Part shown: positions 1-64,000 of the stretch, piece after piece
Numbering within the stretch: the stretch's first letter is position 1
Layout of the letters: every line of letters begins with the position of its first letter
Assembly (NCBI RefSeq): GCF_904067545.1
Contig: NZ_LR881183.1
Location: 1,926,277-1,990,276, forward strand
From: Thermococcus camini
Lineage (GTDB): Archaea; Methanobacteriota_B; Thermococci; Thermococcales; Thermococcaceae
Direction of reading: 5' to 3'
Length of the DNA stretch: 64,000 nt
The notes under the pieces: generated by a model
Databases searched by the model: none
Seen by the model: only the letters and a program-made list of their open reading frames with translations
What the model was told of the DNA's origin: nothing
Made by a program: the position numbers and the translations under genes

Positions 1-2
1 AA

Positions 3-833
3 AACCTCTCAAGGAAGCTCGGGTTCATAGACAGGCTCGAGAAGATGTTGAGCAGCAGGGACGAGTACAAGAGCAGGGACATAGCCGAGCTTCTGACCGA
101 GCAGATGGGCAGGTATCCATACTGCGCCCTTCTCCTGGACGAGCTTGAGAACATGGGGAGCGCGAGCGAGAGGGAGAAGATACAGTTTTTCGAGATGCTC
201 AGGCACTTCATCAGCAACATGCCCAAGGGCTGTATCGTTGCATTCGCCTGCGTTCCCGAGGCTTACGATGAGTACACGAAGATATTCCCGGCGTTCTTCA
301 TGCGCCTGCACTACGAGTTCAAGCTCAGACCGATGAGCATAGACGAAGCCTACGAGCTCGTCAAGAAGAGGCTCAACAGGGTGAGGATAAGGGACACTGA
401 TGATCCAATCTACCCCTTCACGGAGGAGGCCATAAAACTCATCCACCAGCTCGGAAAGGGCAATCCCAGGCAGATCCTCCGCCTGCTCCACTACGTCCTG
501 AGCGAAGCCGCGAAGCACAAGTTCGACCCGATAGACGACTACGTGGTGACCACCATACTAGAGGAGCCGAAGAGCCTTGAGGAGTACCTCACTAGGATTC
601 CAAAGGAGTACAAGGACTTAGTTGAAGCCATCGTTTACGAGTTCAACGGTGGGCCGGTGAGCTACATCCAGATAGCCAAGGTCGTCAAGAGGCCGGGAAT
701 ACAGGTCTACGACCAGCTCAACGAGCTCATAAGGCTCGGCTTCCTGGTCGGAGACCCCAAGGGCAACTACAAGGTCCCCGAGTACGTGAGGAAGTTCCTT
801 GAGGAAGGGCAAGCCGAGAACGAGGAAGAGTGA
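3..833 (+). CDS. AAA+ ATPase with C-terminal winged helix (5' partial)
   Basis: The frame is open from the window edge, so the N-terminus and Walker A lie outside. What remains has a Walker B strand (CALLLDELENM), a sensor-like segment (IVAFACVPEAY), a sensor-2/lid region (GNPRQILRLLHYVL) and a C-terminal winged-helix-like domain (VSYIQIAKVVKRPGIQVYDQLNELIRLGFLV). This is the build of archaeal Orc/MoxR-like or STAND-like AAA+ proteins. The substrate cannot be told. It sits 6 nt before the next gene, so the two are probably cotranscribed. Confidence 0.75.
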   Translation, partial: NLSRKLGFIDRLEKMLSSRDEYKSRDIAELLTEQMGRYPYCALLLDELENMGSASEREKIQFFEMLRHFISNMPKGCIVAFACVPEAYDEYTKIFPAFFMRLHYEFKLRPMSIDEAYELVKKRLNRVRIRDTDDPIYPFTEEAIKLIHQLGKGNPRQILRLLHYVLSEAAKHKFDPIDDYVVTTILEEPKSLEEYLTRIPKEYKDLVEAIVYEFNGGPVSYIQIAKVVKRPGIQVYDQLNELIRLGFLVGDPKGNYKVPEYVRKFLEEGQAENEEE

Positions 834-839
834 TGCCCG

Positions 840-1370
840 ATGCCCAACTACGATGTTCACGTGCTCAGCGGGATAGCCAGCTATCCGGTCATCGTCGCCG
901 CCGCGGGACTCGCGGCTGCCCATGGCGCTCCCTTCGCCCTCACAACGATGGCCCTGGTGCTGGGCTACGCGTTTTACGTTCTGGGGAGTGATCTGCCGGA
1001 CATGGACCATCCAAACGCTCTGATACACCGCGGGACGAAGCCGATAGTCAGCGTGGTGGTCGGGGGTGCGGTCTACGTCAACGCCGCGGGGTCGATAAAC
1101 GTCGGGGAGCCATGGCTCAACATGGCCGTTGAATGGGGCATAGCGGTTCTTGCCGCCGTGATAGCGTGGTTCGCCTTCACGTGGATGATGCCGAAGCACA
1201 GGGGAATAGTTCACTCCTTCCTCTTCGCGGCGGTTTATGGGAGCCTGGCGTTCGTTCTGGTCGAGTACGGCCTTAACATGACGACAGGGGAGGGACTCTA
1301 CGTCGGCTTCGCGGCCTTCTGCGGCTATGCCCTTCACCTGCTCCTCGACGGGGAGCTATCACTGCTGTAG
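840..1370 (+). CDS. DUF457/YdjM-type membrane-bound metal-dependent hydrolase
   Basis: A 176-aa membrane protein with four or five hydrophobic segments. Conserved polar motifs sit among them: an N-terminal DVH, LGSDLPDMDHP, KHRGIVHS and GYALHLLLD. These His/Asp motifs define the DUF457 (YdjM) family, usually annotated as metal-dependent hydrolases or phosphatases of the membrane. The substrate in archaea is unknown. It starts 6 nt after the ATPase gene, in the same probable transcript. Confidence 0.7.
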   Translation: MPNYDVHVLSGIASYPVIVAAAGLAAAHGAPFALTTMALVLGYAFYVLGSDLPDMDHPNALIHRGTKPIVSVVVGGAVYVNAAGSINVGEPWLNMAVEWGIAVLAAVIAWFAFTWMMPKHRGIVHSFLFAAVYGSLAFVLVEYGLNMTTGEGLYVGFAAFCGYALHLLLDGELSLL

Positions 1371-1415
1371 AGAAACTCTTTTATTTTCCATCTTCGTATT
1401 TGTCCCGGTGGTTTC

Positions 1416-2261
1416 ATGGAAGGCGGCGGGGTCCTGTTTATCGTCTTCATATTCATCATGCTGGGCATCATACTGATGGACATGGAGAGGGAAGCGAAGG
1501 CAAGGAAGAAGTGCACGGAACTGGCCTCCTCGATGAGGATCGACGGGAGAACCCTCGTACTTCCCGAGAAAACCCGGCTCCTGAGGGGAACCCTGTGGAT
1601 AAGGGGCGAATGGATCGGGGCAAAGCACAGGCACTACTCCGTGCAGCGGGAACTTAGAACCTCAGAGGAGTTCACCTCGGACAGGATAGAGCTGGAGCCA
1701 GAGAAATTCTTCGTCTTCATAGGTGAAAACGACGATGCCTGGGTTGAGCTCCCGGTTTACGTTATCGCGGAGGGGAGGTTCAGGGACGCCCTGATATCCC
1801 CCGTGCTGCCCACGTACAGAATCGAGGCGGGGGAGAACTCCCTGGGAACGTCCCACAACGACGAGTACGCTCACCTGCGGCTGGAGACGGGGAGGGGGAT
1901 GATCTCGGGGAGGCTCTACACCAGCGTCGCGAAGTGCAGGGGAGCCAGGGTGGAGCTGATCCACCCGGAATCGAAGGGAGAGGAGAAGCTAGTGGAGACC
2001 CGGGGAAGCGGGGAGAAGGATTTTGAGAGAAGGTTCTGGGAAAAGCCCCTGATACTGGTGATGGACAGGAACGTCAGCGATCCGCGGAAGCTCCGTGAGG
2101 CCTTCGGAGCGCGGAGGGTTCTGGAGGGACACGGGAAATACAAGGTTCTGCTCACGATGGACGTCCCACTGAAGCAGGACGAACACGCGGGGACGGAACT
2201 CCTGATCGAACCCGCGGAAGGGTTCCCAGAGGGCAGTCCGGAAACTAACGTCGTGGTATGA
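1416..2261 (+). CDS. Uncharacterised membrane-anchored protein
   Basis: The ATG has a GGTGG ribosome-binding site 4 nt upstream and a TATA-like CTTTTATTTT at about 1375, so it has its own promoter. The protein is 281 aa. Residues 5-22 form one hydrophobic anchor; the rest is a soluble, beta-rich charged domain. It resembles the E3-like 'GIDE/BAM' plan (anchor plus exposed domain) only in outline. I recognise no family. The base use is typical of its neighbours. Confidence 0.7.
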   Translation: MEGGGVLFIVFIFIMLGIILMDMEREAKARKKCTELASSMRIDGRTLVLPEKTRLLRGTLWIRGEWIGAKHRHYSVQRELRTSEEFTSDRIELEPEKFFVFIGENDDAWVELPVYVIAEGRFRDALISPVLPTYRIEAGENSLGTSHNDEYAHLRLETGRGMISGRLYTSVAKCRGARVELIHPESKGEEKLVETRGSGEKDFERRFWEKPLILVMDRNVSDPRKLREAFGARRVLEGHGKYKVLLTMDVPLKQDEHAGTELLIEPAEGFPEGSPETNVVV

Positions 2262-2326
2262 ATACCCACCACTGGGCAACAATGCTTTTAAATAGCTCAC
2301 GTTAGAAAAGCCCGGAGGTGGGAGAG

Positions 2327-3316
2327 ATGTTCAGTCTGGGAGGATTCTCACGCGGAGGAGAGTACGAAAACAAGACCTGGGACGTGCTCATTATTGGAGC
2401 GGGACCGGCAGGATTCACCGCGGCGATATACGCGGCGCGCTTCGGCCTTGAAACGCTGATACTCAGCAAGGACCTCGGGGGAAACATGGCACTGACTGAC
2501 CTTATAGAGAACTACCCGGGGTTCATCAAGATAAGCGGTTCAGAGCTTACCAACAGAATGCACGAGCAGGCCAAGAACCTCGGCGTTGATATAGTCTTCG
2601 ACGAGGTCGAGCGCATAGACCCTGCGGAGTGCGCCTACTACGAGGGCCCGTGCAAGTTCGCGGTGAAGACCAAGAACGGCAAGGAGTACAAGGCGAAGAC
2701 CATAATCATAGCCGTCGGTGCCGCGCCGAGAAAGCTCCACGTTCCGGGCGAGGAAGAGCTGACCGGAAGGGGCGTTTCCTACTGCGCGACCTGCGACGGC
2801 CCGCTCTTCAAGGGCAAGAAGGTCATAGTCGTTGGTGGAGGCAACACGGCACTTCAGGAGGCACTCTACCTGAAGAGCATAGGAGTAGACGTTACCCTCG
2901 TCCACAGGCGCGACCAGTTCAGGGCCGACAAGATACTCCAGGACCGCTTTAGGGAAAGCGGCATTCCGACGATACTCAACACCGTCGTGACCGAGATAAT
3001 CGGGGAGAACAAGGTCGAGGCGGTCAAGCTGAAGAACCGCGTGACCGGTGAGGAGACCGAGATGCCCGTTGACGGCGTCTTCATCTTCATCGGCTATGAA
3101 CCTAAAACGGACTTCGTCAAGCACCTCGGAATAACCGACGAGTACGGCTACATCCCGGTGGACATGCATATGCGCACGAAGATGAAGGGAATCTTCGCGG
3201 CAGGCGATATAACCAACGTTTTCAAGCAGATTGCAGTGGCAGTAGGTCAGGGAGCGATAGCCGCCAACTCGGCGAAGGAGCTCATCGACGAGTGGAACTC
3301 AAAGGTCGTGGAGTGA
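2327..3316 (+). CDS. trxB: Thioredoxin reductase (thioredoxin-disulfide reductase)
   Basis: A flavoprotein that passes electrons from NAD(P)H to thioredoxin or glutaredoxin-like proteins. It has an N-terminal FAD dinucleotide fold (GAGPAGFTAAIYAAR), the redox-active CATC pair at about residues 153-156, a second nucleotide-binding motif (GGGNTALQEAL) and the C-terminal FAD motif (GIFAAGDI). Its 329 aa is the usual low-molecular-weight TrxR size. I chose ATG 2327 because GGAGGTG lies 6 nt before it; an in-frame GTG at 2318 lies inside that site. A TATA box (CTTTTAAATAG) is at 2285-2295. Confidence 0.95.
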   Translation: MFSLGGFSRGGEYENKTWDVLIIGAGPAGFTAAIYAARFGLETLILSKDLGGNMALTDLIENYPGFIKISGSELTNRMHEQAKNLGVDIVFDEVERIDPAECAYYEGPCKFAVKTKNGKEYKAKTIIIAVGAAPRKLHVPGEEELTGRGVSYCATCDGPLFKGKKVIVVGGGNTALQEALYLKSIGVDVTLVHRRDQFRADKILQDRFRESGIPTILNTVVTEIIGENKVEAVKLKNRVTGEETEMPVDGVFIFIGYEPKTDFVKHLGITDEYGYIPVDMHMRTKMKGIFAAGDITNVFKQIAVAVGQGAIAANSAKELIDEWNSKVVE

Positions 3317-3350
3317 TTTTCCACACCCCTCGTTTTTTCTCTCGGCGTTT
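3317..3350 (+). terminator. T-rich terminator after trxB
   Basis: Directly after the trxB stop the plus strand carries a run of six T's and then TTTTT a few bases later (CGTTTTTTCTC, CGTTTTTCGG). This is the oligo-T signal used by archaeal RNA polymerase. No strong stem is needed or seen. Confidence 0.45.
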
Positions 3351-3414
3351 TTCGGATTTCCGTTTTGGGAATCGAGGTATTCCCCAATTCTCCCGAAAAT
3401 TCTTCGGTCAAAAA

Positions 3415-3443
3415 TGTTCATCGATGAACACAGACTTATATAG
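3415..3443 (+). promoter_or_regulatory. Perfect palindrome abutting TATA box of the aminotransferase gene
   Basis: TGTTCATCGATGAACA at 3415-3430 is a perfect 16-bp palindrome. The TATA element (ACTTATATAGG) begins 3-4 nt later, so the palindrome covers the BRE/upstream face of the promoter. This is the usual position of an archaeal repressor or activator site. The regulator is not known; Lrp/AsnC-type (feast/famine) proteins bind dyads of this size. Confidence 0.6.
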
Positions 3444-3473
3444 GAGAAGCACAATCTCCCACCGGTGATGCAT

Positions 3474-4811
3474 ATGGTGGTTAGGCCGAACGTTAAGGAA
3501 CTCCCGGGCCCCAAGGGCAAGGAGATTATGGAGAGGAACTTCAAATATCTCGCGACCACGACCCAGGACCCCGAGAACCTTCCCATAGTCATCGACCACG
3601 GAGAGGGAATAAGGGTTTACGACATTGACGGTAACGTCTTCTACGACTTCGCAAGCGGTGTCGGAGTGCTGAACGTCGGACACGCCCACCCGCGCGTCGT
3701 CGAGGCCATAAAGAAGCAGACCGAGAAGTTCACCCACTACTCACTCACTGACTTCTTCTACGAGAACGCGGTTGTACTGGCCGAGAAGCTCGTGGAGCTC
3801 GCCCCAGGAGACTTCGAGAAGAAGGTCGTCTACGGCAACAGCGGCGCCGAGGCCAACGAGGCAGCTATGAAGCTCGTCAAGTACGGAACCGGGAGGAAGC
3901 AGTTCTTAGCCTTCTATCACGCCTTCCACGGCAGAACCCAGGCAGTCCTCAGCCTCACTGCAAGTAAGTGGGTCCAGCAGGATGGCTTCTTCCCGACGAT
4001 GCCCGGCGTCACCCACATCCCCTACCCGAACCCCTACAGAAACCTCTGGGGAATCGACGGTTACGAGGAGCCGGACGAGCTCACCAACCGCATACTCGAC
4101 TTCATTGAGGAGTACGTCTTCAAGCACGTCCCGCCGCACGAGGTAGGTGCTATATTCTTCGAGCCGATACAGGGTGAAGGCGGCTACGTCGTCCCGCCGA
4201 AGGGCTTCTTCAAGGCCCTTAAGAAGTTCGCCGACGAGTACGGAATCCTCCTCGCGGACGATGAGGTCCAGATGGGCATAGGAAGAACCGGAAAGTTCTG
4301 GGCCATCGAGCACTTCGATGTCGCCCCGGATCTCATACAGTTCGGCAAGGCCATAGGCGGCGGCCTCCCGCTCGCAGGTGTCGTCCACAGAAAGGAGGTA
4401 AGCTTCGACAAGCCGGGCAGGCACGCGACCACCTTCGGCGGCAACCCGGTCGCCATAGCGGCAGGAATAGAGGTCGTCGAGATAGTCAAGGAGCTCCTCC
4501 CGCACGTCCAGGAGGTCGGAGACTACCTCCACAAGTACCTCAAGGAGCTTGAGGAGAAGTACGAGGTCATCGGAGATGCCAGAGGTCTCGGATTGGCTCA
4601 GGCCGTCGAGATAGTCAAGAGCAAGGACACCAAGGAGAAGTACCCCGAGCTGAGGGATAGAATCGTCAAGGAATCTGCAAAGCGCGGACTCGTCCTCCTC
4701 GGCTGCGGTGACAACAGCATCCGCTTCATCCCGCCGCTGATCGTCACCAAGGAGGAGATCGACGTCGCCATGGAGATATTCGAGGAGGCCCTCAAGGCTA
4801 CCATCGGGTGA
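3474..4811 (+). CDS. Class-III PLP aminotransferase, probable ornithine omega-aminotransferase
   Basis: Fold-type I PLP enzyme of 445 aa. Motifs seen: the PLP phosphate loop [14 protein letters not shown], the [13 protein letters not shown] segment that binds the pyridine nitrogen, and the Schiff-base lysine in [16 protein letters not shown]. Thermococcales have several close paralogues (4-aminobutyrate-like aminotransferases, broad amino-acid racemases, ornithine aminotransferase). Position right after trxB is where I remember the proline-forming ornithine omega-aminotransferase of T. kodakarensis (TK2101), so I favour that; racemase activity is the alternative. Of three clustered starts (GTG 3465, ATG 3468, ATG 3474), 3474 is best spaced from GGTGA. 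Confidence 0.85.
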
Positions 4812-5000
4812 TTTTTCCTTTCATATTTCACAATTTAATGGCAAAAGATGCACTGCCTCAGCCTAAAATCTAGCTGTTCTATTCCCTGCTCTATAAGCAC
4901 CATTATACCAATGTAATCAATTAATACTAGTATGAGAGCGAATACTTAAATAAAACATAGATTTATAAATTCGCAAAATCTATACCCTTGTGGTGATATA

Positions 5001-5774
5001 ATGAGCTGGAGGCGTGGAATACTGGTTGGAATACTCGTGCTGGCCGTCCTCGTGGCCGGTTGCCTTGGTGGTAGTACTGAGAAGGCCACCCCCACGAAGG
5101 GTCTCACCGACGTCGGTGGGGCAAACCAGGGAGGGGGCATTGGGGAGGCCACCACAACCAACCCCGGAGAAACTTCAACCGGGCTGAAACCGACCGAGAG
5201 CCCCACCCAGAGCCCCGCTCCGAGCACCAAGACGAGTACGTCGACGAACACAGTCGGGGAAAAGAAATATGAGATCCCCGAATACAACCTCACGATTCCG
5301 ACGAGAATAGGTGCCTTCATCGAGACTGTCAAAGCAGTGTATGTCCCGACCAACGAGACGTACTATCTCACCGGGGGTGCGATCAAGGTCGTGTTCCTGA
5401 AGCCTGATGGTGACGGTCGTCAGACCATATGGCCTCACCCGGAGTTCCACGTCAAGGCAACGAGTCTCACCCCAGGGCTGAAGCTTGTGTTCTCAGGGTG
5501 TAGCGTTGAAGCTATCTCACCATCCGACTACAAGACGAGCGACGAAGTCACCGTCCCGGAGGACAGCAGTGGTTTTGTCTATGTCCACCTGGAGATTCTA
5601 ATAGACCCTCACGAATTCGAGAAGAGGGACGAGTTCGCTTTCAGCATAGAGGTTACGACGATGGACAGGGGTATAACAGTCAAGAAAACATTCGTCCTCC
5701 CGAAGGAGGAGCTAATTATCCTGGATGGTGTCCGTGAATGGAATAAGACAGAGGAGTGCGACAACAGGTGGTGA
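5001..5774 (+). CDS. Lipoprotein, uncharacterised
   Basis: A 257-aa secreted lipoprotein. The signal peptide ends in a lipobox LVAGC, with lipidation expected at Cys 21. A Thr/Ser/Pro/Gly-rich linker (residues ~28-85) follows, then a beta-rich C-terminal domain that may carry one disulfide. Such linkers are typical of surface-tethered Thermococcales lipoproteins. GGTGAT lies 4 nt before the ATG, and ATTTATAAAT at about 4960 is the TATA box. Function unknown. Confidence 0.7.
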   Translation: MSWRRGILVGILVLAVLVAGCLGGSTEKATPTKGLTDVGGANQGGGIGEATTTNPGETSTGLKPTESPTQSPAPSTKTSTSTNTVGEKKYEIPEYNLTIPTRIGAFIETVKAVYVPTNETYYLTGGAIKVVFLKPDGDGRQTIWPHPEFHVKATSLTPGLKLVFSGCSVEAISPSDYKTSDEVTVPEDSSGFVYVHLEILIDPHEFEKRDEFAFSIEVTTMDRGITVKKTFVLPKEELIILDGVREWNKTEECDNRW

Positions 5775-5877
5775 GTCATCCCTTATCTTTTTCCCCACAT
5801 TAGATGGTAATCGTTGTCCATAAATTTTTGCACATATTTATAAATACCAAAAACCCAAAATGTTATGGGGTGGAAAG

Positions 5878-6765
5878 ATGAAGGTTGGAAACCTCTTTGT
5901 GATCATACTCATCATCGGCGTTGTTGTTTCAGCCTCCGGATGCACCAGCACCGGCGTTACCAAAGTTCACACCTATGAGTCTTACAGCCAGGATACCAAC
6001 ACCCAGGAGCTGGACGACGGCTACGAGGGAGTTGCCTACGCCCCGGCTGGCTCCAACCAGACCTGCGTCCTGAAGAGCGACCCCGACTGGAAGGAGAAGG
6101 TTGATGCGTTCCTCAACGGCACGACCGCCCTCGAGGACGATGAGTTTTCGAGTAGCCACATCAGGGTCGAGCTTATGAACGGTCTCAAGACCCCCATCGT
6201 CGTAATAGCAGACCACCAAGAGGGCATATACAACCGTTTCGTTTCCCCAGCGATTGCGGTCTTCAGCGACTTCGGGGTGAACCCCCTCGGCGACAAGACT
6301 GGAGAGGTCGACGTCCTCGTGGTGGCTCACGGACTCAACGGCAGGCTTCACAGGGTCTTCCACCCCAAGGTCGGGATAATGCCCTACAACAGCTCCGACA
6401 ACAGCATAAACGACCTGATAATATACGCCGACCTCTCGTTTGTCGATGGCCTCGTAGACGTCCCGCAATACTTCGGTATGCAGGACGACTGGGTCAGGAA
6501 CCCCGACTTCCTCACCCTCGAGTATTACTTCAAGTTCTACGACAACAAATACCGCAGGTGGGTCTACTATAAGGTCACGGTCGTCCCATACGTCATCAGC
6601 TACAACTTTGTGAAGAGGTATTATGTCAAGCCCCTCGGCAACAATGCCGTCCTCGGCCTCCTTCCGGGCGATATGAGGGACACTGCAGAGATGTATCTCG
6701 CCAGTTTCGTCGGGAGCGCCGCCGTCAGCACCACTCCAGAGCTCGCACTCGCCTCCTGTGGGTGA
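5878..6765 (+). CDS. Lipoprotein, uncharacterised
   Basis: I start it at ATG 5878, just after the GGGGTGG ribosome-binding site, not at the upstream ATG 5860. The first 25 residues are a lipoprotein signal (…VVVSASGC). The mature ~270-aa part has no repeat or membrane segment. It contains a stretch about a 'VDVLVVAHGLNG' strand and many aromatic residues near the C-terminus. TATA (CATATTTATAAATA) is at 5831-5845. I recognise no family; it is likely surface-exposed on the membrane. Confidence 0.65.
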   Translation: MKVGNLFVIILIIGVVVSASGCTSTGVTKVHTYESYSQDTNTQELDDGYEGVAYAPAGSNQTCVLKSDPDWKEKVDAFLNGTTALEDDEFSSSHIRVELMNGLKTPIVVIADHQEGIYNRFVSPAIAVFSDFGVNPLGDKTGEVDVLVVAHGLNGRLHRVFHPKVGIMPYNSSDNSINDLIIYADLSFVDGLVDVPQYFGMQDDWVRNPDFLTLEYYFKFYDNKYRRWVYYKVTVVPYVISYNFVKRYYVKPLGNNAVLGLLPGDMRDTAEMYLASFVGSAAVSTTPELALASCG

Positions 6766-6966
6766 AGCACCGGTCTTAAACTCTTCCACCCCTATTCTCT
6801 TTGGGTTGGTTTTTGAGGAGAAAAGCCCAGATGGTCTTCGTTGGAATAGCTTTCGTCGTCACGGCCATAGGATAATTCTAAATTCAACAGACAGAGCCCA
6901 ACCCGAGTTTTGTAGAAACACTTCGACGATGAACATCCATACTTCGAGAAAAGTCAAAAGAGATCC

Positions 6967-7599
6967 TCATAGTGAGTCCAGAAAACCCTGAAGCCAGGCG
7001 ATGGCCTCCACGACCTGCCTCTTCACAAAAGTCGGGAAGTCGACCTTTATGTGTTCTTTATTCACCACGAGTTTTTCCCAGTATGTGTGGTTAAAGACGT
7101 CGGTGCAGTTGTTATATGTGATTGTGACGTGTGGAGTATTCATTCTGACAACAAGGACAGCGTCGTCGAGGGAATGGATGGTGTACACCTTGATGACCAT
7201 CCGAGTGCTCGTGTTCACACGAACACCTAGTCCATACTTCTCAATAGGGATTGTCATCCACCATATATTGACGTTCTTGTCGTCCTTGGGTGGCCTGTAT
7301 ATATCCTCCGAGATGAGCCTCAAAATGGTGCCGTTGATGACCCGTATTTCCAGAGTGTCGCCACTCCCGTTCACCAGATACCTTGAGAGTTCGAGATAGA
7401 TGTCCCTCTCGTTGGTGGCGTTAACCCCTATTATATGCGGGATTGCCCTGTCCCTGGAGCACTTAAAATCGCGTTTGAGCCAATAATTCCAGTCGGGGTA
7501 GCCTCTTTTCTTATATGGGACGTAGGCGAACTGGTAGTCGAGGGCAATCAGTATGGCTACCAGGATGAGAACTATGAATGTTTTCTTCTTCCATCCCAT
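6967..7599 (-). CDS. Uncharacterised membrane-anchored protein
   Basis: A 210-aa protein with one N-terminal hydrophobic anchor (FIVLILVAILIALDYQF) and an extracytoplasmic beta-rich domain with several N-glycosylation sequons (NAT, NGS, NGT, NTS, NCT, NHT). ATG 7599 follows GGGGTGG by 5 nt; an upstream GTG at 7608 overlaps that site. It is flanked by degraded sequence on both sides. No function can be assigned. Confidence 0.55.
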   Translation of the reverse strand: MGWKKKTFIVLILVAILIALDYQFAYVPYKKRGYPDWNYWLKRDFKCSRDRAIPHIIGVNATNERDIYLELSRYLVNGSGDTLEIRVINGTILRLISEDIYRPPKDDKNVNIWWMTIPIEKYGLGVRVNTSTRMVIKVYTIHSLDDAVLVVRMNTPHVTITYNNCTDVFNHTYWEKLVVNKEHIKVDFPTFVKRQVVEAIAWLQGFLDSL

Positions 7600-7699
7600 C
7601 AATTCCACCCCAGAAAAAGTTAGGTTTTCAGGTTTTATAAAACGTTGGGGCGGAAATTAGCTCCGATTAATACTCGGGGGAGAAAAGGAAGAGAGGGAA

Positions 7700-7831
7700 T
7701 CAGCTACCGAAGACGACGTCCTCGACTGTTATCCTGTTGCTGTCGTTCGGGTCGGTGAGCATATCGACGTCGCTTATGCCGTAGGCACCGAGGTCATCGG
7801 CCCATATGAAAAGCCATTCTTTGTCACACAC
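7700..7831 (-). pseudogene. Gene remnant: isolated coding-like 3' end
   Basis: A short open stretch on the minus strand ends in TGA at 7702-7700 and has an in-frame stop just upstream (7834-7832). It reads about 43 residues with strongly coding-like composition (…WADDLGAYGISDVDMLTDP…VEDVVFGS). There is no start or ribosome-binding site. It looks like the C-terminal end of a lost secreted or surface protein. It lies between two intact genes in a 300-bp gap otherwise without genes. Confidence 0.45.
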
Positions 7832-7904
7832 TCAAGATACACAGAGATACCACCAATACCACAAGTTTTTAAAGTTATAACTTGAGATATCCCCGGTGGT
7901 TAAG

Positions 7905-8504
7905 ATGACCGAGCTGACCGAGATGCTCAAACCGTACGGACCGTACGTCCTCGCCGCGGTCACGCTGCTCTACGTCGCGTACCTCTTTATGAACAGGAAG
8001 AAGTTCAGGAGCGCGAGCGTCCTCGCCCTCTCCGCCGTGATGGCCGCGGTGGTGGGCGTCACCACGGCGTTCATAACGATAGCTACCCCCGCGACCGGCG
8101 GCTACCTCAACCTCGGCGACACCATGGTCATGTTCTCGGCAATGGTCTTCGGCCCAGTAATCGGCGTCTTCGCCGGCGGCGTTGGTTCGGCCCTGGGCGA
8201 CATAATAGCCGGCTACCCGGGATGGGCGCCGATAACGCTCGTAGTCAAGGGACTTGAGGGCCTGGCAGTCGGCTACATCGCCAGGAGAAGCGACAACGTT
8301 TCAACCCTGGTGATAGCCGGCCTCGTCGGCGGAATAATAATGGTCTCGGGCTACTTCGCCTTCGAGGTTTACATGTTCGGCGTTCCCGCTGCCGCCACGG
8401 AGGTCCCGGGGAACATGCTCCAGGCAGTCACGGGCGTTATCGTGGGTACGGTCCTTGCAAGGGCAATAAAGAAGAGATATCCAGAGATAGAGGACCTCCT
8501 CTAA
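7905..8504 (+). CDS. ECF transporter S component
   Basis: A 199-aa integral membrane protein with five or six hydrophobic helices. The ATPATGGYLNLGDTMVMFSAMVFGPVIGVFAGG stretch (split here by eye) carries the NLGD motif and glycine pattern of substrate-binding S components of energy-coupling-factor vitamin transporters. It would use a shared A/A'/T module coded elsewhere. ATG 7905 follows GGTGG; TATA (TTTTTAAAGTTAT) is near 7865. The substrate is unknown. Its 3' end overlaps the convergent encapsulin-like gene by 4 bp. Confidence 0.8.
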   Translation: MTELTEMLKPYGPYVLAAVTLLYVAYLFMNRKKFRSASVLALSAVMAAVVGVTTAFITIATPATGGYLNLGDTMVMFSAMVFGPVIGVFAGGVGSALGDIIAGYPGWAPITLVVKGLEGLAVGYIARRSDNVSTLVIAGLVGGIIMVSGYFAFEVYMFGVPAAATEVPGNMLQAVTGVIVGTVLARAIKKRYPEIEDLL

Positions 8505-8785
8505 ACGTCCAGTTTCCTTATTTCTTCCCACATCTCGTTCTCGACTAACAGGGGCTCAACTGAGATTCTCCTCGAGGCGCGCTTCACCTGGCCGAGGTAG
8601 CTGGAGTCCGCGACCACCGCGTCGTAGCCCAGTTCTTCTATTTTGTATATCTTGAACCTGCACTCGCGCAGCTGCTCAACCGCGTACTCTATGAACTTGG
8701 GGCCAACGAGGAGTATGTCCGGCTCGAGGCCCTCATCGCGGAGCTCCCGGATGGCCTTGTTCAGGAGGTCGCGTACCTCCTTCAT
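8501..8785 (-). CDS. A-domain (family 4) encapsulin-like protein
   Basis: A 94-aa protein. Its pattern matches the A-domain of the HK97 phage capsid/encapsulin fold: an N-terminal helix ([20 protein letters not shown]), the strand-turn [16 protein letters not shown], a [21 protein letters not shown] segment, and a final [16 protein letters not shown]. It resembles P. furiosus PF0899 (PDB 2PK8 as I remember it), the prototype of family-4 encapsulins. The ATG overlaps the stop of deoC (8785-8782), so the two are translationally coupled; the upstream enzyme is the expected cargo or partner. Before the encapsulin link such genes were called conserved hypothetical. Confidence 0.6.
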
Positions 8786-9456
8786 TTCGGGGCTCCCTCC
8801 ACAATCTTTATTCCGCTCGAAGTTCCAATCCTCGTCGCGCCGGCCTCTATCATCGCCAGTGCCTGCTCGTAGGTCCTTATTCCGCCGGCGGCCTTGACCC
8901 CCATCTCCGGGCCGACGACCCTTCTCATGAGCCTTACGTCCTCAACGGTGGCACCACCAGTTCCAAAGCCGGTGGATGTCTTAACGAAGTCAGCCCCGGC
9001 TTCCTTCGCCAGCTCGCAGGCCTTGACCTTCTCCTCCTCGGTGAGGTAGCACGTCTCGATGATGACCTTGACCTTAGCGCCCCTCTCGTGGGCGACCTTA
9101 ACGACCTCCGCTATGTCGTTTTTCACGTACCCGTAGTCCCCGTCCTTGAGGGCGCCGATGTTTATGACCATGTCCAGCTCATCCGCGCCGTCCTCAAGCG
9201 CTTTCATCGCCTCGAAGACCTTGACCTCGGTTGGCGTTGCCCCGAGCGGGAAGCCTATGACGCTCGCGACCTTGACGTCGGCGCCCTTCTCGCGGAGATA
9301 GTCCCTGGCCAGCTTGACCCGGTAGGGGTTGACGCAGACGGCGTAAAAGCCGTACTCTATCGCCTCATCGCAGAGCTTCTTAATGTCATCGGCGGTAGCG
9401 TAGGGTTTGAGGTTCGTATGGTCAATGTACCTGGCGACATCGATGTGATCCTCCAT
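8782..9456 (-). CDS. deoC: Deoxyribose-phosphate aldolase
   Basis: Class-I aldolase that splits 2-deoxyribose 5-phosphate to glyceraldehyde 3-phosphate and acetaldehyde (nucleoside breakdown). The 224-aa protein is a TIM barrel. Key residues: Asp 95 in [11 protein letters not shown], Schiff-base Lys 159 in FVKTSTGFG, and the second lysine in [13 protein letters not shown] 9456 has GGTGAT 4 nt upstream; TTG, GTG and ATG codons further up overlap that site. It is the first gene of a two-gene unit with the encapsulin-like protein. Confidence 0.95.
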
Positions 9457-9625
9457 AACCATCACCAATGACTACTTTCCCTGAAGGTATTTAGGCTTTT
9501 TCTCCTCAAAAATGGGCAAGTCCCCGGAAAATATGCGGACTTTGTTTTGGAATTCCAGCAATCTCCGGCTCCATATCCACAGAACAGAAAGAAACACAGG
9601 TTTTTGAAGAAACTTCAAAGGGATG

Positions 9626-9934
9626 TCATCGGGCCTCCAGCTTTTCAAGCACACGGAGAAACCTCTCCGCAACCCCCTCCTCGCCGAACACAGGCGTTTC
9701 CTCCCCATCCAGGATTTTACAGAGGACCTCCACCGCGCTGTCCCAGCTCTCCTCAAGGCTCTTTCCCCTCGGAATCGGGTTCCTGAGAACGTGCCATCTC
9801 CCCGTTGGGGGGTCGTAGAACAGCACCCTGGGGATGTAGTCCAGGTCCATGAACGTGTTGTCCAGGCTGAGCTCTATTCGAAAGCCATCGACTTCGACGA
9901 AGCCGTCCTCGCGCAGCAGTTTCTTCCAGTCCAT
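9626..9934 (-). CDS. Small hypothetical protein, leaderless
   Basis: A 102-aa acidic, soluble protein (MDWKKLLREDGFVEVDG…VAERFLRVLEKLEAR) with a predicted beta N-terminal half and helical C-terminal half. There is no Shine-Dalgarno; a TATA box (CTTTTAAAC on the minus strand, ~9955-9964) sits at the distance that puts transcription start at the ATG, so the mRNA is probably leaderless. No family recognised. Confidence 0.55.
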   Translation of the reverse strand: MDWKKLLREDGFVEVDGFRIELSLDNTFMDLDYIPRVLFYDPPTGRWHVLRNPIPRGKSLEESWDSAVEVLCKILDGEETPVFGEEGVAERFLRVLEKLEAR

Positions 9935-9964
9935 GGGGAAAAGTTGGAGGGGGAGTTTAAAAGT

Positions 9965-11180
9965 TCACCTCCTCCCCGCGAGGGCACCCAGCAGCGCCAG
10001 CAGAATCACTATCCCTGGCCCGCATACTTCTCCACCAGTTGAACCGGACGTCGTGGTAGGATTTGCCGAAGGGGGCTTAGTTAGTGTCGGTCCGACGTAG
10101 GCCGTGCCGTTGGGAAGCTCGTACTCCCTCACTACCTGGGAGGTGCATCTGATGAGTTTTGGATCCCTGCTCCCCAGGTAGGGAACCCACGAGAAGGTTC
10201 CGTTTTTGGTCTCGTACCAGCCTATGTTGGAGTTGTGCCCCGCGTTTCCCCACTCCGCAGCCCGGAGAACGCCCTCAACGTCCGATTCGTCCATCCAAAG
10301 GACACCGGTCTCAATCAGCCACTCGAGCTCGGCCTTTATTGCCTCGGAAGCGTTAACTTCAGAGGGGTCTATGGCGGGAGAAAGCCGGGTTACGGCAGTC
10401 TTGACCAGCGTAAGCGGTGAGTTGCAAGATACTCCAAAAGCACCGAGGAAGTCCTTTAGAGCTGCGTTTATCTCGCCGTCGGACTTGTTCACCCCCTCAA
10501 CCCTGAGCTCAAAGTACCCCGCGCGGATCACCCTGGATGGATCAACCCCATGCTCCCTCAGGCACTTCTCAAAGGCCGGGTTCGGCTTCCAGGTGCAGAG
10601 GCCGTCCACACAGCCGCAGCTCGTCAGTGAGAGGCAGTCGTACCATGGCCTGTAAACGCAGGGGGTGACTATCTTTGACGCCTCCTCTCTGGGAGCACAG
10701 ACCTCACCGGAGCAGCCGCCGGTGGCACAATCCCCATCTGAGGTGCATTCGCCACCCCTAACCGGTAGGAGGGTTATCGTAACCCCCTCTCTCAAAGGTC
10801 GTGTTGTCCGAGATGCTCCATCCGTCCTCCTTGAGCCTTTCGAGGGCATCCGGAGTGACGAGGAGGGAGACGTTTAATGACCCCATCGAGACGTCCTCGG
10901 TCTTCCACTCGACCGGTATCTGAACCCTGAGGTGGGGGCCGTCGCTCCCGTTCCAGAGTCTGACGTAGAGCCTCCTATCGTAGTGGGAGCGGAAGATGAA
11001 GGTGCCATTCTCAATCAGCGCGTTGTGAAGGGCATGGAATGGTGGATAGGGCTTATAAATTATTCCTGGCTTGTTCAACACCACCTCGACGGCGTACGTG
11101 TCGGCGGGACTCATACATGCCTTAACAACCGGAGTCAGGGTAAACATAATGAGGACTATGAGCGCCGCGAGCCTCTTCAT
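9965..11180 (-). pseudogene. CGP-CTERM surface protein with cysteine cluster, split by a frameshift
   Basis: Two overlapping reading frames form one gene. The first (11180 to ~10760) has the signal peptide ([20 protein letters not shown]). The second (to 9965) holds a cysteine-rich module (GGEC, DGDC, GGCSGEVC, SCGCVDGLC), a Thr-rich linker and the archaeal sorting tail CGPGIVILLALLGALAGRR. Removing one G from the G5 run at 10787-10783 joins them smoothly as TTFERGVTITLLPVRGGEC. A GGTGGG site precedes the ATG and TATATATT lies near 11210. The cysteine module is the type named 'eight-cysteine-cluster'. Either a real frameshift, a programmed one, or a sequencing error at the homopolymer. Confidence 0.8.
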
Positions 11181-11295
11181 TTTCCCACCGGATGGTTTAG
11201 GGCGCCAAAATATATACGCCTGTCCATCGCTTCAACTCCGCTCGAAGCTAAAACCTTTATATGCCCTGCCGGGAATATCACCCGAGGTGATTGAG

Positions 11296-12588
11296 ATGGA
11301 GAACCCCTTTGAGATAACCGGAGTCGTCGCCAGGGAGATACTCGACAGCAGGGGAAACCCGACGGTTGAGGTCGAAGTCTACACCCCGATAAGCATGGGA
11401 AGAGCGGCCGTTCCGAGCGGAGCCTCAACAGGAACGCACGAGGCCCTGGAGCTCCGCGACGGCGGAAAGCGCTACCACGGGAAAGGCGTTAGAAGGGCCG
11501 TTGAGAACGTCAACAAGATAATTGCCCCGGAAATCATCGGAATGGACGTCACCTGGCAGAGGGACATAGACAGCCTCATGCTCGAGCTCGACGGAACGGA
11601 GAACAAGAGCAACCTTGGAGCCAACGCCATTCTGGGCGTCTCCCTTGCCGTTGCCAAGGCAGCAGCGAACGCCCTCGGACTTCCGCTCTACCAGTACATA
11701 GGCGGAACCAACGCCTACGTCATGCCCGTTCCGATGAGCAACGTCATCAACGGCGGCGTTCACGCCGGCAACGAGCTCGACTTCCAGGAGTTCATGATAA
11801 TGCCCGTTGGGGCCAGCTCCTTCAGGGAAGGCATCATGTGGGTCAGCGAGACCTACCACGTCCTCAAGAAGGTCATAGCGGAGAAGTACGGAAAGAACGC
11901 GGTCAACGTCGGTGATGAGGGCGGCTTCGCCCCACCGATGAAGGAAGCCACCGAGCCGCTCGAGGTTCTCATAAAGGCCATCGAGGAAGCCGGTTACAAG
12001 CCGGGCGACGAGATAGCCTTCGCCCTTGATGCCGCTTCCAGCGAGTTCTTCCACCCGGACAAGGGCAGGTACGTCGTCGGTGGAAAGGAATACGACCGCG
12101 GGGAGCTCCTCGAACTCTACCGCGAGCTCGTCTCAACCTACCCGATAGTCTCCATCGAGGACCCGTTCCACGAGGAGGACTGGGAAGGCTTCGCTATGAT
12201 AACCAGGGAGCTCGGTGGCAGGATACAGATAGTAGGAGATGACCTCTTCGTCACCAACCCGAAGAGGATAAGGAAGGGCATCGAGATGGGTGCCGCCAAC
12301 GCTCTGCTCCTCAAGGTGAACCAGATTGGAACGCTGAGCGAGGCTATCGATGCCGCATACACGGCTTTTAGAGCAGGCTACGGCGTCGTCGTCTCCCACC
12401 GCTCCGGAGAGACCGAGGATTCAACCATAGCCGACCTTGCAGTGGCCCTCAACGCCGGCCAGATCAAGACCGGTGCTCCGGCGAGAAGCGACAGGAACGC
12501 CAAGTACAACCAGCTCATACGCATAGAGGAGGAGCTTGAGGGAATAGCCCTCTACCCCGGCAGGAAGTTCAGGAACCCCTTCCTCTGA
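11296..12588 (+). CDS. eno: Enolase (phosphopyruvate hydratase)
   Basis: Glycolysis/gluconeogenesis enzyme interconverting 2-phosphoglycerate and phosphoenolpyruvate. At 430 aa it has the full family pattern: [17 protein letters not shown], the [15 protein letters not shown] loop, [10 protein letters not shown], metal ligands in [23 protein letters not shown] and [10 protein letters not shown], the catalytic lysine in [13 protein letters not shown], and the C-terminal [19 protein letters not shown] signature. The true start is ATG 11296, after GAGGTGAT. The TATA box (CTTTATATG) is at 11255-11263; the longer frame upstream is only antisense to the CGP-CTERM gene. Confidence 0.97.
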
Positions 12589-12624
12589 TTCCTTTTCCTT
12601 AATTTTGGAATTTTGGTGGAGCCG

Positions 12625-13290
12625 ATGGAGTTTGACCTCGAGAAGCTCATAAAGCCCAGACCGCTCCTCATTCTGGCCGAGTTATTTCTTCTCCTGGCGG
12701 TTCTGGCTTCCAGATTCTACAACGTCTCGATAGCCTTCCTCGGAGCCTCGACGGTCATCTACTATGTAGGCATGACCGAGCTCGTGGGGGAAAGGCTCGG
12801 AAGGTGGGCGGTGAAGCGCTTCACCCTGGCGTATCTCCTGAGGGCCTTTTCCTGGGTTCTCATGCTCGCATCGGCAGTCTACACCTACTCAGCCGTGATA
12901 GATAACATCTTCCCATTTGGCCCAAGGGAGTTCGCGATAACGTCGGTTGTGGCGCTCGTGGGAGCTGGGATAAACTACCTCGCGGTAGGGATAAGGAACA
13001 GCGTTCTATGGAAGATTGAGGGGCTGAGAATGAGCCTCTGGATGTCGAGGCTGAACTCGATCGTTCTGTTCCTCATGGTGGCGATCCCGCTCCTGCCAGC
13101 GCTCGCCAACGCTGGAGGGATGACCTGGCCCTTGGCGGTTCTAGCGGCTCCCATAATTGGTTCCTTCACTGTTCTTGCGATACTAGGCAAGCTGTTTTAC
13201 CTCAGGTTCCTCCTAACCTTCGAGGAAACAGAAACGTCCAGTCAGGGTTTTAAGCGGGAGGGCGGACTCCCACGGTGGGAGGGAAATTGA
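12625..13290 (+). CDS. Uncharacterised multi-pass membrane protein
   Basis: A 221-aa protein with about six hydrophobic helices (residues ~12-50, 68-95, 105-125, 147-170, 172-195). There are no obvious catalytic motifs. ATG 12625 is 5 nt after GGTGGAG. It follows enolase by 36 bp across a T-rich stretch and ends directly before the truncated radical-SAM copy. Family not recognised. Confidence 0.6.
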   Translation: MEFDLEKLIKPRPLLILAELFLLLAVLASRFYNVSIAFLGASTVIYYVGMTELVGERLGRWAVKRFTLAYLLRAFSWVLMLASAVYTYSAVIDNIFPFGPREFAITSVVALVGAGINYLAVGIRNSVLWKIEGLRMSLWMSRLNSIVLFLMVAIPLLPALANAGGMTWPLAVLAAPIIGSFTVLAILGKLFYLRFLLTFEETETSSQGFKREGGLPRWEGN

Positions 13291-13509
13291 ATGGTAGAAC
13301 GAAAAAAGCTCAAAATCTACATCCCGGGCATCAAATTCCCCTCGCAGGACCGGGGGGTTTCACCCCGCACGTCCTTGCCAACCCCCTCCCCCCGAACGTG
13401 GGGCTTCGCCCCACATAAGCCGGGAAACTACGTTTCCCAGACCCTTCCTCCTCTTTTAAATACCGGAGGGGGCAAAGCCCCCTACAACCCCCTTTCTGAG
13501 GTGAGTTAA
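13291..13509 (+). pseudogene. Truncated duplicate of the radical-SAM gene start, interrupted by a hairpin cluster
   Basis: The first 17-18 codons (MVERKKLKIYIPGIKFPS) copy the start of the next gene (MKKLKIYIPGVKFPS). After that the frame enters four inverted repeats and ends at TAA 13507-13509, in phase with and directly before ATG 13510. Nearly all differences between the two copies are at third codon positions, as if both had once been under protein-level selection. It is unlikely to encode a functional product. Confidence 0.55.
13352..13482 (+). repeat. Cluster of four perfect short hairpins with 3-nt loops
   Basis: Four stems in a row: GGGGT-TTC-ACCCC (13354-13366), GTGGGGC-TTC-GCCCCAC (13398-13414), GGGAAAC-TAC-GTTTCCC (13422-13438) and GGGGGC-AAA-GCCCCC (13468-13482). 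All have 3-nt loops, and GC-rich stems dominate. A TATA-like CTTTTAAATACC (13453-13464) lies between the last two and could drive the radical-SAM gene. Confidence 0.6.
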
Positions 13510-14337
13510 ATGAAAAAGCTCAAAATTTACATTCCGGGCGTTAAGTTTCCCTCTATCTCGCTCACGGGCAACTACTGCGCGCTGAACTGCGCCCACTGCG
13601 GAAGGCACTACCTCGAGGGTATGAGAACACCCACCAGAAAGAATCTGGTTGACTATTGCCTCAGTCTGGAGAGGGAGGGCTACACCGGCTGTCTCCTCAG
13701 CGGCGGAATGGATTCGAGGCTCAAGGTGCCCCTGGATAGGTACGCTGACGAACTGGGGGAGATAAAGCGAAGAACGAGCCTCAAGCTCAACGCCCACGTC
13801 GGGTTCATAGACGAGAGCGATCTGGAGTGGGTCAAATACGTGGATGTCGTTTCTCTCGACTTCGTGGGCGATGACGACGTGATAAAGAGGGTCTACAAAA
13901 TAGACAGAACCGTGAAGGACTACCTCAGAATCCTCGACCTGCTCACGGAAGCCGGGGTAAAAGTGGCCCCCCATATAACCATAGGCCTTGACTTCGGCAG
14001 AGTCGGCTGGGAGTTCAATGCCATAGACATGCTCGTCGAGTACCCCATAGACGTCCTCGTTTTAGATGTTCTCATCCCGACAAAGGGGACGGAGATGGAA
14101 AACGTTCCGAAGCCGAGCGTTGAGGAGAGCCTGAAGGTTGTGAAATACGCCAGGGAGAAGTTTGGTGGTGAGCTGAGCATAGGCTGTATGAGGCCCCTGG
14201 GACGGTGGAGGCTGGAGTTCGACAGGGGGGCGGTTTTGGCCGGCATCGACAGGCTGACAAACCCTCCCAGAAAAGTCATCGAATGGGCAAAGAGCGTGAG
14301 GGAGGTGGAGATAATCTACGAGTGCTGTGTGATGTAG
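13510..14337 (+). CDS. lipS1: Radical SAM protein, probable lipoyl synthase subunit LipS1
   Basis: A 275-aa radical-SAM enzyme. GNYCALNCAHC (CX3CX2C) near residue 22 binds the [4Fe-4S] cluster; a glycine-rich SAM-binding segment (CLLSGGMDSR) follows; the C-terminus ends in ECCVM, a possible extra cluster ligand set. It resembles biotin/lipoyl synthase-like archaeal proteins. In T. kodakarensis lipoyl synthase is made of two radical-SAM proteins (LipS1/LipS2), and I recall LipS1 (TK2109) lying a few genes after enolase, as here. The name rests on that synteny and on the motif. GAGGTGAG precedes the ATG. Confidence 0.6.
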   Translation: MKKLKIYIPGVKFPSISLTGNYCALNCAHCGRHYLEGMRTPTRKNLVDYCLSLEREGYTGCLLSGGMDSRLKVPLDRYADELGEIKRRTSLKLNAHVGFIDESDLEWVKYVDVVSLDFVGDDDVIKRVYKIDRTVKDYLRILDLLTEAGVKVAPHITIGLDFGRVGWEFNAIDMLVEYPIDVLVLDVLIPTKGTEMENVPKPSVEESLKVVKYAREKFGGELSIGCMRPLGRWRLEFDRGAVLAGIDRLTNPPRKVIEWAKSVREVEIIYECCVM

Positions 14338-14396
14338 GGCTCACCATTCCTCGCATCATCATAAATCAGAAAGGAGAACGCCGATCATCGCCCTAG

Positions 14397-14849
14397 CTAA
14401 AGCTCCTCCTTGACGGTCACGAATGACACCATCGTAACCGTCTGGCCAACCCCTTTTATCTCCCTTAACCGATCCACGACTATCCTTCCAACGGCCTCCG
14501 AGCTCGGGGCGCGCACCTTTATGAGGAGGTCCCACTCACCGGCTATTATGTGGACTTCGTAAACTCCCTCAAGGGCCGCTATCCTCTCAGCCACTTCCCT
14601 CTGGCTCAGGCCGGAGTCAGGTTCGTAGCGGGCGAGGATGAAGGCAGTGGTCCCGAGGTCGAGCTTTTTGTAGTCAGGCTTGACGGTGAATTTCTCGATG
14701 ACGCCATCCTCGACCAGCTTTTTGATGCGGTAGTGAACGGTGGTTCGGGGTATGCCGAGCTTCTTGCTGAGCGAGGCTATGTTCTCCCTTGCGTTCTCCT
14801 TGAGCTCCTTCAACAGCCTCAAATCGGTGGCATCAAGAGTGTTTGCCAT
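14397..14849 (-). CDS. Lrp/AsnC-family transcriptional regulator
   Basis: A 150-aa feast/famine regulator. The N-terminal winged HTH (LDATDLRLLKELKENAR…SLSKKLGIPRTTVHYRIKKLVEDGVIEKF) is followed by the RAM ligand-binding domain (GVYEVHIIAGEWDLLIKVRA). ATG 14849 follows AGGGGG at good spacing; the ORF's upstream ATG 14867 lies before that site. It is transcribed away from the radical-SAM gene. The ligand, probably an amino acid, is unknown. Confidence 0.9.
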   Translation of the reverse strand: MANTLDATDLRLLKELKENARENIASLSKKLGIPRTTVHYRIKKLVEDGVIEKFTVKPDYKKLDLGTTAFILARYEPDSGLSQREVAERIAALEGVYEVHIIAGEWDLLIKVRAPSSEAVGRIVVDRLREIKGVGQTVTMVSFVTVKEEL

Positions 14850-14904
14850 CGCAACCCCCTTCGTCATTCATTCAATTATTACTGTTAACTTTGGAACATC
14901 GGGC

Positions 14905-15459
14905 TTATTTAAGGTTTTCCTTTAGCCACTCTGAGAAGGCTTTTAAAGCCCTTCCACGATGTGATATACTGTTCTTCTCATCCGTTGTCATTTCGGCAAA
15001 AGTTCTGTCAAATCCCTGAGGCATGAATATCGGGTCAAAGCCGAAGCCGCCGGTCCCGCGCTTCTCCCCGGTTATCTCCCCATCGACGCGGCCCGTGAAC
15101 AGGTGAACCTCACCGTCCCAGTAGGCTATCACGCTCCTGAAGTGCGCTTTTCTGTCATCAACACCCGCCATAAGCCTTAGGATACCGTCTATCCCCAGGG
15201 TCCTGTAAACGTAGGCCGAGTAAACACCCGGAAAGCCGTTGAGGGCGTCAATGAACAGCCCGGAATCATCTAAGAAGAACGGGCCGTCTATCCTCTCCGC
15301 GAGCCATCTGAGGCCGTACTCTGCAACCTCTTCAAGCGTATCCGCCTGTATCTCCGGGTATTCGAACCGAAGCTGGTAAACCTCAACGCCGAGGGGCTCG
15401 AAGTACTTCCTAGCCTCCTCAACCTTTCCGGGGTTAGAAGTGATGAAAGCCAGCCTCAT
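14905..15459 (-). CDS. rdgB: XTP/dITP diphosphatase (HAM1/RdgB)
   Basis: House-cleaning enzyme that hydrolyses non-canonical purine NTPs (ITP, dITP, XTP) to NMP and PPi. The 184-aa protein shows all signatures: [11 protein letters not shown] at the N-terminus, [32 protein letters not shown] and the C-terminal [18 protein letters not shown] lies 1-8 nt before the ATG. Confidence 0.93.
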
Positions 15460-15510
15460 ACCATCACCAAAGGAGAAGAGGGGAGGCGGGTAAAAAAGGT
15501 TGCCGGTTCT

Positions 15511-15999
15511 TCAGTCGATCCGGTAGCCAATCTTCTCCACGAGCTCCCTGCGCTCCCTCTTGAGCTCCTCGTCCTCTATCCTGTTGGCGGCCTTGCCGTC
15601 CACGACTCCCAGGACACTCCGTCCCAGGTCCGTCTCGGCGACTATAACCTGGAGGGGGTTCTCGCTGGCCCCATAGACCATCACCACCGCGGGGTGGTTC
15701 TTGACGGCGTTGAGGACGTTTATCGGGAAGGCGTTCTTCATAAGTATCACGAAGACGTGGCCGGCACCGATCTTAAGGGCGTTCTTGGCTGCCAGCTTCT
15801 CCAGCTCCTCGTCGTTGCCGCTGAAGCGCGTCAGTTGCGGCTTGGCCTCGTTCATCGCAATCCCAAACTTTATGCCCGGAACCGTCGTCAGAAGAGTCTT
15901 GGCGAGGTCATCCACGGTGAATATGGAGAAGTTGCCCTGTCCGATTATGGCCTCTACGCCCTCTGGCTTTTCGATGTCAACGACCTCTATCTTTACCAT
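15511..15999 (-). CDS. DUF355 / adenosine-specific kinase family
   Basis: A 162-aa protein (MVKIEVVDIEKPEG…). The pattern GQGNFSIFTVDDLAKTL, PGIKFGIAMNEAKPQLTRFSGND and GAGHVFVILMKNAFPINVLNAVKNHPAVVMVYGASENPLQVIVAET (broken across lines by family motif) is that of DUF355, which is annotated 'adenosine-specific kinase' from a crystal complex. The activity in vivo is not established. ATG 15999 is well placed after GGTGGTGA; an upstream GTG overlaps it. Confidence 0.85.
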   Translation of the reverse strand: MVKIEVVDIEKPEGVEAIIGQGNFSIFTVDDLAKTLLTTVPGIKFGIAMNEAKPQLTRFSGNDEELEKLAAKNALKIGAGHVFVILMKNAFPINVLNAVKNHPAVVMVYGASENPLQVIVAETDLGRSVLGVVDGKAANRIEDEELKRERRELVEKIGYRID

Positions 16000-16023
16000 G
16001 GTCACCACCGGAAGGATTTAATA

Positions 16024-16054
16024 TCCCGACCGATATAACTTTTTCCCGTCCGAT
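16024..16054 (+). promoter_or_regulatory. Direct repeats bracketing a TATA box
   Basis: TCCCGACCGAT (16024-16034) and TCCCGTCCGAT (16044-16054) are direct repeats 20 bp apart, two helical turns. They bracket a TATA-like GATATAACTTTT, in front of a gene for an HTH regulator. This layout fits a self-regulation site. Confidence 0.45.
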
Positions 16055-16070
16055 GAAATGGTGAGGTAAA

Positions 16071-16988
16071 ATGACCGAACCGGTCATGTCCGAGCTGGAG
16101 TTCCTGGTTGAAATCTTTAAGAAGTACCCACTGGATAGCTTAAAGAAGATAGCCGAGAGTGAGGGAATAGACTACTACCGGCTCAAGAGACTCTACGACA
16201 AGTATTACGGGAAGTATATAACCGTCAGTGCCGTGTACAACATCAAAGTGATAGGGCTCCGAAGTTATCTGGCGTTCCTGAGTGTCCCATCAGACAGGAT
16301 ATTTGAAGTGGGCTATAGAATGACCCAAAATCCTTTTGTGGCCTTTGTGAACCCGATGTTTGGATTCAAGAACGGGCTGGCACCAATACTCCACATTCCA
16401 GACGACCAGAGGGACAGGATAGACGAAATGCTGTCAAAATACTCCGACGACTACGAGTACTACGAGGTCCGGGCATATCCATACCGGGGGGATGACAGCT
16501 TTGGGGAGTGGACCCTAAGCCACGACTATGCCATACTCATGGACATCCTGAACGTGGACGCCAGAACCCCAATAACCAGGATAGCACAGAAACTTGGAAA
16601 GAGCCGTCCCACCGTGAAGTTCATGATAAACCGGCTTAGGAGCATGGATATCATACTGGGGTTCGAGCCCATACTGGAGAACAACGTCCATGACCGAAGC
16701 GTCCTGGGGATAACGAAAACGCTGGACGAGGCAGTGCTGGAAAGGTTCAAAGAACACGAAATCACCGTTGGGGTGCTCCCAGGAACGGGATATATCCTCG
16801 AATGGTTCTTCTCCTCGAAGGAGGATCTGGGAACGAAGATACTTGAGTTCAGCAACTACGTGGATAAGATAGTGATCCACTATTTTGACTCAACCTTCAA
16901 GGAAATGAATGATAAAAACGGAGAAACCAGGTTCGCCCGAATGGTTAAAAAGGACGGAAGCGGGTATCGCTCAATACTGGACTTCTAG
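16071..16988 (+). CDS. Transcriptional regulator with two helix-turn-helix segments
   Basis: A 305-aa protein. An N-terminal HTH (LDSLKKIAESEGIDYYRLKRLYDKYYG) and a central AsnC-like winged HTH (ARTPITRIAQKLGKSRPTVKFMINRLRSMDII) enclose a domain that may bind a ligand. The C-terminal third is alpha/beta. GGTGAGG precedes the ATG by 4 nt. It converges with the SPASM protein gene, overlapping it by 4 bp. Targets unknown. Confidence 0.7.
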   Translation: MTEPVMSELEFLVEIFKKYPLDSLKKIAESEGIDYYRLKRLYDKYYGKYITVSAVYNIKVIGLRSYLAFLSVPSDRIFEVGYRMTQNPFVAFVNPMFGFKNGLAPILHIPDDQRDRIDEMLSKYSDDYEYYEVRAYPYRGDDSFGEWTLSHDYAILMDILNVDARTPITRIAQKLGKSRPTVKFMINRLRSMDIILGFEPILENNVHDRSVLGITKTLDEAVLERFKEHEITVGVLPGTGYILEWFFSSKEDLGTKILEFSNYVDKIVIHYFDSTFKEMNDKNGETRFARMVKKDGSGYRSILDF

Positions 16989-17917
16989 AACGTTATCTGG
17001 CAGTACTCTATGCCGTCTATCTCGCCAGTGGCCTGGTACTCGAGGGCCCTGCAGTCGTGGCAGATGTATTTGAACGGGCACGTACTGCAGGCCTCGATCT
17101 TATCCTTCGTCATCCTCCAGAACTCCTTAAGGCGCCTCTTCCGGAGCACCGTCTTAATTCCAACCTCCTTGGCATCCGCCACCACGTTATTCCTGAGGAG
17201 CGGACAGGGAAGGGCGTAGCCGTCGGCCGTTATCGCGAGGGTCCCCGCCAGGCAGTCGTGGTACCTCTCGGTGGTCGGGTTGAGTATACGCCTCAGCTCA
17301 ATGACGTTGAAGTCGAGCTTCCTCGCGGAGCCGGGGTACAGGACGTCCACGTATATCTCACCGGGGAAGGTGGTCTTGAGGCCCCTGAGCTCATCCAGGT
17401 CAGAACCTTTGACCATAACCAGGGCACCGTGGAGCCAGCTGTGGGCCTCAAGCCGCTGGATGTTCTCCTCGCTATACTCGAGCTCAGCGATGAAACGGAC
17501 ACCATCCACCGGTTTTACTTCGTCCAGGTCATCGAGAAGAACAACCGCGTAAACCTCCGGAACGCCTATCTCCACGGCGTACGCGGCCATTGAAAGGAGG
17601 TACCCAACGCTGTCGTAGTTGGTCAGCCAGAGCTCGCTTCCACCAGCCTCCAGAAACTCCCTGATAAGCTCCCTGACGCGCTCAACACTCAGGGGATCCC
17701 GGCGGAGGATAAAAGAATTGTTTCCGATACACCCAATCGAGCGGGGGATTCCGGTCGGTTCGGAGAACTTACCCCTGCCCGCACCGAGCTGGAGTATGAG
17801 CCTCTCGAGCCTGCCGTTGTGGGACCTGTTGCTCCAGGGGGGCTTCGCCACAGACGTTACCCTTGGGGAGAGGTCTATACCGAAGGAATGAGCGGTATCA
17901 TAAGCCACCTTCTCCAC
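16985..17917 (-). CDS. SPASM-domain protein with degenerate radical-SAM core
   Basis: A 310-aa protein starting at GTG 17917 (GGTGAT 6 nt upstream). The C-terminus has a full SPASM-type cysteine set (CLAGTLAITADGYALPCPLL…CSTCPFKYICHDCRALEYQATG…C) able to hold auxiliary [4Fe-4S] clusters. Where radical-SAM enzymes have CX3CX2C, only one Cys is left (SIGCIGNNSFIL). The barrel outline is otherwise kept. It may be a catalytically inactive or non-SAM relative, or an electron-transfer or binding partner. Peptide-modifying enzymes are the closest known SPASM users. Confidence 0.6.
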   Translation of the reverse strand: MEKVAYDTAHSFGIDLSPRVTSVAKPPWSNRSHNGRLERLILQLGAGRGKFSEPTGIPRSIGCIGNNSFILRRDPLSVERVRELIREFLEAGGSELWLTNYDSVGYLLSMAAYAVEIGVPEVYAVVLLDDLDEVKPVDGVRFIAELEYSEENIQRLEAHSWLHGALVMVKGSDLDELRGLKTTFPGEIYVDVLYPGSARKLDFNVIELRRILNPTTERYHDCLAGTLAITADGYALPCPLLRNNVVADAKEVGIKTVLRKRRLKEFWRMTKDKIEACSTCPFKYICHDCRALEYQATGEIDGIEYCQITF

Positions 17918-18021
17918 CGAACATCACCACTGGGAGAATAGGGAGAATCGTATATATACTTTTTCTATTCCGATTTTGCACACCACTATAAGTAGTCTGC
18001 AAAAAATGGAAAATCTCACCG

Positions 18022-18450
18022 TCACCTCAGGGGGACCGCCATGTCCCCTTCTATCCAGAACTCGCCCTCATCGGTCACCTCCCTCTTCCACACGGGCACG
18101 CGTTTCTTTACTTCATCTATGGCCCATTCACACGCTTCAAATGCCTCCTTCCGGTGCCTCCCGCTGGTCATGATGAGTATCGTATCCTGACCGACCTCCA
18201 GCTCCCCGTAGCGGTGCCATATGAGCATGTCAAGGATGGGGAACTTCTCAATGGCCTCATTTCTTATCCGCTCCATCTCGGCCTCCGCCATCTCCGGATA
18301 GGCCTCGTATATGAGCTTCCTGACGTGCCTCCCGTGGCTCTCATTCCGAACCTTGCCCAGGAAAAACACGTAGCCTCCGGCCTCAGGAACCAGGAGATAG
18401 CGAAGGGCCTCGTTCAGGTCGAAGGGTTCCTTCGTGAGCCTCACCTTCAT
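18022..18450 (-). CDS. moaE: Molybdopterin synthase catalytic subunit
   Basis: Large subunit of molybdopterin synthase; transfers sulfur from MoaD to precursor Z (cPMP) in molybdenum/tungsten cofactor synthesis. The 142-aa protein has GGYVFFLGKVRNESHGRHVRKLIYEAY, IWHRYGELEVGQ, the basic SGRHRKEAFEACEWAIDEVKKRVPVWKRE stretch (catalytic lysines) and a final EGEFWIEGD. ATG 18450 is used: the longer frame has its site GGGGGG after the first ATG. The partner gene moaD is 1.9 kb away. Confidence 0.93.
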   Translation of the reverse strand: MKVRLTKEPFDLNEALRYLLVPEAGGYVFFLGKVRNESHGRHVRKLIYEAYPEMAEAEMERIRNEAIEKFPILDMLIWHRYGELEVGQDTILIMTSGRHRKEAFEACEWAIDEVKKRVPVWKREVTDEGEFWIEGDMAVPLR

Positions 18451-18545
18451 GCATACCCCCCTCAGGTATAAGGGCAATGGAGATTAAAAACCGCGCGGTG
18501 GAAAGGTTTAAGTGGTTCCGACCGCAGCCTCTCCAGGTGGAGGAT

Positions 18546-19409
18546 ATGAAGAGGTACGCGTTCCTTCTCATCGTGGTTCTTCTGACCGGCGCGGTAGCGG
18601 GCTGTCTCGGAGGGGGCGGCTCAGGCGTGACTCCAAGCACCACGACAGAAAGCGGGGGCACCTCTCCAACCACAACCACCACCCAGCAGACCACCACGAC
18701 GCCGAGCCAGACCGCGACCGAAACCCCCTCCGGGCAGGATGTAAACGCCCTGCTCCAGGGAGTCTCCAAGATTCGGCAGTTCACATACACAAGCAACGCC
18801 AGCCTCGAGATGCTCGTGACGATCGAGGGGAACGGCACCTCTCAGGAGGACAACGTGACCCTCCACATACTCGAAAGGGGATACATGGACTTTGAATCCT
18901 GGAGCGCCTGGATAAACTCGACGACCGTCAGCCTGCCCGACGGGGCGAGGACCAACACATCGAGGATCGTCGTTGAAAACGTCACCTACATCCAGACCAT
19001 CGTTGGCTGGGTGAGGACGGAAGACAGGGCCGCGAGCGATATCCTCTGGAGGTACAGCATCGTCGGCCTCGCCAGGGAATACCTGAAGGAGAAGCCGGAT
19101 TCAGTCGAGACCGGGGCCGTCACGAAGCTGACCTACAGCATCCCGGACTACAGGCTCAAGCCCCTCGCCACGGTTTACTTCGCGGCATCCCCCGACACCG
19201 TTGTATACGTGAAGGACGGCCAGTTGGAGCTCTGGTTCAGCGAGGAAAGGCTTATCGGGGGCAGACTGAGCTTCAGCGTCAGTTCGGAGACGAACGTTGA
19301 CGACCCAACCCTAGGTAAAATGACGATAAAGCAGGACGGGAAGTGGAGCGAGACATTCAAGATAGACTCAATAAACGAGAAGAGGAGTGTAAGGGAACCC
19401 TCTATCTGA
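18546..19409 (+). CDS. Lipoprotein, LolA/LppX-like
   Basis: A 287-aa lipoprotein. A signal peptide with lipobox AVAGC is followed by a Gly/Ser/Thr-rich linker (residues ~20-60). The C-terminal beta-rich domain resembles the LolA/LppX barrel in outline (FTYTSNASLEMLVTIEGNG…VRTEDRAASDILWRYSIVGLA). ATG 18546 follows GGTGGAGG. Such domains bind lipids in bacteria; in archaea the job is not known. The 3' end overlaps the convergent moeB by 8 bp. Confidence 0.6.
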   Translation: MKRYAFLLIVVLLTGAVAGCLGGGGSGVTPSTTTESGGTSPTTTTTQQTTTTPSQTATETPSGQDVNALLQGVSKIRQFTYTSNASLEMLVTIEGNGTSQEDNVTLHILERGYMDFESWSAWINSTTVSLPDGARTNTSRIVVENVTYIQTIVGWVRTEDRAASDILWRYSIVGLAREYLKEKPDSVETGAVTKLTYSIPDYRLKPLATVYFAASPDTVVYVKDGQLELWFSEERLIGGRLSFSVSSETNVDDPTLGKMTIKQDGKWSETFKIDSINEKRSVREPSI

Positions 19410-20100
19410 GCTCGACGACGTCGAAGGTGTTGAAGGCCAGGTCGATGATGAGGAGCTTGTTCAGCAGGGGCTCGCCGATGCCCGTGAGGAGCTTCATAAC
19501 TTCCATCGCCTGAATCGAGCCGACGACTCCGGCAGTTGCACCAAGGATGGGGAACTTCTCCTTCTTTTTCCCAACCCTTGGAAAGATTTCGTGCAGGCTC
19601 TTGGTGACGCCAGGCACCACGGTCGTGACCTGGCCGAAGGTGCCCTCCACAGCACCGTGAACGAGGGGCACGCGATTCCGCTGGGCGTAGTCGTCAAGCA
19701 GGAAGCGCGTCTCAAAGTTGTCGAGGCAGTCAACTATCACATCCACGCCCTCAAGAACCCGGTCAATGTTCTCCTCGCTCAGCCTGCCGACGAATGTTTC
19801 GATCTCAATGTCTGGATTGAAGCGCTCCAGCTTCCACTTCGCCGAGATGGGCTTCGGATTCTTTCCGATGTCCTCATCCCAGTGGAGTATCTGCCTGTTG
19901 AGGTTGCTGAGCTCGGGTTCCTGCTCGTCTATGAGGATGAGCATGCCTATCCCCGCGGCGGCTAGATAGTAGGCGACGGGGCTTCCGAGGCCGCCGACAC
20001 CAACAATGGCAACCTTTGAGCTTTTGAGCTTCTCCTGGCCCTCCTTCCCGAAGATCATTATCTGCCTGTCGTAGCGTTCGATTTCCTTCTCGCTCAGCAT
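19402..20100 (-). CDS. moeB: E1-like adenylyltransferase (MoeB/ThiF family)
   Basis: A 232-aa enzyme that activates the C-terminal glycine of MoaD (or another ubiquitin-like small protein) by adenylation. Motifs: GVGGLGSPVAYYLAAAGIG nucleotide loop, DEQEPELSNLNRQIL, and VDCLDNFETRFLLDDYAQR. The CXXC zinc pairs common in bacterial MoeB are absent (PGVTKSLHEIFP in that spot). The ATG comes 1 nt after the moaD stop, and its ribosome-binding site overlaps the GlyGly codons of moaD. Confidence 0.9.
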   Translation of the reverse strand: MLSEKEIERYDRQIMIFGKEGQEKLKSSKVAIVGVGGLGSPVAYYLAAAGIGMLILIDEQEPELSNLNRQILHWDEDIGKNPKPISAKWKLERFNPDIEIETFVGRLSEENIDRVLEGVDVIVDCLDNFETRFLLDDYAQRNRVPLVHGAVEGTFGQVTTVVPGVTKSLHEIFPRVGKKKEKFPILGATAGVVGSIQAMEVMKLLTGIGEPLLNKLLIIDLAFNTFDVVELR

Positions 20101-20101
20101 C

Positions 20102-20368
20102 TCAACCACCGCTAACCGGGGGGAATATTGCCACTATGTCCCCATCACGGAGAACCTCATCGAAGCGGACGTAGCGGCCGTTGCGGGAGACGTTGACGTC
20201 AGCGAGGTCGTCTTCCTCCGCGAAGACCTCGTTCCTGAGAACAGGATGCCTCTCCTTCAGCAGTTCGATGAGTTCGAGAACCGTTATTCCCCCTGGAACC
20301 TCAAGCTCCTCCTCGCCCTTCCCGACGAGGGAGCGGTAGCGGGCAAAATACCTTACCGTGACCCTCAT
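20102..20368 (-). CDS. moaD: Molybdopterin synthase sulfur-carrier subunit
   Basis: An 88-aa ubiquitin-like protein that carries sulfur as a C-terminal thiocarboxylate. It has the beta-grasp plan and the diagnostic end FPPVSGG. In archaea such proteins (SAMPs) may also be conjugated to proteins. GGTGGTG precedes the ATG. It is the first gene of the moaD-moeB pair. Confidence 0.93.
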   Translation of the reverse strand: MRVTVRYFARYRSLVGKGEEELEVPGGITVLELIELLKERHPVLRNEVFAEEDDLADVNVSRNGRYVRFDEVLRDGDIVAIFPPVSGG

Positions 20369-20424
20369 TCACACCACCGAGGAAAGTTGAACGGAGGGTT
20401 AAAAAGGCTTGCTGGACGGTTATG

Positions 20425-20940
20425 CTACCAAGGCACGCTCTTCCAGCCCATCCTGTAGGCGAAGTAGTTGGCCCCCCAGTGAATGAACGGCGAGACGACG
20501 AGAAGGAAGATTATCTGGCCAGAATCGAGCGTTTTGACTGGATAGGCCAGGGCAAGCGCGCTTATGAGGAAGCCCAGCTGGTCGAGGCCTATGGCCGGAG
20601 CACCGCGTGGCAGATTCGCGCGCCTCTTGAAGAAGCTCCCCACGAGGTCGCCGAGAAGGGCACCGAACGAGAGCAGAAAAGCGAGCATGAGGGCGGTTTT
20701 AAGAGTTCCATAGAAGCCTGGGGTGATGAAGTACTGGATTACACCGACGAGAGTTCCGGCGGAAACTCCACCGATGAAGCCGCGCCAGGTCTTTCCATCC
20801 CCAAACACCCTTCTCCCGTCCCTCCAGTGTCTGCCGCCGTCTATGGGCCTCCCTCCTCCGACGAGCACGGGGGAGGCGTTGGCGACGTAGGCCGGCAGTA
20901 TGTACCAGAACGCCCAGAGGAGAGATGAAACGAACCCCAT
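20425..20940 (-). CDS. carS: CDP-archaeol synthase
   Basis: An integral membrane enzyme that transfers CMP from CTP to 2,3-bis-O-geranylgeranylglycerol 1-phosphate, the step before headgroup addition in archaeal lipids. The 171-aa protein has about five membrane spans and the family motif GDGKTWRGFIGG near residue 45, plus SFGALLGDLVGSFFKRR and LDQLGFL. It belongs to the CDP-alcohol/CDP-diglyceride synthase-related family formerly DUF46. Confidence 0.92.
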   Translation of the reverse strand: MGFVSSLLWAFWYILPAYVANASPVLVGGGRPIDGGRHWRDGRRVFGDGKTWRGFIGGVSAGTLVGVIQYFITPGFYGTLKTALMLAFLLSFGALLGDLVGSFFKRRANLPRGAPAIGLDQLGFLISALALAYPVKTLDSGQIIFLLVVSPFIHWGANYFAYRMGWKSVPW

Positions 20941-20979
20941 TATTCCACCCGTCTGGAGTACAGACCGCCGGTTTTAAAG

Positions 20980-21501
20980 CTACCGCTTCTCCTCAGACTC
21001 AAGGCAGTTTAAGAGGCGCTCCAGAACCTCTTCATCGTCGTGCTCTATGAGAAACCTCAGAATCCTTTCAGCAAGGGCGTTTCTCCTAATGGCGAACTCG
21101 ATGCTCTCCCTTATGAACCGGGCCTCATCGCTTTCCTCACCCTCAAGCTCCCGCAAAGCCCTCTCGAGGTTTGTCATAGTCTGCTGGACGTCCTCCATTA
21201 CTTTGGAATAGTAAGCCGCCTGGCGCCAGTCCTTCAGGAGCTTGGTGGCCCTGTAGTAGGCCTTCTTATCTCCGGGCTTCTTTATCCTCACCACGAGCCC
21301 TATGCGCTCCATGAACTTGAGGGCGGTGCTCACGTGGGAGAGCGAGTACCCGGTGGTCTCCGCGATCTCACCCAGGCTCATCGGTTCGCCCGCAAGGAAG
21401 AGAACCCCGTATATATATCCGTAAAGCTCGTTGAAGCCGAAGCGTCTCGCGGCCCCGGCAAAGTGCTCCATGACTATTCTCTTGGCTTCTTTGATACCCA
21501 T
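20980..21501 (-). CDS. MarR/GbsR-like HTH transcriptional regulator
   Basis: A 173-aa regulator. The winged HTH (GEPMSLGEIAETTGYSLSHVSTALKFMERIGLVVRIKKPGDKKAYYRAT) is followed by a helical C-terminal dimerisation part. I start it at ATG 21501, 6 nt after GAGGTG, rather than at 21552, which would run into the promoter. It is divergent from the RND exporter; a perfect inverted repeat between them is its likely site. It probably controls the exporter and itself. Confidence 0.8.
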   Translation of the reverse strand: MGIKEAKRIVMEHFAGAARRFGFNELYGYIYGVLFLAGEPMSLGEIAETTGYSLSHVSTALKFMERIGLVVRIKKPGDKKAYYRATKLLKDWRQAAYYSKVMEDVQQTMTNLERALRELEGEESDEARFIRESIEFAIRRNALAERILRFLIEHDDEEVLERLLNCLESEEKR

Positions 21502-21552
21502 CGTCCACACCTCGATTTCATCCGCCACTGACAAAAGGTTTTTAAGTTCCAC

Positions 21553-21583
21553 ATATTTAAAACTTTCGGAAGTTTCCGAAAGT
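21553..21583 (+). promoter_or_regulatory. TATA box and 10-bp inverted-repeat operator between regulator and exporter
   Basis: ACTTTCGGAA (21562-21571), spacer GT, TTCCGAAAGT (21574-21583): a perfect inverted repeat. It starts at the end of the TATA element ATATTTAAAA of the exporter gene and covers the expected start point. On the other strand TTTTAAATAT can serve the regulator. The tight overlap suggests repression by blocking polymerase. Confidence 0.7.
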
Positions 21584-21597
21584 TTGGAGGTAAGCTC

Positions 21598-23862
21598 ATG
21601 GACGTGCTCAGGGGAGCGGCGAGGGTTATAGTCAGGTACAGGGTTGCCTTCGCGCTGATAGCACTGTTTCTGCTAGTCGTCTCTATCTACGGAATGAGCC
21701 AGCTTCGCTTTGAGAGCGACCTTAGCTCAATGCTCCCCGAGGGCAACCCGGCCATAGACGACTACAACGCCCTGCAGAACGAGTTCCAGAGCGGCGATAG
21801 CACGATAATCGTGGTGAAGATAGACTCAATCGAACCGGGCGGCGTTTACGACATCCGCGACCCGGAGGTCATAGCAGCGGTCTACGAACTCGAACAGAGG
21901 CTCAGGAAAAGGGAGTACATAACGGATACGATAAGCATAGCCGACGTGTACATGCAGGTCCTCGGCAGGCTTCCCCGGACTGAAGAGGAGGCCAGGTTCG
22001 TCCTCGACATGCTCCCACCCGAGCAGAGGTACTCCCTGGTCAGCAGGGACTACACGATGACGATGATACTCGTCACGATAAGCAGGGAGAAGAAGACGGA
22101 GACGCTAGTGAGGGTGTACGAGGGAGTCCAGGAGGACATGGAGAGCGTCAAGTTCCCGCAGAACGTCGAGGTAATCCAGACCGGCAACATAGGCATAACC
22201 TACCGCATCCTCCAGCTCCTCCAGCGCGACCTCAACAAGACGATGGCGATATCGTTCCTCCTCGTCATCGCGCTCCTGCTCTACTTCTACCGCTCCCCGG
22301 TCAAAGCCCTGATTCCCCTCATTCCCCTCGTCTTCGGGGTGGCCATGACGCTGGGCTTCATGGGGCTGGCTGGAATTCCCCTCGACCTGGCAACCACCAC
22401 GATAGGCGCGATGCTCATCGGTATGGGAATAGACTACGGCATCCACGTCACGAACCGCTACTACGAGGAGAGGCGCAGCGGCAGGGACATCGAAGAGGCC
22501 GCGGCGGAGGCGGTCGCCGAGACGGGGAAGGCACTCCTCGGCGCGGCGCTTACGACAATAGCGGGCTTTGCGGCCATGTACCTCTCCACCCTCCCCATGC
22601 TCCACAACCTTGCAACCACGCTCATCCTCGGTTTAAGTTTAGCCGCCCTCAACGCCGTTGTGATAACCCCCGCGGTCATAATTCTGGAGGAGGACGTTAT
22701 GAAGAAGCTGAGGGGACACTACGTTCCCCCGGAGGTACGCTCGAGCTCGGGATTCATAGGAAGCGCCTTCCACTCCCTCGGGAAGGCTATAAAGGCAAGA
22801 CCCCACGCATTTCTCGGGGCGGTTTTTCTGGTCACCCTGGTCTTTGCCTACGGCGTGACCCAGGTTACAACCGAGGTGAGGCTGGAGAAGTTCGTTCCCC
22901 CAGGAATGCCCGAGATAGAGGCGATCATGGACGTGAGAACTGAGTTCGGGGGCCAGGACGAGCTGTACGTGCTGGTGAGGGCGGACGACGTTAGGAACCC
23001 CGCCATCGTGAGGGCCATGTACCGCTTCGAGAATCAGGTGAAGGCGGACTCCTACTACAACGGGGTTTTCAGCTCCGAGAGCCTGGCCGACGTTGTTTAC
23101 AGGCAGTACGGCTACATCCCAAACGACGGTGAAAAGATAAAGGCGGCACTGGCCTCATACCAGGGATCCGGCCTGGTCTCATCGGATTACTCAATGGCAG
23201 TGATCAAGTTCACGGGGGACTTCGGAGGTTCAATGGACGAGTTCAGGAGGATAATGCGCTATTTCGAGGGAGAAGCGGAGCGGGCTCAGGGGACGGAGTT
23301 TCCGCCCGGGGTGAGGCTGGCCCTGACGGGTGATCTGTACCTGAACTACGTCCTTGACCAGCTCACCAGCGTTGAGATAAACCGCATATCCGCCTACGGA
23401 ACGATCTTCGTTGTCCTCATCGTCATGCTCCTCTTCAGGAGAATCCGTGTGGCCCTGGCAATGATAACCCCCATGTTCCTCGGTGCCCTCTGGACCGTGG
23501 GCTTCATGGGGCTCGCGGGCATCCCATTCACCCAGACCCTCGCGGGGGTTATATCAATGATAGTCGGGCTGGGCGTCGATTACGGCATGCACCTCACCCA
23601 CCGCTTCCTGGAGGAGATGAACGAGGGCAGCACGCGGCCGATAGTCACGGCCGTAGGGAGCGTCGGGCCGGGCATACTCGCCGGTGCGCTGACGACCGCG
23701 GGAGGATTTCTGGCTTTGCTCGCGGGCGAGCTTCCAACGATACACGACTTCGGGGTCACCCTGGCCTTTGGAATATTCGCCTCGATGATGGCCGCGTACC
23801 TCGTCACGCCCGCGCTGCTGCAGGTCTTCTACGGGAGAAAAATCGGAGGTGATTCCAGATGA
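21598..23862 (+). CDS. RND-superfamily exporter (HAE3 type)
   Basis: A 754-aa membrane protein of two homologous halves, each one transmembrane helix, a ~200-aa extracytoplasmic loop and five more helices. The helix-4 type motif GIDYGIHVTNRYYEE in the first half is matched by GVDYGMHLTHRFLEE in the second; the acidic residue in each is the proton-relay position. It fits the archaeal HAE3/MMPL-like group thought to move lipids or hydrophobic compounds. GGAGGTAA precedes the ATG. The next gene overlaps its stop (ATGA) and is its likely partner. Confidence 0.9.
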   Translation: MDVLRGAARVIVRYRVAFALIALFLLVVSIYGMSQLRFESDLSSMLPEGNPAIDDYNALQNEFQSGDSTIIVVKIDSIEPGGVYDIRDPEVIAAVYELEQRLRKREYITDTISIADVYMQVLGRLPRTEEEARFVLDMLPPEQRYSLVSRDYTMTMILVTISREKKTETLVRVYEGVQEDMESVKFPQNVEVIQTGNIGITYRILQLLQRDLNKTMAISFLLVIALLLYFYRSPVKALIPLIPLVFGVAMTLGFMGLAGIPLDLATTTIGAMLIGMGIDYGIHVTNRYYEERRSGRDIEEAAAEAVAETGKALLGAALTTIAGFAAMYLSTLPMLHNLATTLILGLSLAALNAVVITPAVIILEEDVMKKLRGHYVPPEVRSSSGFIGSAFHSLGKAIKARPHAFLGAVFLVTLVFAYGVTQVTTEVRLEKFVPPGMPEIEAIMDVRTEFGGQDELYVLVRADDVRNPAIVRAMYRFENQVKADSYYNGVFSSESLADVVYRQYGYIPNDGEKIKAALASYQGSGLVSSDYSMAVIKFTGDFGGSMDEFRRIMRYFEGEAERAQGTEFPPGVRLALTGDLYLNYVLDQLTSVEINRISAYGTIFVVLIVMLLFRRIRVALAMITPMFLGALWTVGFMGLAGIPFTQTLAGVISMIVGLGVDYGMHLTHRFLEEMNEGSTRPIVTAVGSVGPGILAGALTTAGGFLALLAGELPTIHDFGVTLAFGIFASMMAAYLVTPALLQVFYGRKIGGDSR

Positions 23863-26243
23863 AAAAGCACGGAATCTTGCTTGTCATACTGCTCATCACG
23901 GGGACCTTTGGGGGGATTGCCAGAAGCGCGTCCGCCTCCGAAACCGGCAGTCCCCTCTTCGAGGGATACCTGAGCAAGGGCGAGGCGGTGCTCCTCGGCC
24001 CACTGATGATAACCCTCACCGACACACAGAAGGACTACGGAAACGGCGAGTACTACGCCATGTTGATTATAATGAAAGACGGGAAGATACTGAACGCCGA
24101 GTACAAAACGATGCTCGTGCCCGACCCCCAGAAGATACAGTTCCTGCTTCTAAATCCAGCATTCCTAGTGGCCCTAGCCAAAACCCAGGGGTATGACATG
24201 AGCGAGTGTGAGGAGTACATCAACAACACACCCGCGTTCAACGCCTGCCTCCTGGCCAATGCTTACAGCTTCTACCAGTGGCTCAACACAGCCCCCCCAA
24301 GGGAGCTGGCAGACGCCGTGGTGCGGACCATTCAGACGCACCCGGAGCTCGGGATAAAAGAGGATGACGTCCTGATGGAGGTCACGTACCCAGACATCAC
24401 GCCCGTCAGGGAAGGAGAGACCGTAGAGGTCGATGTAGACGGAGGGAAAGCGTACGTCACCGTGAACGAGATATATCCCAACGGTGTGAGGCTCAGTGTG
24501 AGCGGGCCCGCCGGGTGGAGGGCCGCGACACTCCCGGGTCTCATCATAAGCAATGTGGAGGTTCCGCCGACGGTGCAACCCGGGGAGACCGTCACCGTCA
24601 AAGTTCACCTGAAGAACGAGGGAGCGATGAAGGTGCGCTACCTCAACGTCTTCGTTACCCCCACACCCATGAGCTTCAACGGCAGTTCCTCAATAGCGAG
24701 CGCCGTGTCAATGGCACTGAGTCAGAGCGGCCTCTCCCAGAGCGTCTTTTACCCCGAGGGGAGCGCGGCACAGTACATTGAATACCTGGAGGGCAAGGAG
24801 AACGTCACACTGACGTTCAGGATAAAAATAAACCCAAACGCAAACGTTGGAACCTACCCGCTCTACGTCGGCGTGGTGTACTTCACGGGGATGGGGGCAA
24901 ACATGAGGATGGTTCAAAGCTACAACTTCATCGCCCTCACCGTCAAGAAGAGGCGGGAGGGATTCGTTGAGATAACTGACGTCGAAACAGAACCCAGAGA
25001 GATAAGCCCAGGTGACACCTTCCGTGTGCGCTTCACCCTCGTTAACTCCGGAGCTGAACCCGTCAAGGCCGTTAGCCTCAAAATAAGCTCCTACCAGGTG
25101 CTTGTGCAGGGAGCGGTGAGTAACGTCGACCTCTCCGGCCTCTCTCAGATTCCGGTGCAGGGTGCGGAGGGTCTGAGCCAGAACCTCCAGGACTACCTCA
25201 ACGGACTGATGCACCAGCTGGCAAAGGAGAACATCGAAGCCTTCCTGCCGGTGGGTGAGGACAACGTGAAGTACGCGGCAGAGCTGATGCCGGGGGAGAA
25301 CGTCACCCTCGAGTTCAGAGTGAAGGCGAACGACAGGCTCGCCAACGGTATCTACCCCATGAAGATCGAGCTGAAGTACGTGAGCGAGCCGGACGAGAGT
25401 GCGGTGACCGATGAGAGGCTCGTGGGAATCGAGATAACGGGAAAAGCAAAGCTGATACTCTCGAAGGCATCCACGTCCCCGAGCAAGGTTCTCCCCGGCA
25501 CCGACAACGTGGAGGTGAGCTTCAAGATAGACAACGCTGGTACCGGGACGGCGAGGACCGTGATAGTCAGGCCCCTGCTCAAGTGGCCCTTCACCTTCAG
25601 CGAGAGCGGCGAACAGATGCTTGGCCTCGGAAGCCTGGGAAAGGGCGACTCTGCCCAGGGCTCTTTCAGAGTGAACGTGGCCGACAACGCCAGCTCCGGA
25701 ACCTACGAGATACCCCTGCTGCTGACTTACACCAACGACCTTGGGGTGGAGAAGAACCTCACGCTCAGGGTTCCCGTCATGATAGGAGCAAAGCCCAACA
25801 TAGAGGTCGTGGAGGTGCGCTTCAACCCCGAACCCCTCCAGGGGGAGACCGTCAACGTCTACATCAAGCTGAAGAACACCGGCGGCGAGAAGGCCACGAG
25901 CGTTCTCATCGAGGGCGTCGTGAAGGCGGATCAGCCCTTCAGCCTCGACAAGAGGACTGACTACATCGGTGACCTCGCCCCGGGGGCGGTCGGGGAAGGA
26001 GTGATAGTCCTCAAGATAGACAAGAACGCAATACCCAAGGACTATAACATAGGATTGAGGATAAGGGCCGTCGGCGACCCCAACCAGGGAGACGACAACG
26101 TATACGTCTTCGAGAGAACCGTCGTCATGACCGTGGGGGAGAACACGAGGACCGAGAGCAACCTCAGAAACCTGGCGATCGCCATCGGGGCCCTGGTGGT
26201 CGTGGTGGTGCTCTACACGTACATGAGGGGCAGGAAAAAGTGA
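23859..26243 (+). CDS. Large surface protein with COG1361/CARDB-like beta domains
   Basis: A 794-aa protein. It has a signal peptide (LLVILLITGTFGGIARSASA), several Ig-like beta domains with the CARDB/COG1361 pattern (VEVPPTVQPGETVTVKVHLKNEG…; VETEPREISPGDTFRVRFTLVNSG; VRFNPEPLQGETVNVYIKLKNTGG) and a C-terminal anchor (LAIAIGALVVVVVLYTYMRGRKK). It overlaps the exporter stop by 4 bp, so it is translationally coupled. In archaea such proteins often accompany RND or ABC exporters as the extracellular part. Its ligand is not known. Confidence 0.85.
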   Translation: MKKHGILLVILLITGTFGGIARSASASETGSPLFEGYLSKGEAVLLGPLMITLTDTQKDYGNGEYYAMLIIMKDGKILNAEYKTMLVPDPQKIQFLLLNPAFLVALAKTQGYDMSECEEYINNTPAFNACLLANAYSFYQWLNTAPPRELADAVVRTIQTHPELGIKEDDVLMEVTYPDITPVREGETVEVDVDGGKAYVTVNEIYPNGVRLSVSGPAGWRAATLPGLIISNVEVPPTVQPGETVTVKVHLKNEGAMKVRYLNVFVTPTPMSFNGSSSIASAVSMALSQSGLSQSVFYPEGSAAQYIEYLEGKENVTLTFRIKINPNANVGTYPLYVGVVYFTGMGANMRMVQSYNFIALTVKKRREGFVEITDVETEPREISPGDTFRVRFTLVNSGAEPVKAVSLKISSYQVLVQGAVSNVDLSGLSQIPVQGAEGLSQNLQDYLNGLMHQLAKENIEAFLPVGEDNVKYAAELMPGENVTLEFRVKANDRLANGIYPMKIELKYVSEPDESAVTDERLVGIEITGKAKLILSKASTSPSKVLPGTDNVEVSFKIDNAGTGTARTVIVRPLLKWPFTFSESGEQMLGLGSLGKGDSAQGSFRVNVADNASSGTYEIPLLLTYTNDLGVEKNLTLRVPVMIGAKPNIEVVEVRFNPEPLQGETVNVYIKLKNTGGEKATSVLIEGVVKADQPFSLDKRTDYIGDLAPGAVGEGVIVLKIDKNAIPKDYNIGLRIRAVGDPNQGDDNVYVFERTVVMTVGENTRTESNLRNLAIAIGALVVVVVLYTYMRGRKK

Positions 26244-26293
26244 GCGGGAAACCTTTAAACGGCCTTCGAAGAAAGGAATGGCACGGTGGGAAA

Positions 26294-27199
26294 ATGAAAC
26301 TCAGGTACATAATACTTGGACTGGCGTTGATTTTCATCATCTGGGTGGGGTACGTTGCCTACGCGGCCTACACCCTCAGCCCCCGCGTTAGCTCCCAGTG
26401 GGGCTACGTTGACGAGAAGACGACGGAGATATGGATAGACGCCAGGCTGAGCAAGCCCCTGCTCGTTCCGGTATCGATCAAAAACCTAACGGTGGTCTTC
26501 TCGGGGATCCCCGTAATGAGAATAGAGAGATTCAAGTACGAGCCCACGAAAACAGAGGTGTCCCTGGTCATAGGGGTAGACAACAGAAACCTCGTGCGGG
26601 GCCTGATAAGCTACCTGGAAAGCGAGCAGAGGGGAGAGGTCGATATAATTCTTAACGGAACGTTCCTAAAGGCTATACCCATCAACCTAGACCTGAAAAA
26701 GGGTATAAGCGAGAACATCCTTGCGTATCTGAACTTCACAGCTGACAGCAAGGAAATCGCGGGAGGGCTGATCAAGAGCCCAGCGGTGGTCGAGACGACA
26801 TTCGACTGGGGAGGGGAGAAAAACGGAAAAGCTGTTCTGGTAGCCCACATGAAACTCTACAACCCCAACAGATTCCCGGTTCCGGTGACAAAGCTCAGTT
26901 TCCAAGCGTACGCCAACAGCATCAAGATTGGTGAAGGAGAAACCTCAAAGAAGACGGTTATCCCAGCGAAGGGATACGCGACCATCGACGTGAGGATGTA
27001 CATTAATGAGGACTCACTGCCCAAGGTCTGGGAAATCCACATAAGAAACGGCGAGGCGAGCAGAGTCACAGCAGACATTTTCCTGAGGGTGAACCTTATG
27101 GGGAACCCCTACGACATCAAACTGGCAAGCTACGAGGAAATAGTCCGGACGCACATAATTGAAGACCTCAACAACCTCCTCAACCAGATGCTCGGCTGA
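26294..27199 (+). CDS. LEA-14/WHy-like membrane-anchored protein
   Basis: A 301-aa protein with an N-terminal anchor (YIILGLALIFIIWVGYVAYAAY) and two beta-sandwich regions. The second (ETTFDWGGEKNGKAVLVAHMKLYNPNRFPVPVTKLSFQAYANSIKIGEGE, read in parts) has the NPNRFPVPV signature of LEA-2/WHy domains. ATG 26294 follows GGTGGG, and CCTTTAAAC at 26252 is a possible TATA box, so it may be transcribed on its own as well as with the exporter operon. Function unknown. Confidence 0.65.
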   Translation: MKLRYIILGLALIFIIWVGYVAYAAYTLSPRVSSQWGYVDEKTTEIWIDARLSKPLLVPVSIKNLTVVFSGIPVMRIERFKYEPTKTEVSLVIGVDNRNLVRGLISYLESEQRGEVDIILNGTFLKAIPINLDLKKGISENILAYLNFTADSKEIAGGLIKSPAVVETTFDWGGEKNGKAVLVAHMKLYNPNRFPVPVTKLSFQAYANSIKIGEGETSKKTVIPAKGYATIDVRMYINEDSLPKVWEIHIRNGEASRVTADIFLRVNLMGNPYDIKLASYEEIVRTHIIEDLNNLLNQMLG

Positions 27200-27254
27200 T
27201 TCTCCAGGGGATGAACTTTTAAATCAATTCTCCTTTCATTTTCCGGTGAGAGAA

Positions 27255-27773
27255 ATGAACGTGAGAGAGATCCACGAGTTCCTCAACGAGATGTGGGAGA
27301 ACATATTCACCCTCAACGAGGAGCTTAAGCTGGAGCTCCCCACGGAGGGCTTTAAGGTTGAAGACGTCGAGGAGGCCTTCGGGGCCTACATCTTTCTCGA
27401 CGGCGAGTGGAGGCTGATGAAGTACCCCCACCCAGCGTTCGAGATAAAGCCCCAGATAGAGGTCGGTGCAACCCCGGAGAGCTACTACTTCGTCGTCGCG
27501 GTTCCAAAGGAGAGGATAAGCGAGAACTTCGTTGGTCTGTTCATTGAGATATTCCCAAGGAGCTTCATCTACGGCGCCCAGGACTTCCTCAGCGACATCT
27601 ACAACTGGAGGCGCGACGGAAGGGTCTCCCCGACCGAAATACTTGAGAAAATCGAAGGGAGCAGTGAAAACCTCTTCCAGCTCGAGGCGAACTTCGGGAG
27701 CGTCGGGGCACTGAAGCAGGGGATTCTGAGGCTGATAGACATCGGAAAGCGCTTCGAAATCTTCGACCTCTGA
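27255..27773 (+). CDS. Uncharacterised Thermococcales protein (possibly DUF3201)
   Basis: A 172-aa soluble acidic protein (MNVREIHEFLNEMWENIF…). It is an alpha/beta fold without catalytic motifs. I believe this is a Thermococcales-specific family (DUF3201), but the number is from memory. ATG 27255 follows GGTGAG by 4 nt, and CTTTTAAAT (27219) serves as TATA. It ends 9 nt before the methyltransferase gene. Confidence 0.65.
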   Translation: MNVREIHEFLNEMWENIFTLNEELKLELPTEGFKVEDVEEAFGAYIFLDGEWRLMKYPHPAFEIKPQIEVGATPESYYFVVAVPKERISENFVGLFIEIFPRSFIYGAQDFLSDIYNWRRDGRVSPTEILEKIEGSSENLFQLEANFGSVGALKQGILRLIDIGKRFEIFDL

Positions 27774-27782
27774 GGTGTCGCC

Positions 27783-28934
27783 ATGAAACCGGAGGAAGCA
27801 TTTCCTGAGGAGCTCAGGGAGTACTACCGCGGCCTTTTTGGGGAGGAAGCGGAGGAGATAATGGCCTCCCTCAGAACGCCGGTGGAGAAGTACTACATCA
27901 GGGTAAACACGCTAAAGACCAGCAGGTCAAAGCTTATGAGCATCCTCCGGAGGGAGGGGCTTAAACCCAAGAGGAGCCCCTACCTCAAGGAGGGGATATA
28001 CTTCGAGAGGGAAGGCCCGAACTTCCCCGACGATTACGAACCCGGTCTTCCGGTCGTCCGCGCCAACAAGTTCGCGAGCGAGAGCGTCTATCAGGGTGCG
28101 ATGCTCTACGCTCCCGGAGTTTTGCAGGCGGACAAAAGAATAAAACCCGGCGACGAGGTTCAGATAAGAGACCCCAGAGGTCTGCTCGTCGGAATAGGCA
28201 TCGCCAGAATGAGCGCCAAGGAGATGGTGGTCTCCACGAGGGGGCTGGCCGTGGAGGTCACCCTGCCCAAGTTCAAGCTCCCGAGCCTGAGCGAGCTGGA
28301 GTCCTTTAGAGAGGGCCTCTTCTACGCGCAGAGTTTGCCCTCGATGGTGGTCGCCCATGTTCTGGAACCGAGCGAGGAGGAGCTGATAGTGGACATGGCA
28401 GCCGCTCCCGGAGGGAAGACAAGCCACATAGCCCAGCTGATGCAGAACAGGGGCGAGATAATAGCGATAGACAAGTCGAGGAACAGGCTCAAAAAGATGG
28501 AGGAGGAACTCAAAAGGCTCGGCGTGAAGAACGTCAAGCCCATCCACATGGACTCGCGGAAGCTCCCTGAGCTGGGAATCCAGGCGGACAAGATACTCCT
28601 CGACGCACCGTGCACAGCTTTGGGAATAAGACCGAAGCTCTGGGAGAGCAGGACACCGAAGGACATAATAGCTACTGCGCGCTACCAGAGGCACTTCATC
28701 AACGCCGCCATAAAGTCCCTCAGAAGGGGCGGTGTTCTCGTTTACTCCACCTGCACGCTGAGCTACGAGGAGAACGAGGCCAACGTGAAGTACATCCTGA
28801 GTAAAGGTTTAAAGCTCGAAGAGCAGAGCATCTTTATAGGTTCGAGCGGTATGGGCATTGATGAGGTTCAGAGGTTCTATCCGAACAGACACCTCACTCA
28901 GGGCTTCTTCATAGCCCGCTTCAGGAAGGTGTAG
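27783..28934 (+). CDS. tRNA m5C methyltransferase, NSUN6-like with PUA domain
   Basis: A 383-aa RNA cytosine-5 methyltransferase of the NOP2/NSUN/RsmB group. A PUA-type RNA-binding domain (residues ~95-165) precedes the Rossmann core. Core motifs: MAAAPGGKTSHIAQLM (SAM site), LLDAPCTALG (motif IV cysteine) and VYSTCTLSYEENE (motif VI catalytic cysteine). An archaeal NSUN6 from P. horikoshii has been described as methylating C72 of tRNAs; this protein has the same architecture. Confidence 0.88.
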   Translation: MKPEEAFPEELREYYRGLFGEEAEEIMASLRTPVEKYYIRVNTLKTSRSKLMSILRREGLKPKRSPYLKEGIYFEREGPNFPDDYEPGLPVVRANKFASESVYQGAMLYAPGVLQADKRIKPGDEVQIRDPRGLLVGIGIARMSAKEMVVSTRGLAVEVTLPKFKLPSLSELESFREGLFYAQSLPSMVVAHVLEPSEEELIVDMAAAPGGKTSHIAQLMQNRGEIIAIDKSRNRLKKMEEELKRLGVKNVKPIHMDSRKLPELGIQADKILLDAPCTALGIRPKLWESRTPKDIIATARYQRHFINAAIKSLRRGGVLVYSTCTLSYEENEANVKYILSKGLKLEEQSIFIGSSGMGIDEVQRFYPNRHLTQGFFIARFRKV

Positions 28935-28936
28935 TC

Positions 28937-30001
28937 ATGGAGTGGAAGAAGTACTCCCTCCTGGGCGTTGGCCTGCTCATAATCATCCTGCTCCTCTGGT
29001 GGGCTGGAACAGGCGACGTGCTGAAGATACTCAAAACCGCCAGGCAGGACTACTTCCTCCTGGCTGTTCTGGCCTACGTCCTGGCGGTAATCATGTGGGC
29101 TCTCCGCTGGCGCGTTCTGCTCAAGAGCCTCGGGATAAAAGTCCCGATGAAGACAATAGTCGGCGGCCTCTTCGTCGGCATCTTCATAAACAACGTGACC
29201 CCCGGCGCGAGGGGTGGGGGCGAGCCGGTCAGGATGTACTACGTCTCCAAGAGAACCGGCGAGCCCTACGGCCACGTTTTTGCCACCATAATGATGGACA
29301 GGATAATGGACGTTATTCCGGTCGTCGTGATGCTCCTCCTGGCGACGGTCCACGTTTACCGGCTCGGCTCCTTCACCCTAACTCTGACGATATTTCTCCT
29401 GGACGTCGTTTTCGCCGCCATAACCCTGGCCACCGTTGGAATCCTCCTCAGCGAGAGGAGAACCAAGAGAATCCTACACTGGTTATACCGCCAGTTCGGA
29501 AGGATAATGCCCAAGAAGGCTATGAAGTACGAAGAGCGGTTTATCAGGGCGGTTGAAGTTGACGTTCCCAGGTTCCAGGAGAACTTCAAACTCCTGATGA
29601 GGCACAAGGTGGCCTTCACCCTCTCCCTTCTGTACTCCTTCGCCTTCTGGTTCCTCGTCCTGCTGCGCTCCTACTTCATCTTCATCAGCATAAACAGCCC
29701 CATCGGCCTCCCGGACGTCATGGTCGTCCAGATGATAGGCATAGTCGTCGGAATGTTCTCGGTAATACCCGGCGGAGCTGGGCTAATAGAGGCCATTAAC
29801 TCTGCAGTCTACGTGCTCCTTGGGATAGACAAGGAGATAGCGGTGACCGCGACGTTGCTGGAGAGGCTGATATCCTACTGGGCACCGACGGCAATAGGTG
29901 CCGGAGTAATGACCCACTTCGGCATCAAGGTGAGTCAGGACAGGAAGCTGGAAGCAAAGGACGACAAGGATATAAACGATGAACCCCAACAACAGGTTTG
30001 A
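28937..30001 (+). CDS. Flippase-like membrane protein (UPF0104, MprF-like), copy 1
   Basis: A 354-aa protein with about eight membrane helices and the family motifs LRWRVLLKSLGIKVP, NNVTPGARGGGEPVRMYYVSK and MFSVIPGGAGLIEA. This is the lysylphosphatidylglycerol-synthase/AglD membrane region family, in which members flip or move lipids or make glycolipids. GGTGT precedes the ATG, 2 bp after the tRNA methyltransferase stop. A paralogue follows directly. Confidence 0.85.
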   Translation: MEWKKYSLLGVGLLIIILLLWWAGTGDVLKILKTARQDYFLLAVLAYVLAVIMWALRWRVLLKSLGIKVPMKTIVGGLFVGIFINNVTPGARGGGEPVRMYYVSKRTGEPYGHVFATIMMDRIMDVIPVVVMLLLATVHVYRLGSFTLTLTIFLLDVVFAAITLATVGILLSERRTKRILHWLYRQFGRIMPKKAMKYEERFIRAVEVDVPRFQENFKLLMRHKVAFTLSLLYSFAFWFLVLLRSYFIFISINSPIGLPDVMVVQMIGIVVGMFSVIPGGAGLIEAINSAVYVLLGIDKEIAVTATLLERLISYWAPTAIGAGVMTHFGIKVSQDRKLEAKDDKDINDEPQQQV

Positions 30002-30012
30002 CGGTGTACTCT

Positions 30013-31092
30013 ATGGACTGGAAAAAGATAGCGTTCTTTACGGGAGCGCTCATAATCATAGGCGCCCTCATCAACTGGGCGGGGGCCCAGGGGATAGCCG
30101 AAATCCTGAAGGGTTCGGACATAAAGTACTTTCTCCTCGCCATTCTGGTGTACGCTGTAACCCTTGTCGCCTGGGCCCTCAGGTGGCAGGTTCTCCTAAG
30201 TGGGCTCGGCATAAAAGCCCCGTTCAGGGCCGTTTTCTCCGCAATCTTCGTCGGGATGTTCTTCAACAACATCAGCCCCGGGGCAAAGGGACTCGGAGAG
30301 TTCATAAGGGTTTACTATCTGGCAAAGAGGGCCAGAAGCCCCTACGGTCTGATGACGGCCAGCGTTATGATGGACAGGATTTTGGATCTCGTTCCGGTCG
30401 CCGTTATGATGGTTCTAGCCACGCTCCACGTCTACCGGCTCGGGCAGATCGAGCTGACCGTGCTGATAATAGTGCTCGACGTTATTCTGATGGGGTTCAC
30501 AGCCCTCGTGGTCTGGCTCCTCATGGGCGAGACCAGGGCTCCGCGTGCTGTATGGAGAATATACCGGCTTTACCACAGGATATTGTCGGGAAGAGCCGAG
30601 AAGCAGAGGGATTTTTTCAGGAACATAGCCGAGAACACAATACCACGCCTCCAGTCGGACTTCCGGTTGCTATACCGGAACAAGACAATCACGATCATTG
30701 CCACACTCCACTCCTTCGTTTACTGGGGTCTCACGATAGTCCGCTACTACCTGATCTTCCTCGCGATACGCTATCCAATAGCACCCATTGATATAACCGT
30801 CGTCCTGGTCGTCTCGATGGTCGTTGGTATGTTCGCCATCGTTCCGGGAGGGGCGGGCATAATCGAGGCAGTCAATTCAGCCGTCTTCATAGCGCTCGGT
30901 ATAAACCCCGAGCACGCTGTTACAGGGGTCATCCTTGAGAGGCTGCTGTCCTTCTGGGGTCCGACGGTCATAGGTTCACTCGTGACCGCAGACTACAAAC
31001 CTGAGGCCCCGGAGGAGATGCCAGTTACCGCACCGGACGAGAAAACTCTGAAAAAGGGAATGGAAGAAACGGACGAAAGGGATGGAGGATGA
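30013..31092 (+). CDS. Flippase-like membrane protein (UPF0104), copy 2
   Basis: A 359-aa paralogue of the preceding protein, with the same landmarks ([50 protein letters not shown]). I start it at ATG 30013, mirroring the first copy (GGTGT then ATG); the frame is also open from a TTG that overlaps the previous stop. The two sequences are clearly diverged, so the duplication is old. Its stop overlaps the NAD kinase start (ATGA). Confidence 0.85.
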
Positions 31093-31908
31093 GGTTCGGG
31101 ATAGTGGCCAGGAGGGACCGGGAGGCGGCACTCAAGCTCGCCTACCGCGTCTACGACTTCCTCAAGGTCAGCGGGTACGAGGTATGCGTCGACACCGAGA
31201 CCCACAGGCATCTCCCGGAGTTCCAGGAGGAGGACGTATGCCCCCTTGAGGAGTTCGATGTTGACTTCATAATCGTCATCGGCGGCGACGGGACCATACT
31301 GCGGGTCGAGCACAGGACAAAAAGGGAGATACCGATCCTCGGAATAAATATGGGCACGCTCGGCTTTCTCACGGAGGTCGAACCCCACGAGGCCTTTTTT
31401 GCCCTCAGCAAGCTCATAGAGGGGGACTATCATATAGACGAGCGCATAAAGCTGAGGACATACCTCAACGGGGAGAACACAGTCCCCGACGCCCTCAACG
31501 AGGTGGCTATCCTGACGGGAATCCCCGGAAAGATAATCCACCTCAGGTACTACATCGAGAGCGGGCTGGCGGACGAGATAAGGGCCGACGGCCTGATAGT
31601 CTCGACGCCAACGGGCTCGACGGGCTACTCTATGAGCGCTGGCGGTCCCTTCGTCGATCCCAGGCTGGACGTGATCGTTATAGCGCCCCTTGCACCCATA
31701 GCGCTGAGCTCCAGGCCGATGATAGTACCATCTTACAGCACGATAGACGTGAGGAACCTAGCCCTCGAGAGGGAGATAATACTCGCCATAGATGGCCAGT
31801 TCTACACCTACCTGAAACCGGAGACAGAGATAACGATAAAGCTCTCACCCAGGAGAACAAAGTTCGTGCGCTTCACGGACGAGGTCTATCCAAAGTACAC
31901 CATGAGGA

Positions 31909-31925
<17 letters not shown>
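31089..31925 (+). CDS. nadK: NAD kinase
   Basis: Phosphorylates NAD to NADP with ATP or polyphosphate. The 278-aa protein has the GGDGT motif near residue 65, [19 protein letters not shown] and the [15 protein letters not shown] substrate loop. The start overlaps the preceding stop. The end overlaps the convergent DUF835 gene by 17 bp. Confidence 0.95.
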
Positions 31926-33746
<1,821 letters not shown>

Positions 33747-33758
33747 TTAAGGGGGGCT

Positions 33759-35084
33759 TCAAAAACCTCTGCGCCTCGCGAGCCATGAAAGGGCCCTCGC
33801 CGCGCGCTCCGGGGTCGGGAAGTTCTTGATCCCATGCTCCTCCAAAAGCCGAACGCCTTCCCTGACCAGGTCTCCGGCCATGAAGTTGACGATGACCGGT
33901 TTGTCGCATTCGGCCTCGATTACCGCCTTCGCTATCTCTTCGCTTGGAATAAAAATCGGTGGCACGCAGATAACGAGGAGCGAATCCACGTTTTTATCTC
34001 CACAAACGACCTCGATGGTCCTCCGGTAACGCTCATAGTCGGCATCCGCTATCAGGTCTATTGGGTTCTTTACCGAGCACTGGGGTGGGAGAAAAGAGCG
34101 GAGTTCCTCGACGGTTTCATCGCTCAGCCTGGCCATCTCAAGGCCCAGCCTTTCGAGCTTGTCCGTTGCGAGAACGCCCGGACCGCCGGAGTTGGTAATT
34201 ACCGCGACCCTCTTCCCGGCTCGGGTGTACATCTCGAATGCCTTGGCAGCATCGAAGAGCTCCTCCATCTCCTCGACCTCGATAGCTCCAGCCTGCCTGA
34301 AAGCCGCGCGATAAATCTCGTAAGAACCCGCGAGCGAGCCTGTATGTGAAGCCGCAGCTTTAGCTCCGCTCGCGCTCTTGCCGGCCTTGAGGATGATGAC
34401 CGGTTTTTTAGTGCTCGCGTAGCGGAGGGCCTCTAAAAAGCGCCTGCCGTCCTTAACGCCCTCGATGTAGAGGGCTATAGCCTTGGTATTCTCATCGTCC
34501 GCGAAGTACTCCAAAAAGTCGCTCTCGTTTAAATCAGCGGCGTTTCCATAGGAAACGAAGGCAGAAAAGCCAATCCCCTCGTCGTTGCCCATTGCCAAAG
34601 CCGCGCCACCGAAGGCACCGCTCTGACTGATTAATGCCAGCCCACCGGGCTTAACCCTGACCTCAAAGGAGCCGAAGAACTTCCCGTGGACGCCGAAGAT
34701 GCCGGCGCAGTTTGGTCCGATGATTCTGATGCCGTGCTTTCTCGCCTTTTCCACCAGTTCGCGCTCGAGATCAGCGTTCCCAACCTCGGAGAAGCCGGCA
34801 GAGATGACGACGGCGCCCTTGATGAGGGGACCGATTTCGTCTATGAGGGACGGCACGAACTTTGCCGGAATCGCGATTATGGCTGTGTCAACGGCCTCAT
34901 CAAGCGTCTCACGGATTTGGAGGGTTCTCCCGGCGACCTCGACAGTTCCACCCTTCGGGTTGACCGGGATTATTTCACCTTCAAAGCCGCCCTCGACGAT
35001 GTTCCTCAGGATTTCGTAGGCTATGGCGCCATTCTTGAATGAGCCAAACACCGCAACGCGAGAGGGATAAAAGAAGAAGTCCAT
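33759..35084 (-). CDS. ADP-forming acyl-CoA synthetase, alpha-type subunit
   Basis: A 441-aa subunit of an NDP-forming acetyl/acyl-CoA ligase, which makes ATP from acyl-CoA, ADP and phosphate in peptide fermentation. It has a CoA-binding Rossmann domain (VAVFGSFKNGAIAYEILRN, without a long glycine loop), succinyl-CoA-ligase-like domains, GPNCAGIFG and the phospho-histidine loop ISQSGAFG/AASHTGSLAGS. The beta subunit is not in the window. It begins directly after the stop of the upstream gene, so the two are cotranscribed. Which of the several Thermococcales isoforms it is cannot be told. Confidence 0.85.
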   Translation of the reverse strand: MDFFFYPSRVAVFGSFKNGAIAYEILRNIVEGGFEGEIIPVNPKGGTVEVAGRTLQIRETLDEAVDTAIIAIPAKFVPSLIDEIGPLIKGAVVISAGFSEVGNADLERELVEKARKHGIRIIGPNCAGIFGVHGKFFGSFEVRVKPGGLALISQSGAFGGAALAMGNDEGIGFSAFVSYGNAADLNESDFLEYFADDENTKAIALYIEGVKDGRRFLEALRYASTKKPVIILKAGKSASGAKAAASHTGSLAGSYEIYRAAFRQAGAIEVEEMEELFDAAKAFEMYTRAGKRVAVITNSGGPGVLATDKLERLGLEMARLSDETVEELRSFLPPQCSVKNPIDLIADADYERYRRTIEVVCGDKNVDSLLVICVPPIFIPSEEIAKAVIEAECDKPVIVNFMAGDLVREGVRLLEEHGIKNFPTPERAARALSWLARRRGF

Positions 35085-36281
35085 TCACTCACCTCCATCC
35101 ATCTCTCCAGATTCTTCCCCATTCCCTGAATCTTCCACTGAAGCCTCTCCTTCTTCAGGGGGCTCCTCGGTTTCTTCCACCTCTGAGCCGGAGGAACGGC
35201 GCCTCTTTAGAACCACTATGACAAGCACAACCAGGACCACCAGGCCGCCCCAGAGGTAGGGAACGTAATTTGTTTTCTCCTCCGTGACCGTGATGATTAC
35301 TGTGTTGTCCGGGGCGAGCTGGTACGTTCCACCCTCCACATGAACCTCATCGAAGCTTCCGGGGAGCTTGATGACGGCCTGCCACACCTTCTCCTTGGAG
35401 GTCTCCCTGTAAGAGACCTCGGGCTTTGCCACACCGATGACAACCAGGCTGCCGTTTCTCTGGGAGGAGTCGATGCTGACTATATCCATGGTGCCCCTAA
35501 ATCCCTTGATAATATATTCCACGGTGCTTTTGCTGGCCTCCGCCCCGCTGAAGGTGGCGTTGAACTGGACGTAGCCCTCGTGGGGGTCGTAAACCAGGGT
35601 AATGGTTCTGTTGGTCTCATTGAGGAACCGCATAAAAGTGTAGAGGGGCGTGTAGACCTCGATCAGCGGTATGTAGTCTCCCCCCGTCCAGATGGCCACC
35701 CCATCGGTGAAGTCATCCGGTTTGGGGGCCAGGTTCTTGACCTCATAGTCCTCGGGGAGGATCAGCGTCATCTTGTCCCAGGTGTAGGCGAAGACATGTC
35801 CCTTGAAGACGAAGTCCATCGAGCCGGGCAGGGGGCACCTGAGAACCTTCCCGTCGTCGCTTACAAGAAAGTTGGAAATCACGAAGGTGACCGTGGCTGA
35901 CCAGTTATCAAGGACGCGAACAGGGCCTCCCTCAGGAAGGTATATCGTGCTGGAAACGTTGGCCGCCTCAAAGCGCTTCTCAAAGTTGTCCTTGAGGTTC
36001 TCATACACCAGCTGCCGGACAAAGTCCCGAAATTCATCCTCAGCCTTCGTGCTGTTGTTGGAAGCGAGGTTCTCGAAGTAAGCCCTATAGACAGGGTCCT
36101 TCAGAACGGCGTGAACCTTGAAGGTAGCCATCCAGACCTGGGAGCCGTTCACGGTGGTGGGGGCCACTTTGATCACGAAGTCTATGTCAAATAGGGGCTG
36201 GGGATCGTCCGCGGCGGAAGCCACGCCAAAGAGAGGAGTGATGAGAAGAACCGTGAGAATCAGAACCGCCAGCTTCCTCAT
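35085..36281 (-). CDS. Secreted/membrane-anchored beta-rich protein, uncharacterised
   Basis: A 398-aa protein starting at ATG 36281 (GGAGGTGATGG just upstream). It has a signal peptide (LAVLILTVLLITPLFGVASA), a large extracytoplasmic region with several N-glycosylation sequons, and one C-terminal helix (WGGLVVLVVLVIVVL) followed by a KRRR stop and a Glu/Ser-rich acidic tail. No enzyme motif seen. It may be a surface receptor or scaffold; cotranscription with the acyl-CoA ligase subunit is likely but need not mean shared function. Confidence 0.65.
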   Translation of the reverse strand: MRKLAVLILTVLLITPLFGVASAADDPQPLFDIDFVIKVAPTTVNGSQVWMATFKVHAVLKDPVYRAYFENLASNNSTKAEDEFRDFVRQLVYENLKDNFEKRFEAANVSSTIYLPEGGPVRVLDNWSATVTFVISNFLVSDDGKVLRCPLPGSMDFVFKGHVFAYTWDKMTLILPEDYEVKNLAPKPDDFTDGVAIWTGGDYIPLIEVYTPLYTFMRFLNETNRTITLVYDPHEGYVQFNATFSGAEASKSTVEYIIKGFRGTMDIVSIDSSQRNGSLVVIGVAKPEVSYRETSKEKVWQAVIKLPGSFDEVHVEGGTYQLAPDNTVIITVTEEKTNYVPYLWGGLVVLVVLVIVVLKRRRSSGSEVEETEEPPEEGEASVEDSGNGEESGEMDGGE

Positions 36282-36350
36282 TCCATCACCTCCGAAAGAA
36301 TCTCCACAGGCAATAAAAAAGCTTATTGGTTCGTCGCCCAAGGTACCCCC

Positions 36351-37567
<1,217 letters not shown>

Positions 37568-37610
37568 TGTCTTCCCTCCCCATTTTCAAAGATAGACAAT
37601 ATAAAAAAGA

Positions 37611-38384
37611 TTACATAGCCGTGTAACCCCCGTCCACCACAAGCTCCGCTCCGGTAACGAAGCGGGACTCATCAGAGGCAAGGTAGAGGACGGCGTAGGC
37701 AACGTCCATCGGCTCACCGACAAAGCCAACGGGGTTCATCTTGGCGAAGACCCCCCTGCACTGTTCCTCATCATCAACACCCATTTTTTTGCAGGCCTTC
37801 ATGAGCATGGGCGTCCAGATGCTCCCTGGGTGGACAGAGTTAACACGGATTCCGTACTTGGCATAAAGGAGGGCATCGGTTTTGGTCATGAGCCTGACGG
37901 CACCTTTCGATGCATGGTACGGCGGAATTCCCGGAGAACCTACTATGCCGTAGATCGAGGAGACGTTCACTATGCTCCCACCACCGTTTTTAATCATGTA
38001 CGGGACAGCGTGCTTCGTGCAGAAGAAAACCCCTTTGACGTTGACATCCATAACCTGATCCCACTCCCCCTCCGTCAGCTCGTGTGTCGGCTTGTCCGGG
38101 CCAGAGATACCAGCGTTGTTGACAAGTATGTCCAGCTTGCCAAACTCCTCAACGACCTCCCTGAAAACTCTCTCCACCTCTGCCTCGTTGCTAACGTCAA
38201 GTTTCCAGAACTTTGCTGTGCCGCCTTCTGAGATGATCTCCTCAACTACTTTCCTACCGCGCTCCTCGTTCCGTCCGGTAACGGCAACCTTTGCGCCCTC
38301 TCTGGCCAAAAGCTTCGCTATAGCCCTTCCAATCCCGGAAGTGGCACCGGTCACAATGGCCACTTTCCCCTCAACCCTACCCAT
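37611..38384 (-). CDS. Short-chain dehydrogenase/reductase
   Basis: A 257-aa NAD(P)-dependent oxidoreductase of the classical SDR type: TGATSGIGRAIAKLLA nucleotide motif, NNAGISG, catalytic Ser in VNVSSIYG, YHASK (Tyr-X3-Lys) and the C-terminal VVDGGY. An Arg in TGRNEER hints at NADP use. Close relatives are called glucose 1-dehydrogenase or 3-oxoacyl reductase; the substrate cannot be read. TATA (AATTTATAAC, minus strand) is near 38430-38440. Confidence 0.88.
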   Translation of the reverse strand: MGRVEGKVAIVTGATSGIGRAIAKLLAREGAKVAVTGRNEERGRKVVEEIISEGGTAKFWKLDVSNEAEVERVFREVVEEFGKLDILVNNAGISGPDKPTHELTEGEWDQVMDVNVKGVFFCTKHAVPYMIKNGGGSIVNVSSIYGIVGSPGIPPYHASKGAVRLMTKTDALLYAKYGIRVNSVHPGSIWTPMLMKACKKMGVDDEEQCRGVFAKMNPVGFVGEPMDVAYAVLYLASDESRFVTGAELVVDGGYTAM

Positions 38385-38553
38385 AGGCAGGCCCCCATAT
38401 AGTTACGAGTCCATAATTACAACTTGATAGTTATAAATTTTTTCTATTACCACTCTTCCAGAGTGATGAAGCCGGAAAGTTTTAATAATTATGACTTAGA
38501 GGACTGTCCAAAGCTTAAGATTTATAAGCTCGGACTCGGCTTTTCTATCGGGC

Positions 38554-38629
38554 AGCCCCGTGGTGTAGCGGCCAAGCATGCGGGACTTTGGATCCCGCGA
38601 CCCGGGTTCGAATCCCGGCGGGGCTACCA
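38554..38629 (+). tRNA. tRNA-Gln (anticodon TTG)
   Basis: The acceptor stem AGCCCCG pairs with CGGGGCT, followed by ACCA with the CCA encoded. The anticodon arm CGGGA-CTTTGGA-TCCCG shows TTG (reads CAA). The T arm is CCGGG-TTCGAAT-CCCGG. There is no intron. A TATA box (TTTATAAG) is at 38521-38528, about 26 nt before the gene. Confidence 0.97.
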
Positions 38630-39221
38630 TAGAAACTTTGCCTGCGCAAAGTTTCATCAAAGTTTGTAGCTCCTCTTGAAAGGCTGATTCTAGGTGATTT
38701 TTTCTTTGAGTGGCTGTTTTGGAAGTGAGAACTTTCCTAGTTGTTTCCTAATTGCGGGTTTAACTTTAAAATCGACGCCCATTGGGCGTCAGGAGAGAAT
38801 AAACCCCATTTCAGCAGGCTTTTTCAAAATGTTCTCGCCTGAAAATGAACATTTGGCGTGTAAAATCGGCTTGTATGGACGTTCTTTATGAGGAGCTACA
38901 TGCCTTTGGTGAAGCTCTTTTCAAAAGCTTCCTTCGCAAGCGCTGGCGGAATGTTTTGACTATTCTCTTGCTTTTGGTGTTGTTGCATGCCTTTTGCGAT
39001 GCTAATTTTTGGTAGGGTTTGCGCTTTAATTGTCAATGTTATTGGTTGTGTTTCTTGTTTTTGGCGCCAGAAGGGCACTGGCTTGGAGTGAAACGCCAGC
39101 CAAATTGTCCAACGTCAGTATAAAACCCTTTAAGAACACCTTGTATAAGGCATGCTAATTTCCACACTCCCAATTTGAACAGTTGGAATATTTTGGTCAA
39201 GCTTTGCGCAAGCAAAGCTTG
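38630..39221. other. AT-rich non-coding region with bounding hairpins
   Basis: About 590 bp without a convincing gene. It opens with AAACTTTGC-CTGC-GCAAAGTTT (38633-38654), right after the tRNA, and closes with CAAGCTTTGC-GCAA-GCAAAGCTTG (39198-39221), touching the stop of the next gene. Both stems share the CTTTGC/GCAAAG core. Inside are GACGCCC-ATT-GGGCGTC (38774-38790) and a far inverted pair TGTAGCTCCT/AGGAGCTACA (38665-38674, 38891-38900). Position beside a tRNA suggests a decayed inserted element or a structured RNA; neither is proven. Confidence 0.5.
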
Positions 39222-39914
39222 CTAAAACGCGAACTCCTCCACGCTGAACTCTTCCATGACCCTCTCGAAGTCGTGCTCGGGCGCGTAGGTGAAGCCGCAG
39301 GAAGAGCACTTTAGGACACCGTTCTCTTCATGGAGCGGGGCAAAGCAGACAGGGCAGCGGTACTCCTCGCGGGAAAGCCTGTCGTAAACCTCGTCCTTCA
39401 TCACGAGAAGGTTCAGCTCGACCTCCCAGTCCTCGTGGAGCATGCCCCAGTAGGGGGTCTCGACCGGGTAGAAGTCCTCAAGGATGAGCGCGTTTATCCC
39501 AATCCCCCTGACACCGGGCGGGAGCTTGCCGGTCGGCTCTATGCTCACCACGTACTGGTCGTAGAACTCTATGTGCTCAGCCCTGACTGTTAAGCCGCGG
39601 GAGAGCCTTGAGCGAAGGGGAATCAGCTGGAGGAAAAGGTTTTCCCTCTCAACGTCCCAGCTCGCGCTTACTGAAACGCTCCCCTTCATGAAGAACTGGG
39701 TTATGTACCCATCATCGCGCTCCTCGCCAGCTAAAGAAAAGCCCAGCTTGCCCATTGCCCGCCCAAGGAAGTTCGGCCTTGGAAGCCGCTGATAGTTCAC
39801 CAGATACTCACCTATCCACCCCGCTAACGGCATAGAATAGCCTATGAACGCCTGCCTCTGAACCCGCAGGTAGGCCACGCTGGGGAGCAATTTGAACCCT
39901 GGGTTCATCTCCAT
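39222..39914 (-). CDS. Uncharacterised protein with C-terminal zinc ribbon
   Basis: A 230-aa protein, probably translated without leader: a TATA box (ATATATATGA region, minus strand ~39936-39945) puts transcription start at ATG 39914 and there is no Shine-Dalgarno. The bulk is a beta-rich domain of unknown fold. The C-terminus has CPVC…CSSC (residues ~190-210), a zinc ribbon. Substrate or partner unknown. Confidence 0.65.
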   Translation of the reverse strand: MEMNPGFKLLPSVAYLRVQRQAFIGYSMPLAGWIGEYLVNYQRLPRPNFLGRAMGKLGFSLAGEERDDGYITQFFMKGSVSVSASWDVERENLFLQLIPLRSRLSRGLTVRAEHIEFYDQYVVSIEPTGKLPPGVRGIGINALILEDFYPVETPYWGMLHEDWEVELNLLVMKDEVYDRLSREEYRCPVCFAPLHEENGVLKCSSCGFTYAPEHDFERVMEEFSVEEFAF

Positions 39915-39957
39915 CAAAGAAAGAGCGGTATAATGATATATATGATTAACGGAAAAA

Positions 39958-42900
39958 CTAAGAACCGAAAAACTCGTCGAGGCTTATGCCCTTCTTTTTC
40001 TTCTTACCCTTCGATTTTTCGTCCTCCGCTTTCTTTTTCATCATGTATTCCTTAAGGGCGGCCTTTTCAGGTCCCTTGACGGGTTTTATCTTCTTCTCAG
40101 AGCGCTTGGGAGATTTGGATTCCTTCTTTTTCTCGGTCTTAGCACTCTTCCTGAATTTTCCGTTTGCTTTCAGCTCGTCAAGGTAGCCGTTCTTCCCGTT
40201 GGACTTGCCGGTCCTTTCCTTTATCATCTTCTCACAGACATCAGCGGAAAAGCCCATCAGCGTCCTCTGCCTCTCCGGAAAGACGTTCTCGAAAAGGCTC
40301 TTGATGTCCTTCTCGGTCAGACATATCCTCTGCCTCGTGTAATCCAGGACGCTGTACTTTGTAACGAGCATTTTGGCAGTTGGCAGATACTTCTCTATGG
40401 CACCTTTGCTGACTGTCAGGACTATCTTGCCGCCGCACTTGGGGCACTTGCCGGTCAGCGGCGGCCTTCTGTATTTGGTGTTGCACTTCACACACCGGAA
40501 CTCCTGCCTCGTGAAGCTCCTCAGGTTGCCCCTCAGGTCCGGAACGAGGTGGGAGTTGATTATCGTTTCTGCCACGTGGTGCTCATCGACCGCCCTTATG
40601 CGCTCCGCCAGGGCCAGCTGGCGCTCGACCTTCTCCACCATGTCGCCGAGCTGTTTGTACAGGCTCATCTTCGGGCCGAGACCTATATCGTCCGTATCGT
40701 GGGTAAACTTTATGCCTTCATACATCTCAGGTTTGCCCAATCTGTCCTCGACGCGCTCGATGAACTTAATCTCCTTGGGCGATTTCATCTCGTAGGTGGC
40801 GTCGTAGAACTCCAGGGGATAGTACCTGACGACGTCCATGTTGTGAACCTCGCTGTCAACCTCTCTTGGATCGAGGCGCGTGGTAACGACTAAAGGCGCG
40901 TCCATCTTTCCGCCGCGCTTCTCGGGCAGATAGTAACGAGAAAAGTTCAATAATGCATCCATAAGTAACATCACACTATCCTCGTCCCCGTCGCAGTTGC
41001 GTCTTTTGGCGGCATGGTAATACGGGTGAGCATATCCCACAAGAACGTCGGAGAAGCCTATTATCCTGCCTATGATTCCAGCCGAGGTGTGGGGGGCGAG
41101 ACCTATCACGAGGTGGCCGACCAGGTCTTCCATCTTCTCGGCGTTGTAGAAGCGCGGAAGACCGTAGAACTTCTCAAGAAGGTCGTCGATGAAGCGGGCC
41201 ACCTTGAGGAGATATTTACCTGCCTCGTAGGGCAGTATGACATCCTGAACCCTCAGCTCGAGTATCTGGTCGTCCCGCTCAAGGGGCTTGCCCTCGAAGT
41301 CATGGGTGTAGCCGAGTTCGCGAAGCTTCTCAACGCTCGTACCTATCTCCCTTGGCTTGAAGTGGGTTATCGGGGCGTCGGTGGCGTCGAAACGAATGGT
41401 ACCATCCTTAAAGACGTAGACGTCGTTTTTGGCCCTCAGCAGACCCTTCTCAAGCGGCTCGGCCATTTTGAAGCCGGAGGTCATTCCCTGGACGCCCTTG
41501 AGCCTGTCGATGCCGTAGACCTTGACGTTCTCCATCGCCGCGCGGAGAAGCTCCGATGGCTTTATGGTTCTCCTCGCGTAGGGCTTCAGCTCGGTGCCGC
41601 ACTTGGGACAGTGGAAGTCAAAGCTTTCCGCCTCGTTTTCAGGATAATCGACGTTGCACTTGGCGCAGTGCCAGAGGAGTTCCTTTCTCGTTCCGCAGCG
41701 AGGGCAAAGGTGCTCCGGCCCGGTGTGACCGCATTCGGGGCACTTGAAGAAGGCTATCTCCACGCTCGTTACCTTACCTTCCTCGGCGGCCTTCTTAATG
41801 TCCCTGCTGGAGCCACCAGCTAAACCGATCGGGAAGAGAACCTGAACCGGAGGTTTCATCTTCCTCTCCTTGGCCTTCTCGGGCCTGCCCATCCTGGCCC
41901 CAATCCAGCTTATGCCCCTGTCACGGAGCTTTATCCGGTTGTTCTCGTTGATGATGTCTATGACGGTGAAAAAGGGCTTCGCCCTGAACTCCCATTCGAG
42001 GTTGCCCAGGGGAGTCAAAAGGGCGGCACTCCACGGGTAATCGATCACTATAACCTTCTTCCTGTCTTCAGTTCTCTCAAGCCCGTGTGGCAATCCAAGG
42101 AGTTCAAGGTAGCGCTTTATCTTGGGGTCGTTGTCGAGAACTACCTTCCTCGCGAACTTGTTCTTCATGTGCTCGTCCCACCCTATCTGAGCGCCAACCA
42201 GAGCCCTCTGGAGCTCCTCAACTTCTTCTGGCCTGAGCGTGTTCCAGTAGAGGGTGTAGTGGGGATGAAACGGAACATCGAGGACCTTCGATAGGTGTAT
42301 CGCCAGCTCAACACTGGGCCTAACGCGGAGCGGATCCTTCAGCAGGTTTTCAAGGAAGTCGGCGTCGACCTCAAGGTATTCCGCCGCCTCCTCTATGGCT
42401 TCGCGTGGGTTATCGGAGAACGGCTTAAGCTCAACCTCGTAGGTCTCGGCTATAGCTTTGACGAACTCCTGAATCCACCATTCCTCAGCGTAGTTGGCAG
42501 GTAAAAGCGTCTGGTTGTTCTCAACGAAGTCGCCGAAGTTTACTAAAGCGTCGCCGACGTAGAGTATCTCCTCTATTTCGTTTCTCACCCTCAAAGCGGT
42601 CTCGTAGTCATCAACCCGTATAACGCTCCCGTTCTTGAGCTTGACTATCGGGCCTTCGACGGTGGTTGCAGGGGTAACTATACAGCCCTTGCCGGGCCTT
42701 TCCGTCTTCATCTGGGTTCCAATCGCTATGAACTCGTCGAGGATCAGCATGGTTGCGGGGTTCACGCTCCAGGTGGCGAAGCCGCTGACGCGACTCCTTC
42801 CGTAGCGCAGACGGAAGCCGCCGTTCTCGGAGGGCTCGGCGAAGAGCGGCCTTCCACCGATTATCTCCTTCGTGTACTTCTTGTTGGGGGCGATGTTGGC

Positions 42901-43881
42901 CTTGAAGCGCTCGTAGAGTTCGTAGTAGAAGCCCTTCTCAACTTTTTCGGCAACTTCTTCCTTTGCCCCGGAATCCTCGGCCTTGGACTCGGCAGGCTCG
43001 GGCCCTTCTGCCTTCTTGCCCTTCTCCTTGGCATCTACGAACTCCTTTATCCAGTCCCAGCCCTCAACGCCCATCTTGTCTATGTACTTGACGAGCTTCT
43101 TGGCCTTCTGGAGGACACCCTCGGCGAGGACGAGTATGGCACCGCCGCGAAGGTGGTTGGTCTCAACGCCGGGAACGTCACGGTGGCTGACTTCAACCTT
43201 GTCGGTCTCTTCACCGGTTATCTCGATGGGGATGTTCTTCATGGCGAGTCTTACCTCGTCTGCCTCCGGGTGGTACTGCAGCCTTGTAACTGCCCTGTGG
43301 TAGAGGTCTATCTCCTCCACCATTCTCTCTATGTGCTTCTCGCTCGGCTTGAATCGGTCAAGGCCAAGCTTCTTCCGTACGTAGTCGCCGACGAGGACGC
43401 TGAGGGCCTGTGCGGTTCCTCCGGAGCTCCTGATGGGGCCCGCGTAGTAAAGGGCCAGGTATTCGGAATTGTCGCCCCACTCGTTCCTCTTGACCTTGAC
43501 GTCGGCTATTCCCTCCAGGGGGGCGGAGACGATTCCCTCGGTGAGAATCGCTAGGGCGGTTCTAACGGCCTGCTCGGCGTAGCGCTCCTTGCTCCCCAGG
43601 TCGCCGAACTTCCCCTCGATAATCTCATCGACCACCTTCAGGGCGGCCAGCTCTTTACCGTACTCCTTAACAAGAACGCGTATCCTCTCGGCCACGCCCT
43701 TCGGACCGACGAGGCTCTCAACACGGCCGGCCATGTCGGTCGCCTGGGGAACCTCAACCTCAAGGCTGGGGTCCTTTCCCTGTTCACGGGCCTTTCTCGC
43801 CACCTCGTAAGCCCGGTCTATCTCACGTTGGAGGGATTCAAAGTAGGATTTCATCTTGGATGAGTAGAGTTCCTCGCCCAT
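39958..43881 (-). CDS. polC: DNA polymerase D large subunit (DP2)
   Basis: Catalytic subunit of the archaeal replicative polymerase PolD. The 1307-aa protein has no intein. Landmarks: the two-barrel core with the catalytic aspartates in RRNCDGDEDSVMLLMDALLNF, zinc modules CPECGHTGPEHLCPRCG / CAKCN…CPKCG and CVKCNTKYRRPPLTGKCPKCGG, and a Lys-rich disordered tail (from ~residue 1235) ending in ISLDEFFGS, a PIP-box-like PCNA-binding end. The start codon directly follows the DP1 stop. Order Orc1-DP1-DP2 on one strand points away from oriC. Confidence 0.97.
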   Translation of the reverse strand: MGEELYSSKMKSYFESLQREIDRAYEVARKAREQGKDPSLEVEVPQATDMAGRVESLVGPKGVAERIRVLVKEYGKELAALKVVDEIIEGKFGDLGSKERYAEQAVRTALAILTEGIVSAPLEGIADVKVKRNEWGDNSEYLALYYAGPIRSSGGTAQALSVLVGDYVRKKLGLDRFKPSEKHIERMVEEIDLYHRAVTRLQYHPEADEVRLAMKNIPIEITGEETDKVEVSHRDVPGVETNHLRGGAILVLAEGVLQKAKKLVKYIDKMGVEGWDWIKEFVDAKEKGKKAEGPEPAESKAEDSGAKEEVAEKVEKGFYYELYERFKANIAPNKKYTKEIIGGRPLFAEPSENGGFRLRYGRSRVSGFATWSVNPATMLILDEFIAIGTQMKTERPGKGCIVTPATTVEGPIVKLKNGSVIRVDDYETALRVRNEIEEILYVGDALVNFGDFVENNQTLLPANYAEEWWIQEFVKAIAETYEVELKPFSDNPREAIEEAAEYLEVDADFLENLLKDPLRVRPSVELAIHLSKVLDVPFHPHYTLYWNTLRPEEVEELQRALVGAQIGWDEHMKNKFARKVVLDNDPKIKRYLELLGLPHGLERTEDRKKVIVIDYPWSAALLTPLGNLEWEFRAKPFFTVIDIINENNRIKLRDRGISWIGARMGRPEKAKERKMKPPVQVLFPIGLAGGSSRDIKKAAEEGKVTSVEIAFFKCPECGHTGPEHLCPRCGTRKELLWHCAKCNVDYPENEAESFDFHCPKCGTELKPYARRTIKPSELLRAAMENVKVYGIDRLKGVQGMTSGFKMAEPLEKGLLRAKNDVYVFKDGTIRFDATDAPITHFKPREIGTSVEKLRELGYTHDFEGKPLERDDQILELRVQDVILPYEAGKYLLKVARFIDDLLEKFYGLPRFYNAEKMEDLVGHLVIGLAPHTSAGIIGRIIGFSDVLVGYAHPYYHAAKRRNCDGDEDSVMLLMDALLNFSRYYLPEKRGGKMDAPLVVTTRLDPREVDSEVHNMDVVRYYPLEFYDATYEMKSPKEIKFIERVEDRLGKPEMYEGIKFTHDTDDIGLGPKMSLYKQLGDMVEKVERQLALAERIRAVDEHHVAETIINSHLVPDLRGNLRSFTRQEFRCVKCNTKYRRPPLTGKCPKCGGKIVLTVSKGAIEKYLPTAKMLVTKYSVLDYTRQRICLTEKDIKSLFENVFPERQRTLMGFSADVCEKMIKERTGKSNGKNGYLDELKANGKFRKSAKTEKKKESKSPKRSEKKIKPVKGPEKAALKEYMMKKKAEDEKSKGKKKKKGISLDEFFGS

Positions 43882-46041
43882 TCAAACCCCCTCGCAGTAC
43901 TCGTCAAACCTCACAACGGCCCTCAGGCGGGCGGTTTCGACGTCGATTATGGGCACCCTGGCCGGTGTCGGCATGATGTTCACCATCTTCTGGAACTCCG
44001 TCTGAGCCTGCCAGGTTCCGGTGTTTATCAGAAAAACGCCGTTGTACATCTTGTACTCCATAACGTGGACGTGACCGGCCTGGAAGAGGTCGGGAACGGA
44101 TTCTATGACGAGGGTATCCTCCGAATCCGGTGCGACTGGCACCTTTTCCCCGAAGGTCGGCGCAAGGTGGCGGAGTTTGAGCAGGTCGAGCATGGCCTCG
44201 GCGGGCCTGTGGTGGCTCCTGTTCGGGATGAAGCTGACGACGTCCTCTATGCCGCGCCCGTGGGCAATGAGGAAGTCACGCCCATGAAGTCTCACGACGG
44301 CCGGGTTGCTTATCATGACGGCATTCTTGAGCTTTTTGAGAGGCCTGGTGTACTCATCGTAGAACCCCGGCTGGGGGAGGGCGGTTCTGGCGGCGTCGTG
44401 GTTGCCCGGGCCTATGAACATGGTTATGTGGTCGGGCACGTTGCGGAGAAAGTTCGCCAGGGCCTCGTACTGATCGAAGATGTCCGGAATGGCAAGCTCG
44501 TTGTACTGGCCGGGGTAGATGCCGATTCCATCGACGACGTCGCCGGCGATTATCATGTACTTTATCCTGCTCACAAGCTCCTCCTCGGCGCGGTTGTTCA
44601 CCTCACCGTTGAGCCATTCGAGGAAGCGTTCAAAGGCCTTCTCGCAGAACTTGTTGCTTCCCACGTGGATGTCGCTGAGGAGGATGGCGTAAACCTTCTC
44701 CTCGAGCGGAGGCTTGTCGCGCTTGAACTTCGGAACGTCCGGGAGGTAGATCCGGTTGGCAAAGAATATGCCCCTCCCCGAGTAGCGGCCGCGGAAGGCT
44801 ATAACGGAGTCGGGCATTATCTGGAAGAACTTCCTGCTCTCCTCGTTGTTGCGGTTTATGAAGACCTTGATTATCCCGGTGCTGTCCTCGACCTCAAACA
44901 TGAAGCCCTTGGCCGTCTCGCGCTTGCTGTTGATGAGACCGATGATGGTTACCTCCTCGTCTCCTCCCACATAGCCCAGCTTCCCTATGTCTATGACGCT
45001 GCCGAGCTCGGGGTTCTCGCGGAGGATTCTGCGCATCTTTCTCAGCCGGCTCTTGAAGTAGTCCGAGTACACCTTGACGATTATCTCGCCCTCCTTGCTG
45101 GCGGCGCTCTTGACCTTGGGAACCTCAAACTTCACATTCTTGACGTCGAAGACGAGCTCCCAGTCGTCAGGGATCTCCTTAGCCCGGTAAATGAAGCCCT
45201 CACGTGGGGCTATGACGATATCGCGGTAAACCGAGTAGCTTTTCTCTTCCTCCAGCACCTCATCGCCGACGTAGGCTATCGGCACCCCGTAGTCACCGTA
45301 AACTATCTTGGGCCTCACACCGTTCCCGTTCTCGTCGGAGTAGTAGGACTCATCGTCGGCGTAGCCGTTTCCGTTGATATATCCAGTTTCAGCAACAGGA
45401 ACCCCAGGGGAGCTACCCTCCAAAGGGTTATCTCCCGGAAGGACATCAGATCCGGAGGAACCCTCAGCCTCGACATCTTCCACAGGAAGCACCGCCTCGG
45501 AATCCCCATCCACACCCTCAACGAACCCCTCCGAAGAGACATCACCAGAGGAAGTTCCAGTGGAAATAGAACTCTTCCCCCCGAAGAAGTGGGATTCTTC
45601 TTGCTCCAATTGTGAAAAGGAAGGCGTTTTTAGGAGGACGTCTTCGGTATTTCCAGTGGAAATCAACGTGCCGGGCCCATCATCTGAATCTCCCTCGACG
45701 CCGCTAGCCTCTGCCGACGAAGCACTATCCCCGGCCGAATTCGCAGAATAAGATTGTTCTTCCCGATATCCAACCACAGCCCCAGAATCCTCAGAGGTCC
45801 CCTCACCAGTTTCGGTGGACGGCTGGGGCTCGAGGAGGGAGGGAACTTCTAGTGGAACCCCACCTTTCATCTCAAGGAACTCCTTCGCAATGGCGGAGTC
45901 TATTACAAAGACCCCTCTGGCCTTGGCGAACTTTATCAACTCGGCCAGCGTGAAGTCTTTCTTGTAGCTATCCACGAGAAGGTAGTAAGCCGAAGGAGTG
46001 ATTAGATAGCGATTGGCCATTAAATCCTCTATCAAACCCAT
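43882..46041 (-). CDS. polB: DNA polymerase D small subunit (DP1)
   Basis: Proofreading subunit of PolD. A 719-aa protein: N-terminal helical domain (1-70); a long acidic Ser/Gly/Glu/Asp-rich linker (~70-240) with no visible fold; an OB domain (~330-440); and an Mre11-like phosphoesterase with LLSDIHVGS, IAGDVVDGIG, GPGNHDAAR, LIAHGRG and QAGHVHV metal motifs. The linker codes ISTG twice with the mini-ORB sequence TTTCCACTGGAA (45555-45565 and 45651-45661). The ATG shares one base with the Orc1/Cdc6 stop. Confidence 0.96.
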   Translation of the reverse strand: MGLIEDLMANRYLITPSAYYLLVDSYKKDFTLAELIKFAKARGVFVIDSAIAKEFLEMKGGVPLEVPSLLEPQPSTETGEGTSEDSGAVVGYREEQSYSANSAGDSASSAEASGVEGDSDDGPGTLISTGNTEDVLLKTPSFSQLEQEESHFFGGKSSISTGTSSGDVSSEGFVEGVDGDSEAVLPVEDVEAEGSSGSDVLPGDNPLEGSSPGVPVAETGYINGNGYADDESYYSDENGNGVRPKIVYGDYGVPIAYVGDEVLEEEKSYSVYRDIVIAPREGFIYRAKEIPDDWELVFDVKNVKFEVPKVKSAASKEGEIIVKVYSDYFKSRLRKMRRILRENPELGSVIDIGKLGYVGGDEEVTIIGLINSKRETAKGFMFEVEDSTGIIKVFINRNNEESRKFFQIMPDSVIAFRGRYSGRGIFFANRIYLPDVPKFKRDKPPLEEKVYAILLSDIHVGSNKFCEKAFERFLEWLNGEVNNRAEEELVSRIKYMIIAGDVVDGIGIYPGQYNELAIPDIFDQYEALANFLRNVPDHITMFIGPGNHDAARTALPQPGFYDEYTRPLKKLKNAVMISNPAVVRLHGRDFLIAHGRGIEDVVSFIPNRSHHRPAEAMLDLLKLRHLAPTFGEKVPVAPDSEDTLVIESVPDLFQAGHVHVMEYKMYNGVFLINTGTWQAQTEFQKMVNIMPTPARVPIIDVETARLRAVVRFDEYCEGV
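45555..45661. promoter_or_regulatory. Two mini-ORB sequences inside the DP1 linker
   Basis: TTCCAGTGGAA at 45555-45565 and again at 45651-45661. The first is followed by ATAGAACTCTT, almost the same continuation as the long box at 48855 (ATGGAACTCTG). A degenerate third (TTCTAGTGGAA) lies at 45849. They fall in the part of DP1 with the least protein constraint. Confidence 0.5.
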
Positions 46042-47288
46042 CAGAGCAGCCTCCTCTGGCGGGACATGCTCACCGTCAGCATGGTCTGGAGCTGGGAATC
46101 GTGTCTGTATATGTTCTTGACCTTATAAGGTGTTACGTTGAGCCTTATCTCCTTCGTTCTCCCATACCTGCCCTTGCTGACGACCTTGGCGTTGATGATG
46201 CCGAGCATGTCGAGCTCGTTTATCAGGTCGCTCACGCGCCTCTGGGTGAGGGGTTCGAGGTCGATGTGGTCGCAGAGGGACATGTAAATCGAGTAAACAT
46301 CGCCAGTGTTGGCGGGCAGTTCGCCATTCTCGTCAAGGAGAACTATCGCGTAGAGCAGAACCTTCGAGTGGAGCGGAAGGGTCTTTATGACCTCCTCCAT
46401 GGTGTCCTGTTCTATCTTCTCCTGGGCCTTCCAGACGTGCCTCTCCGTGACCTTGCTCGCGCCCTCGCGCTCCGCTATCTCACCCGCAACGCGGAGCAGG
46501 TCAAGGGCCCTTCTCGCGTCGCCGTGCTCCCTCGCGGCCAGGGCGGCACACAGGGGGACGACGCCGTCGTCGAGAACGCCCTCGTTGAATGCGTCGCCGG
46601 CACGCTGCATCAGAATATCCCTGAGCTGATTGGCATCGTACGGGGGAAAGACAACCTCCTCCTCGCTCAGGCTCGAGAGGACGCGCGCATCGAGGTACTC
46701 CTTGAATTTAAGGTCGTTTGAGATGCCTATGATGCTCACCTTCGCAAGGCCCAGCTCGGTGTTTATCCTCGTGAGGGAGTAGAGGATATCATCACCGCTC
46801 TTTTTGATTAGCTTGTCAATCTCGTCGAGGACTATTATGACGAAGCGCTCACGGGCGTCGATTACCTCCTTAAGCCGCGCGTAAACTTCATCGGTGGGCC
46901 AGCCCACGAGGGGGACCTCAACGCCGCTCTCGTTCTTAAAGTGGTTCACGATGTTCGCCAGAACACGGTACTGGGTGTCCACTATCTCGCAGTTTATATA
47001 GATAACATCGACGGGAATCTGATACTTGTCGGATATCTTCTTCAGCTCCTCCGTAACGAACTTTATGGTGACGGTCTTACCGGTTCCGGTCTTCCCGTAC
47101 ACGAAAACGTTTGAAGGTGTCTCGCCGCGGAGGACGGGAACCAAAATATGCGCCAGCTCCTCAATCTGCTCGCGCCTGTGGGGGAGCTCCTTAGGGGTAT
47201 AGCTGTGCCTGAGAACCTCTTTATTCTTGAATATCTTCTTGGCGTGAAGGTACTTCTCGAAGATTGAATCAAGGTAATTGTCGTCCAT
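46041..47288 (-). CDS. cdc6: Orc1/Cdc6 replication initiator
   Basis: Origin-recognition AAA+ ATPase that binds ORB repeats and loads MCM. The 415-aa protein has Walker A (YGKTGTGKTVT), Walker B (VIIVLDEIDKL), sensor 1 (IIGISND), sensor 2 (GDARRALDLLRVAGEIAE) and a C-terminal winged helix (LTQRRVSDLINELDMLGIINAKVVSKGRYGRTKEIRL, as separate motifs). ATG 47288 follows GGTGGTGAG. A mini-ORB variant (TTCCAATGGAA, 47301-47311) lies just upstream, suggesting that the protein may bind its own leader. Confidence 0.95.
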   Translation of the reverse strand: MDDNYLDSIFEKYLHAKKIFKNKEVLRHSYTPKELPHRREQIEELAHILVPVLRGETPSNVFVYGKTGTGKTVTIKFVTEELKKISDKYQIPVDVIYINCEIVDTQYRVLANIVNHFKNESGVEVPLVGWPTDEVYARLKEVIDARERFVIIVLDEIDKLIKKSGDDILYSLTRINTELGLAKVSIIGISNDLKFKEYLDARVLSSLSEEEVVFPPYDANQLRDILMQRAGDAFNEGVLDDGVVPLCAALAAREHGDARRALDLLRVAGEIAEREGASKVTERHVWKAQEKIEQDTMEEVIKTLPLHSKVLLYAIVLLDENGELPANTGDVYSIYMSLCDHIDLEPLTQRRVSDLINELDMLGIINAKVVSKGRYGRTKEIRLNVTPYKVKNIYRHDSQLQTMLTVSMSRQRRLL

Positions 47289-47665
47289 GCTCACCACCCA
47301 TTCCAATGGAAATCCAGGTCGGTTTCGGATTATTGTACAAACTTAACCATGTGATCGTGCCAATAAGACTGTTTTAAGGCATTATTACTGGCTATCTTCC
47401 TAGGTTATTATTTATATTTTGGACATCAGACACACACTCCAGAGGAAGCACTGGATGCAGAGGAAAGCATAGATATTCGAGGTCAGGGGTTTATATGCGT
47501 TGTTGAACAGGGGGATGTAAAAAGAAGACCCGAAAATACCGGGCATAACCACGGAAAATGGGATGTTATTCTGCGTACCCTGCAGGAGATGGAGCCGGGA
47601 AGCCCCGCACAGGCGTCCCAGAAGCAGGAGAAACATTCAAAAGAGGGAGAACAAAAGGCCAGGGT
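47289..47665. other. Intergenic region upstream of cdc6
   Basis: About 375 bp. It holds the mini-ORB variant TTCCAATGGAA (47301-47311), a TATA-like GTTTATATGCG (47487-47497) on the plus strand and an ORB-like TCCAGAGGAA near 47446. Small frames at 47558-47640 are not convincing as genes. I see no RNA gene. Confidence 0.4.
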
Positions 47666-48289
47666 TTAAAAGTACCCAACGTCTTTCTCGTGACCCTCGA
47701 GGGACCGCTTCGCGGCAAAAACCTCATCCAGAAGGTTCTTCGCGTCCTCCACCGTCATGCCGACCTTAACGGTCAGAAACTTCATCAGCTCCTCCCTGCT
47801 GGCACCCCTATCCACCCTGTCTAAGACCATCCCGACTATACGATCGAATATCTCGCGGGCGAATGCCTCCTCAAGACCCAACGCGGAGACAGAGGAAAGA
47901 AGCCCAATGAGGAGTGCGGTGAGGGCGTCGTTGAACTCCTCCTTTCCCAGGGTCTTCTTATCCAGATCAACGCGGAGGTACACATCATCGTTCATTCCCG
48001 ACAGGGTGAACTTCATCAAGTGAACCTGGTCATTGAGGCGGAGGAGGGTGTGGTAAATCCTGAGCTTCTCGTCATTGGACATGGAGAACGTCTCGAGCCC
48101 CATAGGCACGAGAAGGTGAACAAAGCCCTCCGAGAATATCACAAGGAGAGAAAACGGCATTCTAGGGTGCTCGGCCAGATAAGTACCCGGTTGAGCCTCC
48201 CTGACTGACCAAGGGAGATCCACTATGTCCTGGGCGGTGTCGTCACCCTCCCGAAGCCACTCAAGAACCTGAACCTCGACGTCGTCCAT
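47666..48289 (-). CDS. YbjN-like protein, uncharacterised
   Basis: A 207-aa protein (MDDVEVQVLEWLREGDD…). The SLLVIFSEGFVHLLVPMGLETFSMSNDEKLRIYHTLLRLNDQVHLMKFTL region resembles the YbjN/type-III-chaperone-like fold; the C-terminal third is helical. ATG 48289 follows GGTGGT. In Thermococcales a gene of this type sits between cdc6 and radA. It borders oriC; any role in initiation is open. Confidence 0.6.
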   Translation of the reverse strand: MDDVEVQVLEWLREGDDTAQDIVDLPWSVREAQPGTYLAEHPRMPFSLLVIFSEGFVHLLVPMGLETFSMSNDEKLRIYHTLLRLNDQVHLMKFTLSGMNDDVYLRVDLDKKTLGKEEFNDALTALLIGLLSSVSALGLEEAFAREIFDRIVGMVLDRVDRGASREELMKFLTVKVGMTVEDAKNLLDEVFAAKRSLEGHEKDVGYF

Positions 48290-48576
48290 GGGAACCACCG
48301 AAGAATACTATGCGATATAGGTTAATTAACTTTGCACCTGAAACGGCACAGGCAAATTCAAGCATTCATTCTCCACAGGAAGCGAAGGGACTAAGGACCC
48401 ACCAATGTATAGTAAAATTTTAAGTTTGTAAATGTCCGGATGAAATCAAATGATCATTTCCACTGAAAGATGAATGAACTTAAATGGACACCAAAATACG
48501 GACAGTGATGGACTGTTTTGGACATTCTGAATAAACAAAAGTATTTTGCGATTAAGATAAGTTAAACACTTCAATA

Positions 48577-48604
48577 CCCCCTGGGAGTTTTGTTTCCAGT
48601 GGAG
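48577..48604 (-). promoter_or_regulatory. Long ORB box 1
   Basis: Read on the minus strand: TCCACTGGAAAC, then AAAACTCCCA and GGGGG. It is an inverted partner of box 2. Expected Orc1/Cdc6 binding site. Confidence 0.7.
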
Positions 48605-48854
48605 CAGGGTTTTGGTTACTCTCCTAGTTTTTTGTTTTGAGGTGTAAACTCTCCCGTTTTCTTTTAAACTTTTTGTATTTATATGTTTTCATGAACAATG
48701 TTCATAAAATTCCCAAATTTTCAAATAGTAATGAACGAAAGACTATAAAATTCAGGGTGTGTTTTTAAATCTGCCTATTTGATGTTCGAAATATCGTTTA
48801 TAAACACTTCTTTCATCTTTTCATCCTTGAAAATCCGTCCATCTCCAAAACCGG

Positions 48855-48884
48855 GTTCCAGTGGAAATGGAACTCTGGGGGGTC
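48855..48884 (+). promoter_or_regulatory. Long ORB box 2
   Basis: GTTCCAGTGGAAAT, then GGAACTCT and GGGGGG. The repeat core and the G-string at the same relative place as in box 1 mark it as a full-length ORB, in the opposite orientation. Confidence 0.7.
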
Positions 48885-48914
48885 TTTCAGATGGACATCG
48901 AAAAAGACCTTTGT

Positions 48915-48925
48915 TTCCACTGGAA
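48915..48925 (-). promoter_or_regulatory. Mini-ORB at oriC
   Basis: TTCCACTGGAA; on the minus strand it reads TTCCAGTGGAAACAAAGG, the mini-ORB with its usual AC-AAA continuation but without a G-string. Confidence 0.6.
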
Positions 48926-48996
48926 AAAATACTCCATCCGTGGACTTCTCGGGGCAGTGATGATAGTTTTTTAAAACCTCCTCTGTAGCTTATATC

Positions 48997-50013
48997 ATGA
49001 TTCCGGTACCACTCGTGCGAAGACTTCTCCAAATGAAGGCCAAGGTCAGCAGGAACCGGCTCCTTCAAATAGCGGCACTTGTGCTTATACTGGCGGCTAT
49101 CTTCGCGTTACTTTTCATGTATTTCGAGAACGTGGGCTTCTACACTGCCTTTTACTGGGCGGTCATAACGATGGCCACAATTGGATACGGTGATATAACT
49201 CCCCAAACCGAAGCCGGCCGCGCGGTGGCTATGGTCGCCGCCGTTGCTGGAATCTCGACTTTTACCGCCCTCGTTTCCATTCTGGCCGAATACTTCATTT
49301 CATCGTCTCTACGGAGGATGATGGGAATGCACAGTGTTAGATATTCCGGACACTACGTGATAATCGGCCGCGGGAGCAGCATACCAAGCTGCGTGAGCGA
49401 ACTCACCTCCGCGATTTCCAGTGGAGAGGTGGAGCTGAAACCTATAGTGGTGGTCTTCCCCGACGAGGGCGAGCGGAAGAAGGTCGAGCTTCCAGAGGAA
49501 GTGGAGGTTCTCATCGGCGACCCGACGAATCCGGAAACACTGGAACGCGCCCACGTGAAGGAGGCTTCCTACGTCATCCTTGCCCTCGAGGACGACTCGA
49601 AGTCCGTCTTCACTACCCTCATGGTGAAGCGCATGTCTAATGCGAAGGTATTCGTCGAAGCCCTCCGCGGGGAGAGCCTGGAGCTGCTCAAGGGGGCTGG
49701 AGCTGACAGGGTGATACTCAGCAGGAGCCTCGCGGGAAGGCTTCTCGCCAGTTCCGTTTTCGAGCCGGAGGTGGTGGACGTCATAGACGACCTGACCACA
49801 GCCTCAGGCGGCTACGATATCACCGTTCTGGAGCGGAGGGACCTGTGGGGCGTCCCCTACGTCGAGGCCATGAAACGCCTCCACGGTGAAGGCTACTTCC
49901 TCCTTGGTTATTACAAGGAAAAGCCCGTTCTCAATCCTGTGCTGAATGAGGAGATTCCCGAAGGGTCAAAACTGATCGTCATAAAGCCCGGCTCTTCCAG
50001 TGGAAAAAGGTGA
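48997..50013 (+). CDS. Potassium channel with RCK/TrkA-N domain
   Basis: A 338-aa K+ channel. Two membrane helices flank a pore with the selectivity filter TIGYGD (about residues 67-72). The cytosolic TrkA-N (RCK) domain starts near HYVIIGRGSS and is followed by a TrkA-C-like part. It has MthK-type architecture. It is likely leaderless: TTTTTTAAAA at ~48966 is about 28 nt before ATG 48997. Its coding sequence carries mini-ORB-like sites at 49416-49426 and 49995-50005, the latter coding the Ser/Gly tail. Confidence 0.9.
   Translation: MIPVPLVRRLLQMKAKVSRNRLLQIAALVLILAAIFALLFMYFENVGFYTAFYWAVITMATIGYGDITPQTEAGRAVAMVAAVAGISTFTALVSILAEYFISSSLRRMMGMHSVRYSGHYVIIGRGSSIPSCVSELTSAISSGEVELKPIVVVFPDEGERKKVELPEEVEVLIGDPTNPETLERAHVKEASYVILALEDDSKSVFTTLMVKRMSNAKVFVEALRGESLELLKGAGADRVILSRSLAGRLLASSVFEPEVVDVIDDLTTASGGYDITVLERRDLWGVPYVEAMKRLHGEGYFLLGYYKEKPVLNPVLNEEIPEGSKLIVIKPGSSSGKR
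49416..50005. promoter_or_regulatory. Mini-ORB sequences in the K+ channel gene
   Basis: TTCCAGTGGAG (49416-49426) and TTCCAGTGGAA (49995-50005, followed by AAAGG). The second is an exact core match, at the last codons of the gene. Confidence 0.4.
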
Positions 50014-50200
50014 TGGTGTTGCTTTATTCTCTTTATGTCCAACCACATGCCCTATTTAAGCGCAGAACGGTTTTTCGGGGGCATGAATTTGAAATGTTCC
50101 TCAACAACGGGCAGTTTCATCTGCCGCTCCACCGGAAAGAAAAGTATATAACCCTTCGGCTTTTTACCCCTATGGAAGGTAGCCGTAGCGGGTGAGTGAG

Positions 50201-52711
50201 ATGCCAAGGAAGAAGAAGGCTGAGGATGAAATAAAAGAGCTCGAAGAGTTTGAGGAGCTCGATGTCGTTGAGGAGTCCCCATCAAGCTCAACCAAGAAAA
50301 AGAAGGAGAAAGAGATAAAGACCCTTGAAGACCTCCCAGGCGTTGGTCCAGCCACTGCTGAAAAGCTCCGCGAGGCTGGTTACGACAGCATCGAGGCCAT
50401 AGCCGTTGCCTCTCCGATGGAACTTAAGGAGATCGCGGGAATAAGTGAAGGTGCAGCGCTCAAGATAATCCAGGCCGCAAGGGAAGCGGCAAACATAGGG
50501 ACCTTCATGCGCGCTGACGAGTACCTGGAGAGGAGGAGCACCATCGGCAAGATCTCCACTGGAAGCAAGAGCCTCGATAAGCTCCTCGGTGGTGGTATTG
50601 AGACCCAGGCGATAACAGAGGTCTTCGGTGAGTTCGGTAGCGGGAAGTGCTTTGCCAAGGATACAAAAGTTTACTACGAGAACGATACTCTCGTTCACTT
50701 TGAGACTATTGAGGAGATGTACGAGAAGTACAGGGCCTTGGGCGGGGAAGTTTCCTTCGACACTGGCTTTGCGGTTCCACTGGAAACCGTCAGCGTCTAC
50801 ACTTTTGATCCTGCGACCGGAGAAATAAAGCGCACTAAGGCATCTTATCTGTATCGCGAGCGGGTCAGGAAAATACTTCATCTTAACCTCTCTCGGGGAC
50901 GGAAGCTCAGGATAACCGCAGTTCATCCTGTTCTTGTCTTTAGAAACGGCCTTCAGTGGGTTCGTGCTGGGGAGCTCAGGGAAGGCGACGTTGTGGTCGG
51001 GATCCGCAGGGTTCCTGCAAATTCCCTGGAAGTTCCAGAGGCGAAGGCGTACTTCCTCGGTCTCTTTGTCGCTGAGGGTACATCCAACCCGCTCTCGATA
51101 ACAACGTCCTCGGAGAAGCTCAGGGATTTCATAGTGGAGTTCATCAGGAAGTACGACGGCTACGACCCCACCGTTGAGATGAGACGCGGCCTTTACCGGA
51201 TACTCCTTAGGAAGAAGACCGCCGAGTGGCTCGGCGGCATCGCGGCGTCAACGGCCGAGACAAAATCCGTTCCAGAGGAAATACTCAACGGTGACGAGGG
51301 TACGATAGTAAGCTTCCTCGCCGGCTACCTCGACGGTGATGGCCACATTGCGGATTCTCACGTCGAGTTCACTACAAAGAGCAAAGACCTTATGGAAGGC
51401 ATCGTTTTCCTGCTGAAGCGTCTTGGAATCTCCCCCTCGGTCTCAGAGAAGGTCATAAACGGAGAAACCTACTACAGGATTTTCATAACTGGTGAGGACA
51501 GGGCTTCCTTCAGCTCTGTTCTTGAGGTTTCCCTCATCAAGAACTCGGAGCTACCCGGGGGCGGCGTTGGTCGTTATCCCCCAGCAGTGGCCAGGTACCT
51601 CTCTGCCCTTTACTCTGAATTCAGGTTGCCAAAGAGGGATGGTGAAACTGCATACCACATTCTGACACGCAGTAAGAACGTCTGGTTCACCGAGAGAACC
51701 CTTGAAAGGATCTCTGACTACTTCAGGGATGCTCTCAACAGGCTTGAACTCACAAAGAAAGCAATTGAAAACGGGGAGAAACCAGAGCTTCCGTTCCCGT
51801 GGACGGTTCTCAGGAAGTATGGCTTTACCGATAGGCAGATTTCGAACTACCGTACGAGAGGACTTCCAAAGCGCGAACCCCTTGGGGATAGGGTGGTCTC
51901 GGCTCTTCTGAGTGAGATTGAAGAGCACGAGAGGATTGCCAGAAAAGCCATTGAATTTATTGAGCTCGTCAAAAAGCTGGAGTTCTACGAGGTAAAGTCC
52001 GTTGAACTGGTTGAATACAACGACTGGGTCTACGACCTCGTTGTTCCAGAGACACACAACTTCATAGCCCCGAACGGCCTCGTCCTCCACAACACCCAGC
52101 TGGCGCACACCCTCGCGGTGATGGTTCAGCTCCCGGGGGAGGAGGGAGGCCTTCACGGCTCTGTCGTTTGGATAGACACCGAGAACACCTTCAGGCCGGA
52201 GAGAATAAGACAGATAGCCGAGGCCAGGGGCCTCGACCCCGACGAGACGCTCAAGAACATTTACGTGGCCAGGGCCTTCAACAGCAACCACCAGATGCTC
52301 CTAGTCGAGAGGGCCGAGGAGATAATCAAGGAGAAGGCCGAGACGGACAGGCCGGTCAAGCTCCTTGTCGTCGATTCCCTAATGGCCCACTTCAGGAGCG
52401 AGTACGTCGGCAGGGGAACGCTGGCGGAGAGGCAGCAGAAGCTGGCCAAGCACCTCGCCGACCTGCACCGCATTGCTGACCTCTACGACATAGCTGTCTT
52501 CGTCACCAACCAGGTACAAGCCAAACCGGATGCCTTTTTCGGCGACCCGACGAGGCCCGTCGGCGGCCACATCCTCGCCCACAGCGCGACCCTTAGGATT
52601 TACCTGAGGAAGGGCAAGGCCGGCAAGCGCGTCGCCAGGCTCATAGACAGCCCGCACCTTCCAGAGGGTGAGGCGATCTTCAGGATAACCGACAAGGGCG
52701 CCGAGGACTGA
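50201..52711 (+). CDS. radA: DNA repair and recombination protein RadA, with intein
   Basis: Archaeal RecA/Rad51 recombinase. The precursor is 836 aa: N-extein 149, intein 482, C-extein 205, giving a mature protein of 354 aa. The N-terminus has an acidic/Lys-rich leader and an HhH domain ([17 protein letters not shown]). Walker A (GEFGSGK|TQLAHT) is cut by the intein after Lys 149; Walker B is [19 protein letters not shown] (core LLVVDS), and the L2 region is [17 protein letters not shown] 50201 follows GGGTGAG. nucS follows 35 bp later. Confidence 0.97.
50555..50785. promoter_or_regulatory. Mini-ORB-like sequences in radA
   Basis: TCCACTGGAA (50555-50564, in conserved ISTGSK codons) and TTCCACTGGAA (50775-50785, within the intein, followed by ACC). 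The first may be coincidence, since the protein fixes these codons. Confidence 0.3.
50648..52093 (+). mobile_element. RadA intein with LAGLIDADG homing endonuclease
   Basis: A 482-aa in-frame intein in the P-loop. It starts with Cys ([12 protein letters not shown]), carries block B ([14 protein letters not shown]), ends in VLHN, and the next extein residue is Thr: a complete set of splicing residues. Two DOD endonuclease motifs are present, [10 protein letters not shown] and [12 protein letters not shown]. So it may still home. Its codons are more A/T-rich than the exteins. A mini-ORB core (50775-50785) lies inside it. Confidence 0.93.
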
Positions 52712-52746
52712 GTTAGCTTTTTAACCCCTCTTCTTTACCTCACTCC

Positions 52747-53499
52747 ATGTCAAAGGTTGAGGCCGTTCAGAACCCCTCCCGCGATGAACTCATGAGGATG
52801 GTCGATTCCGCCCTGTCATCCGAGGCAATGCTGACGATATTAGCCCGATGTAAGGTTCACTACGATGGAAGGGCTAAGAGCGAGCTCGGCTCCGGCGACA
52901 GGGTGATAATAATCAAGCCGGACGGCGCTTTTCTCATCCATCAGAGCAGGAAGAGGGAACCCGTCAACTGGCAGCCGCCGGGGAGCTTCGTAACGGTTGA
53001 GGAGCGCGATGGGATTCTAGTCCTCCGCTCTGTCCGGCGAAAGCCGAAGGAAATACTTGAAGTCGAGCTTGAGGAAGTCTATATGATCTCCCTGTTCAGG
53101 GCTGAGGACTACGAGGAGCTCGCTTTAACGGGCAGCGAGGCCGAGATGGCGGAGATGATATTTAAGAATCCCGAACTCATTGAGCCGGGCTTCAAGCCCC
53201 TCTTCAGGGAGAAGCAGATCGGCCACGGCATAGTGGACATCCTAGGGCGCGATAAGAACGGAAACCTCGTCGTCCTTGAGCTGAAGCGCAGGAAAGCTGA
53301 TTTGCATGCCGTAAGCCAGCTGAAGCGCTACGTTGAGGCACTTAAAAAGGAGCACTCAAAGGTTAGGGGAATCCTCGTGGCTCCTTCTCTCACTTCGGGG
53401 GCGAAGAGGCTCCTTGAAAAGGAGGGCCTTGAGTTCAGGAAGGTTGAGCCGCCGAAGAGGGAAAAGCTCGGGAAGGGCAGGCAGAAAACCCTGTTTTAG
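52747..53499 (+). CDS. nucS: Endonuclease NucS/EndoMS
   Basis: Mismatch-specific endonuclease (EndoMS) that cuts both strands at certain mismatches and also acts on branched or ssDNA ends. The 250-aa protein has an N-terminal dimer domain and a RecB-like nuclease (GHGIVDILGRDKNGNLVVLELKRRKADLHAVSQL; D, E and K of the VDxn-ExK motif). The last residues GRQKTLF form a PCNA-binding (PIP-like) end. It lies just behind radA, as in other Thermococcales, forming a repair operon. Confidence 0.95.
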   Translation: MSKVEAVQNPSRDELMRMVDSALSSEAMLTILARCKVHYDGRAKSELGSGDRVIIIKPDGAFLIHQSRKREPVNWQPPGSFVTVEERDGILVLRSVRRKPKEILEVELEEVYMISLFRAEDYEELALTGSEAEMAEMIFKNPELIEPGFKPLFREKQIGHGIVDILGRDKNGNLVVLELKRRKADLHAVSQLKRYVEALKKEHSKVRGILVAPSLTSGAKRLLEKEGLEFRKVEPPKREKLGKGRQKTLF

Positions 53500-53876
53500 C
53501 CTATGTCCATCTCCTGTGGCAGCATCTCGCGAACCCTGACCACCAGCACCGTGTTCCTCTTCCTCACCTCAACTATCCTGCCGAGGCCCAGAAGCCTCAC
53601 CTGCGCCCTGCACACGGTCACTTCCCTCTCGTCGCTCTCCTCCCATGGAATCCTCTGCTCCATGCTCTCCAGGCGGAGTATCTCCGCGAGGAGTCCCTCA
53701 GTACCCACGGTGACGTCTTGGAAAGTCTCGTAGGTGAGGAAGACCCTCCCGAGCTCGCGGGCCCTTTCAAGCGCGATAACGTTCCTCGCGCCCCTTATCT
53801 CCAGGGTCTTGTACGGGCTCCTCAAAAGCTCATCAAGAACCCGTCTCGCAATTCCGGCGAGGGTTATCGCCTCCAT
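53496..53876 (-). CDS. DUF473 protein
   Basis: A 126-aa protein (MEAITLAGIARRVLDELLRSPYKTLEIRGARNVIAL…LLGLGRIVEVRKRNTVLVVRVREM). The N-terminal helix plus beta-rich end fit archaeal DUF473, of unknown function. It is downstream of the proteasome chaperone gene on the same strand with a 9-nt gap, and overlaps nucS by 4 bp at its 3' end. Confidence 0.65.
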   Translation of the reverse strand: MEAITLAGIARRVLDELLRSPYKTLEIRGARNVIALERARELGRVFLTYETFQDVTVGTEGLLAEILRLESMEQRIPWEESDEREVTVCRAQVRLLGLGRIVEVRKRNTVLVVRVREMLPQEMDIG

Positions 53877-53885
53877 ACTCCCACC

Positions 53886-54614
53886 TCACAGGTAGATGCT
53901 CTCGTACTGCTTCTCGGCCTTTCTCCTCGCCTGCTCCATCTGCTCGTGCATCTTCCTCAGCTGGGCCTCTATCATCTCCGCCTCCTTGATGAGCGGCTCC
54001 GTTGAGACCTCTATTGGCGTCAGCTTCTTGAGGATCTCTATGACGTTCGCCGCTGCCCTTGGGTCGGGTCTGTCCCCGAAGGTCTCGCCGAGCAAAACGT
54101 AGGCGTCGAGTTTCTCCTTGCTCGCCTCCCAGAGGAGCTTCCCGCTCATGCCCATAATGGAACCGTACTGGAGGATTTTCACTCCCAGGTTCTCAAGCTC
54201 CCTGTTCAGCTCTGCCCTTGCTCCAACGCCCCAGACGTCCATTCTCTCCTTGAAAAAGCCTATCCCGATGCCCCCTAGGGACACCACCTTCTCTGCGCCC
54301 ATTTCCTTTAGGTACTTCACGAGCTCCCGGGCTATCTCGCTCACGAGGGTTGGGGGCACGTAGATGTCCGCCATGGCCAGTATCAGGTTGCCCTTCCCGT
54401 AGAACCTCAGCGGGGGGTTGGGCTTTCCTTCGAGGATCAGCGCCATGGGCGGGATGAACGGACTTTCCACGTAGCCTATCATCTCCATTCCGAGCTCTTT
54501 CGCCAAGAAGTTGGCCGCTATGTGGCCAACCAGGCCTATCCCTGGGTAGCCCTCTATCAGTATAGGATTCCTTATCTCCGGGAGCACTATCTTCACAGGC
54601 CCCCCGTTGTCCAT
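53886..54614 (-). CDS. pbaB: PAC2-family proteasome chaperone/activator, PbaB-like
   Basis: A 242-aa protein of the PAC2 family (ILIEGYPGIGLVGHIAANFLAKELG; GGIGIGFFKERMDVWGVG; helical C-terminus). The last three residues, Ile-Tyr-Leu, form an HbYX motif, the tail that docks in the alpha-ring pockets of the 20S proteasome. Archaeal PbaB (PF0015 in P. furiosus by memory) has this motif and binds and opens the 20S core. The gene order beside NucS and MTA phosphorylase matches. Confidence 0.8.
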   Translation of the reverse strand: MDNGGPVKIVLPEIRNPILIEGYPGIGLVGHIAANFLAKELGMEMIGYVESPFIPPMALILEGKPNPPLRFYGKGNLILAMADIYVPPTLVSEIARELVKYLKEMGAEKVVSLGGIGIGFFKERMDVWGVGARAELNRELENLGVKILQYGSIMGMSGKLLWEASKEKLDAYVLLGETFGDRPDPRAAANVIEILKKLTPIEVSTEPLIKEAEMIEAQLRKMHEQMEQARRKAEKQYESIYL

Positions 54615-54907
54615 GCTCCCACCCCCTAAAAATTTAATTCCAAAAGGTTATTAAAGTTTTGGACTCTATCGTTCCGGAGTCAATGCTGGGGCCGATTTGT
54701 CTTGTAGTATATTGGGTCGAATATTACGAGAAAACATTAGAAATTCCTTAAGACGTCAATACTTTCTATTTTGAGTTTTGTGTTCTAAACTATTGTCGAT
54801 AGAAAACTATATATAGGTCTAATGCCTAATGGTGATGTCCGTGAGATGGACAGTTCACTCAGAACCTTACAAGCATCCTGACATGCCCAAAATTGGGGGT
54901 ACCCGGC
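54615..54907. other. Intergenic region
   Basis: About 290 bp, AT-rich. It has a TATA-like ACTATATATAGG (54806-54818) that can drive the following gene or a short transcript. No tRNA or clear C/D-box RNA is visible; a 47-codon frame (54836-54976) overlaps the next gene and is not supported. Confidence 0.4.
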
Positions 54908-55210
54908 ATGGAACTAAAGCGGATTTTCTCCCTTCTTTCCCTTTTTGCAATTTCAGCTGTAACAATCTACTTTGAATTCTGGTATCTTCCCTTCACGACC
55001 GAGTGCTATTACGTAAGGGGACCCATTATCTATGATAATCCCTGTCTGGTTCTCTCCGCAGTCTTGGAGTCGCTGGGTCTTGTGGTTTTGGCCTCGCTTT
55101 TCTCTAACAAGAGGGTCTTCCTTGCGACGAGCATACCCTGCTCTGGCTTTCCGCTTCTCATGGGCGTTACCCGCTTCGACAGGACCCTCGCGGGGTGGTC
55201 CTCTGTTTGA
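54908..55210 (+). CDS. Short membrane protein, truncated paralogue of the next gene
   Basis: A 100-aa protein with two membrane helices. Its residues FEFWYLPFTTECYY…DNPCLVLS match FEFLYLFGSLDGTCY…NLPCLVFS of the following gene, so it is a paralogue that ends early (TGA 55208-55210) where the neighbour continues for another 140 aa. There is no strong Shine-Dalgarno at ATG 54908. It may be a decaying copy. Confidence 0.5.
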   Translation: MELKRIFSLLSLFAISAVTIYFEFWYLPFTTECYYVRGPIIYDNPCLVLSAVLESLGLVVLASLFSNKRVFLATSIPCSGFPLLMGVTRFDRTLAGWSSV

Positions 55211-55225
55211 AGGGCGGTGTTGGAA

Positions 55226-55933
55226 ATGAAAGCAAAGCCCCACAGAAATAGTAGGACGATTCAAAGGTTGCTCCTAGCGGCTTTACTAACAATTTTTGCG
55301 TTTTTTGAGTTCTTATATCTCTTTGGCTCCTTGGACGGGACGTGCTACGCATTCTGCGTAACCTTTTACAATCTGCCTTGTCTCGTTTTTTCAGTGGGGA
55401 TGTTCATCTTTGGTTTGGCTTCGGTGATAGCGTGGTTTCCCAGGTACGAGAAGCTTTTCATGGCGTCTCTTTCCACTTACTTTGGAGTTACCCTGCTGGC
55501 TTTCCTCTGCTGGGCTCCCTGGGTTCCAATTCTAGCCTTCGCGAGTCTGGTTCTCTCGCTCATCGCTTTCGGACTCTCTGGAAATGGTGTTACACAGCCA
55601 GGAGGGGAGGCAGAAAGATTGTCTTTTGGCCTCGCCCTCTCTACCTTTCTCGTCTTTGCAATCGACGGTGTTATCAGTTGCATTGACTTCACCCCAGAGT
55701 CCGCTTCCTGCGCGCTTCTCCTGTTGGGTTTGCTCTCGATTCCCCTTAGGACAAAGCGCCCGCGTTACTCCTCCATCCCGCTCTTGCTGTACTTCTTTCT
55801 CTACATTGTTTTCTTGGGTTCCTCAGGTGCTCGGAGCTTTGCTCTATTCGGATTGGGGATCTCGGTCCTTGCGCTGGTTTTTGCCTTTAGGGATATTAAT
55901 GATGACGATGGTGTGGGCGATAAAAGGGGTTGA
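55226..55933 (+). CDS. Uncharacterised multi-pass membrane protein
   Basis: A 235-aa protein with six or seven hydrophobic helices and a short basic N-terminus (MKAKPHRNSRT). Two cysteine pairs lie in the first periplasm-like loop. GGCGGTG precedes the ATG. Codon use is more T-rich than in the surroundings. Function unknown; the tandem truncated copy lies upstream. Confidence 0.6.
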   Translation: MKAKPHRNSRTIQRLLLAALLTIFAFFEFLYLFGSLDGTCYAFCVTFYNLPCLVFSVGMFIFGLASVIAWFPRYEKLFMASLSTYFGVTLLAFLCWAPWVPILAFASLVLSLIAFGLSGNGVTQPGGEAERLSFGLALSTFLVFAIDGVISCIDFTPESASCALLLLGLLSIPLRTKRPRYSSIPLLLYFFLYIVFLGSSGARSFALFGLGISVLALVFAFRDINDDDGVGDKRG

Positions 55934-55955
55934 AATTCCACTGTTGGGGCTTCAT

Positions 55956-55982
55956 TTCCACTGGAAAAGCAACCCTTATATG
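55956..55982 (+). promoter_or_regulatory. Mini-ORB next to the mtaP TATA box
   Basis: TTCCACTGGAA (55956-55966) sits 8 nt before CTTATATG (55975-55982). It occupies the BRE/upstream position of the mtaP promoter. Orc1/Cdc6 bound there could affect transcription. Confidence 0.4.
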
Positions 55983-56013
55983 AGTGAAGCTAGTATTTAA
56001 CACGGTGATGACC

Positions 56014-56787
56014 ATGCCGAAGATAGGTATCATCGGTGGTTCCGGTGTTTACGGCGTCTTCGAGCCGAAAGAGACGGTGAAGGTTCACACGCCCTACGGC
56101 AGGCCTTCGGCTCCAGTGGAGATAGGAGAAATCGAGGGTGTTGAGGTTGCCTTTATCCCGAGACACGGCAAGCACCACGAGTTCCCGCCCCATGAGGTTC
56201 CCTATCGCGCGAACATCTGGGCGCTCAAAGAGCTCGGCGTTGAGAGGGTCATCGGTGTTACGGCTGTGGGCTCGCTCCGGGAGGAGTACAAACCGGGGGA
56301 CATCGTCATAACCGACCAGTTCATCGACTTCACCAAAAAGAGGGACTACACCTTCTACAACGGGCCGCGCGTTGCCCACGTTTCCATGGCCGACCCCTTC
56401 TGCCCGGAGATGAGGAAGATATTCTACGAGACGGCGAAGGAGCTCGGCTTTCCGGTCCATGAAAATGGCACCTACGTCTGCATCGAGGGGCCGAGGTTCT
56501 CAACGCGCGCTGAGAGCTTCATGTTCAGGCAGTATGCCCACATCATTGGCATGACGCTCGTTCCTGAGGTAAACCTAGCCAGGGAGCTCGGCATGTGCTA
56601 CGTCAACATAGCGACCGTTACCGACTACGACGTCTGGGCTGACAAGCCCGTCGATGCACAGGAAGTGCTCAAGGTGATGAAGGAAAACAACTACAAGGTC
56701 CAGGAACTGCTCAAGAAGGCCATCCCGAGGATTCCAGAGGAGAGGAAGTGCAGCTGTGGGGAGGTTCTCAAGACGATGTTCGTGTGA
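56014..56787 (+). CDS. mtaP: 5'-methylthioadenosine phosphorylase II
   Basis: Splits methylthioadenosine (and adenosine) with phosphate. The 257-aa PNP-family protein has [10 protein letters not shown], the phosphate residues in [22 protein letters not shown], and the substrate segment [16 protein letters not shown]. The C-terminus carries CSCG, the Cys-X-Cys known from the P. furiosus enzyme (PF0016). ATG 56014 is spaced from GGTGAT; ATG 56008 is inside it. Two genes on, an MTA deaminase suggests a local purine/MTA salvage group. Confidence 0.93.
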
Positions 56788-56892
56788 TGTTTTTGTCATT
56801 TTTATGCATATTTTCCGGGTTTTTGCTCTTGTGTTAATGGCTGTGAGTAAAAACTTATAAATCCTGATTGCAACGTTCTTCGGTGAACTTAA

Positions 56893-57354
56893 ATGAAGAA
56901 GGTTGCTTTAGTTGCTGCCTTGGTGTTCATTTCAGTGCTCCTGATTCCTTTTGCCAGCGCCTACGAGTTCCAGGCCTATGGGTACGTCACAAAGGTCGTC
57001 GATGGCGACACCGTGTGGTTCCACTCCTACTACGGCTACAGGGCTGGAGAAACCTTCAAGATCCGCTTTGCCGACATAAACGCGCCCGAGATATACACCG
57101 ATGAAGGCAAGGAATCGAAGGCCGCCCTGGAGTGGCTCTTTGACACCTACGGCCACTACGTTTACCTCGACGTCGATGATGTCTACGGAACCGACCGCTA
57201 CGGCAGGGTCGTTGCCGTCGTCTATCTCCCGTTCTGGTACTACGGCTACGCTTTAAACGTCAATGAGTGGCTCGTCGAGAGTGGCTACGCGAACATCTGG
57301 GACCACTACAACGAGTTCAACCCCTACTCCTGGAGCCTCTGGGTTCCGATTTGA
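56893..57354 (+). CDS. Secreted thermonuclease-like nuclease (SNase family)
   Basis: A 153-aa protein. It has a signal peptide (VALVAALVFISVLLIPFASA) and a staphylococcal-nuclease OB fold: VDGDTVWF, IRFADINAPE and DRYGRVVAVV (Asp/Arg/Glu residues of the active site). N-terminal secretion suggests extracellular nucleic acid digestion. TATA (AACTTATAAATC) is at ~56853 and GGTGA is 7 nt before the ATG. Confidence 0.85.
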   Translation: MKKVALVAALVFISVLLIPFASAYEFQAYGYVTKVVDGDTVWFHSYYGYRAGETFKIRFADINAPEIYTDEGKESKAALEWLFDTYGHYVYLDVDDVYGTDRYGRVVAVVYLPFWYYGYALNVNEWLVESGYANIWDHYNEFNPYSWSLWVPI

Positions 57355-57424
57355 GGGCTTTTCTCTTCTCCGACACCTTTTTAACTTCCAGGGGAAACAC
57401 ATCCCTTTAAAAGAGGTGGTTATC

Positions 57425-58699
57425 ATGAGTATTCTCATCAAAAACGGCCGCGTTATCTACGGGGAGGACTTTGAGGTCGTCAAGGCCGACGTTCTCATCG
57501 AGGGAAACCGCATTGCCAAGGTTGCCAAGGATATAAACGAGGCCGCCGATACCGTCATCGATGCGAAGGGAAGGGTCGTTTCCCCAGGTTTCATAAACCT
57601 GCATACCCACTCCCCGATGGGCCTCTTCCGCGGTCTCGCCGACGATTTGCCCCTCATGGACTGGCTCCAGAACCACATATGGCCACGTGAGGCGAAGCTC
57701 ACTCGCGAATACACCAAGGTTGGAGCATACCTCGGCGCGCTGGAGATGATAAAGACCGGTACCACGGCTTTCCTCGACATGTACTTCTTCATGGACGCCG
57801 TTGCGGAGGCCGTTCTTGACTCCGGGCTGAGGGGCTACCTCTCCTATGGGATGATAGACCTCGGCGACCCCGAGAAGACGGGGAAGGAGATAAAGGAGGC
57901 CCTCCGCACGATGGAGTTCATCGAGAAGCTCAACTCGGAAAGGGTTCACTTCGTCTTCGGGCCGCACGCCCCTTACACCTGCTCTATAGCCCTGCTCAAG
58001 GAGGTAAGGAAGCTGGCGAACGAGCACGGCAAGCTCATCACTATCCACGTCAGCGAGACGATGGCCGAGATAGGCCAGATAAGCGAGCGCTACGGAAAGA
58101 GCCCCGTTGTTCTCCTCGACGAGATAGGCTTCCTGGGGAGGGACGTCATCATAGCCCATGGCGTCTGGCTCGACAGCAGGGACATACAGATACTCGCGAG
58201 GCACGGCGTTACGGTAGCCCACAACCCCGGCTCAAACATGAAGCTCGCGAGCGGTGTAATGCCCCTCCAGAGGCTCCTGAACGCGGGTGTGAACGTTGGC
58301 CTCGGCACCGATGGGAGCGCAAGCAACAACAACCTCGACATGCTCGACGAGATGAAGCTAGCCGCTCTGCTCCACAAGGTTCACAACCTCGATCCAACGG
58401 TTGCCGATGCTAAAACTGTCTTCAGGATGGCGACTCTCAATGGGGCCAGAGCTTTGCGCCTCAACGCCGGGGTCATGAAGGAGGGCTACCTGGCGGACAT
58501 AGCAATCATCGACTTCAACCAGCCCCACTTGAGGCCGATTAACAACGTTATAAGCCACCTAGTATACTCGGCCAGCGGCAGCGACGTCGAGACGACGATA
58601 GTCGACGGAAAAATCCTCATGCTCGACCGCGAGGTCTTAACGCTCGACGAGGAGAAACTCCTTGATGAGGCCGAAAAAACGATAGAGAAGCTGGTCTAG
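57425..58699 (+). CDS. mtaD: 5-methylthioadenosine/S-adenosylhomocysteine deaminase
   Basis: A 424-aa amidohydrolase that deaminates MTA, SAH or 5'-deoxyadenosine. It has the metal residues HTHSPMG (HxH), the loop His in TIHVSET, IAHGVWLD and the Asp in LGTDGSASNNNLDMLDEM. ATG 57425 has GGTGGT 5 nt upstream; the long upstream extension is antisense-like junk. A TTCCAGGGGAAAC sequence (one mismatch to mini-ORB) is at 57386. It pairs with mtaP in MTA salvage. Confidence 0.92.
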   Translation: MSILIKNGRVIYGEDFEVVKADVLIEGNRIAKVAKDINEAADTVIDAKGRVVSPGFINLHTHSPMGLFRGLADDLPLMDWLQNHIWPREAKLTREYTKVGAYLGALEMIKTGTTAFLDMYFFMDAVAEAVLDSGLRGYLSYGMIDLGDPEKTGKEIKEALRTMEFIEKLNSERVHFVFGPHAPYTCSIALLKEVRKLANEHGKLITIHVSETMAEIGQISERYGKSPVVLLDEIGFLGRDVIIAHGVWLDSRDIQILARHGVTVAHNPGSNMKLASGVMPLQRLLNAGVNVGLGTDGSASNNNLDMLDEMKLAALLHKVHNLDPTVADAKTVFRMATLNGARALRLNAGVMKEGYLADIAIIDFNQPHLRPINNVISHLVYSASGSDVETTIVDGKILMLDREVLTLDEEKLLDEAEKTIEKLV

Positions 58700-59508
58700 A
58701 GACTCGCCAGCCAGTCGGGGTCGATGTTCACCCTCTTTTCTCCCCATGCTTTGAGCGCCCTGTACATGGCTGCCCCGGCGATGGCTGAGAGCACGCTTGA
58801 GATGCCCGTTATGATGCCGTCAAGCAGGCCCGCCAGCAGGGCCCCAATGAAGCCTCTGGCAACAAAGGAGGCCAGGAAAACAAGCCCCCCTGCTGCGGCC
58901 CCGATGCCGACGATGATCGCCCCCATCAGCGCCCCGAAGACGAAGACTTCTTTAGCGTTGTCCAGTGCGGTGCCGATGATCCCTAGACCCTCACCGAAGT
59001 CTTGGCTCCAGATGTACGCCGGGATCATCATAGTGATTATCCCCATCAGGAAGATCGCAGGGGGCAGTCCAAGCACTCCCGCCACTACGTATTTTGTCGT
59101 TCCTGAGAGCGCATAATAAGCCAGTATCGCCGGGAAGAGCATAAGGCCGCCGACTACGAGGATTACGATTCCATAAACTATGCCCACCAGGAGGGCCAGT
59201 ATGCCACCCCTCAGGGACTCCCTTATGAGGGCTGACTCCTCGAATGGTATTCCCTTTTTGTGATAGTAGAATGCCCTGGTGGGGTAGTAGATCACGGTGA
59301 GCTTTATCAGCAGGGCCATAAGGGCCAGCAAAATCGCGATGCCAATGCCGAAACGGGGAGTGTACGCCGCTGGTTCCACGTTTGAATCAAGCCCGGAGAT
59401 GGCCAGGAGCGTACCGGATATTCCCGATGCCGCAACTGGATACCTCCACAGCTTTTTGTCTTCGGAAATCGATGAAATAGCCTCTGTCACTGCTTCAAAT
59501 GCCCTCAT
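58696..59508 (-). CDS. DUF4013-like multi-pass membrane protein
   Basis: A 270-aa protein with six hydrophobic segments and many Ala/Gly/Ile residues. A short basic loop and a PAYIWSQDFGEG segment are the only polar features. The pattern resembles DUF4013, an uncharacterised archaeal membrane family. The 3' end overlaps mtaD by 4 bp. Function unknown. Confidence 0.6.
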   Translation of the reverse strand: MRAFEAVTEAISSISEDKKLWRYPVAASGISGTLLAISGLDSNVEPAAYTPRFGIGIAILLALMALLIKLTVIYYPTRAFYYHKKGIPFEESALIRESLRGGILALLVGIVYGIVILVVGGLMLFPAILAYYALSGTTKYVVAGVLGLPPAIFLMGIITMMIPAYIWSQDFGEGLGIIGTALDNAKEVFVFGALMGAIIVGIGAAAGGLVFLASFVARGFIGALLAGLLDGIITGISSVLSAIAGAAMYRALKAWGEKRVNIDPDWLASL

Positions 59509-59645
59509 CCCACCACCGTTGTTTATGGGCCTTTACACTATTTAATGTTTACTGTTTTAAGTTGTATGTCATGGGGAGAGATACTGAGTAACAACCCTCG
59601 CAACCGTTAAATCACCTATGAGTAATCGGTAAAACGGTGATTGCG

Positions 59646-60215
59646 ATGCCCTCCTTTGAGATTGTCCGCGGGGACATAACCCGCTTTCCGGCGGAGGCCA
59701 TAGTGAACGCGGCCAACCGCTATCTGGAGCACGGTGGTGGCGTGGCCTATGCCATAGCGAAGGCCGCCGCGGGAAACGTTGATGAATACATCCGGATAAG
59801 CAAAGATGCTATGAAAAAACAGCTGGGAAAGAGCTCAATTGAGCACGGCGAGGTTGTCGTAACTCCTCCTATGAGGCTCGAAAAGTTTGGGATCAAATAC
59901 GTCATTCACACGGTCGGGCCATACTGCGGTGGAAAATGGGACGAGGACAAAAAGGGGAAGCTCAGGAAGGCCATTCTCGGCGCCTTGAGAAAAGCGGAAG
60001 AGCTCGGTGTCAAAACCATAGCCTTCCCGGCCATTAGCGCTGGCATCTACGGCTGTCCTTTGGAGGAGGTCGTGAGGACGTTCAAGGAGGTTGTGGAGGG
60101 GTTCTCGAAGGGAGCGAGGAGTGTGGAGAAGGTCTATCTCGTGCTGTACTCGGGGGACGCATACCGGACTGCGTTAAGTGTTTTTGGGTTGAATCGAATG
60201 TCAAAAATGTTATAA
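59646..60215 (+). CDS. Macro-domain ADP-ribose-binding protein
   Basis: A 189-aa macro domain. GDITRFPAEAIVNAANRYLEHGGGVAYAIA and the loop FPAISAGIYGCPLEEVV are the ADP-ribose contact motifs. Members remove ADP-ribose from proteins, act on ADP-ribose-1''-phosphate or deacylate O-acetyl-ADP-ribose. ATG 59646 follows GGTGA. Which of these it does is open. Confidence 0.9.
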   Translation: MPSFEIVRGDITRFPAEAIVNAANRYLEHGGGVAYAIAKAAAGNVDEYIRISKDAMKKQLGKSSIEHGEVVVTPPMRLEKFGIKYVIHTVGPYCGGKWDEDKKGKLRKAILGALRKAEELGVKTIAFPAISAGIYGCPLEEVVRTFKEVVEGFSKGARSVEKVYLVLYSGDAYRTALSVFGLNRMSKML

Positions 60216-60248
60216 GTTCTGAATTTATCATTTATTTTGGTGGTAATA

Positions 60249-60572
60249 GTGGCTTCCTCCTGTGAAGGAACCGTCAAGCGAATTGCAGTCGGTTTGATAC
60301 TGCTGTATCTGACGGGCTTTTTAATCCTCTATTACTCCATCAGGAAGCTGATATGTCTTTCCGTGGATTGCAGAGGTTACCCCGGACCTGTTGCTTCAAT
60401 GAGCCCTGTTTACGGGCTGGACATGGCGGTGGCGGTTTTTGTAGTTGGAACTCTGTTTCTACTTGTGATGCTATACCTGAGCTTCGGTTTTGATGGGGCT
60501 TCCTCTGAGAAAGAAATGGATGAAGATGAGAAAACATCTTCTGTGGAAAACAGTTCAGATTTGAAGGGGTGA
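60249..60572 (+). CDS. Small two-helix membrane protein
   Basis: A 107-aa protein starting at GTG 60249 (GGTGGTAA 4 nt upstream). It has two membrane helices (residues ~10-32 and 60-82) and an acidic Glu/Ser-rich tail. A second short membrane frame begins 7 nt after its stop. No family recognised. Confidence 0.5.
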   Translation: MASSCEGTVKRIAVGLILLYLTGFLILYYSIRKLICLSVDCRGYPGPVASMSPVYGLDMAVAVFVVGTLFLLVMLYLSFGFDGASSEKEMDEDEKTSSVENSSDLKG

Positions 60573-60578
60573 AATTGA

Positions 60579-60695
60579 ATGTCGTTGGAACGTGTGGCAT
60601 ATGCTGTTTTGGTTCTTTTCTTGGGTTTCACCCCCTGCTTCTCCTCTCGGTGTTGCTGGTTAGTGGGGCAATGACTGAAAATGATTTAACATGTT
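60579..60695 (+). pseudogene. Small frameshifted membrane-protein gene
   Basis: A frame from ATG 60579 (after GGGTGA) codes MSLERVAYAVLVLFLG, then runs out of phase. One extra base near the GGG at 60624-60626 would continue it as FHPLLLLSVLLVSGAMTEN to TGA 60693-60695, a second membrane helix. This fits a lost base, or a sequencing error. As it stands the product would be 31 aa. Confidence 0.3.
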
Positions 60696-60721
60696 GAACC
60701 TAAGCACTCACGGTGGTGCCG

Positions 60722-62164
60722 ATGCGAATTGAGGACGTTTACATCTGGGACATCAACGCCAAGTGGCTCGGCATAACTCCTTACCAGCTCATGGAGAACG
60801 CCGGAGCGGGTGTTGCCAGAGTTATAGAGGAGCGCTTTGGAAAGGGGCTGAGGGTAGCGGTTTTCTCCGGGACCGGCAACAACGGCGGCGACGGCTTTGT
60901 AACAGCGAGACACCTCAGCTTCGAGAACGACGTTACTCTCTTCCTCGTCGGAGATGAGACGAAGATAAGGAGCGAAGAAGCGAGACACAACTGGGAGACA
61001 CTCAAGGGCCTGGACTTTGTGAAGATCAAAGTCCTCAAGGACTCGGCATACATTAAAGCCCTTGATTTGTCTGGCTTTGACGTTATCGTCGACGCCCTCC
61101 TCGGGGCCGGCACAAAGGGCGAGCCGCGCGAGCCGATACGCTCTGCAATAGAGAAGATTAACGAATACGCGGGAAGGGCGAAGATAGTCAGCGTTGACCT
61201 GCCGAGCGGTTATCCAAGTGGAGTTCGCGTCAATGCCGACTTCGCGGTGACCTTCCAGTGGGACAAGGAGGAGTATGAAGGCTTCGAGCGCGTTGTGGTT
61301 AAGATAGGTTATCCGAAGGAGCTCTACCACCTCGTTGGCCCCGGTGATGCGAAGTTCGCTTTAAGGAAGAAGGGCGAGCACAAGGGGCAGAACGGTAAAC
61401 TGCTCATCATCGGTGGGAGTTCCAGCTATTACGGTGCTCCTTACCTTGCTTCCAAGGGGGCGAGCTACCTCGTCGATTTGGTTTACTTAGCGATGCCCTC
61501 CGAACCGGCGAAACGGATAAGCGACCCCGATCTGATACTCAGGCCAGTTGAGGGAAGAAACTTCTCGCCGGGGCACGTTGATGAGCTCCTGAGCATAGCT
61601 GAAAAGGCCGATGCCGTCGTCCTCGGCCCGGGAATCGGTCTCGCTGAGGAAACGAAGGAGTTCGTCAGGGAATTTGTAAAGCGCTGCGAAAAGCCGATGG
61701 TCATAGATGCCGATGCCCTGAAGGCAGTGGCCGAGGACTTGGGTGTTCTCAAGGGCAAGACCTTCGTCCTAACTCCCCACACCGGTGAGTTTAAGGTTCT
61801 CTTTGGGGTGAAGCCGGAAGGCTCCCTCGGAGAGAAAGCCAAGCTCGTAGGGGAGAAAGCCGGAGAAGTTGGGGGAGTAATTCTTCTCAAAGGTGCTTAC
61901 GACATCATAAGCGACGGGAAAACCTGGAAGTACAACAGAACCGGTAACAGGGGCATGACCACCGGGGGAACCGGGGACGTTTTAGCGGGCCTCGTTGGAG
62001 CACTCCTTGCACTCGGCAACGAGCCGCTAAGGGCCGCTTCCGCTGGCGCTTTCCTCAACGGCCTCGCCGGGGACATGGTGAAGGGGGAACTCGGCGAGAA
62101 CTTCACCGCTTTGGAGGTCGCGAAGAAAGTGCCAAAAGCTGTTAGATGGGTGGTGGAGTTCTGA
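60722..62164 (+). CDS. nnr: Bifunctional NAD(P)H-hydrate epimerase / ADP-dependent dehydratase
   Basis: Repairs hydrated NADH/NADPH. The 480-aa protein fuses a YjeF-N epimerase (GTGNNGGDGFVTARHL; VDALLGAGTKGEPREPI; VDLPSGYPSGV) with a ribokinase-like dehydratase (VLGPGIGLAEETKEF; LTPHTGEFKVLFG; NRTGNRGMTTGGTGDVLAGL, split as motifs). ATG 60722 is spaced from GGTGGTG. It starts the small cluster that includes the next two genes. Confidence 0.95.
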   Translation: MRIEDVYIWDINAKWLGITPYQLMENAGAGVARVIEERFGKGLRVAVFSGTGNNGGDGFVTARHLSFENDVTLFLVGDETKIRSEEARHNWETLKGLDFVKIKVLKDSAYIKALDLSGFDVIVDALLGAGTKGEPREPIRSAIEKINEYAGRAKIVSVDLPSGYPSGVRVNADFAVTFQWDKEEYEGFERVVVKIGYPKELYHLVGPGDAKFALRKKGEHKGQNGKLLIIGGSSSYYGAPYLASKGASYLVDLVYLAMPSEPAKRISDPDLILRPVEGRNFSPGHVDELLSIAEKADAVVLGPGIGLAEETKEFVREFVKRCEKPMVIDADALKAVAEDLGVLKGKTFVLTPHTGEFKVLFGVKPEGSLGEKAKLVGEKAGEVGGVILLKGAYDIISDGKTWKYNRTGNRGMTTGGTGDVLAGLVGALLALGNEPLRAASAGAFLNGLAGDMVKGELGENFTALEVAKKVPKAVRWVVEF

Positions 62165-62173
62165 GGTGGTACG

Positions 62174-62809
62174 ATGGGGCGTTTTTTGAAGGCCTTCCTT
62201 TTCCTTGCCGTTGCATCTTTGGTTCTGGTTTCCTTTCTTATCCCCCTTTCGGGAGAGAAGTACCCGATAGAAGTCGAGGCCCACTTCAGCTCTCCCTTTG
62301 AGTTTGAGGGTGCGGAGCTTATGGCCGGCTATCCCAACGAGGTTACCCACGTGGCGCTCTTCAAGTTCAAGCGCTCAGGCGGGGGTAGAAGGGACTTTCG
62401 GCTCGTGGAGGCCTTTGACCTTCCCGTCGATTACGTGGTGGCGGAGATACGCGACGGAGGCTCACTCTACTGCAGGGCGGCCATTGAGGATGGACGATTT
62501 GTGATTCATGAAGAAAACTGCTTCCCAACCCTTGAAGACGCCCTCAAGAGGAGGATAACTCTGAGTTCCTGCATCAACGGCACTTACCTCGGCTACAAAA
62601 TTGAAAGGAACTCCATCGTTTACTTTCTCTTCCAGGCTTCAAACGAGACAACCTGCGTGAACGAGAGCGTTGAAGTCCTTGGAAGAACGTGGGGGGTTTT
62701 CGCGGAGATAACCGGGACGAACGGGACCCTCCTTTGCCCGGTGGAGGTCATTAACGGGACGTATCTCACCGACGAGGTTGTTGCTGTAAACGAAGGATGG
62801 TGCGGGTGA
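62174..62809 (+). CDS. Uncharacterised membrane-anchored protein
   Basis: A 211-aa protein with an N-terminal signal or anchor (AFLFLAVASLVLVSFLIPLSG), then a beta-rich, cysteine-containing exterior part with several Asn-glycosylation sites (NGT, NET, NES). GAGGTGG precedes the ATG. Its stop overlaps the start region of the next gene. No family recognised. Confidence 0.6.
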   Translation: MGRFLKAFLFLAVASLVLVSFLIPLSGEKYPIEVEAHFSSPFEFEGAELMAGYPNEVTHVALFKFKRSGGGRRDFRLVEAFDLPVDYVVAEIRDGGSLYCRAAIEDGRFVIHEENCFPTLEDALKRRITLSSCINGTYLGYKIERNSIVYFLFQASNETTCVNESVEVLGRTWGVFAEITGTNGTLLCPVEVINGTYLTDEVVAVNEGWCG

Positions 62810-62814
62810 TGAAA

Positions 62815-63189
62815 ATGGCCTCCGAAAATGCGGTTCGGGTGCTCATGTCGGTTCCGGCCGTTGTCCTTGCGGTTGCTCTCCTCGCGGTTAGAGGGTTTTC
62901 CCCTGGGACGATGCTCGTTCTGGTCCTTCTCTGGGTCACTGGCGTCCTCTTCCCCCGCGCCTGGGAGTTTCGGAACGGGAAACTGGATGGGGGCACTCTG
63001 ATTCAGAACGTTCTCCTTTATGCTACTTTAACCGCCTTGGTGGGGGCAGAGTACTTCTTCCTTGAAGGGACTGTTTACGGCATTTCGAAAGAGATGGCGA
63101 TGTTCTTCACGGCCTGGCTTCTCAGTGGGGTTTTTGAGTTTCTCTGGCCCGGATTCGCGAGAAAGGGAACCAATCAAGTGTCGTCGTAA
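62815..63189 (+). CDS. Small multi-pass membrane protein
   Basis: A 124-aa protein with four hydrophobic helices and a short basic C-terminus. I start it at ATG 62815, spaced 6 nt from GGGTG, which spans the previous stop; ATG 62809 is the alternative. Function unknown. Confidence 0.55.
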   Translation: MASENAVRVLMSVPAVVLAVALLAVRGFSPGTMLVLVLLWVTGVLFPRAWEFRNGKLDGGTLIQNVLLYATLTALVGAEYFFLEGTVYGISKEMAMFFTAWLLSGVFEFLWPGFARKGTNQVSS

Positions 63190-63231
63190 ACAGAAACGGG
63201 AAGAATAATAGGGAATGGGTGGGGGCAGGGT

Positions 63232-64000
63232 TCAGCCCACCCCACAGTAGCTCCAGACGGAGTAGCCATACTGGCCATTGGCCGGGTCGTGGGCAGGGGC
63301 CTCGAGGTAGACCCAGCCGCTGGAGGAGACGTACTTGTCCACCCAGCCGCCGAGGTTGCCGGTGTACTCGTGTATGCAGGAGCCGGCGAACTTCGGGACG
63401 TAGACCCACCTTCCGACCTTGCTTGAGCCGAGGTTGATGTAGGTTATCAGTCCCGGCTTGTCCCCGTAGCCGTTTCTCACGAAAATAAGCTCGTCGCTGT
63501 CGTAGTAGACTATGTCGGTGCTTCCCCCGGCGAGGTGGTCGTGTATCCAGATGAGGTTCCTGAGCCTGTCCTTGTTGAGCCACTCCTCGTAGTCGCGGTA
63601 GAATATGACGGGCTGACCCTCGTAGGTGAGGATAAACGCATAAGCTGGATACTTGTTCCAGATTATGTCGGTGTCGTGGTTTGCCACGAAAGTCACCGCC
63701 TTGAACGGGTCGCGGCTGACCACTGTTTGACCGTATCTGAGGGCATCAACGAGGGCAGGGATGTTGTTGTTATCGAAGGCCTCGTCCATCTTGTAGTAGA
63801 GCGGGAAGTCGAAGACCTTGGCGTTGCTGTTGTATGCCCAGTTCAGGAGTGCATCGACGTTGGTGTCCCAGTACTCTCCGACGGCCCAGCCTCCCCACCA
63901 GCTGAGCCAGTCCTTGACGACCCACGCTCCATAACCCTTGACGTAGTCGAAGCGCCAGGCGTCGATGCCGATGCTCCTGAGATAGGCGGCGTAGCTCTCT
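63232..64000 (-). CDS. Alpha-amylase, GH13 (5' partial)
   Basis: The 3' portion (256 codons) of a secreted Pyrococcus/Thermococcus-type alpha-amylase. The frame continues off the window. It shows the catalytic nucleophile in [11 protein letters not shown], the acid/base in VGEYWD and the third carboxylate in FVANHDTD, followed by the C-terminal beta domain with Cys residues near the end (SCIHEY, SYCGVG). It splits internal alpha-1,4 bonds of starch and related glucans outside the cell. It stops at TGA 63234-63232. Confidence 0.93.

Follow-up and report, generated by a model that had tools for sequence, protein, structure and literature searches.

The lipS1 gene of the Thermococcus genome analysed here begins twice, and a 148-bp block of four hairpins, which we call E, separates the two starts. 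We consider it fairly probable, though well short of certain, that E is a gene-specific, protein-less palindromic cassette that spreads by homologous recombination and is tolerated by virtue of the new start it supplies and the upstream reading frame it keeps open. The DNA analysed (the window) is a stretch of 64,000 nucleotides, positions 1926277-1990276 of a genome (G000) that forms a single contig of 2.02 Mb. In window coordinates, the features of the locus are:

12613..13290, + strand: upstream ORF of 225 aa; its TGA stop overlaps the copy-1 ATG
13291..13509, + strand: ORF1, 72 codons, a vestigial lipS1 start MVERKKLKIYIPGIKFPS read through the cassette
13303..13343, + strand: copy 1 of the lipS1 start, the former native start
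13345..13492, + strand: cassette core E, 148 bp, CAGGACCGGGGGG...TACAACCCCC
13354..13366, + strand: hairpin H1, GGGGT-TTC-ACCCC, 5 bp stem, lengthened by an outer GGAC/GTCC pairing
13398..13414, + strand: hairpin H2, GTGGGGC-TTC-GCCCCAC, 7 bp stem
13422..13438, + strand: hairpin H3, GGGAAAC-TAC-GTTTCCC, 7 bp stem
13454..13462, + strand: TATA-like box TTTTAAATA
13468..13482, + strand: hairpin H4, GGGGGC-AAA-GCCCCC, 6 bp stem (7 bp including 13467/13483)
13493..13509, + strand: exchangeable 5' leader of 'type A', TTTCTGAGGTGAGTTAA, with the RBS GAGGTGAG at 13498-13505
13513..13553, + strand: copy 2 of the lipS1 start, functional
13510..14337, + strand: lipS1, lipoyl synthase subunit, intact (NF053742 LipS1)

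The original prediction, that 18 codons occur twice in the same frame 219 bp apart, was right about the duplication and the frame and wrong about its extent: the copies share 14 codons (KKLKIYIPGxKFPS; 41 nt, 85% identical) at an offset of 210 bp, and 219 bp is the distance from ATG to ATG (13291, 13510), copy 1 having three extra codons. Both ATGs lie in one frame, with a TAA (13507-13509) between them that in the window directly adjoins the ATG of lipS1. As predicted, the differences fall almost only at wobble positions, five of the six being of this kind and the sixth a first-position change (I/V). The four perfect stems with 3-nt loops expected between the copies are also present, and none of 5,000 dinucleotide shuffles of the block reproduced them (3,579 had no such stem at all). 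The cluster is the sole one in the 64-kb window, and the search for further clusters that had been proposed returned three in 1.26 Mb of G000, including that of E. The region as a whole shows no unusual RNA folding (z = -1.6). Among the 465 candidate starts in the window lipS1 alone has an upstream copy, and it has the only convincing one among 6,763 candidate starts in the 1.26 Mb (62% of G000) covered by the scan, where the other matches were weak or belonged to a CRISPR array (L301 12009-12907, repeat GTTTCAATTCTCCTGGAGTCTTATTGCAAC). The gene had also been described as broken, which it is not: the downstream LipS1 is of intact length (275 aa) and matches the curated lipoyl synthase model NF053742 with 345 bits (cut-off 230; expect value E = 2.6e-103). 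The upstream ORF (12613..13290) has no Pfam or NCBIfam match.

We surveyed 94 genomes of the family, one per species and including some MAGs; 90 carry lipS1, and its 5' region was read in nearly all of them. Full-length E is present in 26 Thermococcus genomes, always directly 5' of lipS1. Eight alleles carry a partial E consisting of the left part and copy 1 (G022, G073, G002, G028, G061, G033, G080 and a second G077 allele), some of these partial copies coming from incomplete MAGs, and ten genomes, listed by inspection, retain only a right tail resembling CCCCCTACAACCCCC as a scar (G004, G035, G006, G069, G062, G067, G066, G063, G085, G075). A long form, with about 420 bp between the two starts, occurs in G022 and G073, and its middle resembles other hairpin arrays of the same genomes. 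E was absent from the 5' regions surveyed in Pyrococcus-like and other genera of the family.

Related genomes offer both empty and filled sites, which support the earlier suggestion of an inserted palindromic element, and the same block recurs in dozens of genomes; the further hairpin copies and the duplicated start, whose absence from relatives was to count against the prediction, were both found. G029 has a single start and no E, and in the same context G008, G010 and G020 show the native promoter, copy 1, E, a new leader and copy 2. The left joint, AAATTCCCCTCG followed by CAGGACC, is invariant in nearly all copies of E. Upstream of copy 1, many genomes (for example G013, G031 and G072) carry the tail of an earlier E joined to the remnant of an older start, and the same scar occurs without E in close relatives (G069 for G031; G066 for G011 and G084). 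Copies 1 and 2 are usually preceded by leaders of different types, each of which recurs in other species. These scars and leader types are, in our reading, the probable traces of cassettes that arrived and decayed several times over. Two lipS1 alleles occur in one MAG, G077: the first has a full E (L085/L145, C42) and the second an E lacking 69 nt (L099, C85); the deletion is consistent with loss between the arms of H2 and H4, and the two alleles are perhaps a polymorphism within the population, although mixed strains are possible.

The two starts have fared differently. Over 25 genomes, copy 1 has accumulated 14 amino-acid changes, the majority radical (G to R/S, P to L/S, F to S), against eight in copy 2, all among I, V and L. 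Judged by comparison among genomes, copy 1 is clearly the former native start, now decaying at the amino-acid level, and copy 2 is the start of the intact enzyme. The suggestion of two once-functional copies therefore holds if the copies are taken as an old start and its replacement, not as two genes.

Copies of E are on average 90% identical, as against 47% at the 4-fold sites of lipS1. Host divergence was gauged from the 4-fold sites of the DNA polymerase D large subunit. By this marker G003 and G072 are 57% identical, and yet their copies of E are 99.3% identical, whereas E is only 94.6% identical in G017 and G026, the closest hosts in the set (82%). In the pair G003/G072 near-identity extends over E (0.99) and the leader (0.95), and identity is lower in the flanks (copy 1, 0.87; copy 2, 0.82). 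Third-position diversity in copy 1 drops towards E (.69,.53,.33,.28,.21,.08,.00), and that of copy 2 is flat. This gradient indicates that the last 12-15 nt or so of lipS1 travel with E and that crossovers fall inside copy 1; a crossover within the duplicated start is expected from homologous recombination, and a gradient would not result from fresh cutting at the edge. These comparisons demonstrate, as far as alignments can, that E moves horizontally between species, and they make crossovers inside the duplicated start on the left side well supported. Divergence of E is correlated with that of the hosts (Spearman 0.48), so that part of its history is vertical; E is too short for a strong tree. 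Mapping of donor tracts along lipS1 was weakly informative, because the 5' end encodes a conserved radical-SAM motif that is similar in all pairs. PMC7137780 describes T. kodakarensis as naturally competent, and DNA uptake would be a plausible route of transfer.

Spread of this kind could also be selfish. E would then be a gene-specific, protein-less 'homing' DNA whose hairpins trigger strand invasion or DNA breaks at lipS1; the duplicated start would steer homologous repair into cassette-free alleles, and the new start and the stop-free, in-frame upstream ORF would keep E harmless. We regard this as possible but doubtful.

The hairpins themselves are conserved. The stems vary about four times less than the remainder with its spacers (.037 against.138), and the first 50 nt of E hardly vary; stems more conserved than loops may therefore indicate a direct function of E, and they may matter either as DNA, in recombination, or as RNA. 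Such conservation is what one would expect if selection maintained E as a structured 5' element, with a TATA box of its own, that serves lipS1 as regulatory leader or as promoter and is inherited mostly vertically and lost where it is now patchily absent; the TATA-like box and RBS that precede copy 2 fit this explanation, and so does the divergence of E, which tracks that of the hosts. We nevertheless think it unlikely. The earlier idea of a structured leader acting as RNA found no support, since covariation in the stems of E is absent (one change on both sides, and 166 of 500 shuffles reach as high) and no Rfam family matches E above the cut-off; a riboswitch-like leader would be recognised by compensatory changes and a described family, and E offers neither. 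E is moreover absent or reduced to a scar in many healthy species of the very clades that bear it, and it is nearly identical in hosts whose synonymous sites are saturated. The TATA box noted within E does exist, with a transcript start about 23 bp 3' of it (the spacing rule of PMC4247193) predicted near 13484-13487 and H4 sitting between box and start, but it is degenerate in several genomes, and the native promoter before copy 1 has been kept in genomes that bear E. Promoter and RBS before copy 1 are nearly the same in the E-less G029 and in the E-bearing G010, G020, G083 and G022, and transcription probably still begins upstream of copy 1, at least in the latter four. The text of PMC4247193 gave no published transcript start for the T. 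kodakarensis homologue.

A covariance model of E retrieved weaker relatives with the order H1-H2-H3-TTAA-H4, typically a few per genome and up to eight. Many of those that we read lie directly after tRNA genes, others after sR36-type C/D-box RNA, and in one case the relative separates an hsp20-like gene from the gene that follows. This dispersed four-hairpin family probably gave rise to E as a lipS1-specific branch. The dispersed module is about 120-160 bp long, has a conserved left end, CAACGAAAGACAAGGGGGCTCCGCCCCCTTATCTCTCTGTACTCTCAAACCCCC, and in many Thermococcus genomes begins immediately downstream of genes for tRNAs and small RNAs. It directly follows tRNA genes at L159, L161, L165, L168, L169, L171, L175, L176 and L178, C/D-box-like RNA at L162, L163, L170 and L172, and sR36 at L146 1852-1911. 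A conserved E-like module between the hsp20-like gene and the next gene, directly before the leader of the latter, is found in several species (L148, L149 and L151-L154), and in degenerate form in G000 (L035). The window itself holds about 590 bp of non-coding DNA (38630-39224) between tRNA-Gln (38554-38629) and the next gene, bounded by the hairpins GAAACTTTGC..GCAAAGTTTC and CAAGCTTTGC..GCAAAGCTTG and enclosing a further GACGCCC..GGGCGTC hairpin; related arrays are found at numerous sites in the genome.

Modules at tRNA 3' ends call to mind integrative elements, and E could be a non-autonomous mobile element, mobilised by a transposase or site-specific recombinase that targets the start of lipS1 and uses the 41-nt repeat as att core. 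The direct repeats flank E like attL and attR, the target gene is rebuilt as it is by integrative elements, the left edge is invariant, and H1, with its outer stem and small internal loops, is reminiscent of hairpins recognised by transposases. The diversity gradient, however, has lipS1 bases at the left edge travelling with E, so that the edge would not be cut. No full-length E away from lipS1 turned up in the genomes searched, no larger autonomous version was found, viral contigs, plasmids and phages yielded none, and no att-type duplication of tRNA ends accompanies the related modules. We consider such an element improbable, more so than a regulatory leader.

The preferred reading, a cassette spread by homologous recombination, has to account for what becomes of the old start. 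At the 33 testable cassette-bearing loci, whose counts are not independent since the copies are related, the copy-1 ATG is always kept (33/33) and is preceded by an RBS pattern at 28. The copy-1 frame runs open through E to within 60 nt of lipS1 at all 33, both long forms included (the other frames: 10 and 8), and the stop lies at most 12 nt before the lipS1 ATG, or beyond it, at 31, abutting that ATG or overlapping it as ATGA at 13. In the long forms ORF1 is open for 142 and 124 codons, as were 14 and 57 of 3,000 shuffles, and the other two frames contain 8/10 and 5/6 stops. Stop avoidance is suggestive, weakly so in short E (one stop observed, 3.5 expected) and at P = 0.05 in the long pair, the copies again being related and not independent. 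The small upstream frame of the old start is probably still translated, to judge from these patterns, and ORF1 is likely to give rise to mis-annotation of small genes and to wrongly called lipS1 starts.

That ATG and frame are kept at every locus could mean that ORF1 encodes a functional small protein which begins like LipS1 by chance. This we find very improbable: the peptide itself is not conserved, because differences between the two long forms are spread evenly over the three codon positions (28/28/25) and short E varies least at the third; the LipS1-like part has suffered radical changes, and frameshifted versions of ORF1 are tolerated. Selection on the ORF1 peptide is rejected on the codon positions. 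Finally, a hairpin insertion that destroyed the first of two tandem lipS1 copies would explain two starts with synonymous differences, but we reject such a paralogue remnant as contradicted by the comparative data and give it next to no credence, as none of the surveyed genomes carries a second complete lipS1 next to the first, the codon at which copy 1 breaks off into E is the same throughout, and empty sites have one start.

According to the recombination model, a four-hairpin cassette about 150 bp long (about 420 bp in its ancestral form or in occasional cases) would have inserted after about codon 15 of lipS1. Copy 2 arrives with the cassette and its leader and becomes the start of the enzyme, leaving copy 1 as the host's former start; the left-hand crossover falls within the duplicated start and the right-hand one in copy 2 or in the conserved 5' region of lipS1, positions that are well supported, and DNA may pass between species by, for example, natural transformation. 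Old starts and cassettes would decay by deletions between hairpin arms, and scars would receive new cassettes by recombination. Loss of translation causes polarity in archaea, probably via FttA, as discussed with reference to work in Thermococcus, and archaeal translational coupling works up to about 30-40 nt (PMC12548453). Ribosomes that start from the native promoter and RBS would keep transcription going along the open ORF1, and those ending there may couple to, or re-initiate on, lipS1. E would then be tolerated because it supplies start and leader and because the upstream frame is open as far as lipS1, which would avoid problems of polarity and coupling.

We found no paper describing the lipS1 cassette. 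In E, a protein-less insertion has entered the same gene repeatedly throughout an archaeal genus and left that gene undamaged, which makes the locus a natural experiment in two respects: how hyperthermophiles recombine between species, and whether polarity and coupling in archaea constrain upstream frames whose peptide is irrelevant.

Several known systems share features with E. Self-splicing introns and inteins differ, since copy 2 is a repeat of copy 1 equipped with a start and RBS of its own, and E matches no catalytic RNA family. Like MITEs and REP-like palindromes, E is short, protein-less, hairpin-rich and patchily distributed, with related dispersed modules in the same genomes; it lacks the terminal inverted repeats and the few-bp target-site duplication that, together with dispersed sites, define MITEs, it is full-length at one gene, and its 41-nt flanking homology moves along with it. 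Integrative elements that rebuild the end of a tRNA or protein gene at their att sites likewise have direct repeats on both sides, and in E, too, the gene end is duplicated on both sides and the gene is restored by the element's copy. Unlike them, E measures 150-420 bp, sits at the 5' end of a coding gene and has no capacity to encode a recombinase, and its left edge is probably not re-cut, the diversity gradient arguing against an edge cut by a site-specific enzyme. ORF1 resembles archaeal coupled upstream ORFs in having an ATG, an RBS and a stop that lies within coupling range (30-40 nt; PMC12548453) of the downstream ATG, adjoining or overlapping it, but it would be a by-product of insertion with a peptide that is not conserved. 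Another parallel in form is with the palindromic elements of Rickettsia (RPEs), which, like E, are palindromes of about 100-150 bp inside a protein gene with an open frame running through (PMC10969869). RPEs, however, occur in many unrelated genes and stay in the mature protein, whereas E is confined to one gene, its frame stops before lipS1, and a new start follows that leaves the enzyme unchanged.

Follow-up and report, generated by a model that had tools for sequence, protein, structure and literature searches.

The segment 48457-48924 of the window is, with a probability of about 0.9, the single chromosomal replication origin (oriC) of Thermococcus. As an origin, it is of a known and ordinary archaeal kind. 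Comparison with relatives suggests that new anatomy lies inside it, namely a conserved promoter-like unit placed between the two long origin recognition boxes (ORBs) of Thermococcaceae origins. The window is the whole stretch of DNA that was analysed, 64,000 nucleotides corresponding to positions 1,926,277 to 1,990,276 of the 2.02-Mb single-contig chromosome of Thermococcus camini (G000:C1:1926277-1990276). Named relatives of its cdc6, at 96-97% identity, likewise identify it as a Thermococcus; a cdc6 scan of named genomes gave 80 loci, the first 23 in Thermococcales drafts, no well-known type strain of that order among them, and the others in further archaea, chiefly haloarchaea.

The two long ORBs are placed in opposite orientation with their G-strings directed outward. 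ORB-L, on the left side (48577-48604, minus strand), reads CTCCACTGGAAACAAAACTCCCAGGGGG from 48604 to 48577, and ORB-R, on the right side (48855-48884, plus strand), reads GTTCCAGTGGAAATGGAACTCTGGGGGG over 48855-48882. Both contain the dyad core TCCA-S-TGGAAA, an AACTC segment and a string of five or six G, which is the composition of the boxes of Orc1/Cdc6-type origins, and a repeat-finding tool pairs 48578-48615 with 48845-48882 at 74% complementarity. The 250 bp between the boxes (48605-48854) have an A+T content of 68.8%; no other 250-bp stretch in the window is poorer in GC than the one beginning at 48585. Inverted ORBs flanking A+T-rich DNA are the arrangement expected of a Thermococcales oriC, and the core is presumed to be the unwinding element. 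The earlier note had described two long inverted boxes around about 250 bp of T/A-rich DNA, and their coordinates, cores, AACTC segments and G-strings were all recovered. Its count of two holds for the long ORBs but not for the boxes as a whole: a mini-ORB, TTCCACTGGA, is found at 48915-48924, starting at +59 from ORB-R, and a mini-ORB-like site, TTTCCACTGAAAG, at 48457-48469 on the plus strand, starting 122 bp to the left of the ORB-L 26-mer.

In the T. camini genome, a 24-base ORB pattern with at most 2 mismatches has a single match, which is ORB-R, and a 26-base pattern with 3 mismatches matches ORB-L and one unrelated site. The inverted pair recurs in 84 of the 94 Thermococcaceae genomes compared, where its 26-mers stand 249-273 bp apart; the 84 genomes are mutually related and therefore do not amount to 84 independent events. 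These near-unique matches and the recurrence of the inverted pair place it above chance. The ten genomes without the pair (G023, G040, G041, G044, G054, G070, G081, G082, G083 and G091) are all fragmented drafts, and only G044 is more than 90% complete. The comparison set consists of 85 origin rows from the 84 genomes, distributed over the genus groups g1 to g6; L299 was dropped as a duplicate of L176, and G051 is counted twice (L063 and L294). The orientation of five Thermococcus rows (L058, L063, L064, L065 and L070) was misjudged from a decayed palindrome; they are handled correctly in the 85-row counts of the promoter unit and stand reversed in the figures for site enrichment, the left block, the +59 mini-ORB and the g1 strand scores. 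With these rows reversed, the mini-ORB at +59 or +60 from ORB-R is found in 47 of 57 g1 rows and 4 of 6 g5 rows, and was not found in the g2, g3, g4 and g6 rows.

The skew of the chromosome points to the same site. The earlier note had inferred that this was the origin of the chromosome and named a skew inflection far from it as one refuting outcome; the inflection was found at the site, at the resolution of 20-kb blocks, and the inference is supported. All 12 right-arm blocks, including one that extends over the origin, have positive keto skew, and 11 of the 12 left-arm blocks have negative keto skew. Both keto and GGGT skew change sign at oriC and about 1 Mb opposite, and among 20 rotations their largest difference is obtained with the boundary at oriC. 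The skew boundary of a Thermococcales oriC is thus seen with keto and GGGT skew and is not significant with GC skew, which by itself fails to distinguish the two arms (p 0.29) and is uninformative. Within the window, the cumulative minima fall at 38.4 kb (keto) and 53.7 kb (GGGT), 5-10 kb off the expected 48.7 kb; given these displaced minima and the non-significant GC skew, the resolution of the skew is coarse. On a 10-kb grid, GGGT skew prefers 1.92-1.94 Mb over the true 1.97 Mb.

To the left of oriC lie cdc6, DP1 and DP2, and to the right a potassium-channel-like gene, an intein-bearing radA and nucS. The intein that interrupts radA (window 50192-52711) carries LAGLIDADG homing endonuclease domains. 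The cdc6/orc1 initiator gene (46041-47306, minus strand; Cdc6_C, E 1e-34) is linked to the origin, about 1.27 kb from ORB-L. The earlier placing of the boxes beside cdc6 is correct as to the neighbourhood and not as to adjacency: the left box lies upstream of the gene at that distance, and a 210-aa ORF (47666-48298, minus strand), with a weak YbjN match (E 7e-5), stands between oriC and cdc6. A match to this ORF was found neither in the Pyrococcus regions nor in part of the Thermococcus regions searched. The origins of P. abyssi, P. furiosus, T. kodakarensis and T. barophilus likewise have inverted long ORBs, mini-ORBs and an A+T-rich core near cdc6 and radA (G011, G086 and G064, with homologous ORB pairs, are presumed to belong to these species); the ORF that parts oriC from cdc6 distinguishes T. 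camini from them.

In genus g4 (L282-L291) oriC and cdc6 are unlinked, the gene being 619 kb from the ORB pair in G077 and 511 kb in G075. The ORB pair of this genus adjoins the 210-aa ORF and radA, and a match to the channel gene is also found in 8 of its 10 rows. In both G077 and G075, where cdc6 is 0.5-0.6 Mb away, the skew shift goes with the ORB pair rather than with cdc6. Keto and GGGT skew are both best at the ORB pair in G077; the best boundary in G075 is at 420-510 kb and its ORB pair at 513 kb. Linkage to the initiator gene is no requirement for a Thermococcales oriC, and the skew in these two genomes indicates the ORB module, and not the place of the initiator gene, as the mark of the origin. 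The promoter unit described below travels in g4 with the ORB pair rather than with cdc6.

Alignment of 53 Thermococcus origins reveals conserved blocks other than the ORBs. Between the ORBs these are a box, AAACTCTCCC, an A+T box and an ATGAACA-N-TGTTCAT palindrome. In the T. camini genome they take the form of a promoter-like unit that faces the cdc6 side: a BRE/TATA 16-mer, AAAACATATAAATACA (48674-48689, minus strand, reading leftward), a conserved box, GGGAGAGTTT (48646-48655, minus strand), and ATGAACA, here half of the palindrome ATGAACAATGTTCAT (48691-48705) beside the BRE. The BRE/TATA matrix was learned from 170 upstream regions of this genome, seeded with the TATA consensus; the 16-mer scores 11.0 bits, above the 9.97 median best score of those regions, and so agrees with the genome's own consensus. 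A second, overlapping candidate at 48674 reaches 12.0 bits in this genome but is not the conserved one. The TATA element would place the box at the predicted leftward transcription start, given the TATA-to-start distance of about 23 bp reported for T. kodakarensis (PMC4247193). As an exact match, the 15-mer palindrome is found only once in the genome; its closest counterpart at another place carries 2 mismatches.

Across the 85 origin rows, a promoter of at least 9 bits is present in 75 and falls below 9 bits in 10, the start box is within 2 mismatches in 82, and ATGAACA is within 1 mismatch also in 82. The three elements occur together in 71 of 85 rows (71 of 84 genomes); none of 1700 dinucleotide shuffles reproduces the combination. 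Every one of the 85 rows has 43 or 44 bp between promoter edge and box, the search having allowed 36-51. Among the 72 rows passing the promoter and box cut-offs, the SD of this spacing is 0.33 bp, against 2.25 bp for the spacing from box to ORB-L, and the ATGAACA half-site begins 1 bp beyond the promoter edge in 71. Such rigidity is what is expected of a TATA-to-start distance. In the g1 origins (with the five rows reversed) the in-register score has a median of 12.1 on the minus strand versus -1.9 on the plus strand. All 8 Pyrococcus rows retain the promoter and the box, and 7 of the 8 also have ATGAACA with no more than 1 mismatch. A right half, TGTTCAT, with at most 1 mismatch is found in 63 of 85 rows; its loss in all 8 Pyrococcus rows and several Thermococcus rows indicates that the full palindrome is not required everywhere. 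On these grounds the unit is probably a real promoter.

Two other products of leftward transcription were considered and rejected. A structured RNA over 48656-48570 is not supported (z -0.23, with 71 of 200 shuffles folding as well), and a search of 47300-49000 against Rfam (E up to 0.1) gave no match. The idea of a small ORF conserved within the predicted transcript was discarded, as the longest ORFs vary in length and start over 80 of the 85 rows, the 5 rows flagged minus being left out. The unit is not named in the available parts of PMC5663688, PMC11005403, PMC4010727 and PMC2643942. A search of mainly open-access literature found no description of a promoter or palindrome in the origin, a scope that leaves room for an earlier account.

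The strongest competing explanation regards the unit as an ordinary gene promoter with a long leader, which serves the 210-aa ORF, with a leader of about 350 nt, or cdc6 where the ORF is missing, and which lies between the ORBs by chance. The in-origin promoter does face the ORF and cdc6. Moreover, a promoter of at least 9 bits between the nearest leftward 210-aa ORF and ORB-L is seen in only 0 of 3 g2, 1 of 10 g4, 1 of 5 g5 and 0 of 1 g6 rows; the ORF mostly has no proximal promoter in these groups, and there the in-origin promoter may simply serve it. On the other hand, the ORF has a nearer promoter of at least 9 bits in 20 of 33 g1 rows and in the window, where the candidate scores 10.0 bits. 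Among rows lacking the ORF, a nearer promoter belonging to cdc6 itself is seen in 8 of 8 Pyrococcus and 16 of 17 g1 rows; the space between the two ORBs nevertheless retains a site in 8 of 8 and 12 of 17, respectively, counting any site of at least 9 bits and not just the in-register one. A separate cdc6 promoter together with a persisting in-origin site argues for a role at the origin, although in these genomes the two may be tandem promoters of cdc6. The gene-promoter explanation is a serious one, with the odds somewhat against it, and an origin-control role for the promoter is put forward with the same reserve, at less than even odds.

A second explanation treats the unit as DNA of the initiation complex that serves for protein binding and melting. 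The AAACTCTCCC box would be a core-less ORB tail for the initiator-specific motif of Orc1, TATTTATA the first melted segment, and the palindrome the target of a nucleoid protein, like Sulfolobus UBP on ucm. The AACTCT of the box equals part of the ORB-R tail, and the unit lies within the unwinding region, as ucm does (PMC12141716). However, the box is held rigidly to TATA and not to ORB-L, as the two spacing SDs indicate, and the order of BRE and TATA fits one strand only, so that this explanation is unlikely. Sulfolobus ucm, which oriC1 requires for its activity and to which UBP binds (PMC12141716), is likewise a conserved non-ORB element between inverted ORBs and may be taken as a precedent for one; the likeness is of position only and does not imply relatedness. 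UBP is reported to have over 300 genomic sites, compared with the one exact copy of the palindrome in T. camini.

The earlier note also called the origin active. Its status as chromosomal origin stands, and the word active needs a caveat from the relatives, where the homologous site gives a stationary-phase peak and can be deleted. G011 is presumed here to be T. kodakarensis and G086 to be T. barophilus, in part from the agreement with the peak positions. The ORB pair of G011 (1,711,369-1,711,673) is within about 0.6 kb of the published T. kodakarensis marker-frequency peak at 1,712,000, and that of G086 (right ORB at 1,673,156) within about 2.2 kb of the T. barophilus peak at 1,671,000 (PMC11005403). 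At the homologous site of relatives, a marker-frequency peak is reported for the stationary phase, and for T. kodakarensis the available text reports no log-phase peak (PMC11005403, PMC5663688). The homologous origin can be deleted in T. kodakarensis and T. barophilus, so it is dispensable, and it is described as used mostly toward stationary phase (PMC5663688, PMC11005403). A dormant or relic origin, kept for other reasons while recombination starts replication at many sites, would agree with the tolerated deletions and the missing log-phase peak, but it is very improbable, as the skew in three chromosomes and the constancy across six genera need long use, and stationary-phase peaks exist in relatives (PMC11005403).

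The preferred reading, a chromosomal origin with a promoter in its core, starts from what is read directly in the sequence, namely the ORBs, their spacing, the skew and the conservation and rigidity of the promoter unit. By analogy with known archaeal origins, Orc1/Cdc6 would bind the two long ORBs with opposite polarity, the A+T-rich core that they enclose would melt, and MCM would be loaded there for bidirectional replication. The core would then be more than plain unwinding DNA, as it holds a rigid promoter unit facing ORB-L. A putative dimeric DNA-binding protein on the ATGAACA-N-TGTTCAT palindrome may control RNA polymerase in the core. Transcription that crosses ORB-L and the core, or the presence of a bound polymerase complex, could help to open or to block the origin. 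Origin use would perhaps be coupled to growth phase or cell state through the in-core polymerase and the palindrome factor. Transcriptional activation is known in bacterial origins, such as lambda ori and E. coli mioC/gidA. There, as would be the case here, the activity of a promoter within or close to the origin could influence its opening; the machinery is bacterial in those systems, and the promoter is a predicted one in T. camini. The most extensive form of this proposal is rather unlikely as a whole: that Thermococcales origins carry a built-in regulated promoter between the ORBs, where a dedicated factor, bound to the palindrome and perhaps also to the phased ATGNACA array, turns transcription across ORB-L and the A+T-rich core on or off and thereby decides between oriC and recombination-dependent replication. 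For the question of what preserves an origin that can be dispensed with, and how growth phase alters its use, the added anatomy offers specific bases to mutate.

The phased array belongs to the conserved block left of ORB-L, which consists of a mini-ORB followed by repeats of the type AATGaACAt.aaTGtaCAt; in T. camini its half-sites, of the ATGNAC(A) type (48473-48526), are degenerate. Relative to ORB-L, the block starts at -121 to -123 in all 8 Pyrococcus rows and in 67 of the 77 other rows, 60 of these 67 at exactly -122, with the five rows reversed. On the same basis, and summed over genera, ATGNACA/TGTNCAT sites number 198 left of ORB-L and 140 between the ORBs, against 23 and 14 expected from shuffles. 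A genome-wide regulon of the motif was rejected, as none was seen in 464 kb of this genome: clusters of three ATGNACA within 75 bp were absent, and ATGNAC formed 8 clusters of three, two of them within the origin. The array element has been seen before, as the third Thermococcaceae motif of Ori-Finder 2, AATG[ACT]ACA[AT]A[AGT]ATG[TA][TG]CATT, listed there as an ORB motif (PMC4164010, Table 1), matches by eye the first two units of the array left of ORB-L. The available part of that paper mentions neither the constant -122 position of the array nor the separate palindrome in the centre.

Other ORB-like and initiator-like sequences were also observed. An ORB-like GTTCCAGTGGAAATAGAACTCTTCCCCCCG lies within the DP1 gene (window 45554-45583) and resembles an ORB that four Thermococcales are reported to have in DP1 (PMC2643942). 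In the channel gene, TCCAGTGGA cores at window positions 49417 and 49996 recur at similar offsets in many relatives. In one relative (G010:C1:115922-117180), the match to cdc6 is split into two parts, and one of them contains an in-frame stop. A second, distant Cdc6 homologue (28-44% identity) is found in G017:C2, G051:C129, G086:C2, G093 and others; some of these homologues are on the second contig of two-contig assemblies and could perhaps mark plasmid replicons.
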